A DNA stretch of 47,014 nucleotides from an uncultured Bacillota bacterium. Lineage in GTDB: Bacteria; Bacillota; Clostridia; Oscillospirales; Oscillospiraceae. The notes beneath the pieces were generated by a model that was not told the origin of the DNA, made no database searches, and was given only the letters and a program-made list of their open reading frames with translations. Each line of letters starts with the position of its first letter. The stretch's first letter is position 1. The position numbers and the translations under genes were made by a program. The DNA lies in assembly GCA_947426945.1 (NCBI GenBank), contig CANEFX010000020.1:1-47014 (forward strand), in the 5' to 3' direction. Of the stretch, positions 1 through 47,014 are shown piece after piece.

Positions 1-372
1 ATCGGCATCATGAACATCATGCTGGTGTCCGTCACCGAGCGCACCCGGGAGATCGGCGTGCGTAAATCCCTGGGGGCCAAGCGGCGGGATATCCGCAGCC
101 AGTTCGTCATTGAGGCGGGCACCACCTCCGCCATCGGTGGCCTGCTGGGCATCGGCTTCGGCTGCCTGCTGGCCAAGGGCCTGGAGGTGCTTCTGGGGGG
201 TATGCTGATTGCCAGTATGGGGGTCAGCGGCATCACCTTCAACGCCACCCCCACCATGGGGGCCATCCTCCTCAGCTTCGGGGTGTCGGTGGGCATCGGC
301 ATCCTCTTCGGCTACCTGCCCGCCAACAAGGCCGCGAAATTGAACCCCATCGACGCGCTGCGGTATGATTGA
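1..372 (+). CDS. ABC transporter permease, C-terminal part (MacB/FtsX type), partial
   Basis: The window opens inside this gene; about 124 codons remain and it ends at a TGA at 370-372. The first visible residues (IGIMNIMLVSVTERTREIGV, followed by RKSLGA) are the hallmark of the last transmembrane block and the coupling loop of MacB/YknZ-type permeases. Two further hydrophobic segments follow (around residues 41-65 and 90-115), and the tail ends P-A-x-x-A-A-x-L-x-P-I-D-A-L-R, also typical of the family. Such permeases form homodimers with an ATPase, and many export peptides or drugs or act with a periplasmic-type adaptor. The substrate cannot be told from this fragment. The ATPase and the N-terminal MacB core domain should lie just upstream, outside the window. 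Confidence 0.88.
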   Translation: MGIMNIMLVSVTERTREIGVRKSLGAKRRDIRSQFVIEAGTTSAIGGLLGIGFGCLLAKGLEVLLGGMLIASMGVSGITFNATPTMGAILLSFGVSVGIGILFGYLPANKAAKLNPIDALRYD

Positions 373-381
373 TACCCCGTC

Positions 382-595
382 CCGCCTGCAGGCGGAAAAG
401 GCCCCTTAGGCAAAGGGGCTCCGCCCGCAGGGCGGTGGGGATTGAATTTCGCTGCAGGCGAAATGTAGGAAGGAAACAAGATTGGTACAGACCTGGTTTA
501 TTGCATACGTTTCGCCTGCGGCGAAACACAATCCTCAGTCAGCGCCTGCGGCGCTGCCAGCTCCTTTGCCAAAGGAGCCTTGTCCCGTGGGGGAC
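382..595. repeat. Cluster of seven or more short GC-rich palindromes (REP-like)
   Basis: The intergenic DNA between the permease and the SLH gene is almost wholly made of hairpin units. CCGCCTGCAGGCGG is at 382-395. GCCCCTT/AAGGGGC is at 401-407/413-419, and CCGCCC/GGGCGG at 421-426/430-435. ATTTCGC/GCGAAAT is at 446-452/458-464, and GTTTCGCC/GGCGAAAC at 509-516/520-527. AGCGCC/GGCGCT is at 541-546/550-555, and GCTCCTTT/AAAGGAGC at 560-567/571-578. GTCCC/GGGAC is at 582-586/591-595. Several share the same loop core (CGCC-tgc-GGCG) or a CCTT..AAGG core, so they look like one repeat family rather than unrelated terminators. No T-tract follows most of them. Confidence 0.75.
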
Positions 596-624
596 GAAAA
601 AGATTTTTGAAAGGAATGGGTAAT

Positions 625-2466
625 ATGAAAACAAAACGTTTCACCGCCGTAATTTTGGCGGCCTGCCTTACCCTTACCCCGGTCCTTCCCTCCTCGGCCG
701 CTGAAAATGCTGCCTCCCTGGAGGAGGCCGCCCAGGCGGTAACCGCCCTAGGCATCATGAACGGAGCGGAGAACCTGTCCGCCCAAGTAACCCGGGCAGA
801 ATTTGTCTCCATGGCCGTGAGGGCCCTGCCTGGCGGAGACGGGGTGGGACAGGCGGCCGCCTCCCCCTACCCGGACGTGCCCCGGAGCCACTGGGCCAGC
901 GGCTATGTGGAGGCGGCGGTGGCTCGGGGTCTGGTTACCGCCTTCAGCGACGGCACCTTCCGCCCCAATCAGGAGATCAAGCTGGCCGAGGCGGCGTCCA
1001 TGGTCCTCTCTCTGCTGGGCTATCAGGCCGGCGACTTCTCCGGGTCCTACCCTTCGGGCCAGCTGGCCATGTACCGCAGCCTGAAGCTGGACCGGGGCGT
1101 AACCGCCGCCGGGGCCGCCTCCTCCCTCACCCGGCAGGACACGGTCTACCTGTTCTATAACCTGCTCTCCGCCAGGACCAAAGAGGGCGCACCCTACATC
1201 CAGTCTCTGGGCCACAGCCTGGACCCCTCCGGCAAACCGGATGTGGTCTCCCTCATCAACGGCCAGATGGAGGGACCGGCGGTGGTCCAAAGCGGATGGG
1301 AGGATTCCCTGTCCTTCTCCCCCGGCAAGGTGTACCGCAACGGCAGCCCGGTACCCGCCTCCGCCATTCAGAATTACGATATCATCTACTGGAACGCCTC
1401 CATGAGTACCGTTTGGGCCTACGCCAAGAAGGCCACCGGAGTAGTTCAGGCAATTGAACCCTCCGGGGCCGCCCCAGCTTCGGTAATGGTGGCAGGAAGG
1501 TCCTACCCCATTGAGACCTCCGCTGCCGCTTACGCCCTGTCCGACCTGGGTCAGTACCATCCGGGGGACACCGTCACCCTTCTGCTGGGCCGGAGCGGCG
1601 GCGCAGCAGCTGTGGCTGATGTGTCCGCCAGCGCCGGCCAGCAGGTGGGCGTAGTAACCAACGTTGAAAAAATCTCCTATCCTGACGGCTCCGGCGGCAC
1701 CTACACCGCCCAGACCGTCACCCTCCTGGCCGCCGATGGCCAGACCTACCAGTACCAGGCTCAGGGCAGCTACAAAACAGGCTCTCTTGTCCAGGCCGTT
1801 GTGGCCGCCCAAAGCGGCCAGGTCACCCTCCACGGCCTGAGCAGTCCCCCTCTCTCCGGCAAGGTGAACAAAGATGGAACCAGGCTGGACAAATACTCCT
1901 TTGCACAGGGTGCCGACATCCTGGATATCAGCGAGGGCCGGGGCGCGGTGCTCTACCCCAGCCGCCTGGCCGGCCTGAATCTGGACCGCAGCAAGATAAA
2001 ATACTACGCCCTCAACCCCCAGCGGGAAATTGAGACCCTGATCCTCAGCGACGTCACCGGCGACGCTTATCAATACGGCATCATTACCGGCTTTACCGAA
2101 GAGGGCGAGGGAACGAACCGGCTGTGCACCTATCAGTACGACGTGGGTGGTATGAGCTACACCATTTCCGGTTCCACCAAGTTCCTGGCTACTGCCGGAC
2201 CTGTCCGAATTCTGGGCGATCCCGCCGCACCCGAACGGCTGTATTCCCTTACCTCGACCGGTGCCGGACAGATTGCGGGCAGCCAGTTCTCAGCGGGCGG
2301 ACAAAAATACACCCTGTCCGACAGCGTGGCCGTCTACGAGCACCGCGGCAGCCAATACTATCTGTCCAGCTTGGCCAGGGCGGAACAGAGCCAAAGCTCC
2401 CTCACTGCCTGGTATGACAGGCCGGAAGCAGACGGAGGCCGGATTCGGGTCATCGTGATTGGATAA
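625..2466 (+). CDS. SLH-domain secreted protein
   Basis: A 613-residue exported protein. The ATG at 625 is preferred over the in-frame start at 580. It has AAAGGAA eight bases upstream and gives a clean signal peptide (MKTKRFTAVILAACLTLTPV, then LPSSAA), whereas the longer form would start inside a palindrome. Residues ~30-150 hold about two S-layer homology repeats, with motifs such as F-S-D-G-T-F-R-P-N-Q-E and A-E-A-A-S-M-V. These normally bind pyruvylated cell-wall polymer. The remaining ~450 residues are beta-rich, low in Cys and rich in Gly/Ser/Thr, and I do not recognise a catalytic domain. It is probably a cell-surface structural or scaffold protein. It stands alone between the palindrome cluster and a strong hairpin shared with the convergent rnf operon. 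Confidence 0.85.
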   Translation: MKTKRFTAVILAACLTLTPVLPSSAAENAASLEEAAQAVTALGIMNGAENLSAQVTRAEFVSMAVRALPGGDGVGQAAASPYPDVPRSHWASGYVEAAVARGLVTAFSDGTFRPNQEIKLAEAASMVLSLLGYQAGDFSGSYPSGQLAMYRSLKLDRGVTAAGAASSLTRQDTVYLFYNLLSARTKEGAPYIQSLGHSLDPSGKPDVVSLINGQMEGPAVVQSGWEDSLSFSPGKVYRNGSPVPASAIQNYDIIYWNASMSTVWAYAKKATGVVQAIEPSGAAPASVMVAGRSYPIETSAAAYALSDLGQYHPGDTVTLLLGRSGGAAAVADVSASAGQQVGVVTNVEKISYPDGSGGTYTAQTVTLLAADGQTYQYQAQGSYKTGSLVQAVVAAQSGQVTLHGLSSPPLSGKVNKDGTRLDKYSFAQGADILDISEGRGAVLYPSRLAGLNLDRSKIKYYALNPQREIETLILSDVTGDAYQYGIITGFTEEGEGTNRLCTYQYDVGGMSYTISGSTKFLATAGPVRILGDPAAPERLYSLTSTGAGQIAGSQFSAGGQKYTLSDSVAVYEHRGSQYYLSSLARAEQSQSSLTAWYDRPEADGGRIRVIVIG

Positions 2467-2469
2467 GAA

Positions 2470-2497
2470 GAACGCCCCGCCATCCGGCGGGGCGTTC
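2470..2497. terminator. Bidirectional hairpin between the SLH gene and rnfB
   Basis: GAACGCCCCGCC (2470-2481), loop ATCC, GGCGGGGCGTTC (2486-2497): a perfect 12-bp stem four bases after the SLH stop codon and 18 bases before the end of rnfB. The T-runs are weak on both sides, so its efficiency as an intrinsic terminator is uncertain. Its position between convergent genes supports the role. Confidence 0.7.
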
Positions 2498-2515
2498 TCA
2501 CGCTCCATGTTGGAT

Positions 2516-3316
2516 TTACTCGGCTCCAGGCACGTGAATGACTCCCATGGGGCACTCCTTCACGCACAGCTGGCAGCCCACGCACTTGTCCTGATCAATC
2601 TTGGCCAGGAAGTTCTCAACAGTGATAGCCTCCTTGGGGCAGGCCTTGGCGCATTTCATACAGCCGATACAGCCGGCGGTACAGGCCTTCCGGGTGTCGG
2701 CGCCCTTTTCCTTGTTCTGGCACAGGACCACGGGCTTGCGCTTGTGCTCAGGGACAATGGAAATCACGGCGTTGGGACAGACGGCGGCGCAGGCGCCGCA
2801 GCCGGTACACTTGTCCCGGTCCACCCTGGCGATGCCGTCCACAATGTGGATAGCGTCGAAGGCACAGGCCCGGGTACAGTCGCCATAGCCCAGACAGCCG
2901 AACCTGCACAGTCCGTCGCCGCCGTAAAGGCCCTTGACGGCCTGACAGCTCTGAACGCCCTGGAACTCGTACTTCTTACCCGTCTTGCCGCAGGTCCCGG
3001 AGCAGGTGACGACTGCCTTCATTGGGGTAGAGGAACCGGCCTCAACGCCCATAATCTCCGCCACCTTGGCGGCGCAGGCCGCGCCGCCGGGGGTACATTT
3101 GTTGACGGCATTGCCGTCTTCCACAATGCTCTTGGCGTAGTCGGCACAGCCGGCGCAGCCGCAGGCACCGCAGTTGGCACCGGCCAGGACGGCGGTAATC
3201 TTTTCCACCCGCTCATCCACGGGAACATACATGAAGATGGAGGCGGCCACCAGGATCACCGCGCCGATCAGGCCGATAACCGTGACCAGGATAATTGCCA
3301 TTAAAATCGGATTCAT
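2516..3316 (-). CDS. rnfB: Rnf electron transport complex subunit B
   Basis: A 266-residue iron-sulfur subunit of the Rnf complex, which couples ferredoxin:NAD+ electron transfer to Na+ or H+ pumping. One N-terminal transmembrane helix (residues 4-30) is followed by the RnfB cluster motif C49-x2-C52-x-C54-x2-C57 with C74. Ferredoxin-type motifs follow: C137/C141/C147/C151, C170-C173-C176-C180, C216-C219-C222-C226 and C245-C248-C251-C255. RnfB is thought to be the entry point for electrons from reduced ferredoxin. It is the last gene of rnfCDGEAB, 15 bases after rnfA, and this gene order is the one known from Acetobacterium and clostridia. The cysteine pattern is complete. Confidence 0.97.
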   Translation of the reverse strand: MNPILMAIILVTVIGLIGAVILVAASIFMYVPVDERVEKITAVLAGANCGACGCAGCADYAKSIVEDGNAVNKCTPGGAACAAKVAEIMGVEAGSSTPMKAVVTCSGTCGKTGKKYEFQGVQSCQAVKGLYGGDGLCRFGCLGYGDCTRACAFDAIHIVDGIARVDRDKCTGCGACAAVCPNAVISIVPEHKRKPVVLCQNKEKGADTRKACTAGCIGCMKCAKACPKEAITVENFLAKIDQDKCVGCQLCVKECPMGVIHVPGAE

Positions 3317-3331
3317 ACTGTTCTCCCCCTC

Positions 3332-3952
3332 CTATGCTGCAACGTTGAAGATTGCGTCGATGATGCCGCCGAAGCCCATAAAGGACAGGGAGGTCACAGC
3401 GGCAGCCACCAGGGTAATGGGCAGACCTTCGAAGCACTTGGGGGTGACAGCCTGCTCCACCCGGCGGCGCACGCCGGAGAAGAGCACCATGGCCACCAGG
3501 AAGCCGATGCCGGCGCCGGCGGCGCAGACAATGGATTCAATGAAGTCATAGCCGTTGTCCAGGTTCAGGATAGTCACGCCCAGGATGGTGCAGTTGGTGG
3601 TGATCAGGGGCAGGTACACGCCCAGCGCCTTGTACAGGGCGGGAATAAACTTCTTGAGAAAGTTCTCCAGCAGCTGGACCAAGATGGCGATAATCAGAAT
3701 AAACACGATGGTCTGGAGATAGCTCATATCCCGTGCGGTGCCCACGGCCCAGTCGGGACACAGCAACAGCTTATAGATGGGCCAGGTGGCGGCGGTGGCC
3801 ATGACCATGACAAAGGTGACGGCCAAAGACATGCCCACGGCGCTGTCCAGCTTTTTGGACACGCCCAGGAAAGGACAGATACCCAGGAATTTGGCAAGGA
3901 CATAGTTATCCACCAAAATCATGGTGAAGAAAATAACGGCAAGTTTCACCAT
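3332..3952 (-). CDS. rnfA: Rnf electron transport complex subunit A
   Basis: A 206-residue integral membrane subunit with about six hydrophobic helices. The N-terminus contains the RnfA/NqrE signature D-N-Y-V-L-A-K-F-L-G-I-C-P-F-L-G-V-S; its Cys, with the equivalent Cys in RnfE, is known from Nqr/Rnf structures to help hold an intramembrane iron-sulfur cluster. A second conserved stretch (Y-L-P-L-I-T-T-N-C-T-I-L-G-V) carries the other Cys. The start codon overlaps the rnfE stop by one base (TAATG on the minus strand), which implies translational coupling. RnfA is homologous to RnfE and the two form a pseudo-symmetric pair in the membrane. Confidence 0.97.
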   Translation of the reverse strand: MVKLAVIFFTMILVDNYVLAKFLGICPFLGVSKKLDSAVGMSLAVTFVMVMATAATWPIYKLLLCPDWAVGTARDMSYLQTIVFILIIAILVQLLENFLKKFIPALYKALGVYLPLITTNCTILGVTILNLDNGYDFIESIVCAAGAGIGFLVAMVLFSGVRRRVEQAVTPKCFEGLPITLVAAAVTSLSFMGFGGIIDAIFNVAA

Positions 3953-4632
3953 TATGCATTACCTCCTTCCACAGCCGGGGCACTCTTCTTGGGGCGGGTA
4001 GTCAGCCAGGTGGCCCCGGCCATGAGGATGCCGAACACGAAGAAGCCGCCCGGGGCACTGGTCATCAGGGAGAAAGTGTCGATGGACTCGGGGATGATCC
4101 GGATAGAGAAGTCGGCTCCCAGGGCGGGGATCAGCTTGCCCAGGCCGGCCATCCAGGTACCAGAGCCCAGTATCTCACGGATAGAACCCATGATGGTCAG
4201 GGTAATAGTGAAGCCGATGCCCATACCGATTCCGTCCAAGGCGGAGTCCACCACACTGTTCTTGGAGGCGAACATCTCGGCCCGGCCCAGAATGATGCAG
4301 TTGACCACGATCAGGGGCAGGTATACGCCCAGGGCCTTGTCCAGGTCGGGCACGTAGGCCTTGACCACCATCTGCACAATAGATACGAAGCCGGCGATGA
4401 CTGTAATATAGCATGGGATGCGGACCTGGTCGGGGATGACCTTTCGCAGGGCGGAGATGACGATGTTGGAGCACAGCAGCACGAAAGTGGCAGCCAGCCC
4501 CATGCCGATACCGTTAGAAGCCATGGTGGTGACGGCCAGGGTGGGACAGGTGCCCAGGACAAGCCGCAGGACCGGGTTTTCGTTCAAAATGCCATTAGTA
4601 AGGATACTCATTTTGCTTTTATTTTCACTCAT
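3952..4632 (-). CDS. rnfE: Rnf electron transport complex subunit E
   Basis: A 226-residue six-helix membrane subunit and paralogue of RnfA. The sequence N-P-V-L-R-L-V-L-G-T-C-P-T-L-A-V-T near residue 20 and Y-L-P-L-I-V-V-N-C-I-I-L-G-R-A-E around residue 110 are the RnfE/NqrD signatures, each with the conserved Cys that ligates the intramembrane cluster. The C-terminal ~20 residues are charged and lie beyond the last helix. The gene sits 17 bases downstream of rnfG and overlaps rnfA by one base. Confidence 0.97.
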   Translation of the reverse strand: MSENKSKMSILTNGILNENPVLRLVLGTCPTLAVTTMASNGIGMGLAATFVLLCSNIVISALRKVIPDQVRIPCYITVIAGFVSIVQMVVKAYVPDLDKALGVYLPLIVVNCIILGRAEMFASKNSVVDSALDGIGMGIGFTITLTIMGSIREILGSGTWMAGLGKLIPALGADFSIRIIPESIDTFSLMTSAPGGFFVFGILMAGATWLTTRPKKSAPAVEGGNA

Positions 4633-4649
4633 CTTGACTCACCTGCCTT

Positions 4650-5186
4650 TCAAGGAATCGCGTTGTATGCTTCAATGGCGGCGTTCACCGCCTTGAGCAG
4701 CGCACGGCTGGAGATACTGGCGCCCGACCAGCCATCCACGTCCTGCCCCAGCACCAGCGGCTTGGTGCCGTTCAGGCCGGCGTAGCGCTCCCAATAGGAC
4801 CTGTTGTCGGTAACGTTGCTGCCGAAGCCGGGGGTCTCGCTGGCCTCAGTAACCTTGATCTGCTTGATTGTTCCGTCAGGACTGAATGCGGACATGACCG
4901 TGATAGTACCGCCGTAGCCCTTGGCGTTGCTGGTGATGACGTAACCGGTGCCGTTGTCGGCGGCATAGACGTCGTCCACATTGTCAACGGCAACGCCCTC
5001 TACCTTGGAAAAAGCTCCGCCGGCCTCTGGGAGCAACTCGTTCCGGGCCTCGTTCTGGGCCCTGATCGTGGCCTCCAGAATGACGGGAGCAGTTGCGCTG
5101 TTTGTGGCGGCCAGAGCGCCGGTAATGACAATACAGATGACGCACAGCACCACAATGGGCTTAAATACTCTGTTCCAGTTGCTCAT
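4650..5186 (-). CDS. rnfG: Rnf electron transport complex subunit G (flavoprotein)
   Basis: A 178-residue FMN-binding subunit. One N-terminal helix (residues 9-30) anchors it, and the rest is the extracytoplasmic FMN-binding domain. The covalent flavin site of RnfG/NqrC proteins is a Ser-Gly-Ala-Thr type motif whose last residue carries FMN through a phosphodiester bond. Here the motif reads D-G-W-S154-G-A-S157-I-S-S, so Ser157 takes the place of the usual Thr. The preceding P-G-F-G-S (around 121-125) is also a family motif (E-T-P-G-x-G). The start overlaps the rnfD stop by four bases (ATGA). Confidence 0.96.
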   Translation of the reverse strand: MSNWNRVFKPIVVLCVICIVITGALAATNSATAPVILEATIRAQNEARNELLPEAGGAFSKVEGVAVDNVDDVYAADNGTGYVITSNAKGYGGTITVMSAFSPDGTIKQIKVTEASETPGFGSNVTDNRSYWERYAGLNGTKPLVLGQDVDGWSGASISSRALLKAVNAAIEAYNAIP

Positions 5187-6124
5187 TTTGCTCCCTCCTT
5201 CTTTTTGGCAATGCCCAGCTTATCCTGCCGGGTGTTGACCTCAATGTAGGGAGTGATCAGGTTCATCAGCAGGATAGCAAAGGACACGCCCTCGTTCATG
5301 TTGCCGAACCTGCGGATCATCATGGTGACCACGCCCAGGAAGATACCGGCAATCAGCTTGCCCTTGTCTGTGGTGGGGGAGGTCACATAGTCGGTAGCCA
5401 TGAAGAAAGCGCCCAGCATCAAACCGCCGGAGAGCAACTGCACAATGGGATCCATCCCGAAGCACAAGGACAGGACGGCTACAGAGGCCAGATAAGTAAC
5501 AGGGAGCACGGGGCTGATGACCTTGGTGGCAATCAGATAGATGCCGCCGATAAGGATGGTGATGGCGCAGGTCTCGCCCAGTACACCGCCGTGGTTGCCC
5601 AGCAGCAGGGTCACATAGTCGGCGGCGCCCAGCTCGCCTGCTGCAGCCAGCGGGGTGGCAGAGGACAGAGCATCTACGCCGTTAGCCGGCATGGGGTAGG
5701 CAGACATCTTGGCTCCGAAGCCTACAGCCAAAGCGATACGGGCCACAATAGCTGGGTTGGCAAAGTTGTAGCCCAGACCGCCGAAGAGCTGCTTGATGAT
5801 GACAATGGCGATAAACGCGCCTACCACGGCCATCCACCAGGGGAGGGTGGCGGGCAGGTTGAAGGCCAGCAGCATGCCGGTAACCACGGCGGAGAAATCC
5901 TCCACGGGGACCTCCCGGCCCATCAGCTTGCAGTAGCCCCACTCGAAGAAGACGCAGGCGGCCACAGTGACGGCGGTGAGGACAAGGGAGTTGAACCCGA
6001 AGATAATCACGGAGGCGATCAGGGTGGGGCACAGAGCCAGACACACCCGGCCCATGATTTTCTGGGTGCTGTCCGCGCTGGTAATGTGGGGCGCGGCGGT
6101 GACAATCAGCTTGTTATCCATCAC
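5183..6124 (-). CDS. rnfD: Rnf electron transport complex subunit D
   Basis: A 313-residue membrane subunit homologous to NqrB. It has about eight to nine hydrophobic helices. The covalent FMN site is visible as D151-A-L-S154-S-A-T157-P-L, with Thr157 the expected attachment residue. N-F-A-N-P-A-I-V-A-R (around 120-130) and D-Y-V-T-S-P are further family signatures. RnfD passes electrons between the flavin of RnfG and the cytoplasmic side and is linked to ion translocation. It overlaps rnfC and rnfG by four bases on each side. Two adjacent ATG codons (M-M-D-N-K) make the exact start uncertain by one codon. Confidence 0.96.
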   Translation of the reverse strand: MMDNKLIVTAAPHITSADSTQKIMGRVCLALCPTLIASVIIFGFNSLVLTAVTVAACVFFEWGYCKLMGREVPVEDFSAVVTGMLLAFNLPATLPWWMAVVGAFIAIVIIKQLFGGLGYNFANPAIVARIALAVGFGAKMSAYPMPANGVDALSSATPLAAAGELGAADYVTLLLGNHGGVLGETCAITILIGGIYLIATKVISPVLPVTYLASVAVLSLCFGMDPIVQLLSGGLMLGAFFMATDYVTSPTTDKGKLIAGIFLGVVTMMIRRFGNMNEGVSFAILLMNLITPYIEVNTRQDKLGIAKKKEGAK

Positions 6125-7428
6125 TTCTTACCTCCATTCTTCATCATGATCTTGGCCAGGGCGATGGAGGGGGCCAGAGGCCGCTTGGCCGGGCAGACAA
6201 AGGAGCAGGTGCCGCAGCTCATACACAAATCGGCGTTGAGTTCGATCAGCAGCTCCACGTTGCCGTCGTTGTAGGCCTGGACGATCTCCTTGGCGGACAG
6301 CCCCAGGGGGCAGGCGTTGGTACACCGGCCACAGTGGATGCAGTTGGTGGGCTTGGGCAGCTGAGCCGCTTTCTTGGAGAACGCCAGCACCGCGTTGTTA
6401 TTCTTCAGAATGGGCTGGGACAGATCGGCAATGCAGTTGCCCATCATGGGGCCGCCGTAGAGCACCTTGCCCGGCTCCTCGGTAAAGCCGCCGCAGAAGT
6501 CCATCAGCTCCTGAACGGGGGTGCCGATGATAACCTCCACGTTCTTGGGCTCCTTGATAATGTCGCCGTCCACAGTGAGACGCTTGGTGGTCAGGGGCAT
6601 ACCGGTGGCCAGGTACTTGCCCACAAAAGCCACGGAGGTGACATTCATCACCACCACCCCCACGTCGGAGGGCAGGCCGGGGAAGGGGACCTCCCGACCT
6701 GTGCAGTTCTCAATGAGGACTTTTTCAGCGCCCTGAGGGTAGCGGCAGGGCAGCTCCTTCACCTCTATCCCGGCGGGAGCGGCGGACTTCATCTTGGCGA
6801 TGGCCTCTGGCTTGTTGCCCTCGATGCCGATGACGCACCTGGGGATCTCCAGATACTTCATCACCGCCTGGATGCCGTCCAGGATGTACTGGGTATCCTC
6901 CAGGAAACAGCGGTTGTCCGAGGTAATATAAGGCTCGCACTCGGCGCCGTTGATGAGGAGGGTATCGATCTCGTCCAGGTTTTTGGGGGACAGCTTCACC
7001 GCCGTGGGGAAGCCGGCGCCACCCAGACCCACCAGACCACTGGCCCGGACCGCATCCTGGAACGACTTGAGATCGGTGACGGTCGGTGGGGCAACGGCGG
7101 GGTCCACCGTCTGCTTGCCGTCGGGAATAATCACAACGGCCGTCTGAGGCGCGCCGTTGGGCGCGGTGATGGTAATAATGCTGTCCACCGTGCCGGACAC
7201 ACCGGAGTGGATATCGGAGGAAACAAAGCCCCCTGCCTTGCCCACCACGGTGCCCACATAGACCTGATCGCCCTTGGCCACCGCGGGGGCGGCCGGGGCG
7301 CCAATGTGCTGCCCCATGGACAGGACAATCCTGGAGGGCAGCGGCATTTTCACGGTCTCCTGGTTGGACGTCCGCTTTTCATGCGGGACCTGCGCACCCT
7401 GCGCAGATCGTTTGAGAAATTTGCTCAT
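6121..7428 (-). CDS. rnfC: Rnf electron transport complex subunit C (NADH-binding)
   Basis: First gene of rnfCDGEAB, 435 residues with the start chosen at 7428. The reading frame stays open upstream to 7647, but that extension is Arg-rich and unlike RnfC. The ATG at 7428 has a good GGGAGGT ribosome site (complement of 7441-7447) and gives a family-length protein beginning MSKFLKRSAQ. A glycine-rich flavin/NADH site (G-L-G-G-A-G-F-P-T-A-V-K-L) and the E-C-E-P-Y-I motif resemble Complex I NuoF. Two ferredoxin clusters follow: C363-C366-C369-C373 and C402-C405-C408-C412. RnfC carries the NAD(H) reaction of the complex at the cytoplasmic face. Confidence 0.96.
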   Translation of the reverse strand: MSKFLKRSAQGAQVPHEKRTSNQETVKMPLPSRIVLSMGQHIGAPAAPAVAKGDQVYVGTVVGKAGGFVSSDIHSGVSGTVDSIITITAPNGAPQTAVVIIPDGKQTVDPAVAPPTVTDLKSFQDAVRASGLVGLGGAGFPTAVKLSPKNLDEIDTLLINGAECEPYITSDNRCFLEDTQYILDGIQAVMKYLEIPRCVIGIEGNKPEAIAKMKSAAPAGIEVKELPCRYPQGAEKVLIENCTGREVPFPGLPSDVGVVVMNVTSVAFVGKYLATGMPLTTKRLTVDGDIIKEPKNVEVIIGTPVQELMDFCGGFTEEPGKVLYGGPMMGNCIADLSQPILKNNNAVLAFSKKAAQLPKPTNCIHCGRCTNACPLGLSAKEIVQAYNDGNVELLIELNADLCMSCGTCSFVCPAKRPLAPSIALAKIMMKNGGKK

Positions 7429-7690
7429 GTAAGTTTTCGACCTCCCTATAACTGCTGCTTTTGCGCCCTGCACAGCGTACAGAGCCGGGCGCGGCCCGCG
7501 CTTCACCCTCTCCGCATAGGTCCGCAGCCCGCCGTCTCCGCTCCCGCGGACACGGCGCAAGCGCCGCCGGTCTCTCTTTCTGCTCGTTTTCCTGCCGGCG
7601 GCCGCACTGGTGAAAAATATGATACACCTTTTTCCCGCAAAGCGCAAGGCATTTTGGGCAGTCTTACCTATTTTTCGTCAAAAAATTTTT
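7429..7690 (-). promoter_or_regulatory. rnf operon promoter candidate and structured leader
   Basis: On the minus strand a TTGCGC -35 (7647-7642) and a TATCAT -10 (7624-7619) are separated by 17 bases, predicting a transcript start near 7612 and a leader of about 185 bases. The leader can fold into CGGCGC/GCGCCG (7553-7566) or into GCCGCCGG/CCGGCGGC (7563-7570 with 7595-7602). These use the same four bases at 7563-7566, so they cannot both form. No T-tract follows either, so regulation by attenuation is only a possibility. No gene is seen in this stretch. Confidence 0.45.
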
Positions 7691-7699
7691 ACCCGCTTT

Positions 7700-7742
7700 C
7701 CAAACAAAAAACAAGGCACAGCCCGAAAATTCGAGCCGTGCC
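7700..7742 (-). terminator. Intrinsic terminator of the candidate small RNA
   Basis: On the minus strand GGCACGGCTCGA pairs with the arm ending GGGCTGTGCC (7742-7731 with 7726-7715), including two G-U pairs and a four-base loop. It is followed by TTGTTTTTTGTTT. This is a textbook intrinsic terminator reading only on the minus strand. Confidence 0.75.
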
Positions 7743-7881
7743 TAAAATAGGGCTTGCGTAGTTTGTCAAGATGCGATACAATAGGGGCACAAGGCAAATT
7801 GAGGCAGGACGTAAGGTGGTGACGCACCTTACGCCCCTATGCAGGAGACAGCACCTCCTACACAACAGCATTGCTGCGCCA
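7700..7881 (-). ncRNA. Candidate structured small RNA (6S-like in size and layout)
   Basis: A complete transcription unit without a reading frame. Minus-strand promoter: TTGAAA (-35), 17 bases, TATAAT (-10 at 7893-7888). An intrinsic terminator with a 12-bp stem and long T-tract ends at about 7700. The two ends of the RNA pair: 7881-7886 with 7749-7754 (six bp), then 7877-7879 with 7756-7758, with single mismatches between. Inside, ATAGGGGC/GCCCCTAT (7781-7788/7833-7840) encloses a perfect nine-bp hairpin CGTAAGGTG/CACCTTACG (7810-7818/7825-7833). A closed-end RNA of ~180 nt with a large internal loop recalls 6S RNA, but I cannot recognise its consensus and the SRP RNA tetraloop motif is absent. 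The family assignment is open; the existence of a transcript is fairly well supported. Confidence 0.55.
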
Positions 7882-7887
7882 GCCCTC

Positions 7888-7916
7888 ATTATATCGGAAA
7901 CGCCGCCGTTTTTCAA
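7888..7916 (-). promoter_or_regulatory. Promoter of the candidate small RNA
   Basis: Read on the minus strand: TTGAAA (7916-7911), a 17-base spacer, TATAAT (7893-7888), giving a start near 7881. This is one of the closest matches to the sigma-A consensus in the window. A weak plus-strand hairpin with five Ts (CCGCC/GGCGG, 7903-7907/7918-7922) overlaps it. Confidence 0.65.
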
Positions 7917-8003
7917 GGGCGGTTTTTGGGGGTTTGTGTCTGTTCAGTTGCGGTGTGGGATCATTTATCCTGCGCCGCTTTCGTTTGCCTTGGCGGAAAA
8001 CTG

Positions 8004-8036
8004 CCCCGGAGGGCCGCAAGCCCCCGCCCTCCGGGG
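8004..8036. repeat. Strong hairpin in the leader of the stalk-domain gene
   Basis: CCCCGGAGGGC (8004-8014) and GCCCTCCGGGG (8026-8036), an 11-bp perfect stem with an 11-base loop, 50 bases before the ATG at 8087. No T-run follows, so it may stabilise or regulate the mRNA or may simply be another palindromic repeat. Confidence 0.5.
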
Positions 8037-8086
8037 GTCAGAACCGTCGAGGATGCCCCAAATCAACATGAAGAGAGGTACAAACG

Positions 8087-9199
8087 ATGAAAAAACTGAA
8101 ACAGGCACTTTCCCTTTCTCTGGCACTCGTTCTGTCTCTGGCAATGGCCGTTCCAGCGTTTGCGGAGGAATCAGATTGGACAATGAAAGTACTCGGCAGG
8201 TCCGAAGCTGAGGCATTCGTGGGCAAAAAGACCTTTACCGTCCGCACTTGGGACGAGTATAACTATGGTGCGTTCACCAAATCAGACAGCTACGAATTGA
8301 CGGCGAAAAATGTGTATGTACTGGCAAAGGGCGACACAGCGGTATTTACCTATAAACCGGAGGTATATACCGCTCCCAGCGGCGGGCAAGTTCATGGCAG
8401 TACGGAAGGCAGTACGCCATATTCTTTTTTGTTGAAGGCGTGGTCAGACCCGGACGGAGACGGCGTGTATGACGGACGATTGATAAGGGAATCGTTTGAT
8501 GGCGATGAATATGAGGTTCAACCAATCGACATTGCCGATGCAGGCCCAATGGATTCTCCCATGTTAAGCATTTATGAGGGGGCCACTGGTGAGTGGCCAG
8601 TTGAGGTAAAACTGTCCGCTGACAGGGTGCTGGAACTGTTTGGCCCCAACACCCTCGTAGGGATTGCTGACAGATGGATTTCAGAGCTTTCAGAGACTGA
8701 CGCATATTGGTACATTCTTGTGGAGGGTGATACCGCCCAGCCCACCACGCCGACCCAGCCTGTTACCCCACCCGCTGAGGTCAAGACCGCCAATCCCACC
8801 AACGACAAGCTGTCGGTGAACGGTGCGGCGCAGAATCCCACGGTGTACAAGATCGGCGGCAGCAACTTTTTCAAAATCCGTGACGTTGCCGCCATGCTCA
8901 ACGGCACCGAAAAGCAGTTCAACCTGGGCTACGCCGGCGGCAAGGTGACGGTCACCTCCGGCCAGCCCTACGAGGCCACCGGCAAGGAGCTGGCAGGCGC
9001 GCCCTCCGACAGCAAGACCGCCTCCCCCTCTAACGACGCTATTATCATCGACGGTGTGGAGACCGGCCTGACCGTCTATAAGATCGGCGGTGCGAACTAC
9101 TTCAAGCTGCGGGACCTGGGCAAAGCCCTGAATTTCTATGTCGGCTGGGAGGCCGGCAAAGGCGTGTACATCGAGACCGGCAAGCCCTACGGTGAATAA
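8087..9199 (+). CDS. Secreted protein with two copper-amine-oxidase-like (stalk) repeats
   Basis: 370 residues with a clear signal peptide (MKKLKQALSLSLALVLSLAM, then AVPAFA) and a GAGAGG ribosome site. Residues ~25-215 form an unrecognised domain that is acidic and rich in aromatics. A Thr/Pro linker (P-T-T-P-T-Q-P-V-T-P-P) leads to two repeats of about 60 residues: N-x-x-N-D-K-L-S-V-N-G...V-Y-K-I-G-G-S-N-F-F-K-I-R-D-V-A, and S-N-D-A-I-I-I-D-G...Y-K-I-G-G-A-N-Y-F-K-L-R-D-L-G. These match the 'copper amine oxidase N-terminal-like' or stalk domain common on clostridial surface proteins, where no amine oxidase activity is implied. Likely cell-wall associated; function unknown. The C-terminal repeats use more GC-rich codons than the N-terminal domain, which hints at a composite origin. 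Confidence 0.8.
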   Translation: MKKLKQALSLSLALVLSLAMAVPAFAEESDWTMKVLGRSEAEAFVGKKTFTVRTWDEYNYGAFTKSDSYELTAKNVYVLAKGDTAVFTYKPEVYTAPSGGQVHGSTEGSTPYSFLLKAWSDPDGDGVYDGRLIRESFDGDEYEVQPIDIADAGPMDSPMLSIYEGATGEWPVEVKLSADRVLELFGPNTLVGIADRWISELSETDAYWYILVEGDTAQPTTPTQPVTPPAEVKTANPTNDKLSVNGAAQNPTVYKIGGSNFFKIRDVAAMLNGTEKQFNLGYAGGKVTVTSGQPYEATGKELAGAPSDSKTASPSNDAIIIDGVETGLTVYKIGGANYFKLRDLGKALNFYVGWEAGKGVYIETGKPYGE

Positions 9200-9212
9200 C
9201 CGAAGAACGTTT

Positions 9213-9242
9213 CCGGCGGGAGGCAGAGACGCCTCCCGCCGG
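9213..9242 (+). terminator. Hairpin after the stalk-domain gene
   Basis: CCGGCGGGAGGC (9213-9224), loop AGAGAC, GCCTCCCGCCGG (9231-9242), followed by TTTCCTTC. It lies 14 bases after the stop codon, with a 12-bp perfect stem and a short T-run. Confidence 0.65.
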
Positions 9243-9305
9243 TTTCCTTCTGTAAAAGCAGGGACGCGGAGAAAATTCTCCGCGCCCCCGGTCTGGCCGT
9301 ATTTT

Positions 9306-9452
9306 TCAGCAGCCGCAGCCGTTGTTGCAGCCGCAGTTGTTGTTGCAGCAGCAGTTATTGCCGCCCCAGCCGCCGCAGCCGAACAGGATGATGATGAGGA
9401 TAATGATCCACAGGCAGCTGCTGCCGCCCCAGCTGTTATTGCAGCACCCCAT
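9306..9452 (-). CDS. 48-residue Cys/Asn/Gly-rich small membrane peptide
   Basis: A short gene on the minus strand with an ideal ribosome site (AGGAGGT, seven bases before the ATG at 9452). The product has three parts: residues 1-13 (Cys, Asn, Ser, Gly), a single hydrophobic helix L14-W-I-I-I-L-I-I-I-L-F24, and a tail of Gly, Asn and Cys ending C-G-C-N-N-G-C-G-C. Eleven of 48 residues are Cys (positions 3, 4, 13, 26, 34-36, 40, 42, 46, 48). This recalls the YjcZ-type small spore/coat peptides of Firmicutes, and sigE elsewhere in the window shows the organism sporulates. The family link is by general character, not by a diagnostic motif. On the plus strand the same DNA looks like a GCAGCC-type repeat, but that is a codon effect. 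Confidence 0.72.
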   Translation of the reverse strand: MGCCNNSWGGSSCLWIIILIIILFGCGGWGGNNCCCNNNCGCNNGCGC

Positions 9453-9543
9453 AACGAGTACCTCCTGATATGAAAGTCTTGAGAGGACTGTTTGCCGCTC
9501 TCGATACCATCATATGGCTTTTAGAGGAAATGGGTGTCTCTTC

Positions 9544-10632
9544 TCATCGCAAAATTTTCTCACAGAAGGAGCGCAGCATGGTAGCCATCTCGGCCCGGGT
9601 GGCGCTGCGCCGGGGCTCCAGAGTAAGGGTGTCCCCGTTTCTCACACCGCCGACCACCCCGTTCTCCACCGCCCAGCTCATAGCCGTCCGAGCCCATTCG
9701 CTTACCCGATCCTGATCCGGGAAGCGGGACAGGTCCGCACCCTGGCCGAACTCCATACCCAGGTATTTTGTGGCGTAGTTGTACATCATTGCAACAGCCT
9801 GCTCCCGGGTGATATTACCCCCCGGATTGAAGGTGCCGGCCCCCGCTCCGGAGGTAATTCCCTGGGCGGCCCCCCAGCGGACAGCCTGGGCATACCACCG
9901 GCCGTCGGGCACATCGGTAAAGCTGGGCCCGTCTTTGACCTCCGGCGCTCCCGCCAGCCGATGGAGCACCGACATGAGCATGGCCCGATTCATGGTCAGG
10001 CCCGGGGAGAACTGGTGGGCGCTCATACCGGAGAACAGCCCCCGCTCATAGACGAAGCTCACCGGCTCGTAGTACCAGTCGCCCTGCCGCACATCGTAGA
10101 AGGGGGTGTGCTTCTCTTTCCCGGCGGACAGGGTATAGGCGCCCTGAATCCCCAGCAGGGCCTCTCCGGAACGGATCGTCACCGCGGCAGTAGTGTTTTC
10201 TCCCACCAGATAGCGGTGGTTGACGGCCAGCGCGGCGCCGGAGGCTGTCTCCGTTCCGGCGGTAACGTCCACCACAGCCCCCCCATGGGTCACTGCGGCG
10301 GAGCCGGCCAGCATCACAAAACTGGAGCCGGTGGGCAGGGAGACGGTCTGGCCGTCCGTCCAGACCTGTTGCTGGAGGGTGTCGCTGTAGCTCCCCCCGC
10401 CGGTCCCGCTTAAAGCTCCATGGGCGGCGTCCAGCTCGGCCTTCGCCTTGTCATAGGTATCCCGCAGCAGCTTATCGCCCGCCTGCTCCCCCGCCTGGAC
10501 CGCCTGGGGGAAAAAGGTTTTTTGCAGGTAGCTCAGAGAGATCAGGCTGTCTCCGGAGGAGGCGGCATATCCCGCGGCAGCCATCAGCAGACAGGCCAGA
10601 ACCAGCCCCAGGGGGCGCAGATATCGTCTCAT
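9544..10632 (-). CDS. SLH-domain protein following rex
   Basis: 362 residues with an N-terminal signal or anchor (MRRYLRPLGLVLACLLMAAA, then GYAA). A helical, charged stretch (residues ~45-75) is followed by a beta-rich domain (~90-170). Three S-layer homology repeats fill the C-terminal half: F-Y-D-V-R-Q-G-D-W-Y-Y-E-P-V, F-T-D-V-P-D-G-R-W-Y-A-Q-A-V with I-T-R-E-Q-A-V-A-M-M-Y, and F-P-D-Q-D-R-V-S-E-W-A-R with A-T-R-A-E-M-A-T-M-L. It should be exported and bound to the cell wall polymer. Its ATG overlaps the rex stop codon by four bases, so it is co-translated with rex. Why a redox repressor is coupled to a surface protein is not apparent. Confidence 0.85.
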   Translation of the reverse strand: MRRYLRPLGLVLACLLMAAAGYAASSGDSLISLSYLQKTFFPQAVQAGEQAGDKLLRDTYDKAKAELDAAHGALSGTGGGSYSDTLQQQVWTDGQTVSLPTGSSFVMLAGSAAVTHGGAVVDVTAGTETASGAALAVNHRYLVGENTTAAVTIRSGEALLGIQGAYTLSAGKEKHTPFYDVRQGDWYYEPVSFVYERGLFSGMSAHQFSPGLTMNRAMLMSVLHRLAGAPEVKDGPSFTDVPDGRWYAQAVRWGAAQGITSGAGAGTFNPGGNITREQAVAMMYNYATKYLGMEFGQGADLSRFPDQDRVSEWARTAMSWAVENGVVGGVRNGDTLTLEPRRSATRAEMATMLRSFCEKILR

Positions 10633-11282
10633 AATTCCTCCTCCACTCCCTCCTGTTGGGAGATCATGTAGCTCAGGGCCAGCAGGCTGTCGGAAAAGTG
10701 AACCGATTCCACGATCACATCCTGCCTGGCGCAGGCAAGCTCGTAGTTTGTAAAATTCCAGATGCCCCGCACCCCGGCAGCGGCCAGTCGGTCCCCCATC
10801 CTCTGGGCGGCAGCAATGGGCACGGTCAGCAGCGCCACATCCACCCTGTTACCGGCAATAAAAGCCTCCAGCTCGTCGGTGTGACGGACGGGCACTCCGG
10901 CGATCCGGGTGCCCACCACCCTAGGGTCAATATCAAAAGCGGCCAGCAGGTCAAACCCGTTGGCGGAAAAGCGGAAATTCTGGATGATGGCCCGGCCCAG
11001 GTTGCCCGTGCCCAGCACGATCAGGGTATGTCCCCGGCTGATGCCCAGAATCTCACCGATTTCCTCTTTCAGCAGGTCCACCTTGTACCCGTAGCCCTGC
11101 TGGCCAAATCCGCCGAAGCAGAACAGGTCCTGGCGAATCTGAGAGGCCGTCAGCCCCATGGACTTGCCTAGCGCCCCGGAAGAAATGCGCACCACGCCGC
11201 TCTCCTGAAGCTCGGACAGGTGGCGGTAATACCGGGGCAGCCGGCGGATCACTGCGGTGGACACCTTTGTGTTTCGTTTCAT
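10629..11282 (-). CDS. rex: Redox-sensing transcriptional repressor Rex
   Basis: 217 residues, the usual Rex length. Residues 1-80 form the winged-helix DNA-binding domain, with the signature L-P-R-Y-Y-R-H-L and S-Q-I-R-Q-D-L-F-C-F-G-G-F-G-Q-Q-G-Y-G-Y. Residues 88-200 form the Rossmann domain, with the NADH motif G91-T-G-N-L-G96-R-A. Rex senses the NADH/NAD+ ratio and, in clostridia, represses fermentative and hydrogen-related genes when NADH is low. Targets in this window could include rnf or the hydrogenase, but I found no full TTGTTAA-type inverted repeat upstream of either. The promoter is visible just upstream. Confidence 0.96.
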   Translation of the reverse strand: MKRNTKVSTAVIRRLPRYYRHLSELQESGVVRISSGALGKSMGLTASQIRQDLFCFGGFGQQGYGYKVDLLKEEIGEILGISRGHTLIVLGTGNLGRAIIQNFRFSANGFDLLAAFDIDPRVVGTRIAGVPVRHTDELEAFIAGNRVDVALLTVPIAAAQRMGDRLAAAGVRGIWNFTNYELACARQDVIVESVHFSDSLLALSYMISQQEGVEEEL

Positions 11283-11329
11283 CAGATCGCTCCGGTCCTT
11301 CTCCTGTTAATACGGAATTTTCTGTTTGT

Positions 11330-11358
11330 ATTATACCATCCCCTGCTCCCGCGGTCAA
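11330..11358 (-). promoter_or_regulatory. rex promoter
   Basis: On the minus strand TTGACC (11358-11353), a 17-base spacer and TATAAT (11335-11330), with the transcript start expected near 11323, about 40 bases before the rex ATG at 11282. Confidence 0.7.
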
Positions 11359-11373
11359 TCCAAAGTCACAAGC

Positions 11374-11399
11374 AAAAAAAGACTGGGGAGAACCCAGTC
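11374..11399 (-). terminator. Terminator of the RHH regulator gene
   Basis: On the minus strand GACTGGG (11399-11393), a five-base loop, CCCAGTC (11387-11381), then seven Ts (11380-11374). It directly follows the stop codon of the ribbon-helix-helix gene. Confidence 0.85.
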
Positions 11400-11401
11400 C
11401 T

Positions 11402-11596
11402 TCAATCTTCAATTTTCACAATATTGATGGCAGACTCCAGAAGAAGATTAATCAACTCATTTCGGGAACGGTTGGTCTTTGAGGACAATTCCTCCAGCTT
11501 TTCCAGCATCTCTTCTTTCATACGGACCGACACGATTTTATACCCATCGTCCCCCTTGCGGGCCGCCTTTTTCGTAATCTTAATCTCTTCCGCCAT
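11402..11596 (-). CDS. Ribbon-helix-helix (CopG/Arc-type) small regulator
   Basis: 64 residues starting at the ATG at 11596. A TTG two codons upstream is in frame but abuts the GAGGTGA ribosome site, which sits six bases before the ATG. The N-terminus is basic (K-I-T-K-K-A-A-R-K-G). The core fits the ribbon-helix-helix fold: a short strand Y-K-I-V-S-V-R-M, helix M-L-E-K-L-E-E-L-S-S-K-T-N, turn, and helix S-R-N-E-L-I-N-L-L-L-E-S-A-I. Such proteins bind palindromes as dimers and often repress themselves or act as antitoxins. It is divergent from a 52-residue gene, with a perfect 12-base palindrome between them. Function beyond DNA binding is not known. Confidence 0.78.
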   Translation of the reverse strand: MAEEIKITKKAARKGDDGYKIVSVRMKEEMLEKLEELSSKTNRSRNELINLLLESAINIVKIED

Positions 11597-11625
11597 ACTC
11601 AATCACCTCATGCCTGTATTTTAAC

Positions 11626-11670
11626 TTGACAGAAGGCAGTTTAGTATATTAATATATTGTAGCTAATTAG
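11626..11670. promoter_or_regulatory. Divergent promoters with palindromic operator candidates
   Basis: Plus strand: TTGACA (11626-11631), 18 bases, TAATAT (11650-11655), leading to the 52-residue gene. Minus strand: TTGTAG, 17 bases, TATATT inside the same AT-rich patch, leading to the RHH gene. The perfect palindromes TATATTAATATA (11645-11656) and CTAATTAG (11663-11670) overlap these elements and are natural candidates for RHH binding. Confidence 0.5.
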
Positions 11671-11703
11671 TCACTACAAAAATATAATAAAAAGGGTGAT
11701 GAA

Positions 11704-11862
11704 ATGGAACTGAATTACTTTAAAGACCAGCTCTTTGATCTGCTAAACGAAAGCGACGATCTGGATATCTCCGACATCCGCGCAGACGACAGGAACCATC
11801 TGTTCACCGTCAGCATGGCGGACGGGAGCGTCTTTGAGATTGTGTGCCAGAAAAACAGATAA
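11704..11862 (+). CDS. 52-residue acidic protein divergent from the RHH regulator
   Basis: A small gene with an AAAGGGTGAT ribosome site and an ATG at 11704. The product begins MELNYFKDQLFDLLNESDDL and ends in G-S-V-F-E-I-V-C-Q-K-N-R. An N-terminal amphipathic helix is followed by an acidic stretch (about twelve Asp/Glu) and a short beta hairpin. No transmembrane segment. I do not recognise the family. The divergent RHH gene and shared palindromes suggest joint regulation; a toxin-antitoxin relationship is possible but nothing in this sequence proves it. It ends in its own intrinsic terminator. Confidence 0.7.
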   Translation: MELNYFKDQLFDLLNESDDLDISDIRADDRNHLFTVSMADGSVFEIVCQKNR

Positions 11863-11870
11863 GCCCGGAA

Positions 11871-11891
11871 AAGCCCCGCAGGGGCTTTTTT
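11871..11891 (+). terminator. Terminator after the 52-residue gene
   Basis: AAGCCCC, loop GCA, GGGGCTT (11871-11887) running into TTTTTT (11886-11891). It is also usable on the minus strand, where AAAAAAGCCCC lies just after the sigE stop codon. Confidence 0.85.
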
Positions 11892-12613
11892 CACATCATT
11901 TTGACAATTTCCTTCTTCAATCTGGCAATGATCCGTTTCTCCAGCCGGGAGATATAGGACTGAGAGATACCCAGCTGGTCGGCCACCTCCTTCTGGGTAC
12001 ACTCCCGCCGGCCATCCAGGCCGAAGCGCAGGGTGATAATGTGCCGTTCCCGGCCGTCCAGCCGCTCCATGGCCTGACGGAGCAGCTGCCGGTCCACGTC
12101 GGCCTCCAGGGGCTGGACCACCAAGTCCTCATCCGTACCCAGCACATCGGACAGCAGCAGCTCATTGCCGTCCCAATCGGTATTCAGCGGCTCGTCGAAG
12201 GACAGCTCCGTTTTCTGGTTGGCGGTCTTGCGCAGATACATGAGAATTTCGTTCTCAATGCACCGGCTGGCGTAGGTGGCCAGCTTGATAGCCTTCTCCG
12301 GCTGATAGGTGCCCACCGCCTTAATCAGCCCGATGGTGCCGATGGAGATCAGGTCCTCGATGTGGATGCCGGTATTCTCAAACCGCCGGGCAATGTAGGC
12401 CACCAGGCGAAGATTGTGCTCAATGAGCAGATTCCGGGCCTGAGTATCCCCCTCCCCCAGCCGGACAATCAGGCTGGCCTCCTCCTCCCGTTTCAGGGGC
12501 GCGGGCAGGGTGTCGCTTCCCCCAATGTACATAATCTTGCCCGGCAGGACCAGCCCCAGCCGGGCAAGGAGGTCCGCAAGGCTCTCCCTCAATTTTATGT
12601 AAACTGTTTTCAA
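11891..12613 (-). CDS. sigE: Sporulation sigma factor SigE (pro-sigma-E)
   Basis: About 240 residues. It is the mother-cell sigma factor made as an inactive precursor and cleaved by SpoIIGA. The TTG at 12613 is preferred as start. It lies one base after the spoIIGA stop (TGA-C-TTG), has AGAGGGG six bases upstream, and yields the expected pro-sequence ([20 protein letters not shown]) before the [12 protein letters not shown] boundary. ATG codons upstream (12643, 12631) would only lengthen the pro-sequence inside spoIIGA. Region 2 ([10 protein letters not shown]...[15 protein letters not shown]) and region 4 ([21 protein letters not shown]) are complete. sigG, often next in other Firmicutes, is absent here. 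Confidence 0.94.
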
Positions 12614-12614
12614 G

Positions 12615-13490
12615 TCAAACCCCTCTTTCATCCATTGCTCCAATCAACGCCTGATACCCGCCTCCGTCGGACACGGGGTTGGGAGACAGGGCGGCCAGCA
12701 CAGGACCTCTCCCCTGTCCGTTCAGCTCCAGTCCGTCCAGCCGGACGGCCAGCAGCAGACCCCGGTCCACTCCCACACTGCGGTAGGGCAACAGGCGGAA
12801 CCGGGACCGCCACTCCCCTGTTCCCAGCCGAACCAGGGCAGCGGCCGGGTCCCGAAGATCGTCAGGTCCGGGTCGGTGCTCTCCGGGAAACAGCGGACCG
12901 GCTCGCTCCCCCTCTACCACCATCACCGGACGGCCCGACACCGGGTCGGTAAGGGTGTTTCCCGTATCTATTAGAGCCATAAAGGAGACCGACCTGCCAG
13001 CCAGCTTCAGCCGGACGGGCACCAGTTCTCCATCCGCGGTGCTGTGCCGAGCCAGCCGCTGAAACACCAGGGTGAGCACGCCGTAGCACACCGCCGCCGA
13101 CAGCAGCACCACCTTCAAATCCAGGGCGGAATAGAACACACCGCCGCCCAGGGTCAGCTCCGTCCCCCCCAGCAGGCCGATAGCCACCACCCCGCCCCCA
13201 AAGGCGCAGGTCAACGCTACGAACAAAATTCCCTGACGGAGCAGACGCCAGCTCCCTCCGTAAGCGGTCACCATCATCAGGGCGGCGGAGCCGATACGGC
13301 ACAGGGGATGGGCCAAAAAGCCCAGACCGGGTAGAAAAATAGCCGCCGCATACAGCCCTCCCAGGGCCGCGCCCAGGGCAAACCGCCAGCGGCGCAGGGG
13401 TTCCCCCGCCAGGCGGGCCGCCGCCAGCAGGAGGAGGTAATCCACCAGGGCGTTGAGGAGAAACAGTGTGTCTATGTAGATAACTGTCAT
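12615..13490 (-). CDS. spoIIGA: Sporulation sigma-E processing peptidase SpoIIGA
   Basis: 291 residues. An N-terminal half with five hydrophobic helices (about residues 5-145) is followed by a cytoplasmic aspartic-protease-like half whose active-site motif reads I-D175-T-G-N-T-L-T-D-P. SpoIIGA dimerises in the septal membrane and cuts pro-sigma-E in response to the forespore signal SpoIIR. It is translated from an ATG with GGGGAGG seven bases upstream, and its stop precedes sigE by one base. Fewer than half the residues of this family are conserved between genera, but the DTGNxLxDP motif and the partner gene settle the call. Confidence 0.94.
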
Positions 13491-13518
13491 ACCCCCGCCT
13501 CCCCTCTCAGCACGTCCT

Positions 13519-13551
13519 ATTATAGGAGCCTGACAGAGAGAAAGCGGTCAA
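13519..13551 (-). promoter_or_regulatory. spoIIGA-sigE promoter with 21-base spacer
   Basis: On the minus strand TTGACC (13551-13546) and TATAAT (13524-13519) are separated by 21 bases. The B. subtilis spoIIG promoter is known for an equally over-long (22-base) spacer that makes it depend on Spo0A~P. A partial 0A-box-like stretch (CTACGAAAA) lies about 20 bases upstream of the -35. The arrangement is seen in sequence; Spo0A control is inferred. Confidence 0.6.
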
Positions 13552-13592
13552 AATTTTGGTGGGGATTTTCGTAGGATTTTGTTCTGTCCCTA

Positions 13593-13637
13593 TTGACAGT
13601 CCGCCAATATCCTGATACAATATCGTTAGACGATATT
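13593..13637 (+). promoter_or_regulatory. padR promoter with overlapping palindromic operator
   Basis: TTGACA (13593-13598), 17 bases, TACAAT (13616-13621): a near-consensus promoter. A perfect inverted repeat AATATCGT-TAG-ACGATATT (13619-13637) starts within the -10 and covers the transcript start. The position and the ATATCGT half-site fit autorepression by the PadR regulator encoded 36 bases downstream. Confidence 0.75.
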
Positions 13638-13672
13638 AAAGGGCGATAATTATTCAGAGAGGAGCGCTGTCC

Positions 13673-13990
13673 ATGGCGGGGCGGGAAAAAGGTCCGCTGA
13701 CCGAGCCGATGTATTACGTGCTCATGTCCTTTCTGAGCCGGGAGATGTGCGGCACGGAGATCACCGAATTTGTGGAGCGCAGGACGGCGGGCCGGGTGAA
13801 GCTGGGCCCGGGAACGCTGTACACCCTGCTGGCCAAGTTCCAGGACGAGGGCCTCATCGACGAGACCTCGGTGGAGGGCCGCAGGCGGACCTATCAGATC
13901 ACCGGCAAGGGCCGGGAGGCCTTTCAGGATGAGCTGGAGCGCCTGCGCGCCTGCGTAGACGACGGCCTGGAGGCCCTGGAACAGGACTGA
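13673..13990 (+). CDS. PadR-family transcriptional regulator
   Basis: 105 residues forming a single PadR winged helix. T-E-P-M-Y-Y-V-L-M-S-F-L-S-R-E-M-C-G-T-E-I is the first helix pair. L-G-P-G-T-L-Y-T-L-L-A-K-F-Q-D-E-G-L-I is the recognition helix region and R-R-R-T-Y-Q-I-T-G-K-G the wing. The C-terminal helix (E-L-E-R-L-R-A-C-V-D-D-G-L-E-A-L) is the short dimerisation helix of the PadR-s2 type. It is the first gene of a three-gene operon with two DUF2812 membrane proteins, a recurrent pairing in clostridia. The palindrome at 13619-13637 is its probable operator. The inducing signal is not known. Confidence 0.92.
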   Translation: MAGREKGPLTEPMYYVLMSFLSREMCGTEITEFVERRTAGRVKLGPGTLYTLLAKFQDEGLIDETSVEGRRRTYQITGKGREAFQDELERLRACVDDGLEALEQD

Positions 13991-14017
13991 CCCGGAAATC
14001 AGAAAGGAGAGCTCACT

Positions 14018-15235
14018 ATGTATAACGCCAACGGCGACAAGCTGATCCGCAAATTCCTGCCCGTACAGCTCTACGATATTCACGGAATCGAGCTGTGGTT
14101 TGAGGAGCTGTCCGCCCAGGGGCTGATTCTGGACAGCTTCGGCGTCCGCAGCGCCATCTTCCGGGTGGGCAGCCCGGAGCCCGGCGTCCGCTACCGGCTG
14201 GAGCCCATGACCTACTGGGACCGCTCTGTAGACTACGAGAAAAACGAGGCCTACGCCCAGGAGGGCTGGGAATATGTGGATTTTATCTCCAAATACTACT
14301 ACATTTACCGCTGTCGGGACGCCTCCGCCCCCGACCTGCACACCGACCCGGAGACCCAGAGTCTGGTCTTTGACCGCATGTTCAAGCGGCGGCTGCCCGT
14401 CTTCCTGCTGTTCATCCCCCTGCGGGTCTACGATTACCTCACCTTCCCCTTTGCTGTCGCCAAAAACGGCGCTCAGATGCTGTCCGAGATCCGCTATTCC
14501 CTGGTGGTGGTCCCCTGGCTGGAGATCCTCAATCTCCTGCTGGCCCCCTGGGCCATCGCGGTCTTTGCCGCCTACCTATGGCGGACCTGGAAAATCTGGC
14601 AGCTGCGCTGCCAGCTGAAGCAGGGCATCCCCCTGGACGAGGGCAGGCGCTACCCCCGCTCCCTAGTCCGCAGCGCCGCCACCTGGACCGTCCCCGTTGT
14701 CTCTCTTCTCCTGATGTTCCTGTTCGTCTTTTTCCGGAGTATTCCTCCCTTCACTTACTACCAGATGCTCAAGCCAGAGACTGAGCTGTCCGCACCCCTG
14801 TTCTCCCTGTACGACGTGGAGTTGGAGGAGGGCTACGAGCTCCCCCTCAACAACGACTATGAGCGCTCCCCCTCCCCCTTCTCGGTCAATTACGACGTCT
14901 CCCAGGGCTTCGGCTGGAAGGGCGGCTGGCGGAACAACCTGGATACCCAGGAGGCTCAGCTGGAGATCGTTCTCTACGACACCCGCTCCCCCGCTTTCGC
15001 CCAGTCCGTCCTGGACCACCGGGAATCGGGGGACGGCTGGCACGCGCTGTCCTACCCCGGCGTGGATGAGCTGTACGCCAACGCCCCCCACCATGGGGAG
15101 CCCTCCCGGGGATGGCTGCTTCTCCGGGGCCGGGCGGGGAGCCGGTACATCTCCATCATGATTGACGGCGTAAAAGACCCCTGGACCCACATCGACCGCT
15201 TCCTCCATGACCTGGCCCAGATGGAGGACGCCTGA
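14018..15235 (+). CDS. DUF2812 membrane protein (first copy)
   Basis: 405 residues. The N-terminal ~110 residues form the DUF2812 domain (Y-D-I-H-G-I-E-L-W-F-E-E-L-S-A-Q-G-L, then R-Y-R-L-E-P and Y-A-Q-E-G-W-E-Y-V-D). Three hydrophobic stretches follow (about 128-150, 165-190, 220-245), and the C-terminal ~150 residues form a soluble domain, probably outside the cell. DUF2812 proteins are usually encoded next to PadR regulators. Their function is unproven; an anti-regulatory or envelope-stress role has been guessed from this context. The paralogue follows 17 bases later with the same layout, so the pair arose by tandem duplication. Confidence 0.88.
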   Translation: MYNANGDKLIRKFLPVQLYDIHGIELWFEELSAQGLILDSFGVRSAIFRVGSPEPGVRYRLEPMTYWDRSVDYEKNEAYAQEGWEYVDFISKYYYIYRCRDASAPDLHTDPETQSLVFDRMFKRRLPVFLLFIPLRVYDYLTFPFAVAKNGAQMLSEIRYSLVVVPWLEILNLLLAPWAIAVFAAYLWRTWKIWQLRCQLKQGIPLDEGRRYPRSLVRSAATWTVPVVSLLLMFLFVFFRSIPPFTYYQMLKPETELSAPLFSLYDVELEEGYELPLNNDYERSPSPFSVNYDVSQGFGWKGGWRNNLDTQEAQLEIVLYDTRSPAFAQSVLDHRESGDGWHALSYPGVDELYANAPHHGEPSRGWLLLRGRAGSRYISIMIDGVKDPWTHIDRFLHDLAQMEDA

Positions 15236-15252
15236 GAGAGGAGGTTATTCCC

Positions 15253-16476
15253 ATGACCGTGAAAAAGCCTGTCCCCTGCTCCATCTACGACATCCGGGGC
15301 ATCCAGGAGTGGCTGGATGAGATGGCCCTCCAGGGGCTGTTCCTGACGGGGGTCAGCCTCCATTTCGACCGGGCCATCTTTTATACCGGCGTGCCCAGGC
15401 CGGTGCGGTACCGGCTGGACCCGATTATTAAAAATAGGAAAAACCTGAATATCAACGAGGAACACAAGGAGCTCTACGCCCAGATGGGCTGGGAGTATAT
15501 AGACTGTGCTGCCAGGCGGTACAACATTTTCTCCTGTGACAACCCGGACACCCCGGAGCTGTACTCCGACCCCCAGTCTCTGGCCCTGGCCCTGGACAAC
15601 AGGGCCAAACGGGACATCAGGCTCAACCTCCTGGTCGGGCTGCTCGCCCTCGCCGTGCTGTTCCTTGACTTTTTTCTTCCGCCCGGCCGCACGCTGCAAA
15701 ACCTTCTGCTGTGGGAGGACCCTCGGGACCTGGTCATCACCGGACTCTTCTACATTTTCCTGCCTATCGCCCTCCTTCTTATGGTTTTTGAGGTCCGCAG
15801 GATCATCAAGACCCGGAACACCCTGGCTCAGGGCCTGCCCCTGAAGGCAGAAAAGCGACGGAACCGGATCCCGTTCTGGGCCTGGTACATTCCCTTTTGC
15901 TGCTGTGCCATTTTTCTGCCCCGCCTGCTCCTCCCCTCTATCGGTTGGGAGGTCCAGGGGCTGGATGAGGCGGTCCTGTCTCACCCCTGGCCCACCGCGG
16001 CCCAGCTGGAGGCAGTGGGGCCTCACCCTTTGGCAGAGGAACCGGAGATGGACGGCTATGTCCGGTACAACGACTCTCCCTTTGCCCCGGTGCAGGAGTT
16101 CGTGGACCGCTATCTGTCGGCGGGCAGCGGACCCGACGCCCCCGTTTTCTTTCCCGCTGACATCCGCTATGTCCAGGCCAGCTCCCCCCGCGTCGCCCGA
16201 TGGATCTACCGGCTGGAGCTAGACGAGGAGTCCAAAAGCCTGGAGCGCCGGCAGCACCCGCCCTACGCCAACCGGGTCTCCGAACTAACTCCCTTCATCG
16301 CCCGGGACTGGACCGGCCTGGATCGGCTGGAGGTGGCCCAATATCGATACCGCGGGGAGGACAGCTGGACCTTCGCCGTCCTGCGCGGGAACGACGTGCT
16401 GCTGGTCGGCTACACCGGCCTCTCCCGGTGGGAGGACTGCCTGCCCCTGTTTCTGGAGGCCTTGGACGCAGTATAA
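15253..16476 (+). CDS. DUF2812 membrane protein (second copy)
   Basis: 407 residues, paralogous to the preceding gene: Y-D-I-R-G-I-Q-E-W-L-D-E-M-A-L-Q-G-L, R-Y-R-L-D-P and Y-A-Q-M-G-W-E-Y-I-D match the first copy in order and spacing. Hydrophobic segments lie near residues 123-140, 155-180 and 205-225, and a soluble C-terminal domain follows. The two copies are clearly diverged in the C-terminal half, so they probably have distinct partners or ligands or form a heteromer. It ends the padR operon, followed by a hairpin shared with the convergent rnmV. Confidence 0.88.
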   Translation: MTVKKPVPCSIYDIRGIQEWLDEMALQGLFLTGVSLHFDRAIFYTGVPRPVRYRLDPIIKNRKNLNINEEHKELYAQMGWEYIDCAARRYNIFSCDNPDTPELYSDPQSLALALDNRAKRDIRLNLLVGLLALAVLFLDFFLPPGRTLQNLLLWEDPRDLVITGLFYIFLPIALLLMVFEVRRIIKTRNTLAQGLPLKAEKRRNRIPFWAWYIPFCCCAIFLPRLLLPSIGWEVQGLDEAVLSHPWPTAAQLEAVGPHPLAEEPEMDGYVRYNDSPFAPVQEFVDRYLSAGSGPDAPVFFPADIRYVQASSPRVARWIYRLELDEESKSLERRQHPPYANRVSELTPFIARDWTGLDRLEVAQYRYRGEDSWTFAVLRGNDVLLVGYTGLSRWEDCLPLFLEALDAV

Positions 16477-16478
16477 CA

Positions 16479-16508
16479 GAAGGGACGTCCCCGCGGGGAT
16501 GTCCCTTC
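16479..16508. terminator. Hairpin between the DUF2812 operon and rnmV
   Basis: GAAGGGACGTCCCC pairs with the arm GGGGATGTCCCTTC (16479-16508), with a G-U pair and a minimal loop. It overlaps the last bases of rnmV and serves both convergent units. T-runs are short. Confidence 0.65.
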
Positions 16509-17097
16509 AGCTGTTCAGAATTTCCTCCGCCTCCTCCCGGCTGTAGCAGCCGTTGAGGACGGCCAGCAGGGCGTTGGCGGACATGTGCTCGGGCAGCTCC
16601 AGACGTTTCAGGAGGGCCTGCCTCTTCTCCGTGCTCCCCGCTCTCCCGGACAGCCCGGCGGCAAAGAGATCTCCCTTGGTGAGGGCCGGACCGGAGCGGA
16701 CGTTCAGGGCCTCCCCCTCCAGAAAGGTGGCTCCCGCCCGGCGCAGGACCTGTTCCAGCACATCGGGGGGCATCCCCTCCACCCCCAGCTTGCCTTCCTT
16801 CCCCGGCCGGCGCTTGCGGCGCTCCTTGCCCCAGACGTCCGGGATGTAAGCGTGCTTTAAAAACCGGGCCGGAATCACGCCCCTGATCCGGTTCCGGATG
16901 ACGAACCCCGCCCCGTCGGAGTCGGTGAGGACAATCAGTCCCCTCCGCCGGGCCGCCCGGTCCAGCAGGGCCATCTTCTCCGGGTCCTTGAAGATTTGAA
17001 AACCCCCCGTCTCCAGAATCAGGGTGTCCACCACCTGGGACAGGGTATTTTTGTCATAGCGGCCCTCCACTACAATGGCCTCTCGTACCTGAAGCAT
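16507..17097 (-). CDS. rnmV: Ribonuclease M5
   Basis: 196 residues, the usual RNase M5 size. The N-terminal TOPRIM domain shows the catalytic Glu in A-I-V-V-E-G-R-Y-D and the metal-binding D-S-D in L-I-V-L-T-D-S-D-G-A-G. The middle contains the family stretch H-A-Y-I-P-D-V-W-G-K-E-R-R-K. The enzyme makes the final cuts in 5S rRNA maturation, with ribosomal protein uL18 as cofactor. It is the last gene of a minus-strand run comEC-holA-rnmV, nine bases after holA. In many Firmicutes ksgA follows, but here the operon ends. Confidence 0.93.
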   Translation of the reverse strand: MLQVREAIVVEGRYDKNTLSQVVDTLILETGGFQIFKDPEKMALLDRAARRRGLIVLTDSDGAGFVIRNRIRGVIPARFLKHAYIPDVWGKERRKRRPGKEGKLGVEGMPPDVLEQVLRRAGATFLEGEALNVRSGPALTKGDLFAAGLSGRAGSTEKRQALLKRLELPEHMSANALLAVLNGCYSREEAEEILNS

Positions 17098-17106
17098 ACC
17101 TCTCTC

Positions 17107-18141
17107 CTACGCCGCATTGGCCAGCTCCAGCAGGAGGGTGGTCAACAGCTCCTTCGGATCCTGTCCGGTGGACTTCATGGCCAGGTCGGTCCGGGCACAG
17201 CAGATCACCGCCCTCCGACACCAGGGCAGAGAAAACCGCCGGGCGCTGACGATCAGGCGGTCGGCCGGAAACCGCATTCCCCACAGCTGCGCCACATAGC
17301 TGCCGCCTTTCCCGGCGGCCAGGGCCAGCCGTGCAGAGTACAGCTGCCGCAGCTGTTTGCCCAAAGCGCTCATAATTTCATAGGGGCTCTTCTGCATCTG
17401 ATACAGCTCTCCCAAAATTGACGCCGCTTTGTCAAAGTTCTTCTCCCCAATGGGATCGGCGATTCGGAATACCACTGCGTCCAGCTGGGGGGTAGCCACC
17501 GCCTCAATGTCCCCCCGGGTAATTTTGTCCCCCTTGGCATAAGCCGCAATCTTGCTGATCTCCTGCTGGAGGCTGTGCATCAGGCTGCCGCACAGGAAAA
17601 TAAGCTCTTCGCTTAACCGGGCGTCGATATCCTTGCCCAGCGCCCTGAAATGGCGGCGCACCCAGTCAGACAGCTCCCTGGGGCTCTGACGGGTAAAGTT
17701 CACCGCCGTGCCGTGGGCCTTCACCGCCTGGGCCAGCTTTGTGCGGGCGTCCGGCTTATATTCCAGCACGTCGTATACAAACACCAGACAGCAGTATGCG
17801 GGCAGGCCGGACAGGATGCGGACATACGCCTCCCGGTCTCCCTCTCCCGCTTTGAACAGGTCGAAATCCGTGACCTCAACCAGGGTCCGCTCCGCCATCA
17901 TGGGCAGGCAGTCCACCGCCTCCGCCAGGGCATGGGGAGACATGTCCCCGGCACTAAGGTCGTGACGGTTGAACTCCCCCAGTCCCCCCGTGAGGACCGT
18001 CTCCCGCAGGCGGCCCAGATAGTGATCCCGGAGATAGGTCTCCTCCCCGTGGAAGATATACAGCTGCCCTGGCCGACCTGCGGACAGGTCCTTCTTCAGT
18101 TTGCCAAGCCCGGAATTATCCGGTTTGTCTTTGGGCGGCAT
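17107..18141 (-). CDS. holA: DNA polymerase III delta subunit
   Basis: 344 residues. Delta opens the beta sliding clamp and is part of the clamp loader. The N-terminal domain contains the typical L-Y-I-F-H-G-E-E-T-Y-L-R-D-H-Y; the middle AAA-like part lacks a Walker A motif, as expected for delta. The C-terminal collar domain reads K-S-P-Y-E-I-M-S-A-L-G-K-Q-L-R-Q-L-Y and ends in L-L-E-L-A. It is placed after comEC (gap 14 bases), as in many Firmicutes. Confidence 0.94.
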   Translation of the reverse strand: MPPKDKPDNSGLGKLKKDLSAGRPGQLYIFHGEETYLRDHYLGRLRETVLTGGLGEFNRHDLSAGDMSPHALAEAVDCLPMMAERTLVEVTDFDLFKAGEGDREAYVRILSGLPAYCCLVFVYDVLEYKPDARTKLAQAVKAHGTAVNFTRQSPRELSDWVRRHFRALGKDIDARLSEELIFLCGSLMHSLQQEISKIAAYAKGDKITRGDIEAVATPQLDAVVFRIADPIGEKNFDKAASILGELYQMQKSPYEIMSALGKQLRQLYSARLALAAGKGGSYVAQLWGMRFPADRLIVSARRFSLPWCRRAVICCARTDLAMKSTGQDPKELLTTLLLELANAA

Positions 18142-18155
18142 GGCGGCTCCTCCTT

Positions 18156-20465
18156 TTACCCCTTCAACTGCACTTCAATTGTCCCATACAGATCGGTGCG
18201 GTAGATGTCGGCTCCAATTTCGTCCAGACGGACCAGAGTCTCCCAGTCCGGGTGTCCGTATCGGTTGTCCTCTCCCACGGAGATGAGGACCAGACCGGGT
18301 TTGACTGTCTCCAGCAGTTCAGGCGTGTTAGAGGTACCTGAGCCGTGGTGGCCCGCCACCAGCACCTCAATGTCAGGCAGGTCCACACGCTCCACCAGAC
18401 GGCGCTCACCCTCCCGCTCCATATCGCCAGTGATCAGGACCTCAGCCTCTCCGGCGGCGGCCAGCACTGTCAGTCCCAGCTCATTAGTGCTCCCTGTGTC
18501 GGACATAGGTGGAAATACAGTAATAAAGCGCTTCTCCGCCGGCGCAAACCGGGTCTCTTCCCGGACAATGCGCACCGGGATTCCCCGCACTTTCGCCGAT
18601 GCAAGGACCGCCTCCCGCAGGGGTGCTTCCTTCTCCACATCAGGCAGGACGATCTCTCCCACGTCCAAACGGCTGAGCAGCTGTGGGATGCCGTTGGCGT
18701 GATCGTCGTGATAGTGGGACACCACCAGCAGGTCCACACCGCTGCGGCCCAGCGCCTGCAGGTAGTCGGCGGCCACGTCTCCCGGGTTGTCCCGGCCGTC
18801 CCCGCCGCAGTCCACCAGGACAAGGAACTCCCCTGTCCGCACCAGAACACTCTGTCCCTGGCCCACGTCAAGGACGGTTACCGCCAGCTCCCCCTGGTAA
18901 AAGGAGGCGCGGGTGAGACCCACGGCCAGAACCAGCGCCGCCCCTCCGGCGGCCAAAGGCATCCATACCGGACGGCGGCCCCTCATACGGAGGGTCACCA
19001 GCAGCAGGGCATAGACCAGCACCAGCCAGGCCCGGTAGTAGACCGACTCCAGGGGCAGGGCTGCCAGGGCGGGCCTGGACAGCGCCTCCACCACCCACTG
19101 CAGGTAGCGGGCCAGCGCTGTAAAAGGGGCGGCCAGCACAACCGCCGCGCCGGGCAGGACAACGGCCAGCGCTCCCGCGCTCAGCCCGCCCAGGAACAGG
19201 AAGCCTATGGCCCACAGGGTGAGCAGGTTGGACAGGGGTGAAATCAGGGAGACGATGTTGAAATGGACGGCCGCCAGCGGTATCGTCAGTACCGAGGCCC
19301 CCAGAGTGGCGGACAGGCTGGAGACCATAAAATAAGGCCCGGCCCGCAGCAGCTTCTCCACCATATGTTTCGGCTTGCGCAGCCTGTCCATGCGGAGCTT
19401 TTTCAGCAGCCACTCCTGGATCCGGTCGGACACCAGCAAAATGCCCGCCACCGCCGCGAAGGACAGCCGAAGGCCGATATGGGCGGCGGAAAAGGGGTTA
19501 ACCCACAACAGAAGGAGCAGCGCCAGAGCCAGAGAAGTTGGACCGTCTCGCTCCCGGTCCAGCAGGGGCGCCAGCTGGAGCATAAGGATCATCACCGCCG
19601 CCCGGAGCACCGAGGGAGTATTGCCCGCAATGCCGCAGAACAGCGCCACCCACAGTATGGTCAGCAGAGCGGTAGCCCGCCTGCCCTGGCCCAGCAGACA
19701 TGTAAGCAGGCCCGACAAAAAAGCCAGATGCATCCCGGACACCGCTACCGTGTGGCTCAGTCCCGCCCGCTCTATTGAGGTGGTAAACTCGTCGGTCAGA
19801 TTGTCCCGGTTGCCCGTCACCAGGGCTCGAATAAACCCGGACACGTCCTCCGGAAAGGCGGCGTCAATGCCGTTCTTCAGGGCTCTGGAGGCCCAAGCGG
19901 CAAAGTACCGGGGCGAAACACGCCCCGGACGCTCTACCTCCAGCCGGCCATAGGCCTGCGCCCGGAGGAAGATGCCCTTTGCGGTGTAGTAGGTGATCTT
20001 CTCCCCGGCAAAGGTGCGGTCCCCCAGAGTGCAGTGGGCAACGGTCGTGATTTTATCGCCGGGGCGCAGCTGCGCCCCCTGTCCATCCGTGTATAAAATG
20101 GCAGACACCTTTACCCGGCGCTCTGTCTCCGCCTGGACCAGTACCATACAGCCGCTCCAGTTTCCTTCCTGGGGCCAGTCGGCCACCGTGGCGGAGAGGC
20201 GGACGGTGCGGCCGTCCAGATCTCGGGCAGGCTGAAAGAAAACCGCTGTGTAGATGGCCGTCCACAGCAAACCACAGGCCAGACCAGACGTAATCAGCAG
20301 AACCCGGGTGCGGGCATAGCTCTTTCTCCGAAATATCAGCGCCGAAACAAGCGTTATTGCAGCCAGGCCTCCGCCAATCGGGAACAAAAGAGCGTCCAGT
20401 CTGCCATAAACGGCGGCAAAAACTGCGGCGGCAAAGGAAAAAGCAAAGGCAGCCAGTATGCGCAC
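18156..20465 (-). CDS. comEC: DNA internalization competence protein ComEC/Rec2
   Basis: 769 residues from a GTG at 20465, chosen because GGGGAGGG lies eight bases upstream. An in-frame ATG at 20486 has poor spacing, and the open frame further upstream runs into the intergenic hairpin. The N-terminal DUF4131 region (two helices and an OB-like fold) is followed by the competence domain with about eight helices (H-T-V-A-V-S-G-M-H-L-A-F-L-S-G-L is the family signature). A C-terminal metallo-beta-lactamase domain carries the H-Y-H-D-D-H-A-N-G motif and G-H-H-G-S-G. ComEC forms the channel for single-stranded DNA during transformation. No other competence gene lies in the window, so natural competence is not established. 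Confidence 0.93.
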   Translation of the reverse strand: MRILAAFAFSFAAAVFAAVYGRLDALLFPIGGGLAAITLVSALIFRRKSYARTRVLLITSGLACGLLWTAIYTAVFFQPARDLDGRTVRLSATVADWPQEGNWSGCMVLVQAETERRVKVSAILYTDGQGAQLRPGDKITTVAHCTLGDRTFAGEKITYYTAKGIFLRAQAYGRLEVERPGRVSPRYFAAWASRALKNGIDAAFPEDVSGFIRALVTGNRDNLTDEFTTSIERAGLSHTVAVSGMHLAFLSGLLTCLLGQGRRATALLTILWVALFCGIAGNTPSVLRAAVMILMLQLAPLLDRERDGPTSLALALLLLLWVNPFSAAHIGLRLSFAAVAGILLVSDRIQEWLLKKLRMDRLRKPKHMVEKLLRAGPYFMVSSLSATLGASVLTIPLAAVHFNIVSLISPLSNLLTLWAIGFLFLGGLSAGALAVVLPGAAVVLAAPFTALARYLQWVVEALSRPALAALPLESVYYRAWLVLVYALLLVTLRMRGRRPVWMPLAAGGAALVLAVGLTRASFYQGELAVTVLDVGQGQSVLVRTGEFLVLVDCGGDGRDNPGDVAADYLQALGRSGVDLLVVSHYHDDHANGIPQLLSRLDVGEIVLPDVEKEAPLREAVLASAKVRGIPVRIVREETRFAPAEKRFITVFPPMSDTGSTNELGLTVLAAAGEAEVLITGDMEREGERRLVERVDLPDIEVLVAGHHGSGTSNTPELLETVKPGLVLISVGEDNRYGHPDWETLVRLDEIGADIYRTDLYGTIEVQLKG

Positions 20466-20556
20466 GGTCTTTTCCCTCCCCTGCATTCTTCCTGTCTCAG
20501 CGTACCACGTTTTTGGGAAAAATGCAAGTGGGGGGAAGCCGTGCCCGCTGAGAAGA

Positions 20557-20601
20557 TTTACCTGTGTTTTCCCCACCGGAGGCGGGAAAAACACAGGTAA
20601 A
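20557..20601. repeat. Long hairpin between comEC and mrnC
   Basis: The arm TTTACCTGTGTTTTCCC (20557-20573) pairs with GGGAAAAACACAGGTAAA (20584-20601), with a single bulged A. This 17-bp stem lies between divergent genes, upstream of both promoters, so it is not an ordinary terminator. Confidence 0.6.
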
Positions 20602-20632
20602 AACTTTGCAATCAGGTCACTCCCGCGCCTAC

Positions 20633-20661
20633 TTGCTACCTCGGCGAAAATGTGGTAAAAT
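20633..20661 (+). promoter_or_regulatory. mrnC promoter
   Basis: TTGCTA (20633-20638), 17-base spacer, TAAAAT (20656-20661), about 30 bases before the mrnC ATG; AAAGGGGGG precedes the start codon. Confidence 0.6.
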
Positions 20662-20692
20662 CATCCCAATTTCTAAAGGGGGGCCCTCCGCC

Positions 20693-21097
20693 ATGACCGA
20701 CTACTTCCATTTAAACATCAACCGGGACGCCCTGCTCTCCCTGTCCGCCCTGGGGCTGGCCCATCTGGGGGACGGGGTGTACGAGGTAATGGTCCGTTCC
20801 TGGCTGGCCCTCCACGGCGGGGCCAGGGTCAAGAACCTGCACCGGGCCACCGTAAAATATGTGGCCGCCCCTGCCCAGGCAGAACGGTTTGAAAAAATCC
20901 GGACTATCCTCACAGAAGAGGAATCAGACGTTTTCCGCCGAGGCCGCAACACCGCCCCCCACTCTATTCCCAAGACGGCCAGCCGGGCCCAGTACCAGAC
21001 CGCCACCGGCCTGGAGGCCCTCTTCGGCTGGCTCTATCTCCAGGGGCGGACGGACCGGCTCAACGAGCTGTTTTCCGCTCTCATGGAAGGAGAATGA
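20693..21097 (+). CDS. mrnC: Mini-ribonuclease III
   Basis: 134 residues from the ATG at 20693; the open frame further upstream crosses the promoter and hairpin. It is an RNase III catalytic domain without a double-stranded-RNA-binding domain. The conserved helix reads L-A-H-L-G-D27-G-V-Y-E-V-M-V-R, and the second conserved stretch is R-G-R-N-T with A-T-G-L-E-A-L-F-G-W-L-Y-L. Mini-III makes the final cuts at the ends of 23S rRNA in Firmicutes. It begins a plus-strand operon with rqcH (gap of three bases). RNase M5, the 5S rRNA counterpart, is encoded about 3.6 kb away on the other strand. Confidence 0.93.
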   Translation: MTDYFHLNINRDALLSLSALGLAHLGDGVYEVMVRSWLALHGGARVKNLHRATVKYVAAPAQAERFEKIRTILTEEESDVFRRGRNTAPHSIPKTASRAQYQTATGLEALFGWLYLQGRTDRLNELFSALMEGE

Positions 21098-21100
21098 CCC

Positions 21101-22897
21101 ATGCCCTTAGACGCGCTGTGCCTGTCTGGCATCGTTCACGAACTGAATACCACCCTGGCCGGGGCCCGGGTGGACAAAATCTACCAGCCCGGCCGGGACG
21201 AGGTGATTCTGGCTCTGCGGACCCAGGGCGCGGGCAATGTCCGTCTGCTGCTGTCTGCCAACCCGGCCCATCCCCGGCTCCATCTCACTGCCCTGCCCCT
21301 GGAGAATCCGGAGAAGCCGCCTATGTTTTGTATGCTGCTGCGCAAGCATATGTCCGGGGCCCGGCTGCTGGAGATCGTTCAACCCCCTCTGGAACGGGTA
21401 GCTGCTCTGCGTTTTGAGGCGCTCAACGAGTTGGGGGACCGGGTGGAGCGCAGACTGGTCCTGGAGGCCATCAGCCACAAAACCAATCTGATTCTGCTGG
21501 ATGGAGAGGGCCGCATTCTGGACTGCATCCGCCACACAGGTGCAGATATCTCGGACAAGCTGACCACCAATGAATGCGCCTCCGCCCCACGCATCCTCCA
21601 GCCCGGAATGTTCTACCGGCTCCCTCCAAGTATCGACAAGGAAAATCCCCTTGCCGCAAGCCGGGAGAAACTGGAAACCTTGCTCTCCGCCGCCCCCCAG
21701 GAGGCCCAGGCGGACAAATGGCTGCAGGACACCTTTGGCGGGCTCTCCCCCCTTCTCTGCCGGGAATTGGCGCACCGGGCCGGGGGCGACACCAGTGCGC
21801 GGCTTAACGCCTTGGGACCAGAAGGCCGGTCACGGCTGTTAGGCTGTCTGGAGGAACTCCAAAGTATTGTAAGGGAAAATCGCTATATTCCGGTCTCTCT
21901 TTCTATAGACGGCCGGCCTCGTGATTTCACCTTCCTTCCTGTAGGGCAGTACGAGGGGGCCGCTCAGATAAAGGTGTGGCCCGCTTTCTCTCCCCTGCTG
22001 GACGACTTTTTCGAACAGCGGGAGCGGCAGGACCGGATCAAACAGCGGGGCCAGGACCTGATTAAGTCCGTTATCAACGCCCGGGACCGCACCACCCGCA
22101 AAATCGCTAATCAGGAGAAGGAGCTGGCCGCCACTAAAGACCGGGACCGTCTGCGCCAGCTGGGAGATATCCTCACCAGCAATTTTCACCGGATGGAGAA
22201 GGGAATGGCCCGCCTGCGGGCGGCGGACTTCTACGACCCCGAGGGAAAGGAGATTGAAATCAGACTGGACCCCCTCCTCACTCCTCAACAGAACGCCGCC
22301 AAATATTATAAAAACTACAACCGGGCCAAAAAAGCCGAGGAGATGCTCACTGTTCAGCTGGAGAAGGGCCGGCATGAGCTGGATTACCTGAACAGCGTGC
22401 TGGAAAGCATCTCCCTGGCCGAGGGGGAACGAGACCTGGCAGAGATTCGTCAGGAACTGGCAGACACCGGTTATCTGCGCCGCCCTGGTAAAGTCAGGGA
22501 CCGGGGAAAGCGGGTCAGTTCCAAACCCATGGAATTTATGTCAACTACCGGTCTGCGCATCTCGGTGGGTAAGAACAACAGCCAGAACGATTTGCTCACC
22601 TGCAAACTGGCCGGCAAGGGGGATATCTGGTTTCACACCCAGAAGATACACGGCTCCCACGTCATCCTGTGGACCAGTGGAGGCCAGCCTGACCTGCAGA
22701 GCCTCAACGAGGCCGCCGTACTGGCCGCATGGTTCTCCCAGGCCCGGGACAGCAGCAAGGTTCCTGTGGATTACACTCCTGTCCGCTATGTGAAAAAGCC
22801 CGGGGGCGCCCGGCCCGGCATGGTAATCTACACCACCTGTGAGACCGCCCAGGTCACCCCAGACGGGGAACTGGCCAAGCGGCTGAGGGTGAAATGA
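21101..22897 (+). CDS. rqcH: Ribosome-associated quality control protein RqcH (NFACT family)
   Basis: 598 residues, typical of bacterial NFACT proteins. NFACT-N (1-~190; L-D-A-L-C-L-S-G-I-V-H-E-L-N and L-L-R-K-H-M-S-G-A) is followed by a helix-hairpin-helix and a long coiled coil (~300-430). NFACT-R comes last (~460-570; S-T-T-G-L-R-I-S-V-G-K-N-N-S-Q-N-D and D-I-W-F-H-T-Q-K-I-H-G-S-H-V). RqcH binds stalled 50S-peptidyl-tRNA complexes and recruits tRNA-Ala to add C-terminal alanine tails for degradation. Older annotations call it a fibronectin-binding protein. Its stop codon overlaps the start of the next gene by four bases. Confidence 0.94.
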   Translation: MPLDALCLSGIVHELNTTLAGARVDKIYQPGRDEVILALRTQGAGNVRLLLSANPAHPRLHLTALPLENPEKPPMFCMLLRKHMSGARLLEIVQPPLERVAALRFEALNELGDRVERRLVLEAISHKTNLILLDGEGRILDCIRHTGADISDKLTTNECASAPRILQPGMFYRLPPSIDKENPLAASREKLETLLSAAPQEAQADKWLQDTFGGLSPLLCRELAHRAGGDTSARLNALGPEGRSRLLGCLEELQSIVRENRYIPVSLSIDGRPRDFTFLPVGQYEGAAQIKVWPAFSPLLDDFFEQRERQDRIKQRGQDLIKSVINARDRTTRKIANQEKELAATKDRDRLRQLGDILTSNFHRMEKGMARLRAADFYDPEGKEIEIRLDPLLTPQQNAAKYYKNYNRAKKAEEMLTVQLEKGRHELDYLNSVLESISLAEGERDLAEIRQELADTGYLRRPGKVRDRGKRVSSKPMEFMSTTGLRISVGKNNSQNDLLTCKLAGKGDIWFHTQKIHGSHVILWTSGGQPDLQSLNEAAVLAAWFSQARDSSKVPVDYTPVRYVKKPGGARPGMVIYTTCETAQVTPDGELAKRLRVK

Positions 22898-23349
22898 AGG
22901 GCCTGTTTTGCCTCCTGGTCCAGTGCAGCTGGGGTCTGATCCAGACCGTCTTGGGGGCGGCGGTCTTTCTTTGGTACCGGCACTGTTCCCATTTCCGCTT
23001 CCGCGGCGCGGTGGTCACAGTGTACCCCCTCTACTCCAGCCTGTCGCTGGGACCCTTTATTTTTCTCACAGACAAGCCGCCCCGGGACCGCAGCGGCCAA
23101 ATCCCCTGCCGGGACATTCCCAGAAGGCTGCTGGTCCACGAGTACGGCCACACCATTCAATCCCTGATTCTCGGGCCGCTGTACCTGCCGGTCATCGGGC
23201 TTCCCTCCGCCCTGTGGGCCAAGCTCCCCCAATGCCAGCGGAAATGGCGGGGAAAGGCCTCCTATTTCAGTTTCTTTTCTGAACGTTCTGCCAATTTTTT
23301 GGGGGAGATCATAACCAAAGAACCTTCCATGGGACGGATCGTAATCTAA
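22894..23349 (+). CDS. Small membrane protein with HExGH zinc-peptidase-like motif
   Basis: 151 residues, translationally coupled to rqcH (ATGA overlap). A hydrophobic N-terminal helix (residues 3-27) and a second one (~93-112) flank the motif L-V-H-E-Y-G-H-T-I-Q-S, which fits the zinc-binding HExxH signature of metallopeptidases. A Glu lies downstream in S-E-R-S-A-N-F-L-G, a placement seen for the third zinc ligand in some membrane-embedded or gluzincin-like enzymes. I do not recognise a named family. It could be a peptidase or a degenerate relative. The link to RqcH may be only transcriptional. Confidence 0.75.
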   Translation: MKGLFCLLVQCSWGLIQTVLGAAVFLWYRHCSHFRFRGAVVTVYPLYSSLSLGPFIFLTDKPPRDRSGQIPCRDIPRRLLVHEYGHTIQSLILGPLYLPVIGLPSALWAKLPQCQRKWRGKASYFSFFSERSANFLGEIITKEPSMGRIVI

Positions 23350-23447
23350 TTAATCCCAGTCGAGCCGCTGCCCGTACAGCGCATTTCCCGGCTTTTTTTG
23401 CTTTCCAAACAGTTTCATACCAATTTTAAGAAGCACTATTATCTTGC

Positions 23448-24728
23448 TTACCGCTGATATTCAAATTCCAGATCGTACATAGATACGATATCTCCGTCCT
23501 TGATTCCCATCTCTTCCAGCTTATCGAATAAACCGGACTGGCGCAGCTTCTGGTCAAACCAGTTCCGGGACTCATAGTCGCCGAAGTTGACATTGGCGAT
23601 AAGCCGCTGGAGCCAGGGTGCGTCCACCACCCAGGTACCGTCGAACTCCTGAATATCCACTTCGCCGCCGGTATCCACCTCGGGAGGACGCTCCACATAG
23701 GTGGGCTCGTACACCGCCACGGGGGGCAGCTCCTGCAGAAGGCGGGCAGTCTTCAGTACCAGCTCCCGGGTACCCTGATGGGCGGCGGCAGAAATCTCAA
23801 AAAACTCCATTCCCAGGTTCTCTGCATGGGTACGGAGCTTGTTCAGCATCGCGGGGTCCTCCATGATATCCACCTTATTGGCGGCCACGATCATTTTACG
23901 GGAGGCCAGTTCGGGAGAATACTGCCTCAGCTCCTCGTTAATCGCCTCAAAATCGGCTACCGGGTCCCGGCCTTCGGAACCCGACACGTCCACCACATGG
24001 ATGAGCAGCCGGCACCGGTCGATGTGCCGCAGAAAGTCATGGCCCAGGCCTGCTCCTTCAGCCGCTCCCTCGATGATGCCTGGGATGTCCGCCATAACGA
24101 AGGATACCCCTTCCTCCACATATACCACCCCCAGGTTGGGAAACAGAGTAGTAAAGTGGTAGTTGGCAATCTTGGGCTGAGCACGGCTGACTACGGACAG
24201 CAGGGTGGACTTGCCTACGTTGGGGAAACCCACCAGCCCTACATCGGCCAGCAATTTCAGCTCCAGCACTACGTCCCGGCTCTGACCGGGCAGGCCGGCC
24301 TTGGCAAACCGAGGCACCTGACGGGTAGGGGTGGCAAAGTGCTGATTACCCCACCCGCCGCGCCCGCCGCGGCACAGGATAAAGCGGTCCGTCCTAGACA
24401 TATCCTGGATAATCTCCTGGGTCTCGGCATCCCGGATGACAGTGCCCCGGGGGACCCGGATGACCAGATCTTCCCCGTCTCTGCCAGTGCACCGTTTGCC
24501 CGCGCCGTCGGCTCCGCTGCCTGCCGCATACTTACGCTTGTAGCGGAAGTCCATCAGGGTGGACATGTGATCGTTGACCTCCACCACAATGTCTCCGCCC
24601 CGGCCGCCGTCGCCCCCGTCGGGGCCGCCGTTGGCCACATATTTCTCCCGGTGGAAGGATACCACGCCGTTGCCCCCGTTTCCGGAGCGGACGGTGATTT
24701 TCGCCGTATCTACAAAGGGTGCTGCCAT
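23448..24728 (-). CDS. obg: GTPase Obg
   Basis: 426 residues from the ATG at 24728. A GTG three codons upstream is in frame, but AGGAGG is spaced eight bases from the ATG. The glycine-rich Obg fold (1-~160; S-G-N-G-G-N-G, G-G-P-D-G-G-D-G-G-R-G-G) is followed by the G domain with P-loop G170-F-P-N-V-G-K-S. D-I-P-G-I-I-E-G-A and N-K-V-D also fit. The C-terminal OCT domain covers ~345-426. Obg binds the 50S subunit, aids its assembly and ties into the stringent response. It lies downstream of rplU-prp-rpmA on the same strand, the usual neighbourhood, with a YciI gene inserted between. Confidence 0.96.
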   Translation of the reverse strand: MAAPFVDTAKITVRSGNGGNGVVSFHREKYVANGGPDGGDGGRGGDIVVEVNDHMSTLMDFRYKRKYAAGSGADGAGKRCTGRDGEDLVIRVPRGTVIRDAETQEIIQDMSRTDRFILCRGGRGGWGNQHFATPTRQVPRFAKAGLPGQSRDVVLELKLLADVGLVGFPNVGKSTLLSVVSRAQPKIANYHFTTLFPNLGVVYVEEGVSFVMADIPGIIEGAAEGAGLGHDFLRHIDRCRLLIHVVDVSGSEGRDPVADFEAINEELRQYSPELASRKMIVAANKVDIMEDPAMLNKLRTHAENLGMEFFEISAAAHQGTRELVLKTARLLQELPPVAVYEPTYVERPPEVDTGGEVDIQEFDGTWVVDAPWLQRLIANVNFGDYESRNWFDQKLRQSGLFDKLEEMGIKDGDIVSMYDLEFEYQR

Positions 24729-24758
24729 CTTGGGCACCTCCTATCTAACAAACTGCTG

Positions 24759-25058
24759 TTAAAGCAGATAATTATTTTCCTTATTTGCCGGCTGTAAGGC
24801 TTTCAGTTTATAGGTGGCGAAGCCTTCCTCAACCAGGGGCTCCCGTTTACACAACTCCTCTGCCGCCTCATAGCTCTCTGCTTTGAGGATATACATTCCG
24901 GCTACGCCGGAGTATCCCTTGAATACGCCGGCCAGCTCAATGTGTCCCTGCTCGTCCAAGGCTTTCAGGTTGGCCACGTGTCGCTCCACGGCGGCCTTGG
25001 TCAGCTTGTTGTAGGTCTTAGTTTTCTCAATAAACATCACGTACAACCATTGCTCCAT
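24759..25058 (-). CDS. YciI-family protein
   Basis: 99 residues with the YCII fold: an N-terminal strand (W-L-Y-V-M-F-I), the helix R-H-V-A-N-L-K-A-L-D-E-Q-G-H-I-E-L-A-G-V-F, and the C-terminal ferredoxin-like half (G-M-Y-I-L-K-A-E-S-Y-E-A-A-E-E-L). The conserved His of the family (in E-R-H-V-A-N-L) is present. YciI proteins are small dimers of mostly unknown activity; some catalyse dehalogenation or muconolactone-type reactions. It sits between the rpmA terminator and obg, so it may be transcribed with obg. Confidence 0.85.
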   Translation of the reverse strand: MEQWLYVMFIEKTKTYNKLTKAAVERHVANLKALDEQGHIELAGVFKGYSGVAGMYILKAESYEAAEELCKREPLVEEGFATYKLKALQPANKENNYLL

Positions 25059-25102
25059 AAATTTGCCTCCAACCTTTGATATTACTTCCCTCTATTTTAA
25101 TT

Positions 25103-25134
25103 AAAAAAGCCGCAAACGGTACTCGTTTGCGGCT
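25103..25134 (-). terminator. Terminator of the rplU-prp-rpmA operon
   Basis: On the minus strand AGCCGCAAACG (25134-25124), a five-base loop, CGTTTGCGGCT (25118-25108), then TTTTT. A perfect 11-bp stem directly after the rpmA stop. Confidence 0.85.
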
Positions 25135-25141
25135 CTTTGCG

Positions 25142-25429
25142 TTACTCCGCGGCCTCTTCCACGATGGAGACCTGCTTGCGGTCCTTGCCCAGACGGTGGA
25201 ACTTCACCCGGCCGGACTTCATGGCGAACAGGGTATCATCACTGCCCTTGCCCACGTTAACACCAGGGTGGATGTGGGTACCCCGCTGGCGGACCAGAAT
25301 GTTGCCGGCCAGCACAAACTGGCCGTCGCCCCGCTTCACGCCAAGGCGCTTGGACTCAGAGTCCCGGCCGTTGCGGGTGGAGCCCACGCCCTTTTTATGG
25401 GCAAAAAACTGTAAACCGATATTCAGCAT
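25142..25429 (-). CDS. rpmA: 50S ribosomal protein L27 (with cleavable N-terminal extension)
   Basis: 95 residues. The N-terminus reads [14 protein letters not shown]. In Firmicutes the first nine residues are removed by the protease Prp between Phe and Ala, so that the conserved AHKKG reaches the peptidyl transferase centre. The body is the normal L27 ([19 protein letters not shown]). Encoded three bases after prp, which is the protease for this site. Confidence 0.97.
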
Positions 25430-25432
25430 CTC

Positions 25433-25762
25433 TTACACCTCCATGACGGATATATTTTCAGGATACTCCTCGGCCAACTGGACACAGTGAACCATGAGGG
25501 CGGCCAGAAGGGTCTGGCAGATGCTCTCATTGATCTGACCCAGAGCGGCGGGGAGCTTGAGGGAGATCAGTGCATCCTTGTCCCGTACCTTTACCGGAGC
25601 CTCCAGCCCCAGAACGTCGTTGACGGCGCACTCGGCAAGGCGGACGGCGCTGGTCAGGGCGGCGCACACAATGTCCTCCCCCTTGATGGCATAGCCGCTG
25701 TGGCCTTTCATTTCAAAACCTGTGATGCGGCTGCCCTCGGTGTGAAAGGTTACGGTGGTCAT
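25433..25762 (-). CDS. prp: Ribosomal-processing cysteine protease Prp
   Basis: 109 residues (YsxB/DUF464). The catalytic pair is visible as G-H21-S-G-Y-A and D-I-V-C33-A-A-L-T-S. Prp cleaves the N-terminal extension of L27 and is essential in Staphylococcus aureus. It lies between rplU and rpmA as in almost all Firmicutes. Its ATG shares one base with the rplU stop (TGATG). Confidence 0.95.
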   Translation of the reverse strand: MTTVTFHTEGSRITGFEMKGHSGYAIKGEDIVCAALTSAVRLAECAVNDVLGLEAPVKVRDKDALISLKLPAALGQINESICQTLLAALMVHCVQLAEEYPENISVMEV

Positions 25763-26073
25763 CAGGCCTTGATAGCGCCGATCTCCACCTTGGTGTAGGG
25801 CTGACGGTGGCCCTGGCGCTTACGGTAACCCTTCTTGGGGGTGTACTTAAAGATACGGATCTTCTTGCCCTTGCCGTTCTTGACCACGGTAGCGGACACG
25901 GAAGCGCCCTCCACGGTGGGAGCGCCGAATGTGGCCTTCTCTCCGTCCAGAACTGCCAGCACCTGATCGAAGGTGATGGTCTGGCCGGCCTCGGCCTCCA
26001 GCTTCTCGATGAACAGGGTATCGCCCTGCGCCACCTTGTACTGCTTCCCGCCGGTCACGATGATTGCCTGCAT
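25762..26073 (-). CDS. rplU: 50S ribosomal protein L21
   Basis: 103 residues starting [14 protein letters not shown]. The ATG at 26073 is chosen over an in-frame TTG at 26082, because the AAAGGAG ribosome site directly abuts the TTG and is well spaced from the ATG. The C-terminus [19 protein letters not shown] is the L21 signature that contacts 23S rRNA. First gene of rplU-prp-rpmA. Confidence 0.97.
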
Positions 26074-26182
26074 AGTATTCAACTCCTTTATTACGGGCTC
26101 GCTCTCGCAGGCGGAGTATCCTCACTTGAATACCTGTTTGAAGCGGCTGTGATATTTTATCAACAGAACATCTTCTTGTCAA
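26074..26182 (-). promoter_or_regulatory. rplU promoter and probable L21 leader
   Basis: Minus strand: TTGACA (26182-26177), 17 bases, TAAAAT (26159-26154), with a start near 26147. The ~73-base untranslated leader contains a GGTATTCAAGTGAGGATACTCC segment that can fold (GTATTC with GGATAC, partly paired). It ends in AAAGGAG. Firmicute rplU operons are known to carry an L21 leader at this place; I infer the same here without a consensus match. Confidence 0.6.
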
Positions 26183-26261
26183 TAGTTTTCTCGATTTTTC
26201 CATTTTTCTTTTTGTATAAAATTTGGGATTAAGCTTAGACTGACGGAAAGGGGGAATACGT

Positions 26262-26741
26262 ATGGAGTGTTTTCAGGTGCTGGAGGTCGGAGAGGGTATT
26301 GAGCGGACCATTCTGCGGAAGCTGGCCGTCCACGGCGGCCTGCGGGGCCGGTGCGCCAGCGAAAGCCACCCAGCCCTGCTGGTGGTTTCACCCCGGGCGG
26401 CGGCCCGGCGGATACCGTTGCCCAGACATTGCCGTACTGTACTGCTTCCCGGGGGAACGGGGGACCTGAGTCTCCCGCTCCAGGCAGCCAGCGCCGTCAG
26501 CTATGGCGCTTCTCCCCGGGACAGCCTGACCCTCTCCAGTCGGGAGGGAAACATCCTCTGGGCCGCTCTTCAGCGGGAGCTGGTGACGGTGGACGGCCGG
26601 GTGGTGGAACGGCAGGAATTTCCTCTCCGGCTGGAGCCGGGCACGGGCGAGCTGTCATCCCTGGCCGTCGCCGGGGCTCTGCTCCTTCTTGGCGTCTCCC
26701 CGGAAGAACTGCGGTCCAATCTCGCCGAAAAAAATCGGTAA
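26262..26741 (+). CDS. Uncharacterised 159-residue protein
   Basis: An unrecognised protein with a good ribosome site (GAAAGGGGGAA) and a TATAAAAT -10-like box about 50 bases upstream. Basic, rich in Leu, Arg and Gly, without a membrane helix or signal peptide. The first third carries a basic helix (E-R-T-I-L-R-K-L-A-V-H-G-G-L-R-G-R). The centre has Rossmann-like alternation of strands and Gly-rich turns (T-V-L-L-P-G-G-T-G-D-L), and the tail ends in a helix (S-L-A-V-A-G-A-L-L-L-L-G-V-S-P-E-E-L-R). It may bind a nucleotide or act as a small regulator, but no diagnostic motif supports that. It lies divergent from rplU and upstream of glnA. Confidence 0.7.
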   Translation: MECFQVLEVGEGIERTILRKLAVHGGLRGRCASESHPALLVVSPRAAARRIPLPRHCRTVLLPGGTGDLSLPLQAASAVSYGASPRDSLTLSSREGNILWAALQRELVTVDGRVVERQEFPLRLEPGTGELSSLAVAGALLLLGVSPEELRSNLAEKNR

Positions 26742-26777
26742 ATTTTTCAAAAAGTTCTGGTTTTTTGTTTAAATTTA

Positions 26778-26786
26778 TGTTATAAT
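26778..26786 (+). promoter_or_regulatory. glnA promoter (extended -10)
   Basis: TGTTATAAT: an extended -10 (TG at 26778-26779, TATAAT at 26781-26786). The -35 region is T-rich with no clear match, as is common for extended -10 promoters. The 64-base leader holds a small GGGC-TAT-GCCC hairpin and AAGGAGGAAA before the ATG. Confidence 0.6.
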
Positions 26787-26856
26787 ATCCAAAAGTATCT
26801 GTGACGACCGGGCTATGCCCATAAAAATAAAACAAACTGATAAGGAGGAAACCATC

Positions 26857-28281
26857 ATGCAAAGAACTGCGCAGGACATCATGACGATGATTCAGGAACA
26901 GGGCATCCAAATGGTAGACTTCAAAATGGTGGATATCAACGGACAGTTCCGCCACGTGACCATCCCTTCCCAGCACTTTTCAGAGGAGACCATGACCAAC
27001 GGTATCGGCTTCGACGCTTCTAACTATGGCTATGCCGTAGTGGAAAAGAGCGACATGGTATTTATCCCGGACCCGGATACGGCGGTGGTCGATCCCTTCT
27101 GCGATATCCCCACCCTGTCCATGACGGGCAACGCTATGATTATCGGCTACCCCGAGAACCGGCCCCTGGACCAGTACCCCAGAAATATCGTTTTGGCTGC
27201 CGAGAAGTATATGCGGGACTCCGGCGTGGCTGACACCATGCTGATTCTCCCCGAGTTTGAGTTTTACCTTTTCGACAGCGTATCCTGGCAGGTGGCCGCT
27301 AATTCCATCGGCATGACGGTAGACGCGGAGCAGGCCCACTGGAACAGCGCCAGCAATGGGAAGGGCGTCGTCGTTCCCCGCCAGGCCAACTACCACGTTG
27401 CCAAGCCCTTCGACCGCACCTATGAGTGCCGCAGCGAGATGTGCATGCATATGGAGGCCGCCGGAATCCCCATCAAATACCACCATCCTGAGGTGGGGGC
27501 CGCCGGTCAGTTTGAGATCGAGCCCAAGCTGGGCCAGATGTCCAAAATGGCCGACGCCACCATGATGATTAAATACATCATCCACAATACTGCCCTGAAA
27601 TATGGCAAGAGCGCCACCTTGATGCCCAAGCCGGTATACGGCGAGGCTGGCAGCGGGATGCACGTGCACATGCTGCTGATGAAGGACGGCCAGCCCGTCT
27701 TTTCCGACGACAACGGCTACTCTCACTTGAGCGAGACGGCCCACTTCTTTATGGGCGGCCTGCTCAAGCACATCGCCTCCCTGTGCGCCATCACCAATCC
27801 CAGCACCAATTCCTTCAAGCGGCTTGTGCCTGGCTTTGAGGCCCCCGTCACCGTGGGATACGCCACCTCCAACCGCAGCGCGGTCATACGTATTCCTGCC
27901 TACGCCAAGACCCCCAATCTGCGCCGTTTTGAGATTCGCAATCCTGACGCCACCTGCAACCCCTATTTCTGCTATGCCGCTCTGCTGATGGCCGGACTGG
28001 ACGGCGTTAAAAACCGCATCGATCCCCACGCCAACGGCTGGGGTCCCTATGACTGCAATCTCTACACCCTGCCCGATGAGGAGAAAGCCAAGCTGCAGCA
28101 TCTTCCCACCTCTCTGGAGGCCGCCCTGGAAGCCTTGGAGGCCGACCACGACTACCTCACTGCAGGGGGCGTGTTCCCGGATCAGCTGCTGTCTAACCTG
28201 GTGGCCGCCAAGCGCAGGGAATGTAGCCAGTTGTCCGCCATCCCCCACCCTGCCGAATTTGAGCGTTACTTTAACTTGTAA
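26857..28281 (+). CDS. glnA: Glutamine synthetase, type I
   Basis: 474 residues from the ATG at 26857 (AAGGAGGAAA upstream); a frame extension to 26815 is rejected as it lacks a ribosome site. The enzyme makes glutamine from glutamate, ammonia and ATP. Metal and substrate motifs are present: L-P-E133-F-E135-F-Y-L-F-D, G-S-G-M-H-V-H (265-271), and R-R-F-E-I-R-N-P-D-A-T-C-N-P-Y (356-370). The N-L-Y403-T-L-P site aligns with the adenylylation Tyr of proteobacterial enzymes. The usual D-G-S-S loop near residue 53 reads D-A-S-N-Y here. A ~20-residue insertion rich in Gly/Asn (N163-S-A-S-N-G-K-G) is also visible. It ends in a strong terminator. Confidence 0.93.
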   Translation: MQRTAQDIMTMIQEQGIQMVDFKMVDINGQFRHVTIPSQHFSEETMTNGIGFDASNYGYAVVEKSDMVFIPDPDTAVVDPFCDIPTLSMTGNAMIIGYPENRPLDQYPRNIVLAAEKYMRDSGVADTMLILPEFEFYLFDSVSWQVAANSIGMTVDAEQAHWNSASNGKGVVVPRQANYHVAKPFDRTYECRSEMCMHMEAAGIPIKYHHPEVGAAGQFEIEPKLGQMSKMADATMMIKYIIHNTALKYGKSATLMPKPVYGEAGSGMHVHMLLMKDGQPVFSDDNGYSHLSETAHFFMGGLLKHIASLCAITNPSTNSFKRLVPGFEAPVTVGYATSNRSAVIRIPAYAKTPNLRRFEIRNPDATCNPYFCYAALLMAGLDGVKNRIDPHANGWGPYDCNLYTLPDEEKAKLQHLPTSLEAALEALEADHDYLTAGGVFPDQLLSNLVAAKRRECSQLSAIPHPAEFERYFNL

Positions 28282-28330
28282 CAATATTTTTCTCTCTGAT
28301 TGCAAAAATATAAAGCCTGGATTTACAGAA

Positions 28331-28361
28331 ACAAGCGGCGGAGTACCCGCCGCTTGTTTTT
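28331..28361 (+). terminator. glnA terminator
   Basis: ACAAGCGGCGG (28331-28341), loop AGTAC, CCGCCGCTTGT (28347-28357), then TTTTT. A perfect 11-bp stem. Confidence 0.88.
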
Positions 28362-28437
28362 CCCGTTTATTTAAGCTCTGCATTTATACTGCGAAGATAA
28401 ATCAAGATCTTTCCCGCTTATGGCACTTCAGCACCAC

Positions 28438-29517
28438 TCAAAATGTCAGGATCTCCTCCCAGATATCCTGAGCCATTGCGCCTGCCTGATCAAAATCCAC
28501 ATGAGGATTGTAAACTGCCTCCAAGTCATCGTGCATAGACTTGGCCTGAGCCAGGGAGCATACCGCCTCCTCTACCAGCGCGGCAGACACCTTTCTGGCA
28601 AAACGGAGCCGGGGACGGCTGCGCCGCAAGACGTCCCCCTCGGCCGCCGTATCCAGCCTGATCCGGCGATAAGGCGTTATCCCCTGGGGTACTCCGTTCA
28701 GAGTCAGGAAAGCCAGTTCCAGTTGGGGAACCAGCAAATGGGCCAGCCTCTCAGGCGCCATAGGATCGGGACAGGCCACCACGTTATAGCCATTTCCTGT
28801 AATCCCGGACAACAGATGAACGAGCAGCTCGTGTGCCAGAGAACAGCTGTCCGACAGAACATATATCTTTTTGCACTGTGTCAGGGCGGTCTCATACAGG
28901 CATACGGACCCCCGGTGAGTAACTGCCCCCAAAAAACGCTGCTTCACCTGGCCGGGCCGCTCCGCCTTCTGCCTGGGAATTTCCCGGGACAGGATTCCTC
29001 GAGCCCGTTTTGCCAGTTTGTGAGACAAAGCTTCCGTCAGCAGGGCGGCCCGCTGATCTTCCATGATTTCCGCCGCCGCACCCAGGCAGCGGTACGCCCG
29101 CTGATAGCAGCCCCTGTACCCCGACATGCAGTCCATAATCTCCCGACGCAACGGCCACAGAGCTACCTTGTCATAACAGTCCCCCATGTTTACGTATCGC
29201 TCTACCGCTCCGGGATATTTGGGCTCCACCACGTGGGGCGCTGTGCCGTCCACAATGGCCACACCCTTGGCAGGAAGGATCACAGCGTCCAGAGAATCCG
29301 GGTCCCCGGAACAGAGGATGTACTCGGTTTCCAGCCCGGCCTCCTCCGCCCACGCACCGATCTTATGCATCAGCGTGGACTTACCGCACCCGGGCCCGCC
29401 TTTCAGGATGTAAACAGCTCTGGCCTGCTCCAGAGGGAGCAGCTGGTCATACAGCGAATAAAAGCCTGTGGGAGCGTTGGCCCCCAAAAAGTATTCAATA
29501 TGTGGCAAAGCAGTCAT
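28438..29517 (-). CDS. P-loop ATPase of the PRK06851 type
   Basis: 359 residues with a Walker A motif near the N-terminus (L-K-G-G-P-G-C-G-K-S-T-L-M). Two similar halves are suggested, with a second region (K-K-I-Y-V-L-S-D-S-C-S-L-A-H-E-L-L) in which the P-loop is degenerate. The sequence I-V-D-G-T-A-P-H-V-V-E-P-K-Y-P-G follows the first half and is characteristic of the uncharacterised PRK06851 proteins of Firmicutes. Function is unknown. It is a single gene, convergent with glnA and divergent from the siroheme reductase. Assignment to the family is from memory of these motifs. Confidence 0.75.
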   Translation of the reverse strand: MTALPHIEYFLGANAPTGFYSLYDQLLPLEQARAVYILKGGPGCGKSTLMHKIGAWAEEAGLETEYILCSGDPDSLDAVILPAKGVAIVDGTAPHVVEPKYPGAVERYVNMGDCYDKVALWPLRREIMDCMSGYRGCYQRAYRCLGAAAEIMEDQRAALLTEALSHKLAKRARGILSREIPRQKAERPGQVKQRFLGAVTHRGSVCLYETALTQCKKIYVLSDSCSLAHELLVHLLSGITGNGYNVVACPDPMAPERLAHLLVPQLELAFLTLNGVPQGITPYRRIRLDTAAEGDVLRRSRPRLRFARKVSAALVEEAVCSLAQAKSMHDDLEAVYNPHVDFDQAGAMAQDIWEEILTF

Positions 29518-29610
29518 AAGCGACCCTCCGTATCAACGATTTTACGCCTCAGCCTATGCCAGGACAACCGCTTCTGTGAAAAAACAGCCTCAAAAATATG
29601 GACGCAGGGA

Positions 29611-29639
29611 TTGTATCCCGTCTTTACTTTTGGTATAAT
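29611..29639 (+). promoter_or_regulatory. Promoter of the siroheme reductase gene
   Basis: TTGTAT (29611-29616), 17-base spacer, TATAAT (29634-29639), with a start near 29646 and a ~70-base leader before the ATG at 29718. Confidence 0.72.
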
Positions 29640-29717
29640 GAGGCAAACCTGTCCGTCATATCCCGGAAAATTTCCGCACACGAACAACCACACTTAAGGG
29701 AAAGGCTGGAACATCAC

Positions 29718-31259
29718 ATGAACAAACAGTGGACTGATACCTTCCGCACGGAAATTGAAAATTTTAAAGGGACCATCTCCGCCTTTGACAAAGGAGAGCT
29801 CGATCGGAAGTCCTACAAGGGCGTATCCGGCGGCCTAGGTTCCTACGCCCAGCGGGACGCATCCAAGCATATGCTGCGTCTGCGCATGGCGGGCGGGCGG
29901 CTGACTATGGAGCGGCTGAAATTTCTGGTGGAGACCGTGGAGCGGGAGAAGGTGGAGCGAATGAAGCTGACCACCTGTGAGACCATCCAGCTCCACGACC
30001 TGTCCGCCGGGCAGGTGCCTGTGATTATGGATGGGGCTATTAGCTGCGGCATCCTCACCAAGGGCGGCGGCGGGGACAACCCCCGCAACGTAATGGCAAG
30101 CCCTCTCAGCGGCGTCCAGCCCGGGGAGGCTTTCAACGTCCTGCCCTACGCGGAGGCCGTTGCCGAATATCTGTTGTCCATCTGCCGGGACATCAAAATG
30201 CCCCGCAAGCTGAAAATCGCCTTCTGCAACGGGGTGGACGACTGCGTCCACAGCGCCTTCCGGGATATGGGCTTTCTGGCCCGGAAGGACGGTACCTTTG
30301 CCCTGCGCATTGCCGGCGGTCTGGGCGCGGCCCGGCCTTCTATGGGCGTGCTGGTGGACGAAGCGGTCAACCCAAAAGAAGTCCTCTACTATGTCAGGGC
30401 CATGGTGGACACTTTCTGTGCCCACGGCAACTACGACAACCGCGCCAAAGCCCGTACCCGTTTCATGCAGGACACCTTGGGCCCCGACGGCCTGAAAGAG
30501 GAATTTTTGAAAAACGTGGCCGCCCGGAAAGCGGAGGGCGGTTTGGAGCTGAAAGATCTGGAGGCTCCCTCCAGCCCGGAGCGGAAAAACGGCGAAATCA
30601 GCCACCCTCGTGCCATCCCCCAGAAGCAGCCTGGTCTGTACGCCGTAAAGTATCACCCCGTCGGGGGGCTTCTGTCTGTAGAGAAACCCCGGCAGCTCTA
30701 TGAGCTGTTAAAGAATATCCCCGGGGCTGAAATCCGGGTCGCCCCCAATGAGACCCTGTATGTCATCAATCTGGACTCCGACGAGGCGGAGCGGGTGATT
30801 GCCGCCACCGAGGACGGCGCAGCCACCGAATTTGAATGCAGCGTGGCCTGCATCGGGGCCACAACCTGCCAACAGGGGGTTCGAGACAGTCAGGGCGTGC
30901 TCCAGACCCTGGTGAAGGTCGTCCGGGCGGCGGGCATCCCCGACGGGGCTCTGCCCAGAATCTGTATCTCCGGCTGTCCCTCCAGCTGCGCCGCTCATCA
31001 GGCGGGAGCCATTGGCTTCCAGGGAGGCGTGAAGCTGGTGGACAAGAAGCCCCTGCCCGCTTTTAAGATGTTCCTCAGCGGCACGGATGAGCTGGACCGT
31101 GCTCGCTTTGGCCAGGAGGCCGGAACCGTCCTGGAGGCCGACCTGCCCGCCCTGCTGGTGGAACTTGGCAAGGCGGCCGCCGACGCAGGCCAGAGTTGGG
31201 AGCAGTGGTCGAAGGAACACGCCGCAGAGCGGGACGCCATTATCGCCAAGTATGCATAA
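29718..31259 (+). CDS. Nitrite/sulfite reductase (siroheme, 4Fe-4S)
   Basis: 513 residues from the ATG at 29718; the open frame upstream crosses the promoter and is not used. Two ferredoxin-like half-domains alternate with two siroheme-4Fe-4S domains, as in NirA and the hemoprotein of sulfite reductase. The cluster ligands are C378-x5-C384 and C420-x3-C424 (I-S-G-C-P-S-S-C-A-A-H). The N-terminal half contains L-R-M-A-G-G-R-L-T and N-P-R-N-V-M-A-S-P-L-S-G, which are substrate and siroheme contacts in the family. It reduces nitrite to ammonia or sulfite to sulfide with six electrons from ferredoxin. Which one cannot be told from sequence alone, and no sulfur or nitrate gene lies beside it. Confidence 0.9.
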   Translation: MNKQWTDTFRTEIENFKGTISAFDKGELDRKSYKGVSGGLGSYAQRDASKHMLRLRMAGGRLTMERLKFLVETVEREKVERMKLTTCETIQLHDLSAGQVPVIMDGAISCGILTKGGGGDNPRNVMASPLSGVQPGEAFNVLPYAEAVAEYLLSICRDIKMPRKLKIAFCNGVDDCVHSAFRDMGFLARKDGTFALRIAGGLGAARPSMGVLVDEAVNPKEVLYYVRAMVDTFCAHGNYDNRAKARTRFMQDTLGPDGLKEEFLKNVAARKAEGGLELKDLEAPSSPERKNGEISHPRAIPQKQPGLYAVKYHPVGGLLSVEKPRQLYELLKNIPGAEIRVAPNETLYVINLDSDEAERVIAATEDGAATEFECSVACIGATTCQQGVRDSQGVLQTLVKVVRAAGIPDGALPRICISGCPSSCAAHQAGAIGFQGGVKLVDKKPLPAFKMFLSGTDELDRARFGQEAGTVLEADLPALLVELGKAAADAGQSWEQWSKEHAAERDAIIAKYA

Positions 31260-31269
31260 AAACTGCCGT

Positions 31270-31377
31270 AGGGGCGGCCCCTCGGGACCGCCCCTGCCTT
31301 TGAGCCTGTAGAGGGCAGTCTCTGCACTGCCCCGAAACCTTATCATACACTTTAGTAGGGCGGCTCGGAGGCCGCCC
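31270..31377. repeat. Three GC-rich hairpins between the reductase and the ABC importer
   Basis: AGGGGCGG/CCGCCCCT (31270-31277/31288-31295), GGGCAGT/ACTGCCC (31313-31319/31326-31332) and GGGCGGC/GCCGCCC (31358-31364/31371-31377). The first and third share the core GGGCGGC..GGCCGCCC, so they look like copies of one palindromic repeat. No long T-run, so only partial terminator function is likely. Confidence 0.65.
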
Positions 31378-31400
31378 CCTATGAAACGGGGCTTCTGATT

Positions 31401-32387
31401 ATGAAACGACGCCTTCTCACCGCAATCTTGCTCCTCACCCTCCTGCCGGCCGCCTCCTGCGGCAAGCAGGAGCAATCCCCTGTCCAATCCCGGCCTGAAG
31501 GCATATCCCCATCTGCGGATCTCTCCTCAGAAGAGGACAAAATCACCTTTACCGACGCCCTGGAGCAGGAGTTTTCTATTGAGCAGCCCCGGCGGGTCGT
31601 GGTAATGATCGGCAGCTTCGCCGATGTGTGGGTACTGGCTGGAGGGGAAAGCACGATGGCCGCCACCGCCAACGATGCCTGGGAGTCCTACGGCCTGGAG
31701 CTGGGGGAGGACGTGGTTAACATCGGCTCCCCTATGAAGCCCAACAGAGAGCTGGTGTTGGGAGCGGAACCCGATCTGATTATCGCCAGTAGCCTCTCCC
31801 CCTCTAACCTGGAGCTGAAAGACACCTTCGACCAGGCCGGCATCCTTGCCGCCTACTTTGACGTGTCCTCTTTCCAGGACTATCTGGACCTGCTGGAGCT
31901 CTTTACCCGGCTCACCGGCCACCCGGAGAATTTTGAGACATACGGAACCGCCGTTAAGGAGCAGGTGGAAGCTGCCGTGGCCAAGACGGCGGTACTGGAT
32001 TTCGTCCCCACAGCGCTGACCATCCAGGTGTCAGGCAGCAGCGTGAAGGTGAAGAACAGTGAGGACAACGTGCTGGGACCCATGCTGAAGGAGCTTGGCT
32101 TCGTCAACATTGCCGACCGGGATGGTTCCCTGTTGGAGGACCTGAGCCTGGAGGCCATCCTCCGGGACGACCCGGACTATATCTTTGCCGTCTACCATGG
32201 CACTGATGAGGCGGCGGCTCAGGCCAACCTGGAGGCCACTCTCTTGTCCAATCCCGCCTGGGCCAGCCTCAGTGCGGTACAAGGGGGCCGCTTTCATATC
32301 CTGGAGCGCCGGATGTACAGCCTAAAGCCCAACGCCCTGTGGGGGGACGCCTATGAACAGCTGGCGGACATCCGCTATGGAAAATAG
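31401..32387 (+). CDS. ABC transporter substrate-binding lipoprotein (iron-siderophore / cobalamin type)
   Basis: 328 residues. The signal sequence ends in L-P-A-A-S-C, a lipobox that would attach the protein to the membrane. The mature part is a class III (helical backbone) binding protein: R-R-V-V-V-M-I-G-S-F-A-D-V near the N-terminus, E-P-D-L-I-I-A-S-S in the first lobe and D-P-D-Y-I-F-A-V in the second. These are the BtuF/FecB/FhuD family features. The ligand could be a ferric siderophore, heme or a corrinoid. Its ribosome site is weak and overlaps the palindromes. The permease and ATPase follow with overlapping reading frames. Confidence 0.88.
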   Translation: MKRRLLTAILLLTLLPAASCGKQEQSPVQSRPEGISPSADLSSEEDKITFTDALEQEFSIEQPRRVVVMIGSFADVWVLAGGESTMAATANDAWESYGLELGEDVVNIGSPMKPNRELVLGAEPDLIIASSLSPSNLELKDTFDQAGILAAYFDVSSFQDYLDLLELFTRLTGHPENFETYGTAVKEQVEAAVAKTAVLDFVPTALTIQVSGSSVKVKNSEDNVLGPMLKELGFVNIADRDGSLLEDLSLEAILRDDPDYIFAVYHGTDEAAAQANLEATLLSNPAWASLSAVQGGRFHILERRMYSLKPNALWGDAYEQLADIRYGK

Positions 32388-33372
32388 ACGCCGCTTGGGG
32401 CTAATCGTCCTGCTGGCGGGGCTTGTACTGCTGTCCGGGGTGGCCAACCTGGCCTTCGGGGCGGTGCCCATCCCAACCAGAGAGGTCATCGCCGCCCTGT
32501 TGGGCCGTGGGGGCTCTACACAGACTGCCATCGTCCTCTACGCCCGGCTCCCCCGGCTATGCGGCTGTCTGCTGGCAGGGGCGGCTTTGGCCTGTGCTGG
32601 GGTCATCATCCAGGGAGTGCTGAACAACCCCCTGGCCGCCCCCAACATCATCGGGGTCAACTCCGGGGCCGGACTGGCCACTGCACTGTGCTGCGCCCTG
32701 GCCCCGGGCGCGGTCCGGCTCACTCCCATTGCCGCCTTCTTCGGCGCGCTGGCCGGCGTACTGCTGGTGCTGTTCATCGCCGAGCGGGCGGGGGCCGCGC
32801 GGATCACTCTGGTATTGGCCGGGGTGGCCATGTCCAGCATCTTCAGCGCGGGCATCGACGCGGTAGTCACCTTTTTCCCCGACGCTCTCAGCGGCTACAC
32901 CGACTTTCGCGTAGGAGGCGTGAAAAACCTGTCCATGGCCCGGCTGGCCCCCGCTTTTTGGGTGATCGTCATCGCGCTGCTGATCGCCCTGTCCCTGTCC
33001 AATGAACTGGATCTGCTTCTGCTGGGGCGGGAGACAGCTCAAAGCCTGGGACTGCCCGCCAAATGGTTGCGGCTGGCGCTGTTGATGCTGGCGGCGGCTT
33101 TGGCAGGGGCGGCGGTGAGCTTTGCCGGCCTGCTGGGCTTTGTGGGACTGCTGGTGCCCCACATCATGCGCCGGATGGTAGGAGAGGACAGCTTCCCACT
33201 GCTTCTCTCCTCCGCCCTAGGGGGCGGACTGCTGCTCACTGTCTGCGATCTGGCCTCCCGTCTCATCTTCACTCCCTTTGAGCTGCCCCTGGGGATAGTG
33301 CTGTCCCTGACAGGGGGCCCCTTCTTTATCTGGCTGCTGCTGAAGCAGCGGAGAGGGGGCGGCGGGACATGA
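32353..33372 (+). CDS. ABC transporter permease, FecCD family
   Basis: 339 residues (or 331 from a second ATG at 32377). The 32353 start has a GGGGGGA run about six bases upstream; the downstream ATG overlaps the preceding stop and has no clear site. About ten hydrophobic helices. The FecCD signatures G-V-I-I-Q-G-V-L-N-N-P-L-A-A-P-N-I-I-G-V and F-V-G-L-L-V-P-H-I-M-R-R are intact. It forms the homodimeric channel of the importer, with the flanking binding protein and ATPase. Confidence 0.92.
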   Translation: MNSWRTSAMENRRRLGLIVLLAGLVLLSGVANLAFGAVPIPTREVIAALLGRGGSTQTAIVLYARLPRLCGCLLAGAALACAGVIIQGVLNNPLAAPNIIGVNSGAGLATALCCALAPGAVRLTPIAAFFGALAGVLLVLFIAERAGAARITLVLAGVAMSSIFSAGIDAVVTFFPDALSGYTDFRVGGVKNLSMARLAPAFWVIVIALLIALSLSNELDLLLLGRETAQSLGLPAKWLRLALLMLAAALAGAAVSFAGLLGFVGLLVPHIMRRMVGEDSFPLLLSSALGGGLLLTVCDLASRLIFTPFELPLGIVLSLTGGPFFIWLLLKQRRGGGGT

Positions 33373-34124
33373 TCGAACTGAAAAACCTGCATGCAGGTTA
33401 CCCGGGCCGCCCGGTACTGAATGGAATCGACCTGGAGTTCCGCCCCGGCGAGGTACTGGCCATTCTGGGCCCTAACGGCTGCGGCAAGAGCACCCTCCTT
33501 CGCTCCGTCAACGGCTTGCTGCCCAAAGCCGGAGGAGACGTACTGGTGGACGGCGTCCCTCTGGAGCGACTGTCCGCCAAAGATATTGCCAAAAAAATTG
33601 CCTACCTGCCCCAGTCCCGGTCCACCCCCAGCATCACTGCCGGACGGATGGTCCTCCACGGCCGGTTTCCCTACCTGTCCTACCCCCGGCGCTATAGCCA
33701 AAAGGATCATGAAATAGTAAAAAGGGCCTTGGAGCGCGTTGGGGCGGAGGATCTGGCCCAACGCCCGCTGTCCGAGCTGTCGGGCGGACAGCGGCAAAAA
33801 GTCTACCTGGCTATGGCCCTGGCCCAGGATACCCGGACTATCCTGATGGACGAGCCCACCACCTACCTGGATGTAAGCTGTCAGCTTGAAGTAATGGCCC
33901 TGGCCTGCCGTCTGGCCGAAGAAGGCCGGGCGGTGGTAATGGTCCTCCACGATCTGCCCTTGGCCCTGCGCTGTGCCCACCGGATGGTCCTGCTCAGCGG
34001 CGGGCGTATTTATCAGGCGGGCACACCGGAGGAGCTGTACAAAGGTGATGTCCTGACGCAGGTTATGGGAGTCTGCCTGGGCCGGGTAGAGACCGAGGAC
34101 GGCTGGCGGTATTTTTACCGGTAA
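33369..34124 (+). CDS. ABC transporter ATP-binding protein, FecE/BtuD type
   Basis: 251 residues. Walker A L-G-P-N-G-C-G-K-S-T-L-L, Q-loop L-P-Q-S-R, signature L-S-G-G-Q-R-Q-K, Walker B T-I-L-M-D-E-P-T-T-Y-L-D-V and switch His in V-L-H-D-L are all present. It powers the FecCD permease just upstream, whose stop it overlaps by four bases (ATGA). The three genes 31401-34124 form one complete class II importer. Confidence 0.93.
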   Translation: MIELKNLHAGYPGRPVLNGIDLEFRPGEVLAILGPNGCGKSTLLRSVNGLLPKAGGDVLVDGVPLERLSAKDIAKKIAYLPQSRSTPSITAGRMVLHGRFPYLSYPRRYSQKDHEIVKRALERVGAEDLAQRPLSELSGGQRQKVYLAMALAQDTRTILMDEPTTYLDVSCQLEVMALACRLAEEGRAVVMVLHDLPLALRCAHRMVLLSGGRIYQAGTPEELYKGDVLTQVMGVCLGRVETEDGWRYFYR

Positions 34125-34139
34125 AAGACCTGCTCTCCC

Positions 34140-34165
34140 GCAGAGGGCGGCCTCTGTGCCGTTTT
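34140..34165 (+). terminator. Weak terminator after the ABC importer
   Basis: CAGAGG (34141-34146), loop GCGG, CCTCTG (34151-34156), extended by a G-T pair and followed by CCGTTTTGG. The rest of the 280-base gap to 34405 contains only the hydrogenase promoter. Confidence 0.45.
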
Positions 34166-34268
34166 GGAACTCACGCCGCAAACAGCGGGGCATAGCGGAA
34201 GCCGCCTCCTCCTGTAACAAACGCTAAAAGGGGCTGGTCAAAGGGCCCGGAATGGTGTAAAATGTCTC

Positions 34269-34297
34269 TTGACAATCTATGCCTGTCCGAGTAGAAT
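34269..34297 (+). promoter_or_regulatory. Promoter of the hydrogenase-like gene
   Basis: TTGACA (34269-34274), 17-base spacer, TAGAAT (34292-34297), with a start near 34304 and a leader of about 100 bases. No Rex-type inverted repeat was found around it. Confidence 0.72.
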
Positions 34298-34404
34298 GGG
34301 TGCGAAATGAAAGAAATCCTGCATAATGCAGGGAAAGTATTCAAAAATTGCAGGAAACCCGAATCAACTGACTAAGAACAGAAAGATGAGGAAGGAGCGT
34401 ACAT

Positions 34405-35883
34405 ATGCACACTTTTGAGACAAAAATTCAGGAACTGAAAACCTCTGTGCTCACTGAGGTGGCCCGTCTGACCTGGGAGGACCGGCTCCAGACCGGTATT
34501 CTGGACGTGCCCGAAAAGATTATCCCAGGCCCTGAGGCCAGTCTGCGCTGCTGCATCTACAAGGAGCGGGCCATCATCAACAGTCGGGTCAAGATGGCCA
34601 TGGGCGGCGACAAGACCAACCCCAGCGTGGTGGAAGTCCTGCCCATCGCCTGCGACGAGTGCCCCGTCACCGAGATGACCGTGAGTGCCTCCTGCCGGGG
34701 CTGTCTGGCCACCCGCTGCGTCCATGCCTGCCCCAAGGACGCCATTACCATTGTCAACCACCGGGCCCACATTGATCACAGCAAATGCATCACATGCGGC
34801 AAGTGTGTCAGCGCCTGCCAATACAGCGCCATTGTGAAAAACCAGCGCCCCTGCGAGAAGGGCTGCCCCGCCAAGGCCATTTCCATGGGCCCGGACAAGA
34901 AGGCCTCCATCGACATCAATGAGTGCATCTCCTGCGGCAACTGCGTCTATCAGTGCCCCTTCGGCGCCATCCAGGACAAATCCTGGATCGTGGACGCCAT
35001 TCAGATGATCCAGGGCGGCGCCCACTGGGGCTACAAGACCTATGCCGTGATCGCCCCCTCCATCGCTGGCCAGTTCGCCCCCGCCACCTACGGACAGGTG
35101 GTGGCCGGTATCAAGCAGCTGGGCTTCTCCGGCGTGGCTGAGGTGGCTCTGGGGGCCGACATGGTGGCCGACCGGGAGTCTGAGGAGCTGGTGGAAAAGG
35201 GAGTTCTCACCTCCTCCTGCTGCCCGGGCTTTGTGGGCTATGTGAAGAAAAAGCACCCCGAGCTGAACCAGTATGTCTCCCATACCCCCTCCCCCATGGT
35301 TATGATCGGCCTGCACCTGAAGGAGAAGGAGCCCGACGCCAAGGTCGTCTTTATCGGCCCCTGCGTGGCCAAGAAGAAGGAGTTCCAGCTGGGCCGCACC
35401 ATGAACGCTATTGACTGCGTGCTCACCTATGAGGAGCTGTTCGCCCTGTTTGCCTCCCGGGACATCGAACTGGAAAAGCTGGACGAGGCCGATCTGGACG
35501 AGGCCAGCGGCTACGGCCGCAACTTCGCCCGCAGCGGCGGAGTGGCCGAGGCCGTGGCACAGACCCTGAAGGAGAAGAACATCAACTTCGACCTGAAGCC
35601 TGTCCCATGCAGCGGCACCGCCGCCTGCGAGGTGGCCCTGATGAAGCTGAAGCTGGGCCGTTTGGAGGGCAACTTTATCGAAGGCATGGCCTGTGAGGGC
35701 GGCTGCGTCCAGGGTGCCGGCTGTCTGGTCCGGAGCCCCAAAAACAAGCTGGACGTCGAAAAGCACGCCAAGGAGGCCAACGACCAGGGCCGGGGCGTGG
35801 TCCAGGCGGTAAATGCCGCCAAAGGTATCGAAACTCCCGCCAAGGCTGCTGCAAAGGCTGAGGGTAAGGCAGAGAAAGCATAA
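34405..35883 (+). CDS. [FeFe] hydrogenase-like protein (group-B-like), monomeric
   Basis: 492 residues. Three ferredoxin-type clusters come first: C97-C100-C105-C109, C128-C131-C134-C138 and C174-C177-C180-C184. The H-cluster domain follows. L1 reads T269-S-S-C272-C273-P-G-F, L2 reads I-G-P-C320-V-A-K-K-K-E, and L3 reads G-M-A-C430-E-G-G-C434. All four cluster-binding Cys and the proton-transfer Cys (C272) are present. L2 has Gly where the classical enzyme has Met, and L1 has Phe for Trp. These traits fit the less-studied group B hydrogenases of anaerobes. The last ~20 residues are an Ala/Lys/Glu tail. It probably evolves or senses hydrogen with ferredoxin; no HydE/F/G maturase is in the window. 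Confidence 0.85.
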   Translation: MHTFETKIQELKTSVLTEVARLTWEDRLQTGILDVPEKIIPGPEASLRCCIYKERAIINSRVKMAMGGDKTNPSVVEVLPIACDECPVTEMTVSASCRGCLATRCVHACPKDAITIVNHRAHIDHSKCITCGKCVSACQYSAIVKNQRPCEKGCPAKAISMGPDKKASIDINECISCGNCVYQCPFGAIQDKSWIVDAIQMIQGGAHWGYKTYAVIAPSIAGQFAPATYGQVVAGIKQLGFSGVAEVALGADMVADRESEELVEKGVLTSSCCPGFVGYVKKKHPELNQYVSHTPSPMVMIGLHLKEKEPDAKVVFIGPCVAKKKEFQLGRTMNAIDCVLTYEELFALFASRDIELEKLDEADLDEASGYGRNFARSGGVAEAVAQTLKEKNINFDLKPVPCSGTAACEVALMKLKLGRLEGNFIEGMACEGGCVQGAGCLVRSPKNKLDVEKHAKEANDQGRGVVQAVNAAKGIETPAKAAAKAEGKAEKA

Positions 35884-35894
35884 TATAACACACC

Positions 35895-35927
35895 AAAACC
35901 CGCCGTCCCATGGGACGGCGGGTTTTT
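35895..35927 (+). terminator. Terminator after the hydrogenase-like gene
   Basis: AAAACCCGCCGTCC (35895-35908), loop CATG, GGACGGCGGGTTTT (35913-35926) plus one more T: a perfect 14-bp palindrome with a T-run. Confidence 0.88.
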
Positions 35928-35953
35928 CAATATAAAATTTTTTCAAAACCCTC

Positions 35954-36003
35954 TTGACAGAAAACTCTATTAGTGATATGGTTAGTTACACAAGTAATTA
36001 ACC
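35954..36003 (+). promoter_or_regulatory. GntR-ABC operon promoter with inverted-repeat operator
   Basis: TTGACA (35954-35959), 17 bases, TATGGT (35977-35982). An inverted repeat, GGTTAGTTAC (35980-35989), spacer ACAA, GTAATTAACC (35994-36003), has one mismatch in ten and runs from the -10 over the transcript start. It is the likely binding site of the YtrA-type regulator encoded next. Confidence 0.72.
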
Positions 36004-36042
36004 AACAAACAACGCAATAAATTACACCGCGGAGGTGAAGAA

Positions 36043-36423
36043 ATGCGTGGAACCTTAAACGACCAGTCCTTGATCTATCTTCAGATCGCCCGAATGCTGG
36101 AGGACGACATCCTCCGGGGGGTCTACCAAGAGGAGGAGCAGGTGCCCTCCACCAACGAGCTGGCCCGGGGATACAACATCAACCCGGCTACAGCGGCCAA
36201 GGGCATCAACCTGCTGGTGTCGGACGGAATTCTGTACAAGCGCCGGGGCATCGGCATGTTTGTAGCGAAAGGAGCGGGAGAAACCGTGAAACAGAAGCGA
36301 AAGGCCGCCTTTTACGACGGTTTTGTAAAGCCCCTGGTAAAGGAGGGGGCCTCCCTGGCTCTCACCGGGGAAGAACTTTTGGCCATGATCGAGCGGGCCA
36401 TAGGAGAGGAGAAAGAAAAATGA
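36043..36423 (+). CDS. GntR-family regulator, YtrA subfamily
   Basis: 126 residues with a GGAGGTGAAG ribosome site. The N-terminal winged helix (I-Y-L-Q-I-A-R-M-L-E-D-D-I-L-R-G and Q-V-P-S-T-N-E-L-A-R-G-Y-N-I-N-P-A-T) is followed by only ~50 residues. That is too short for a ligand domain, which defines the YtrA subfamily. Such regulators control ABC exporters encoded in the same operon, often in response to cell-wall antibiotics. Its stop overlaps the ATPase start by four bases. Confidence 0.92.
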   Translation: MRGTLNDQSLIYLQIARMLEDDILRGVYQEEEQVPSTNELARGYNINPATAAKGINLLVSDGILYKRRGIGMFVAKGAGETVKQKRKAAFYDGFVKPLVKEGASLALTGEELLAMIERAIGEEKEK

Positions 36424-37307
36424 GCGCTGGTATTTTAAAGGCCGAGGGCCTGTGCAAATCCTATAAGGACAAGGAGGTCCTCCACAACCTGGACTTAGAG
36501 ATCGAGCCGGGAAAAATTTACGGCCTCATCGGCCGGAACGGGGCGGGCAAGACCACCCTGCTGGGTATTCTCACCGCCCAAAACACCAAGAACAGCGGCT
36601 CCGTCACCTACGACGGCCAGCCGGTGTGGGAGAACCAGAGAGCGCTGGATGACATCTGCTTCTCCCGGGAGCTCCAGCCGACGCTGTTCTCCGGGCCCAA
36701 CAATCTGAAGGTAAAGCACTATCTCAAGTCCGCCGCCATCTATTACCCCAACTGGGACATGGACTACGCCCTGCGCCTGCTGGACGAGTTCCAGCTGTCC
36801 ACCAAGAAGAAGATCTCCCAGCTGTCCAAGGGGCAGATGTCCATGGTGACCATTCTGATTGCCCTGGCCAGCCGGGCTCCCGTCACCATCCTGGACGAGC
36901 CCGCCGCCGGGCTGGACGTGGTAATGCGGGAACGCTTTTACCAGCTCCTGCTGGAGGACTTCGCTCAGACGGGCCGCACCTTCATCGTCTCCACCCACAT
37001 CATCGAGGAGGCCGCCTCCGTCTTTGAGCGGGTCATCATCCTGGACGAGGGCCGAATCCTGGAGAACAGGGAGACCGAGGAGCTTGTCAGCCAGTTCCGC
37101 TATGTCTCCGGCCGGGAGGACGTGGTGGATCGGGTGTGCAGCGGACTCCAGGTGCTGTCCACCCACCAGATGGGCCGGCACAAGACAGTGGCCGTCCGGG
37201 GGGACATGGTCAAGCTGGAATCCGCCCTGGAGGCGGATGTGGACGTGGCCCCCATGAATCTGCAAAATGTCTTTGTGTCCCTGTGCGGCCACGGGGACGC
37301 CCAGTAA
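36420..37307 (+). CDS. ABC transporter ATP-binding protein (YtrB-like)
   Basis: 295 residues. Walker A I-G-R-N-G-A-G-K-T-T-L-L, signature L-S-K-G-Q-M-S (a variant of LSGGQ common in this subfamily), Walker B V-T-I-L-D-E-P-A-A-G-L-D and switch His S-T-H-I-I-E-E are seen. The C-terminal ~80 residues form an accessory domain. It pairs with the two membrane proteins downstream, which are candidates for the permease subunits. Confidence 0.9.
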   Translation: MSAGILKAEGLCKSYKDKEVLHNLDLEIEPGKIYGLIGRNGAGKTTLLGILTAQNTKNSGSVTYDGQPVWENQRALDDICFSRELQPTLFSGPNNLKVKHYLKSAAIYYPNWDMDYALRLLDEFQLSTKKKISQLSKGQMSMVTILIALASRAPVTILDEPAAGLDVVMRERFYQLLLEDFAQTGRTFIVSTHIIEEAASVFERVIILDEGRILENRETEELVSQFRYVSGREDVVDRVCSGLQVLSTHQMGRHKTVAVRGDMVKLESALEADVDVAPMNLQNVFVSLCGHGDAQ

Positions 37308-37320
37308 GGGGGCGGAAACG

Positions 37321-38016
37321 ATGGTAAAATCCTTTCGGTTTCTCCTGAACTTCGCCTGGATCAACCTGGGGGCGGACATCGGCTTCGCCGCCATTGTGAT
37401 TGTCGGGTGCTACGCCACCGGTGTGCCCGAAAGCGCGGAGATAGGCAACCTCTTTGAGACCTATTATGCCATGTTTCCCATTATGATTCTCTTTATGTTG
37501 TATATCTACGCCTTTGCCCTGTGTACCAGCAATCTGAATCTGGGGCTGTCCTTCGGGGCCCGCCGGGGAGACTTCTTCTGGGCCCTCCAGGGGATTATGG
37601 CATTCTACATCTTGGTCAGCTGGGCCCTCCAGGCGTTTCTGTGCGCCTTCCCCGCCGTTGCCGACTGGGAGGTCCGGGACCGGTGGATGCTCCTCCGCCT
37701 GTTCGACGATCGGCCCTGGCTCTTCCCTCTGTGCTGCGCGGTGTTTCTGGTGCTGGGCTGTGTCAGCGGGCTGATTATGATCAAGTACAAGGGGCTGGGC
37801 GTCTTTCTGATTGTCATTTCTGTCCTGGTGCTGATGGGGGCCACTGTTTTTCTGGTTTTGTCCGCCGAGACCAGGTTTGCGGAAGTCATCCAGGAAGATG
37901 CGCAGTGGAGTTGGCTGGCCGCCCTGCCCAAGGTCATCGCCGGGGTGCTGGCCGCTGCGGCAGCGGGCGGCGAGCTTGTGATTTGGCGCACCATCCAGCG
38001 CTTTGTGGTGAGGTGA
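37321..38016 (+). CDS. Putative ABC permease-like membrane protein
   Basis: 231 residues from the ATG at 37321 with GGGGGCGGAAA upstream; the longer open frame overlaps the ATPase and is rejected. Six hydrophobic helices are apparent (about 20-40, 45-70, 85-110, 128-150, 158-180, 200-220). No sequence motif of a named permease family is seen. The position after a YtrA regulator and a YtrB-like ATPase marks it as the transmembrane part of an exporter, the usual makeup of these operons. Confidence 0.78.
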   Translation: MVKSFRFLLNFAWINLGADIGFAAIVIVGCYATGVPESAEIGNLFETYYAMFPIMILFMLYIYAFALCTSNLNLGLSFGARRGDFFWALQGIMAFYILVSWALQAFLCAFPAVADWEVRDRWMLLRLFDDRPWLFPLCCAVFLVLGCVSGLIMIKYKGLGVFLIVISVLVLMGATVFLVLSAETRFAEVIQEDAQWSWLAALPKVIAGVLAAAAAGGELVIWRTIQRFVVR

Positions 38017-38022
38017 GTTGAG

Positions 38023-38757
38023 ATGTGGAAAAAATTTCAAAAGCTGGTAAAACTGAATCTGGACGACCTGCTTCTCTACATCGGCGTTGAATGTGGACTG
38101 TTCCTCCTGATCCAGATCATCATCGGCTGCGTCATGCACTTTGCCCGGCCGGACACCAGCATCACCGTGTCCTGTATCATTTTCCCCATTGTAGGCGGCT
38201 TTACCGCCCTGGTGGCAGGCATCTCCCACGTGGGGATCAGCTTCGACCAGGCCCTGCGCTTTGGACAGACCCGGAAGCGGGCTTTGGGCCTGACCCTGGG
38301 GCTGTGCGCCTTCGAGAGCGCCTTCGCCCTGGCCCTGGCCGGCCTGCTGGCCGCTGTCGAGCGCTTCCTCTGCCCGCCCCTGTGGGCAAAGCTGGCGGGG
38401 CTGAACGGCTGGCGCTTTGGAATCCCCATGCCCGTGCCGGAGCCCGACGCATCTGTCCCGACTCGGAATCCTCTGCTGATGGTAGAGACCTTCGCTCTGG
38501 ACTGGTACTGGTGGCTGCTGATTTTCGCACTGGCCGTGGGCGGGGGCGTGATTGTCGGGGCGGTCATTCAGCGGTTTGGGGGCAAGGGCGGCTGGATCAT
38601 CTGGTGCATCTGCTTTGGCCCTATGATCCTGATGCAGATTTTCCCTCGTGAGATCGTTTCCGCCGCTGAATTGGTGGTCCCTGTGCTGGCTGTCCTCTTC
38701 GTGGGCGGCTTCCTCTGGTCCATCTGGTCCCTGCTCCACGCGGTGGTCCGGTCATAG
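38023..38757 (+). CDS. Second putative ABC permease-like membrane protein
   Basis: 244 residues starting six bases after the previous stop. It also has about six hydrophobic helices and the overall plan of its neighbour, with a larger hydrophilic loop near residues 125-160. The segment F-G-Q-T-R-K-R-A-L-G is comparable in place to F-G-A-R-R-G-D-F-F-W in the first protein; in such permeases this cytosolic loop contacts the ATPase. The two probably make a heterodimeric channel. It ends before a hairpin shared with glsA. Confidence 0.78.
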   Translation: MWKKFQKLVKLNLDDLLLYIGVECGLFLLIQIIIGCVMHFARPDTSITVSCIIFPIVGGFTALVAGISHVGISFDQALRFGQTRKRALGLTLGLCAFESAFALALAGLLAAVERFLCPPLWAKLAGLNGWRFGIPMPVPEPDASVPTRNPLLMVETFALDWYWWLLIFALAVGGGVIVGAVIQRFGGKGGWIIWCICFGPMILMQIFPREIVSAAELVVPVLAVLFVGGFLWSIWSLLHAVVRS

Positions 38758-38795
38758 CCCTTTTTCGGCTCACCTCTTTACCGGCAGCCCCAAAA

Positions 38796-38823
38796 GGAAA
38801 GACACCCGCAGGGGTGTCTTTCC
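38796..38823. terminator. Bidirectional hairpin between the ABC operon and glsA
   Basis: GGAAAGACACCC (38796-38807), loop GCAG, GGGTGTCTTTCC (38812-38823): a perfect 12-bp stem between convergent units. Confidence 0.78.
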
Positions 38824-38863
38824 TTATACGGCCGGCTCTCTCGTCTCTGGCGCTTATATGTAA

Positions 38864-39784
38864 TCAAAACATGTTCAGGTCCATGCTGTCGGACAGGTAT
38901 TCCAGCATCTTCAGACCGCCGATGCTGTTCCCTTTGTCGTCCAGGGAGGGCCCGTAAGTGGCAATTCCATACTGTCCGATGGCACATGAGATAATTCCAC
39001 CGCCTACGCCGCTCTTGGAAGGAAGACCCACCGTAGCGGCGAACTCGCCGGAATAGTCGTACATACCGCAGGTAACCATCAGGGAGCGGACCAGCTTCAC
39101 CGTGCGGGGCTGGATCAGCTGCTCCCCGGTTATAGGGCTCACACCGTTATTTGCCAGCGTAGCGGCAAACACAGCCAGATCCCGGCAGGAGCAGGCCATG
39201 GAGCATAGCAGGAAATAGAGCTCCAGATGTTCCTCACAGTTTCCCTCAATAATGCCGTTGGAGCGCATCAGATAAATAATAGCCCGGTTTTTAAAGCCTG
39301 TCTCGGTCTCGGACAGAAACACCTCATAGTCCACGTCCAACTCGGGATTACCAGTAAGCCTGCGGGCATACTCGATGCAGACCTTCTTGCGCTCCTCCAG
39401 CGTCGCACCCCGGATGGTACTGGTCACGGCAATGGCCCCGGCGTTGATCATGGGGTTAAAGGGCTTGTTATCAGTCAGGTGGTCCAGGCGGACGGTAGAG
39501 TTAAATGCGTCTCCGGTAGGCTCCAGCCCAACCTTGCAGAACACATTGTCAAACCCGTTTTGCTCCAAGGCCAGAATAAGGGCGATTACTTTGGAGATAC
39601 TCTGCATTGTAAACTTATCCTCGCAGTCCCCCACCGCGGACATATTTCCCTTCATATCGCACACCGCGATCCCCAGCTTGGACGGATTTTTGGACGCCAG
39701 CTCCGGAATATAACCGGCTGGCTTTCCATACCGCACATACCTGCGGCCGTGTGTCAGTGCCTGTTGAAGCATACCCTGATCCAT
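38864..39784 (-). CDS. glsA: Glutaminase
   Basis: 306 residues, family length. It hydrolyses glutamine to glutamate and ammonia. The serine-hydrolase pair is visible as M-Q-S62-I-S-K65 (Ser-x-x-Lys). Other family stretches are P-F-N-P-M-I-N-A-G-A-I and L-P-S-K-S-G-V-G-G-G-I. It belongs to the glutaminase A family, which resembles beta-lactamases in fold. It stands alone, with its own promoter. Together with the glutamine synthetase at 26857, it gives both directions of glutamine metabolism in this window. Confidence 0.95.
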   Translation of the reverse strand: MDQGMLQQALTHGRRYVRYGKPAGYIPELASKNPSKLGIAVCDMKGNMSAVGDCEDKFTMQSISKVIALILALEQNGFDNVFCKVGLEPTGDAFNSTVRLDHLTDNKPFNPMINAGAIAVTSTIRGATLEERKKVCIEYARRLTGNPELDVDYEVFLSETETGFKNRAIIYLMRSNGIIEGNCEEHLELYFLLCSMACSCRDLAVFAATLANNGVSPITGEQLIQPRTVKLVRSLMVTCGMYDYSGEFAATVGLPSKSGVGGGIISCAIGQYGIATYGPSLDDKGNSIGGLKMLEYLSDSMDLNMF

Positions 39785-39838
39785 TTTATTTACTCCTCCT
39801 AAAATTTAATCTGAGAACACGGATAATTTGTAGCTTTT

Positions 39839-39867
39839 ATTATAATATAAGTTGTCCCTATTTGCAA
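39839..39867 (-). promoter_or_regulatory. glsA promoter
   Basis: Minus strand: TTGCAA (39867-39862), 17-base spacer, TATAAT (39844-39839). The surrounding AT-rich patch stands out from the GC-rich background. Confidence 0.72.
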
Positions 39868-39927
39868 GCCCTTCCAAACCGTGAAAGAATATCCTGTCCG
39901 CCGCACAAGGTTTGTTGGTATTTCCCC

Positions 39928-39956
39928 TTGCGCAGTGCTCCCTCCTATGTTATACT
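39928..39956 (+). promoter_or_regulatory. Promoter of the ParB-like / phosphoesterase pair
   Basis: TTGCGC (39928-39933), 17-base spacer, TATACT (39951-39956) with an upstream TG (extended -10), about 40 bases before the ATG at 39998. Confidence 0.65.
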
Positions 39957-39997
39957 GCGGAACTGAAAATTCTTCCGCTGTAAGGGGGTATTTCCTA

Positions 39998-40825
39998 ATG
40001 TATCTGGAAGACTACCGCAAGGCCCGTCAGCTGGGCCAGAAGGAAGCTCGGCTCTCTCAGGCCAGGGGCGCATCTCCCTATCTGCCGGTCCTGGACGAGA
40101 TCCTCTCCGCCGAGAGCACCTGCGGCGAGGTGGACCTGGGCCTGGTGGAAATCCCCATCAAGCTTATTGTGGGAACCCGCTCCGCCGGACGCAGTCAGTG
40201 CTTTTCCCATACCTTTTATCCTTTAATGGGTGAGGATACGGAGTTTGCCCACAAATGGACCTCGCTGTGCAAGGCTCACATGTCTGACGGCATTACCGAT
40301 CCTATCAAGGCCTATGAATACATGCATACCTTCTATGTCACTGAAGGGCACAAGCGGGTAAGCGTGCTGCGCTATTTCGGCGCGGTGAGCATTTCCGCCG
40401 AGGTCACCCGCGTCCTGCCCGCCAGGGACGGCTCCAAGGCCAGCAACATATATTACGAGTACGTGGACTTCTACCAGCTGTCCCAGATCAACTATCTCTG
40501 GTTCAGCGGCACGGGCCGGTTTGCCCGGCTTCAGGAGGCAGTTGGCAAGAAACCGGAGGAGCCATGGACAGAGGATGAACGCCGGAAATTCTTCAGTTTC
40601 TACACCCAGTTCTCCGCCCTCTACGGAGACAAGGATGCCAAGGAGCTGTCTACCCGGCTCACCGCGGGCGACGCCATGCTGCTCTTTCTGGAGTTTTTTG
40701 GTTACGATCAGGTGAAGCGTTTCTCCAATTCTGAACTGAAAGACGGCTTTCTCCAGCTGCACAAAGCCTTTTCCGTCAAAAAGGCCTCGGGTCTGAACCC
40801 GTTGAAAGGACTGCTGAACCGATGA
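39998..40825 (+). CDS. ParB-like domain protein (N-terminal module of BMP-family proteins)
   Basis: 275 residues from the ATG at 39998 (AAGGGGGT upstream); the open frame to 39881 crosses the promoter. The stretch F-Y-V-T-E-G-H-K-R-V-S-V-L-R-Y-F-G-A-V-S-I is the ParB/sulfiredoxin-like core (E-G-x-K-R-V-S-V). Together with L-E-D-Y-R-K-A-R-Q-L-G and L-V-E-I-P-I-K-L-I-V-G-T, it matches the N-terminal module found in large clostridial proteins annotated as BMP-family substrate-binding proteins. Here that module stands alone, without the binding-protein half. The role is unknown; ParB-like folds bind DNA, CTP or ATP. It overlaps the phosphoesterase gene by four bases. Confidence 0.72.
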   Translation: MYLEDYRKARQLGQKEARLSQARGASPYLPVLDEILSAESTCGEVDLGLVEIPIKLIVGTRSAGRSQCFSHTFYPLMGEDTEFAHKWTSLCKAHMSDGITDPIKAYEYMHTFYVTEGHKRVSVLRYFGAVSISAEVTRVLPARDGSKASNIYYEYVDFYQLSQINYLWFSGTGRFARLQEAVGKKPEEPWTEDERRKFFSFYTQFSALYGDKDAKELSTRLTAGDAMLLFLEFFGYDQVKRFSNSELKDGFLQLHKAFSVKKASGLNPLKGLLNR

Positions 40826-41415
40826 AGATACTGGCTCTCTCCGATCATGAGGTCCCCTGGCTATGGGATTACCTTGACCGGCGGAGGCTGGAGGATGTCG
40901 ACCTCATTCTCTCCTGCGGCGATCTGGACCCCCGTTATCTGTCCTTTATCGTCACATTTGCCCATGCACCGCTGCTGTACGTCCACGGCAACCACGACGA
41001 CCGGTACACCGTCACACCACCGGATGGGTGCATCTGCGTGGAAAACCAGATCTACATCCATCAGGGCATCCGGGTTCTGGGACTGGGCGGCTCCGTGCGC
41101 TATAAGTCGGAGGGGGAGCACCAGTACACCCAGCGGCAGATGGACCGGCGGGTGCTGCGCCGGAGGTGGGAGCTGTCACGCCGGGGCGGGTTCGATATTC
41201 TGCTCGCCCACGCCCCTGCTCTGGGTCTCAACGACGGCGACGATCCCGCTCACATGGGCTTCGACGCCTTCAACGGCCTGATGGACAGATACAAGCCCCG
41301 CTATTTCGTCCACGGGCACGTGCACATGACTTACGGTCAGGACATCCCCCGCCTCTCCTCCTATGGGGAGACCCGGGTCATCAACGCGTATGAGAGCTAT
41401 GTTTTTGAATTTTAA
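40822..41415 (+). CDS. Metallophosphoesterase
   Basis: 197 residues of the calcineurin-like fold. Metal-binding motifs appear in order: L-S-D-H (residues 6-9, in place of D-x-H), L-S-C-G-D-L-D, Y-V-H-G-N-H-D-D, L-L-A-H-A-P and H-G-H-V-H. It probably hydrolyses a phosphodiester or phosphomonoester; the substrate is unknown. It is coupled to the ParB-like gene, which suggests a two-gene unit acting on the same process. An intrinsic terminator follows at once. Confidence 0.9.
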   Translation: MKILALSDHEVPWLWDYLDRRRLEDVDLILSCGDLDPRYLSFIVTFAHAPLLYVHGNHDDRYTVTPPDGCICVENQIYIHQGIRVLGLGGSVRYKSEGEHQYTQRQMDRRVLRRRWELSRRGGFDILLAHAPALGLNDGDDPAHMGFDAFNGLMDRYKPRYFVHGHVHMTYGQDIPRLSSYGETRVINAYESYVFEF

Positions 41416-41443
41416 AAAGCGGACGCAAACGCGTCTGCTTTTT
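41414..41443 (+). terminator. Terminator after the metallophosphoesterase
   Basis: AAAAAGCGGACGC (41414-41426), loop AAAC, GCGTCTGCTTTTT (41431-41443), with one G-T pair and a terminal T-run. Confidence 0.85.
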
Positions 41444-41506
41444 GCTTTCCTCCCGGGCGAAGTCTCGCAGAAAGGGCTCGTCCTGCCATAACACGGTATT
41501 TTCCCC

Positions 41507-41540
41507 TTGCAACGCCGGAAAAAAAGGGGTATAATACCCC
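41507..41540 (+). promoter_or_regulatory. purA promoter with a palindrome over the -10
   Basis: TTGCAA (41507-41512), 17-base spacer, TATAAT (41530-41535). The -10 is the centre of a perfect palindrome GGGGTAT-A-ATACCCC (41526-41540). A protein bound there would block the promoter. No purine-riboswitch-like fold was seen in the 60-base leader. Confidence 0.65.
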
Positions 41541-41608
41541 CGTTACAGGGAGGGCCGGAAAAGGCAAACCCTTCGCGGCTGCGAATCCCGGACTCCGGAG
41601 GTAACAAT

Positions 41609-42901
41609 ATGGTAAAAGCGATCGTAGGCGCCAACTGGGGCGACGAGGGCAAGGGCAAAATCACCGATATGCTGGCCCGGCAGTCCGACGTGGTCATCCG
41701 CTTTCAGGGAGGCGCCAACGCGGGGCACACCATCATCAACGGCTACGGCCGGTTTGCCCTGCACACCCTTCCCTCGGGCGTATTCTACCCCCATGTCACC
41801 AACGTCATCGGCAACGGCGTGGCCCTGGACATTGCCAAGCTGGTCCAGGAGCTGGACAGCGTCACCGCCCAGGGGGTGCCCGCCCCCAGACTCATCGTCT
41901 CCGACCGGGCCCAGCTGCTCATGCCCTACCACATCCTCCAGGATACCTGCGAGGAGGCCCGTCTGGGGGGCAGGGCCTTCGGCTCCACCAAGAGCGGCAT
42001 CGCCCCCTTCTACTCCGACAAATACGCAAAAACAGGCATCCAGGTCTGCGACCTTTTCGACGAGCCCCGGCTCCGGGACCGGCTCACCGCCGCAGTGGAG
42101 CTGAAAAACGTACTCTTTGAATATCTGTATCACCAGCCTCCCGTGGACGCGGAGGCGCTGATGGATCAGCTTCTCACCCTGCGGGAACGCATCCGGCCCT
42201 ATGTGGGAGACACGGTTTCCTTTGTCCATCGGGCCCTGAAGGAGGGTAAAACTGTCCTGCTGGAGGGCCAGCTGGGCTCCATGAAGGACCCGGATCTGGG
42301 CATCTTCCCCATGACCACCTCTTCCCACACCCTGGCCGGCTATGGCTGCGTAGGGGCCGGCGTGCCTCCTACCGCCATTGAGGACGTGATCTGCGTCACC
42401 AAGGCCTACTCCTCCTGCGTGGGCTCCAGTACCGAGCCCTTTGTCAGCGAGGTCACCGGCGAGCCGGGGGACGAGCTGCGCCGCCGCGGCGGCGACCGCG
42501 GAGAGTTCGGCGCCACAACGGGCCGTCCCCGCCGGGTGGGCTGGTTTGACGCAGTGGCCACCAAATACGGCTGCATGGTTCAGGGGGCTACCCAGGCGGC
42601 TCTCACCTGCCTGGATGTACTGGGCTATCTGGACAAAATTCCGGTTTGTACCGGCTACGAGATCGACGGAACTGTCACCGACTCCTTCCCCACCACGCCT
42701 GCCCTGCTCCGGGCCAGGCCGGTGTTTACCGTCCTCCCCGGCTGGCGGTGTGACATCCGGGGCTGCCAGGACTACGCCTCCCTTCCGGTCAACGCCCGGG
42801 CCTATGTGGACTTTCTGGAGCAGCGTATCGGCACGCCCATCACCATGGTATCCACCGGCCCCAGTCGGGACGAGATGACCCTCCGCACCCCCAAGCTGTA
42901 A
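41609..42901 (+). CDS. purA: Adenylosuccinate synthetase
   Basis: 430 residues from the ATG at 41609 (GGAGG six bases upstream). The enzyme joins IMP and aspartate using GTP, the first step from IMP to AMP. Signatures: the N-terminal G-A-N-W-G-D-E-G-K-G-K-I (GTP loop with catalytic Asp), G-G-A-N-A-G-H-T (catalytic His), and G-S-T-K-S-G-I-A-P in place of the common G-T-T-x-x-G-I-G-P. T-T-G-R-P-R-R-V-G-W and S-T-G-P-S-R-D lie at the C-terminus. Length and motif order are normal. It has its own promoter and is followed by a hairpin. Confidence 0.96.
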   Translation: MVKAIVGANWGDEGKGKITDMLARQSDVVIRFQGGANAGHTIINGYGRFALHTLPSGVFYPHVTNVIGNGVALDIAKLVQELDSVTAQGVPAPRLIVSDRAQLLMPYHILQDTCEEARLGGRAFGSTKSGIAPFYSDKYAKTGIQVCDLFDEPRLRDRLTAAVELKNVLFEYLYHQPPVDAEALMDQLLTLRERIRPYVGDTVSFVHRALKEGKTVLLEGQLGSMKDPDLGIFPMTTSSHTLAGYGCVGAGVPPTAIEDVICVTKAYSSCVGSSTEPFVSEVTGEPGDELRRRGGDRGEFGATTGRPRRVGWFDAVATKYGCMVQGATQAALTCLDVLGYLDKIPVCTGYEIDGTVTDSFPTTPALLRARPVFTVLPGWRCDIRGCQDYASLPVNARAYVDFLEQRIGTPITMVSTGPSRDEMTLRTPKL

Positions 42902-42907
42902 CTTCAT

Positions 42908-42937
42908 CACGCCGGGCGCGGACAAGCGTCCGGCGTG
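42908..42937 (+). terminator. Hairpin after purA
   Basis: CACGCCGGGCGC (42908-42919), loop GGACAA, GCGTCCGGCGTG (42926-42937): 12 bp with one G-T pair, seven bases after the purA stop. No T-run, so termination strength is uncertain. Confidence 0.55.
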
Positions 42938-42980
42938 TGGAGCATATGTCAGACGCTGTACCAACACAAAGGAGAACACC

Positions 42981-44843
42981 ATGAAAAAACTGATTTCTTC
43001 ACTGCTGGCCCTGGCTCTGGGCCTGTCTCTGGCCGTTCTGCCCGCCTCTGCCCTGGAGCTGGATGAGGCCCGTGAGTTGCTGGCTACCCATTATGTGGAC
43101 GGCCTGCCTCCGGAGGCGCTGGAGATGGACTCTCTGGAGGCCATTCTGGAGGCCATCGGCGACCCCTACACCTTTTACATGACCCCGGAGCTGTATGAAG
43201 CCTTCGACCAGGCCGTCAACGGCCAGGTGGTGGTGGGCATTGGCGCCACCGTAGAGACCGCCTATGACGGCGGCTACCGGGTCATGTCCGTCCTGCCCGA
43301 CTCCCCCGCCCTGGAGGCAGGCATTCTCCCCGGCGACATCATTACGGCGGCGGACGGCGTACCCATGTCCCCCGATGTGGATCCCCGTATCCCCGTAACC
43401 GGGCCGGAGGGCACTGAGGTCACTCTCACCATTAACCGCAGCGGCCAGGTACTGGAATTCACTCTCATCCGCCGCTCGGTGATTATCCCCATTGTCACTT
43501 ATGAGAAGCGGAACGCCGCCGGCTATATCGATTGCACCAGCTTTGGCTACACCACCCCTCAAATTTTCCAGGAAGCCCTCGCAGAAATGGAGGACATGGT
43601 CAGCCTGTGGATCGTGGACCTGCGCTCCAATCCCGGCGGAGACAGCAACTCTACTGCCGTCAGCGCCAGCCTGTTCACCGGCGGCGGCATCATGCTCTAC
43701 TACCGTGACGGCTCCGGGACTTATAACTACACCTACACCCTGCCTACCTTCCCCGACATGACGGACAAGCCGGTGATTGTCCTCACCAGCGAGCACTCCG
43801 CCAGCGGCTCCGAGCTTTTTGCCGGGGACATCCGAACCTACAACGCCGGCATCGCCCTGGGCCAGCGCACCTTCGGCAAGGGCACCGCCCAGATTGTGCT
43901 CAACGAGCGCAACTGCGAATATATGAAGGACGGTGAGGCCCTGAAGATCACCGCCTACCGCTTCTTCTCCCCCGACGGAGCCACCAACCACATCACCGGT
44001 GTGCTGCCCACCCTGCTCATCTCCCCGGAGAATGCTGAGGCGGCCGCCCTGCTGCTCTCCCGCCCCGAACCTCGGGAGGCCGAGGGCTATCTGAAGCTGA
44101 CCCTGTCCGGACATACCTTCTATCTCAGAACCTCCGACGCCCGGAGGGGAGAGAGCAAGGCCGCCTTTACCGAGCTGCTGGAGGCCCTGCCCCTCTCCGC
44201 CGCCCTGTACAAGGGCTCCGGAATCTTGTCCTGGACCCTCCTCTCCCCCGAGGAGGCGGCTCAGGAGCTGGGGCTGAGCTTCACCTCCCGCACCTTCTCC
44301 GACACGGAGGACAGCGAGTTTGCCCGGGAGATCGATACTCTGGCCATCTACCGCATTCTGGAGGGCTTTGACGACAACACCTTCCGCTCCGCGCAGACCA
44401 TTACCCGAGCCCAGTTCTGCGCCATGGCCGCCGCCGCCCTGAATCTGCCAGACGGCAAGGCCGGCCGGTTCTCCGACGTACCCGCGGACAGCCGATACGC
44501 CGGAGCGATAACCGCCATGGCCGATATGGGCTTTATCTCCGGCCGGGGCGGCAACCGCTTCTGCCCCGACCAGGCCATAACCTATCAGGAGATGGTCTCC
44601 GTCCTCTCCCGTATGGCCGCCTGGGTCAGCATGGACGGCTATGACCTGGACCGGCAGGAGCTGCTCCCCGAGGAGCAGGAGAGGTACGCTGGCTTTTCCT
44701 CCTGGGCTCAGGCGTCCGCCCGCAACCTGGATGAGCTGCATGTGCTGGCCGGCGATCTGGCCCCCTCCGACCCCTGCACCCGGGAGGTGGCCGCCGCCAT
44801 GCTCTGCCGGCTGATGGAGCGCACCCATCTGATTTGGGATTAA
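42981..44843 (+). CDS. S41-family peptidase with PDZ and SLH domains
   Basis: 620 residues with a signal peptide (MKKLISSLLALALGLSLAVL, then PASA). A PDZ domain (about 85-165; G-I-G-A-T-V-E, D-S-P-A-L-E-A-G-I-L-P-G-D-I-I) precedes the C-terminal-processing-protease domain. Its catalytic Ser275 (S-A-S275-G-S-E) and Lys300 (T-F-G-K300-G) are 25 residues apart, as in the CtpA family. Residues ~440-615 contain two to three degenerate S-layer homology repeats (G-F-D-D-N-T-F-R...I-T-R-A-Q-F; F-S-D-V-P-A-D-S-R-Y-A-G-A-I). It should act outside the cell, tethered to the wall. Substrates are unknown. Two CobW-type GTPases follow within 25 bases. Confidence 0.9.
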   Translation: MKKLISSLLALALGLSLAVLPASALELDEARELLATHYVDGLPPEALEMDSLEAILEAIGDPYTFYMTPELYEAFDQAVNGQVVVGIGATVETAYDGGYRVMSVLPDSPALEAGILPGDIITAADGVPMSPDVDPRIPVTGPEGTEVTLTINRSGQVLEFTLIRRSVIIPIVTYEKRNAAGYIDCTSFGYTTPQIFQEALAEMEDMVSLWIVDLRSNPGGDSNSTAVSASLFTGGGIMLYYRDGSGTYNYTYTLPTFPDMTDKPVIVLTSEHSASGSELFAGDIRTYNAGIALGQRTFGKGTAQIVLNERNCEYMKDGEALKITAYRFFSPDGATNHITGVLPTLLISPENAEAAALLLSRPEPREAEGYLKLTLSGHTFYLRTSDARRGESKAAFTELLEALPLSAALYKGSGILSWTLLSPEEAAQELGLSFTSRTFSDTEDSEFAREIDTLAIYRILEGFDDNTFRSAQTITRAQFCAMAAAALNLPDGKAGRFSDVPADSRYAGAITAMADMGFISGRGGNRFCPDQAITYQEMVSVLSRMAAWVSMDGYDLDRQELLPEEQERYAGFSSWAQASARNLDELHVLAGDLAPSDPCTREVAAAMLCRLMERTHLIWD

Positions 44844-44865
44844 ATTAGGAAAGGACCTGACAAAT

Positions 44866-45972
44866 TTGACTAAGATCGATATTATCTCCGGTTTTTTGGG
44901 CGCCGGTAAGACCACCCTCATCAAAAAGCTGCTGGACGAGAGCTTCAAGGGAGAGAAGATCGTCCTGATTGAGAACGAGTTCGGCGAGATTGGCATCGAC
45001 GGCGGATTTCTGAAGGACGCCGGGGTGGAGATTACCGAGATGAACTCCGGCTGTATCTGCTGCTCCCTGGTGGGGGACTTCGGTGCGGCCCTGAAACAGG
45101 TGCTGGCCGACTATTCCCCCGCCCGCATTGTCATCGAGCCCTCCGGCGTGGGCAAGCTGTCCGACGTAATCGCCGCCGTGGAGCGGGTTCAGGCGGAGGC
45201 CCCCGACCTCCATCTGAACAGCTTTGTCACGGTGGTGGACGCCGCCAAGGCCAGGGTATATATGAAGAACTTCGGCGAGTTCTTCAACGACCAGGTGGAG
45301 CACGCCTGCGCCATTATCCTGTCCCGCACCCAGAAAATCGATCAGAAGAAGCTGGACGGGGCGGTGTCCCTCCTGCGGGAGAAAAACCCCAGGGCCGCTA
45401 TTCTCACCACTCCCTGGGATCAGCTCACCGGAAACCAGATCCTCACCGCCATGGAGGGGGGCCGCGATCTGGCCCGCGAGCTGATGGAGGAGATTGAGCA
45501 CGAGCACCACGACCATGAGCACCACCACCATCATGAGCACGACGGTCACGATCACTCCCACTGCGACCATGAACACGGCCACTGTGAGCATGAGCACCAC
45601 CACGGCCATGACCATGAGCACCACCATGACCATGTCGACGCTTGCGACACCTGCTGCGGCCACGACCACCACCACGACCACGACGCCGACGAGATATTCA
45701 CCTCCTGGGGCCGGGAGACTCCCCGGAAATACAGCCGGGAGGAGCTTCAGGAGGCCCTGTCCGCCCTGGCCATGACCGAGGATTACGGCTATGTCCTCCG
45801 GGCCAAGGGGATGGTCCCCTGTGAGGACGGAACCGCCTGGCTCCACTTCGACCTGACCCCGGAGGAGTTCGAGATCCGCGAGGGCTCCGCCGACTACACC
45901 GGCCGTCTGTGCGTCATCGGTTCCGATCTGAAGGAAGCGGAGCTGGAGAAGCTGTTCCTGCTGGTGCAGTGA
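44866..45972 (+). CDS. COG0523 (CobW-type) GTPase with a long His-rich metal-binding insert
   Basis: 368 residues beginning with TTG (AAAGGA ten bases upstream). Walker A is G9-F-L-G-A-G-K15-T. The COG0523 hallmark C63-I-C65-C66 binds the transferred metal, and E-N-E-F-G-E is also typical. The guanine-specificity site reads L-S-R-T-Q-K-I-D instead of N-K-x-D. Residues 211-273 form an insert with 31 His and five Cys interspersed with Asp/Glu, and a small C-terminal domain follows. COG0523 proteins act as metal chaperones, mostly for zinc, cobalt or nickel, and the insert should store or buffer such ions. Next to a second GTPase gene. The trinucleotide repetition in this DNA is a codon effect. 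Confidence 0.92.
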   Translation: MTKIDIISGFLGAGKTTLIKKLLDESFKGEKIVLIENEFGEIGIDGGFLKDAGVEITEMNSGCICCSLVGDFGAALKQVLADYSPARIVIEPSGVGKLSDVIAAVERVQAEAPDLHLNSFVTVVDAAKARVYMKNFGEFFNDQVEHACAIILSRTQKIDQKKLDGAVSLLREKNPRAAILTTPWDQLTGNQILTAMEGGRDLARELMEEIEHEHHDHEHHHHHEHDGHDHSHCDHEHGHCEHEHHHGHDHEHHHDHVDACDTCCGHDHHHDHDADEIFTSWGRETPRKYSREELQEALSALAMTEDYGYVLRAKGMVPCEDGTAWLHFDLTPEEFEIREGSADYTGRLCVIGSDLKEAELEKLFLLVQ

Positions 45973-45982
45973 GGTGACGACT

Positions 45983-46930
45983 ATGCCAGATTCACGGATA
46001 CCCCTGTATCTCATTACCGGCTTTCTGGACAGCGGCAAAACCACTCTGCTGTCCGACACGCTGAATATGGACTACTTTAACGATGGACAGCGCACTGTGC
46101 TTCTCCTGTGCGAGGACGGTGAGGAGGAGTACGACCAGGAATTTCTGTCCAAGCGCAACTGCCGGCTGGTACCCGTTGAGCGCCAGGAGGCACTGACTAC
46201 CGAATTTCTCAAGGAGATCGACCGCCGCTACCAGCCCGAGCGGGTGCTTTTGGAATACAACGGCATGTGGCCGGTGGACGTGCTGCGCAAATGCCGCCTG
46301 CCCAAAACCTGGGGGCTGTACCAAGCCATCCATGTGGTGGACGGCTCCACCTTTGAGATGTACCTGAATAATATGCAGTCCATGTTCATCGACATGGTCA
46401 CCGGGGCGGATATGGTCCTTTTCAACCGGTGCACCCCTGACATGCCTCTGTCAGGCTGGAAGCGGTCTGTCCGGGCGGTGAACCGGATGTGCGAAATTGT
46501 CTTTGAGGACATTCGGGGCGAGGAACTGGAGGTGGAGGACATCCTCCCCTACTCCCTGGAGGACACCCACATCACTCTGGATGACCCCGATTACGGCATC
46601 TGGTATCTGGATATCCAGGAGCATCCGGAGCGCTATACGGGTAAGACCATTACCTACAAAGCCCAGGCCATGACGGGAATGCGCCTGCCCAAGGGTTCCT
46701 TTGTTCCCGGGCGCAACGCCATGACCTGCTGTGTAGAAGACATCCGCTTTTTCGGTTTCCTGTGCAAATATGAAAAGGCCCGCTCCCTGAAAAAGGGAGA
46801 ATGGATCACCGTCAAGGCCGAGATCAGGTGGGAACACGCCGACGTCTACGAGGATGAGGGGGTTGTCCTCTATGCTCAAAGCGTAGAAAAAGCGGATCCC
46901 CCGGAGGACCCGCTGGTATACTTCAGATAA
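45983..46930 (+). CDS. CobW-type GTPase fused to a DUF1980/TIGR03943-like domain
   Basis: 315 residues from the ATG at 45983 (GAGGTG six bases upstream; a GTG three codons earlier is less likely). Residues 1-~180 are a CobW-like GTPase: Walker A G13-F-L-D-S-G-K-T, with L-L-E-Y-N-G-M-W-P in place of the usual I-E-P-S-G, and no C-x-C-C metal motif. The C-terminal ~130 residues (Y-T-G-K-T-I-T-Y-K-A-Q; F-V-P-G-R-N-A-M-T-C-C-V-E-D-I-R-F-F-G-F; G-E-W-I-T-V-K-A) resemble the C-terminal part of DUF1980/YcgQ proteins, which are found with a YcgR permease and CobW in zinc-regulated clusters. Here both parts are in one polypeptide and no permease is in view. The pair with the preceding gene points to metal delivery. 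Confidence 0.8.
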   Translation: MPDSRIPLYLITGFLDSGKTTLLSDTLNMDYFNDGQRTVLLLCEDGEEEYDQEFLSKRNCRLVPVERQEALTTEFLKEIDRRYQPERVLLEYNGMWPVDVLRKCRLPKTWGLYQAIHVVDGSTFEMYLNNMQSMFIDMVTGADMVLFNRCTPDMPLSGWKRSVRAVNRMCEIVFEDIRGEELEVEDILPYSLEDTHITLDDPDYGIWYLDIQEHPERYTGKTITYKAQAMTGMRLPKGSFVPGRNAMTCCVEDIRFFGFLCKYEKARSLKKGEWITVKAEIRWEHADVYEDEGVVLYAQSVEKADPPEDPLVYFR

Positions 46931-46934
46931 AAAC

Positions 46935-47007
46935 CGGCGGCTCTCTTAGAAGAGCCGCCGCAGCCTGTCGAAAAGCGGCCTGTTTGGAGAAGATCCAGAC
47001 AGGCCGC
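46935..47007. repeat. Two GC-rich hairpins at the end of the window
   Basis: CGGCGGCTCT (46935-46944), loop CTTAGA, AGAGCCGCCG (46951-46960). A second hairpin follows: GCGGCCTGT (46975-46983) with ACAGGCCGC (46999-47007), extended inward by four more pairs. The first may end the cobW operon; the second is like the palindromic repeats elsewhere in this window. T-runs are absent. Confidence 0.6.
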
Positions 47008-47014
47008 AAAGAAT

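Follow-up and report, generated by a model that had tools for sequence, protein, structure and literature searches.

Locus organization

The window analysed here is a 47,014-nt stretch of DNA from an uncultured Oscillospiraceae bacterium (contig CANEFX010000020.1, positions 1–47,014, forward strand). Between the rnf operon and the gene of an exported protein, the DNA at 7707–8086 comprises two overlapping predicted structured RNAs, one per strand, with the following features (window coordinates):

7707–7881, minus strand: antisense RNA ("F-RNA"), ~175 nt, ends predicted from promoter and terminator
7714–7743, minus strand: intrinsic terminator of the antisense RNA, 13 pairs plus T tract
7754–7782, plus strand: sense (leader) promoter TTGCGT-17-TACAAT, predicted transcript start ~7789
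7789–8086, plus strand: structured 5′ leader ("R-RNA") of the exported-protein gene, ~300 nt
7790–7803, plus strand: P1 5′ strand, front of the message, partner 7979–7992
7807–7836, minus strand: P2 hairpin (the nine-bp hairpin of the initial annotation), minus-strand wobble pairs
7841–7861, minus strand: P3 hairpin, variable loop, minus-strand wobble pairs
7860–7939, plus strand: P4 (7860–7865 with 7934–7939), strand bias not clear
7866–7876, plus strand: P4a, inner hairpin inside P4
7883–7888 with 7927–7932, plus strand: P4b, enclosing the antisense promoter
7888–7916, minus strand: antisense promoter TTGAAA-17-TATAAT, 11/12, kept across the family
7950–7978, plus strand: P5 hairpin, plus-strand wobble pairs
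7979–7992, plus strand: P1 3′ strand, the end of which doubles as the P6 5′ strand
7988–8052, plus strand: P6 (7988–7996 with 8044–8052), overlapping the P1 3′ strand
8072–8078, plus strand: Shine-Dalgarno sequence AGAGAGG
8087–9199, plus strand: putatively regulated gene, ATG at 8087, 370 aa, signal-peptide-like start, no Pfam match

The antisense RNA and the first ~95 nt of the leader, the P1 5′ strand included, are complementary, and the -10 boxes of the two convergent promoters lie ~105 bp apart. P1 closes a domain holding P2–P5, with its 3′ strand ~190 nt downstream of the message front. Since P6 overlaps this 3′ strand, P1 and P6 are mutually exclusive there.

The minus-strand RNA

The initial annotation had described a self-contained structured RNA on the minus strand, either the 6S RNA of the lineage or an undescribed regulatory RNA. 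Both of its transcription signals were recovered in a scan of 7000–8500: the promoter at 7916–7888 (TTGAAA-17-TATAAT, 11/12) was the sole promoter-like site (chance mean 0.8), and the terminator at 7743–7714 was found among four terminator-like sites in total (chance mean 2.2). The 177-nt minus-strand RNA folded better than 200/200 shuffles (z -6.4). The nine-bp hairpin (P2) was present as described, and a compensation test found both sides changed in 11/11 pairs tested. The paired RNA ends and the eight-bp stem said to enclose this hairpin are likewise present in the window copy but showed no covariation across copies: in a swap test, the natural partner outscored the swapped one in only 52/112 copies for the stem that closes the RNA ends and in only 54/111 for the eight-bp stem, and both enclosing stems were rejected as features of the RNA. 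No separate rnf promoter, as had been predicted nearby, was found in the 7000–8500 scan.

The RNA is also not self-contained, as it runs antisense to the front of the surface-gene leader, which has its own conserved structure. Its description as an undescribed regulatory RNA gained support from the minus-strand promoter and from P2 and P3, which recur in distant members with minus-strand wobbles. Overlooked at the time were the plus-strand promoter, the leader, which extends to the ATG at 8087, and the existence of a multi-copy family. The minus-strand RNA alone was rejected as the functional unit because the plus-strand promoter, P1, P5 and the gene distances emerged; it is probably real, but half of the story.

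The RnfC frame (6121–7647) was listed from a TTG at 7647; in our judgement, the likelier start is MSKFLKR near 7428, which leaves ~285 nt between this start and the antisense terminator. A 508-aa rnf-like frame occupies the same place as in the window at one other copy (L074).

Copies and distribution

A DNA search with the window copy across 99 genomes, its own included, yielded matches in 27, all of the same genus, with no more than seven per genome. Placed side by side, the copies were conserved from upstream of the minus-strand -35 box to beyond the sense promoter, and the conserved stretch is therefore larger than the RNA of the initial annotation. A covariance model (R1) was built from 49 copies chosen for diversity and length, and matched the leader at 7786–7992 with 199.7 bits, the window copy itself being part of R1. 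Within the family, R1 found matches in 139/400 genomes and 54/106 genera; within the order, in 49/295 genomes and 34/149 genera, these genomes being partly shared with the family sample; and across the phylum, in 6/299 genomes, the source genome included, which holds seven copies. A broader covariance model (R2) gave matches in 35/197 genomes of the order, with up to 10 copies per genome, and in 20/341 of the class. The E-values of both models are rough, and most matches were uninspected. A long exact-pattern scan, which was too strict, returned three contigs only, one from Oscillospiraceae (class Clostridia) and two titled only Firmicutes or Bacillota.

The loci read were 19 distant ones, a further seven from the phylum search and 17 from R2, of which five repeat phylum loci. 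They showed the same anatomy, whole or in part, except for L162, which was unconvincing, and L163, which was partial, with only P2, P3, P4a and the antisense promoter visible. L163 and L022 both retain the antisense promoter together with P2 and P3, but the 3′ half of the leader that other copies have is missing; these two may be stand-alone antisense-type RNAs. In and around L028:1483–1525, the P2, P3 and P4a hairpins occur with neither promoter, apparently a decayed copy.

Copy counts given below refer to 126 copies with fetched DNA matching R1, a subset of all hits, or to the 114 non-redundant copies obtained by setting aside 12 near-identical ones; L028 and L071 (partial or spurious) and seven weak secondary matches were left out. 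As the copies are related, these counts are not independent events.

Conserved structure and strand-specific wobble pairs

P1 joined its natural partner better than a swapped one in 110/114 copies, or in 108/114 with a stricter score. In the first swap test, P6 reached 104/114, a margin that includes the inner hairpin of P6, and the mirror strand also reached 81/114 for both P1 and P6. Over the 57 pairs of P1–P5 in 49 copies, 91.3% of cells pair, a value that fell to 41–56% when the partners were slid by 1–3 columns, and both-side changes occurred in 31/57 pairs versus 17.4 when shuffled (0/500). The folding energy of the whole element was a weak strand test, with the leader strand lower in 73/114 copies.

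A G-U pair on one strand is an A-C mismatch on the other, and the scoring treated both strands alike. Wobble pairs were in excess on the minus strand for P2 (102 versus 4 copies) and P3 (111 versus 0), and on the plus strand for P5 (108 versus 0), P1 (67 versus 21) and P6 (74 versus 19). The minus-strand wobbles of P2 occupy nearly every stem position beyond the three loop-proximal pairs. This split persisted for P2, P3 and P5 when copies were divided into near, middle and far groups; for P1, the bias was weak in the middle group (9 versus 6) and absent from the far one (10 versus 11). Among 25 copies from outside the order, P3 favoured the minus strand (23 versus 0), P5 the plus strand (17 versus 0) and P2, more weakly, the minus strand (13 versus 4), in segments that were crudely cut and with 4/29 copies lacking the anchor motif.

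P2 and P3 lie within the minus-strand RNA, and P1, P5 and P6 require sequence exclusive to the plus-strand RNA. Because the wobble pairs split by strand, both RNAs appear to be selected, and the split argues, from sequence alone, for one locus in which both strands are selected as separate structured RNAs. That both exist and are under selection would be the simplest account, and we infer that both are made. The plus-strand leader is, in our estimate, close to certain, and a selected minus-strand RNA is highly probable.

Convergent promoters and terminators

The antisense promoter scored at least 9/12 in 113/114 copies, compared with 12% of shuffles, and kept its 17-nt spacer in 110/114, with variable spacer letters. 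The sense promoter had a mean score of 8.6/12 versus 6.65 in shuffles, with at least 9/12 in 53/114 copies and a 17-nt spacer at the best site in 106/114. By mean score, the antisense promoter (10.2/12) is thus closer to the consensus than its sense counterpart. At the level of primary sequence, the cassette has the convergent promoters over a shared leader that are expected of a leader controlled by a cis-antisense RNA.

Past the sense promoter, minus-strand terminators were found in 54% of 56, 60% of 47 and 30% of 10 copies, according to neighbour classes that are crude frame calls, compared with 9–12% in shuffles of that stretch. On the plus strand of that stretch, terminators were present in 43%, 36% and 20% of copies by neighbour class; terminators on the leader strand as well would be a point against an antisense-specific reading.

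Possible alternative pairing of P1 and P6

Whether P1 and P6 compete was assessed with several measures of unequal outcome. A count of overlapping pairing gave 13.5 shared nt versus 13.3 in shuffled and 13.1 in swapped sequences, which is no better, and the score was the sole measure that differed (38.6 versus 33.0 and 31.5). An 18-nt swap test favoured the natural sequence in only 51/84 copies. An ungapped helix involving four or more nucleotides of the P1 strand was better with the copy's own downstream sequence than with a swapped one in 70/84 own-order copies, in a stricter test that was picked after the overlap count had shown no separation.

The position of P6 relative to the ribosome site differed between own-order copies and the others. 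In the own order, P6 usually stops short of the Shine-Dalgarno sequence, at a median distance of 19 nt from the start codon that follows. Outside the order, the Shine-Dalgarno sequence lies in the P6 3′ strand, with a frame of at least 40 aa starting within 22 nt, in 14/22 copies; this count used a lenient motif, eight of the 22 fail, and one (L189) has no P1 by the strict score. In one outside-order example, P1 is formed by AGGGAAAATTAAA/TTTAATTTTCCCT and P6 by ATTTTCCCTCCA/TGGAGGGAAAAT, with GGAGG, located a few nt ahead of the start, as the Shine-Dalgarno sequence. Because P6 holds the Shine-Dalgarno sequence in such members, the P1 5′ strand would act there as an anti-anti-Shine-Dalgarno.

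Equilibrium folding of 85 leaders favoured P6 over P1 (P1 occupancy 0.14). When the front region was blocked, P6 pairing rose from 0.67 to 0.77, and the mean accessibility of the ribosome site stayed the same (0.42 versus 0.41; lower in 29 leaders, higher in 23). This thermodynamic modelling gave no support to the last step of the mechanism proposed below, for which a co-transcriptional or RNase-based event would have to be assumed.

Genes downstream of the leader

A start codon preceded by a Shine-Dalgarno sequence was found within 420 nt in 110/126 copies, at a median of 94 nt past P1 (quartiles 83 and 104). Frames that begin like a signal peptide or lipoprotein signal followed 89/126 copies, compared with 14% of 183 control frames; the rule was one of simple hydrophobicity, not SignalP, and the control frames were longer (at least 180 aa). 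Several further exported-protein genes were missed by this rule because they are cut or short. Of six exported proteins searched against Pfam, four matched LRR_5, SLH or WG above the curated score, and no match was obtained for the other two, including that of the window.

Fifteen copies (L017, L021, L033, L041, L049, L050, L051, L055, L057–L060, L062, L088 and L104) precede a protein of ~50–60 aa with the sequence MPDYKxMYLTLFxATEEAxNLLIQAQQxCEELYI, often with an additional hairpin in front. Pfam gave no match for the small protein of L062, nor for that of L120, a possible distant relative, and two of three small proteins tested against PHROGs had weak matches only, of unknown function. Outside the order (L177, L181 and L175), the leader precedes small non-exported proteins, some of them DUF6809-like or SpoOE-like.

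Proposed mechanism and alternative explanations

We propose that the locus is a two-RNA cassette, in which a leader switch of an exported-protein message is gated by its own antisense RNA, and we give this reading a probability of about 0.68. The plus strand would yield the ~300-nt leader, whose front pairs ~190 nt downstream to form P1 and close the P2–P5 domain; the end of the P1 3′ strand could instead re-pair further on, as P6, just ahead of the ribosome site. The strong promoter inside the leader would yield the ~175-nt antisense RNA over the message front, and pairing between the two would block P1 and allow P6 to form, so that translation or message stability would go down. Antisense control of the P1/P6 choice is somewhat better than an even bet, and the odds are even that its sign is repression. 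Each antisense RNA may be directed preferentially to its own leader by the loops of P2 and P3, which are variable. More tentatively, and at slightly less than even odds, the copies would form a chromosomal paired-RNA family that extends over several clostridial orders and further, each of the several copies per genome gating its own exported- or small-protein message with a built-in, copy-specific antisense RNA.

If this is true, the copies would constitute a regulon of repeated, insulated antisense switches in which the message front serves as an anti-anti-Shine-Dalgarno strand. Exported proteins are the means by which these bacteria interact with their environment, and a multi-copy cassette that roughly one in three of the family genomes sampled carries, mostly before exported-protein genes, would define a regulon by its RNA.

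The best-surviving alternative is a ligand-binding riboswitch, in which a metabolite or ion would switch between P1 and P6 and the antisense promoter would carry little weight. A 5′ UTR at a fairly fixed distance from the gene, conserved unpaired stretches, exclusive helices and the Shine-Dalgarno sequence within P6 outside the order all fit such a switch. The strong conservation of the antisense promoter, which resembles the consensus more closely than its sense counterpart does (10.2 versus 8.6 of 12), and the antisense-strand wobbles of P2 and P3, which a riboswitch alone would leave unselected, speak against it, and we consider it improbable. Riboswitches that sequester the Shine-Dalgarno sequence likewise have two helices that exclude each other, with the ribosome site held in one of them, as it is here outside the order; the cassette differs from them in the conserved antisense promoter inside its leader and in having no Rfam family over threshold. 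The Rfam covariance models, to which the initial annotation had pointed for an identity, produced no family at gathering score across the window. Within 7500–8100, three chance-level matches were obtained (E 8.8–9.8, far below thresholds), none of them within 7576–7993. At 48 further loci (16, 20 and 12), no family, riboswitch classes included, was over threshold at any copy, and sub-threshold overlaps with copies had E-values of 0.19 or worse.

Somewhat less probable still is a minus-strand RNA that acts in trans or binds a protein, with its overlap with the leader an incidental convenience. Its own promoter and terminator, its selected hairpins and the several related copies per genome would suit this role, as would L022 and L163, in which the antisense promoter, P2 and P3 persist without the normal 3′ half of the leader. 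The other copies read, however, keep the leader and antisense parts together, and cassette orientation and gene distance are preserved.

Transcriptional interference, in which the convergent promoters would oppose each other and the RNAs themselves would be dispensable, agrees with a stronger promoter facing a weaker one at the spacing found in the window (~105 bp between -10 boxes), but the covarying, strand-specific hairpins in both RNAs make it very improbable. A dispersed mobile repeat of the MITE or REP-like kind, carrying palindromes, would account for multiple diverged copies within genomes; it is scarcely credible in view of the compensatory changes, the mostly single orientation and the similar distance to start codons. 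The window copy matched none of 72,556 plasmid records and no phage records, in a DNA search with this copy only, which diverged copies would escape. Finally, the 6S RNA, which the minus-strand RNA resembles in its length near 180 nt, is refuted because RF00013 matches another contig of the same genome (G000:C5:108479–108678, 69.3 bits) and not this locus, with no match in the window at gathering score nor within 7500–8100 at E ≤ 10, and the closing stem is unconserved.

Comparison with known systems

The proposed two-RNA cassette resembles the antisense-controlled replication leaders of plasmids (pT181, pIP501/pAMbeta1, R1 copA/copT and ColIb-P9 Inc/repZ), in which, too, a short, strong antisense RNA covers the first part of a leader that is structured and has alternative folds, and hairpin loops are suited to first contact. 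It differs from them in occurring in several copies per genome, before genes of exported or small proteins and across orders, and was not classed as a plasmid replication leader because no replication gene was among those translated and no plasmid or phage match was found for the window copy in the DNA search. Type I toxin-antitoxin systems of the hok/sok type also have an antisense RNA overlapping a gene leader; the genes of the cassette encode exported or small proteins, not small hydrophobic toxins.

A description of the cassette was not found among the literature listings searched, nor through term matching in PMC8040213, PMC11109978 and PMC8632094. PMC8040213 reports thousands of candidate motifs, and this one may sit unnoticed among them. 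A skipping-rope RNA (RF02924, 65.4 bits) was identified at L179:2591–2674, ~0.9 kb from a copy.
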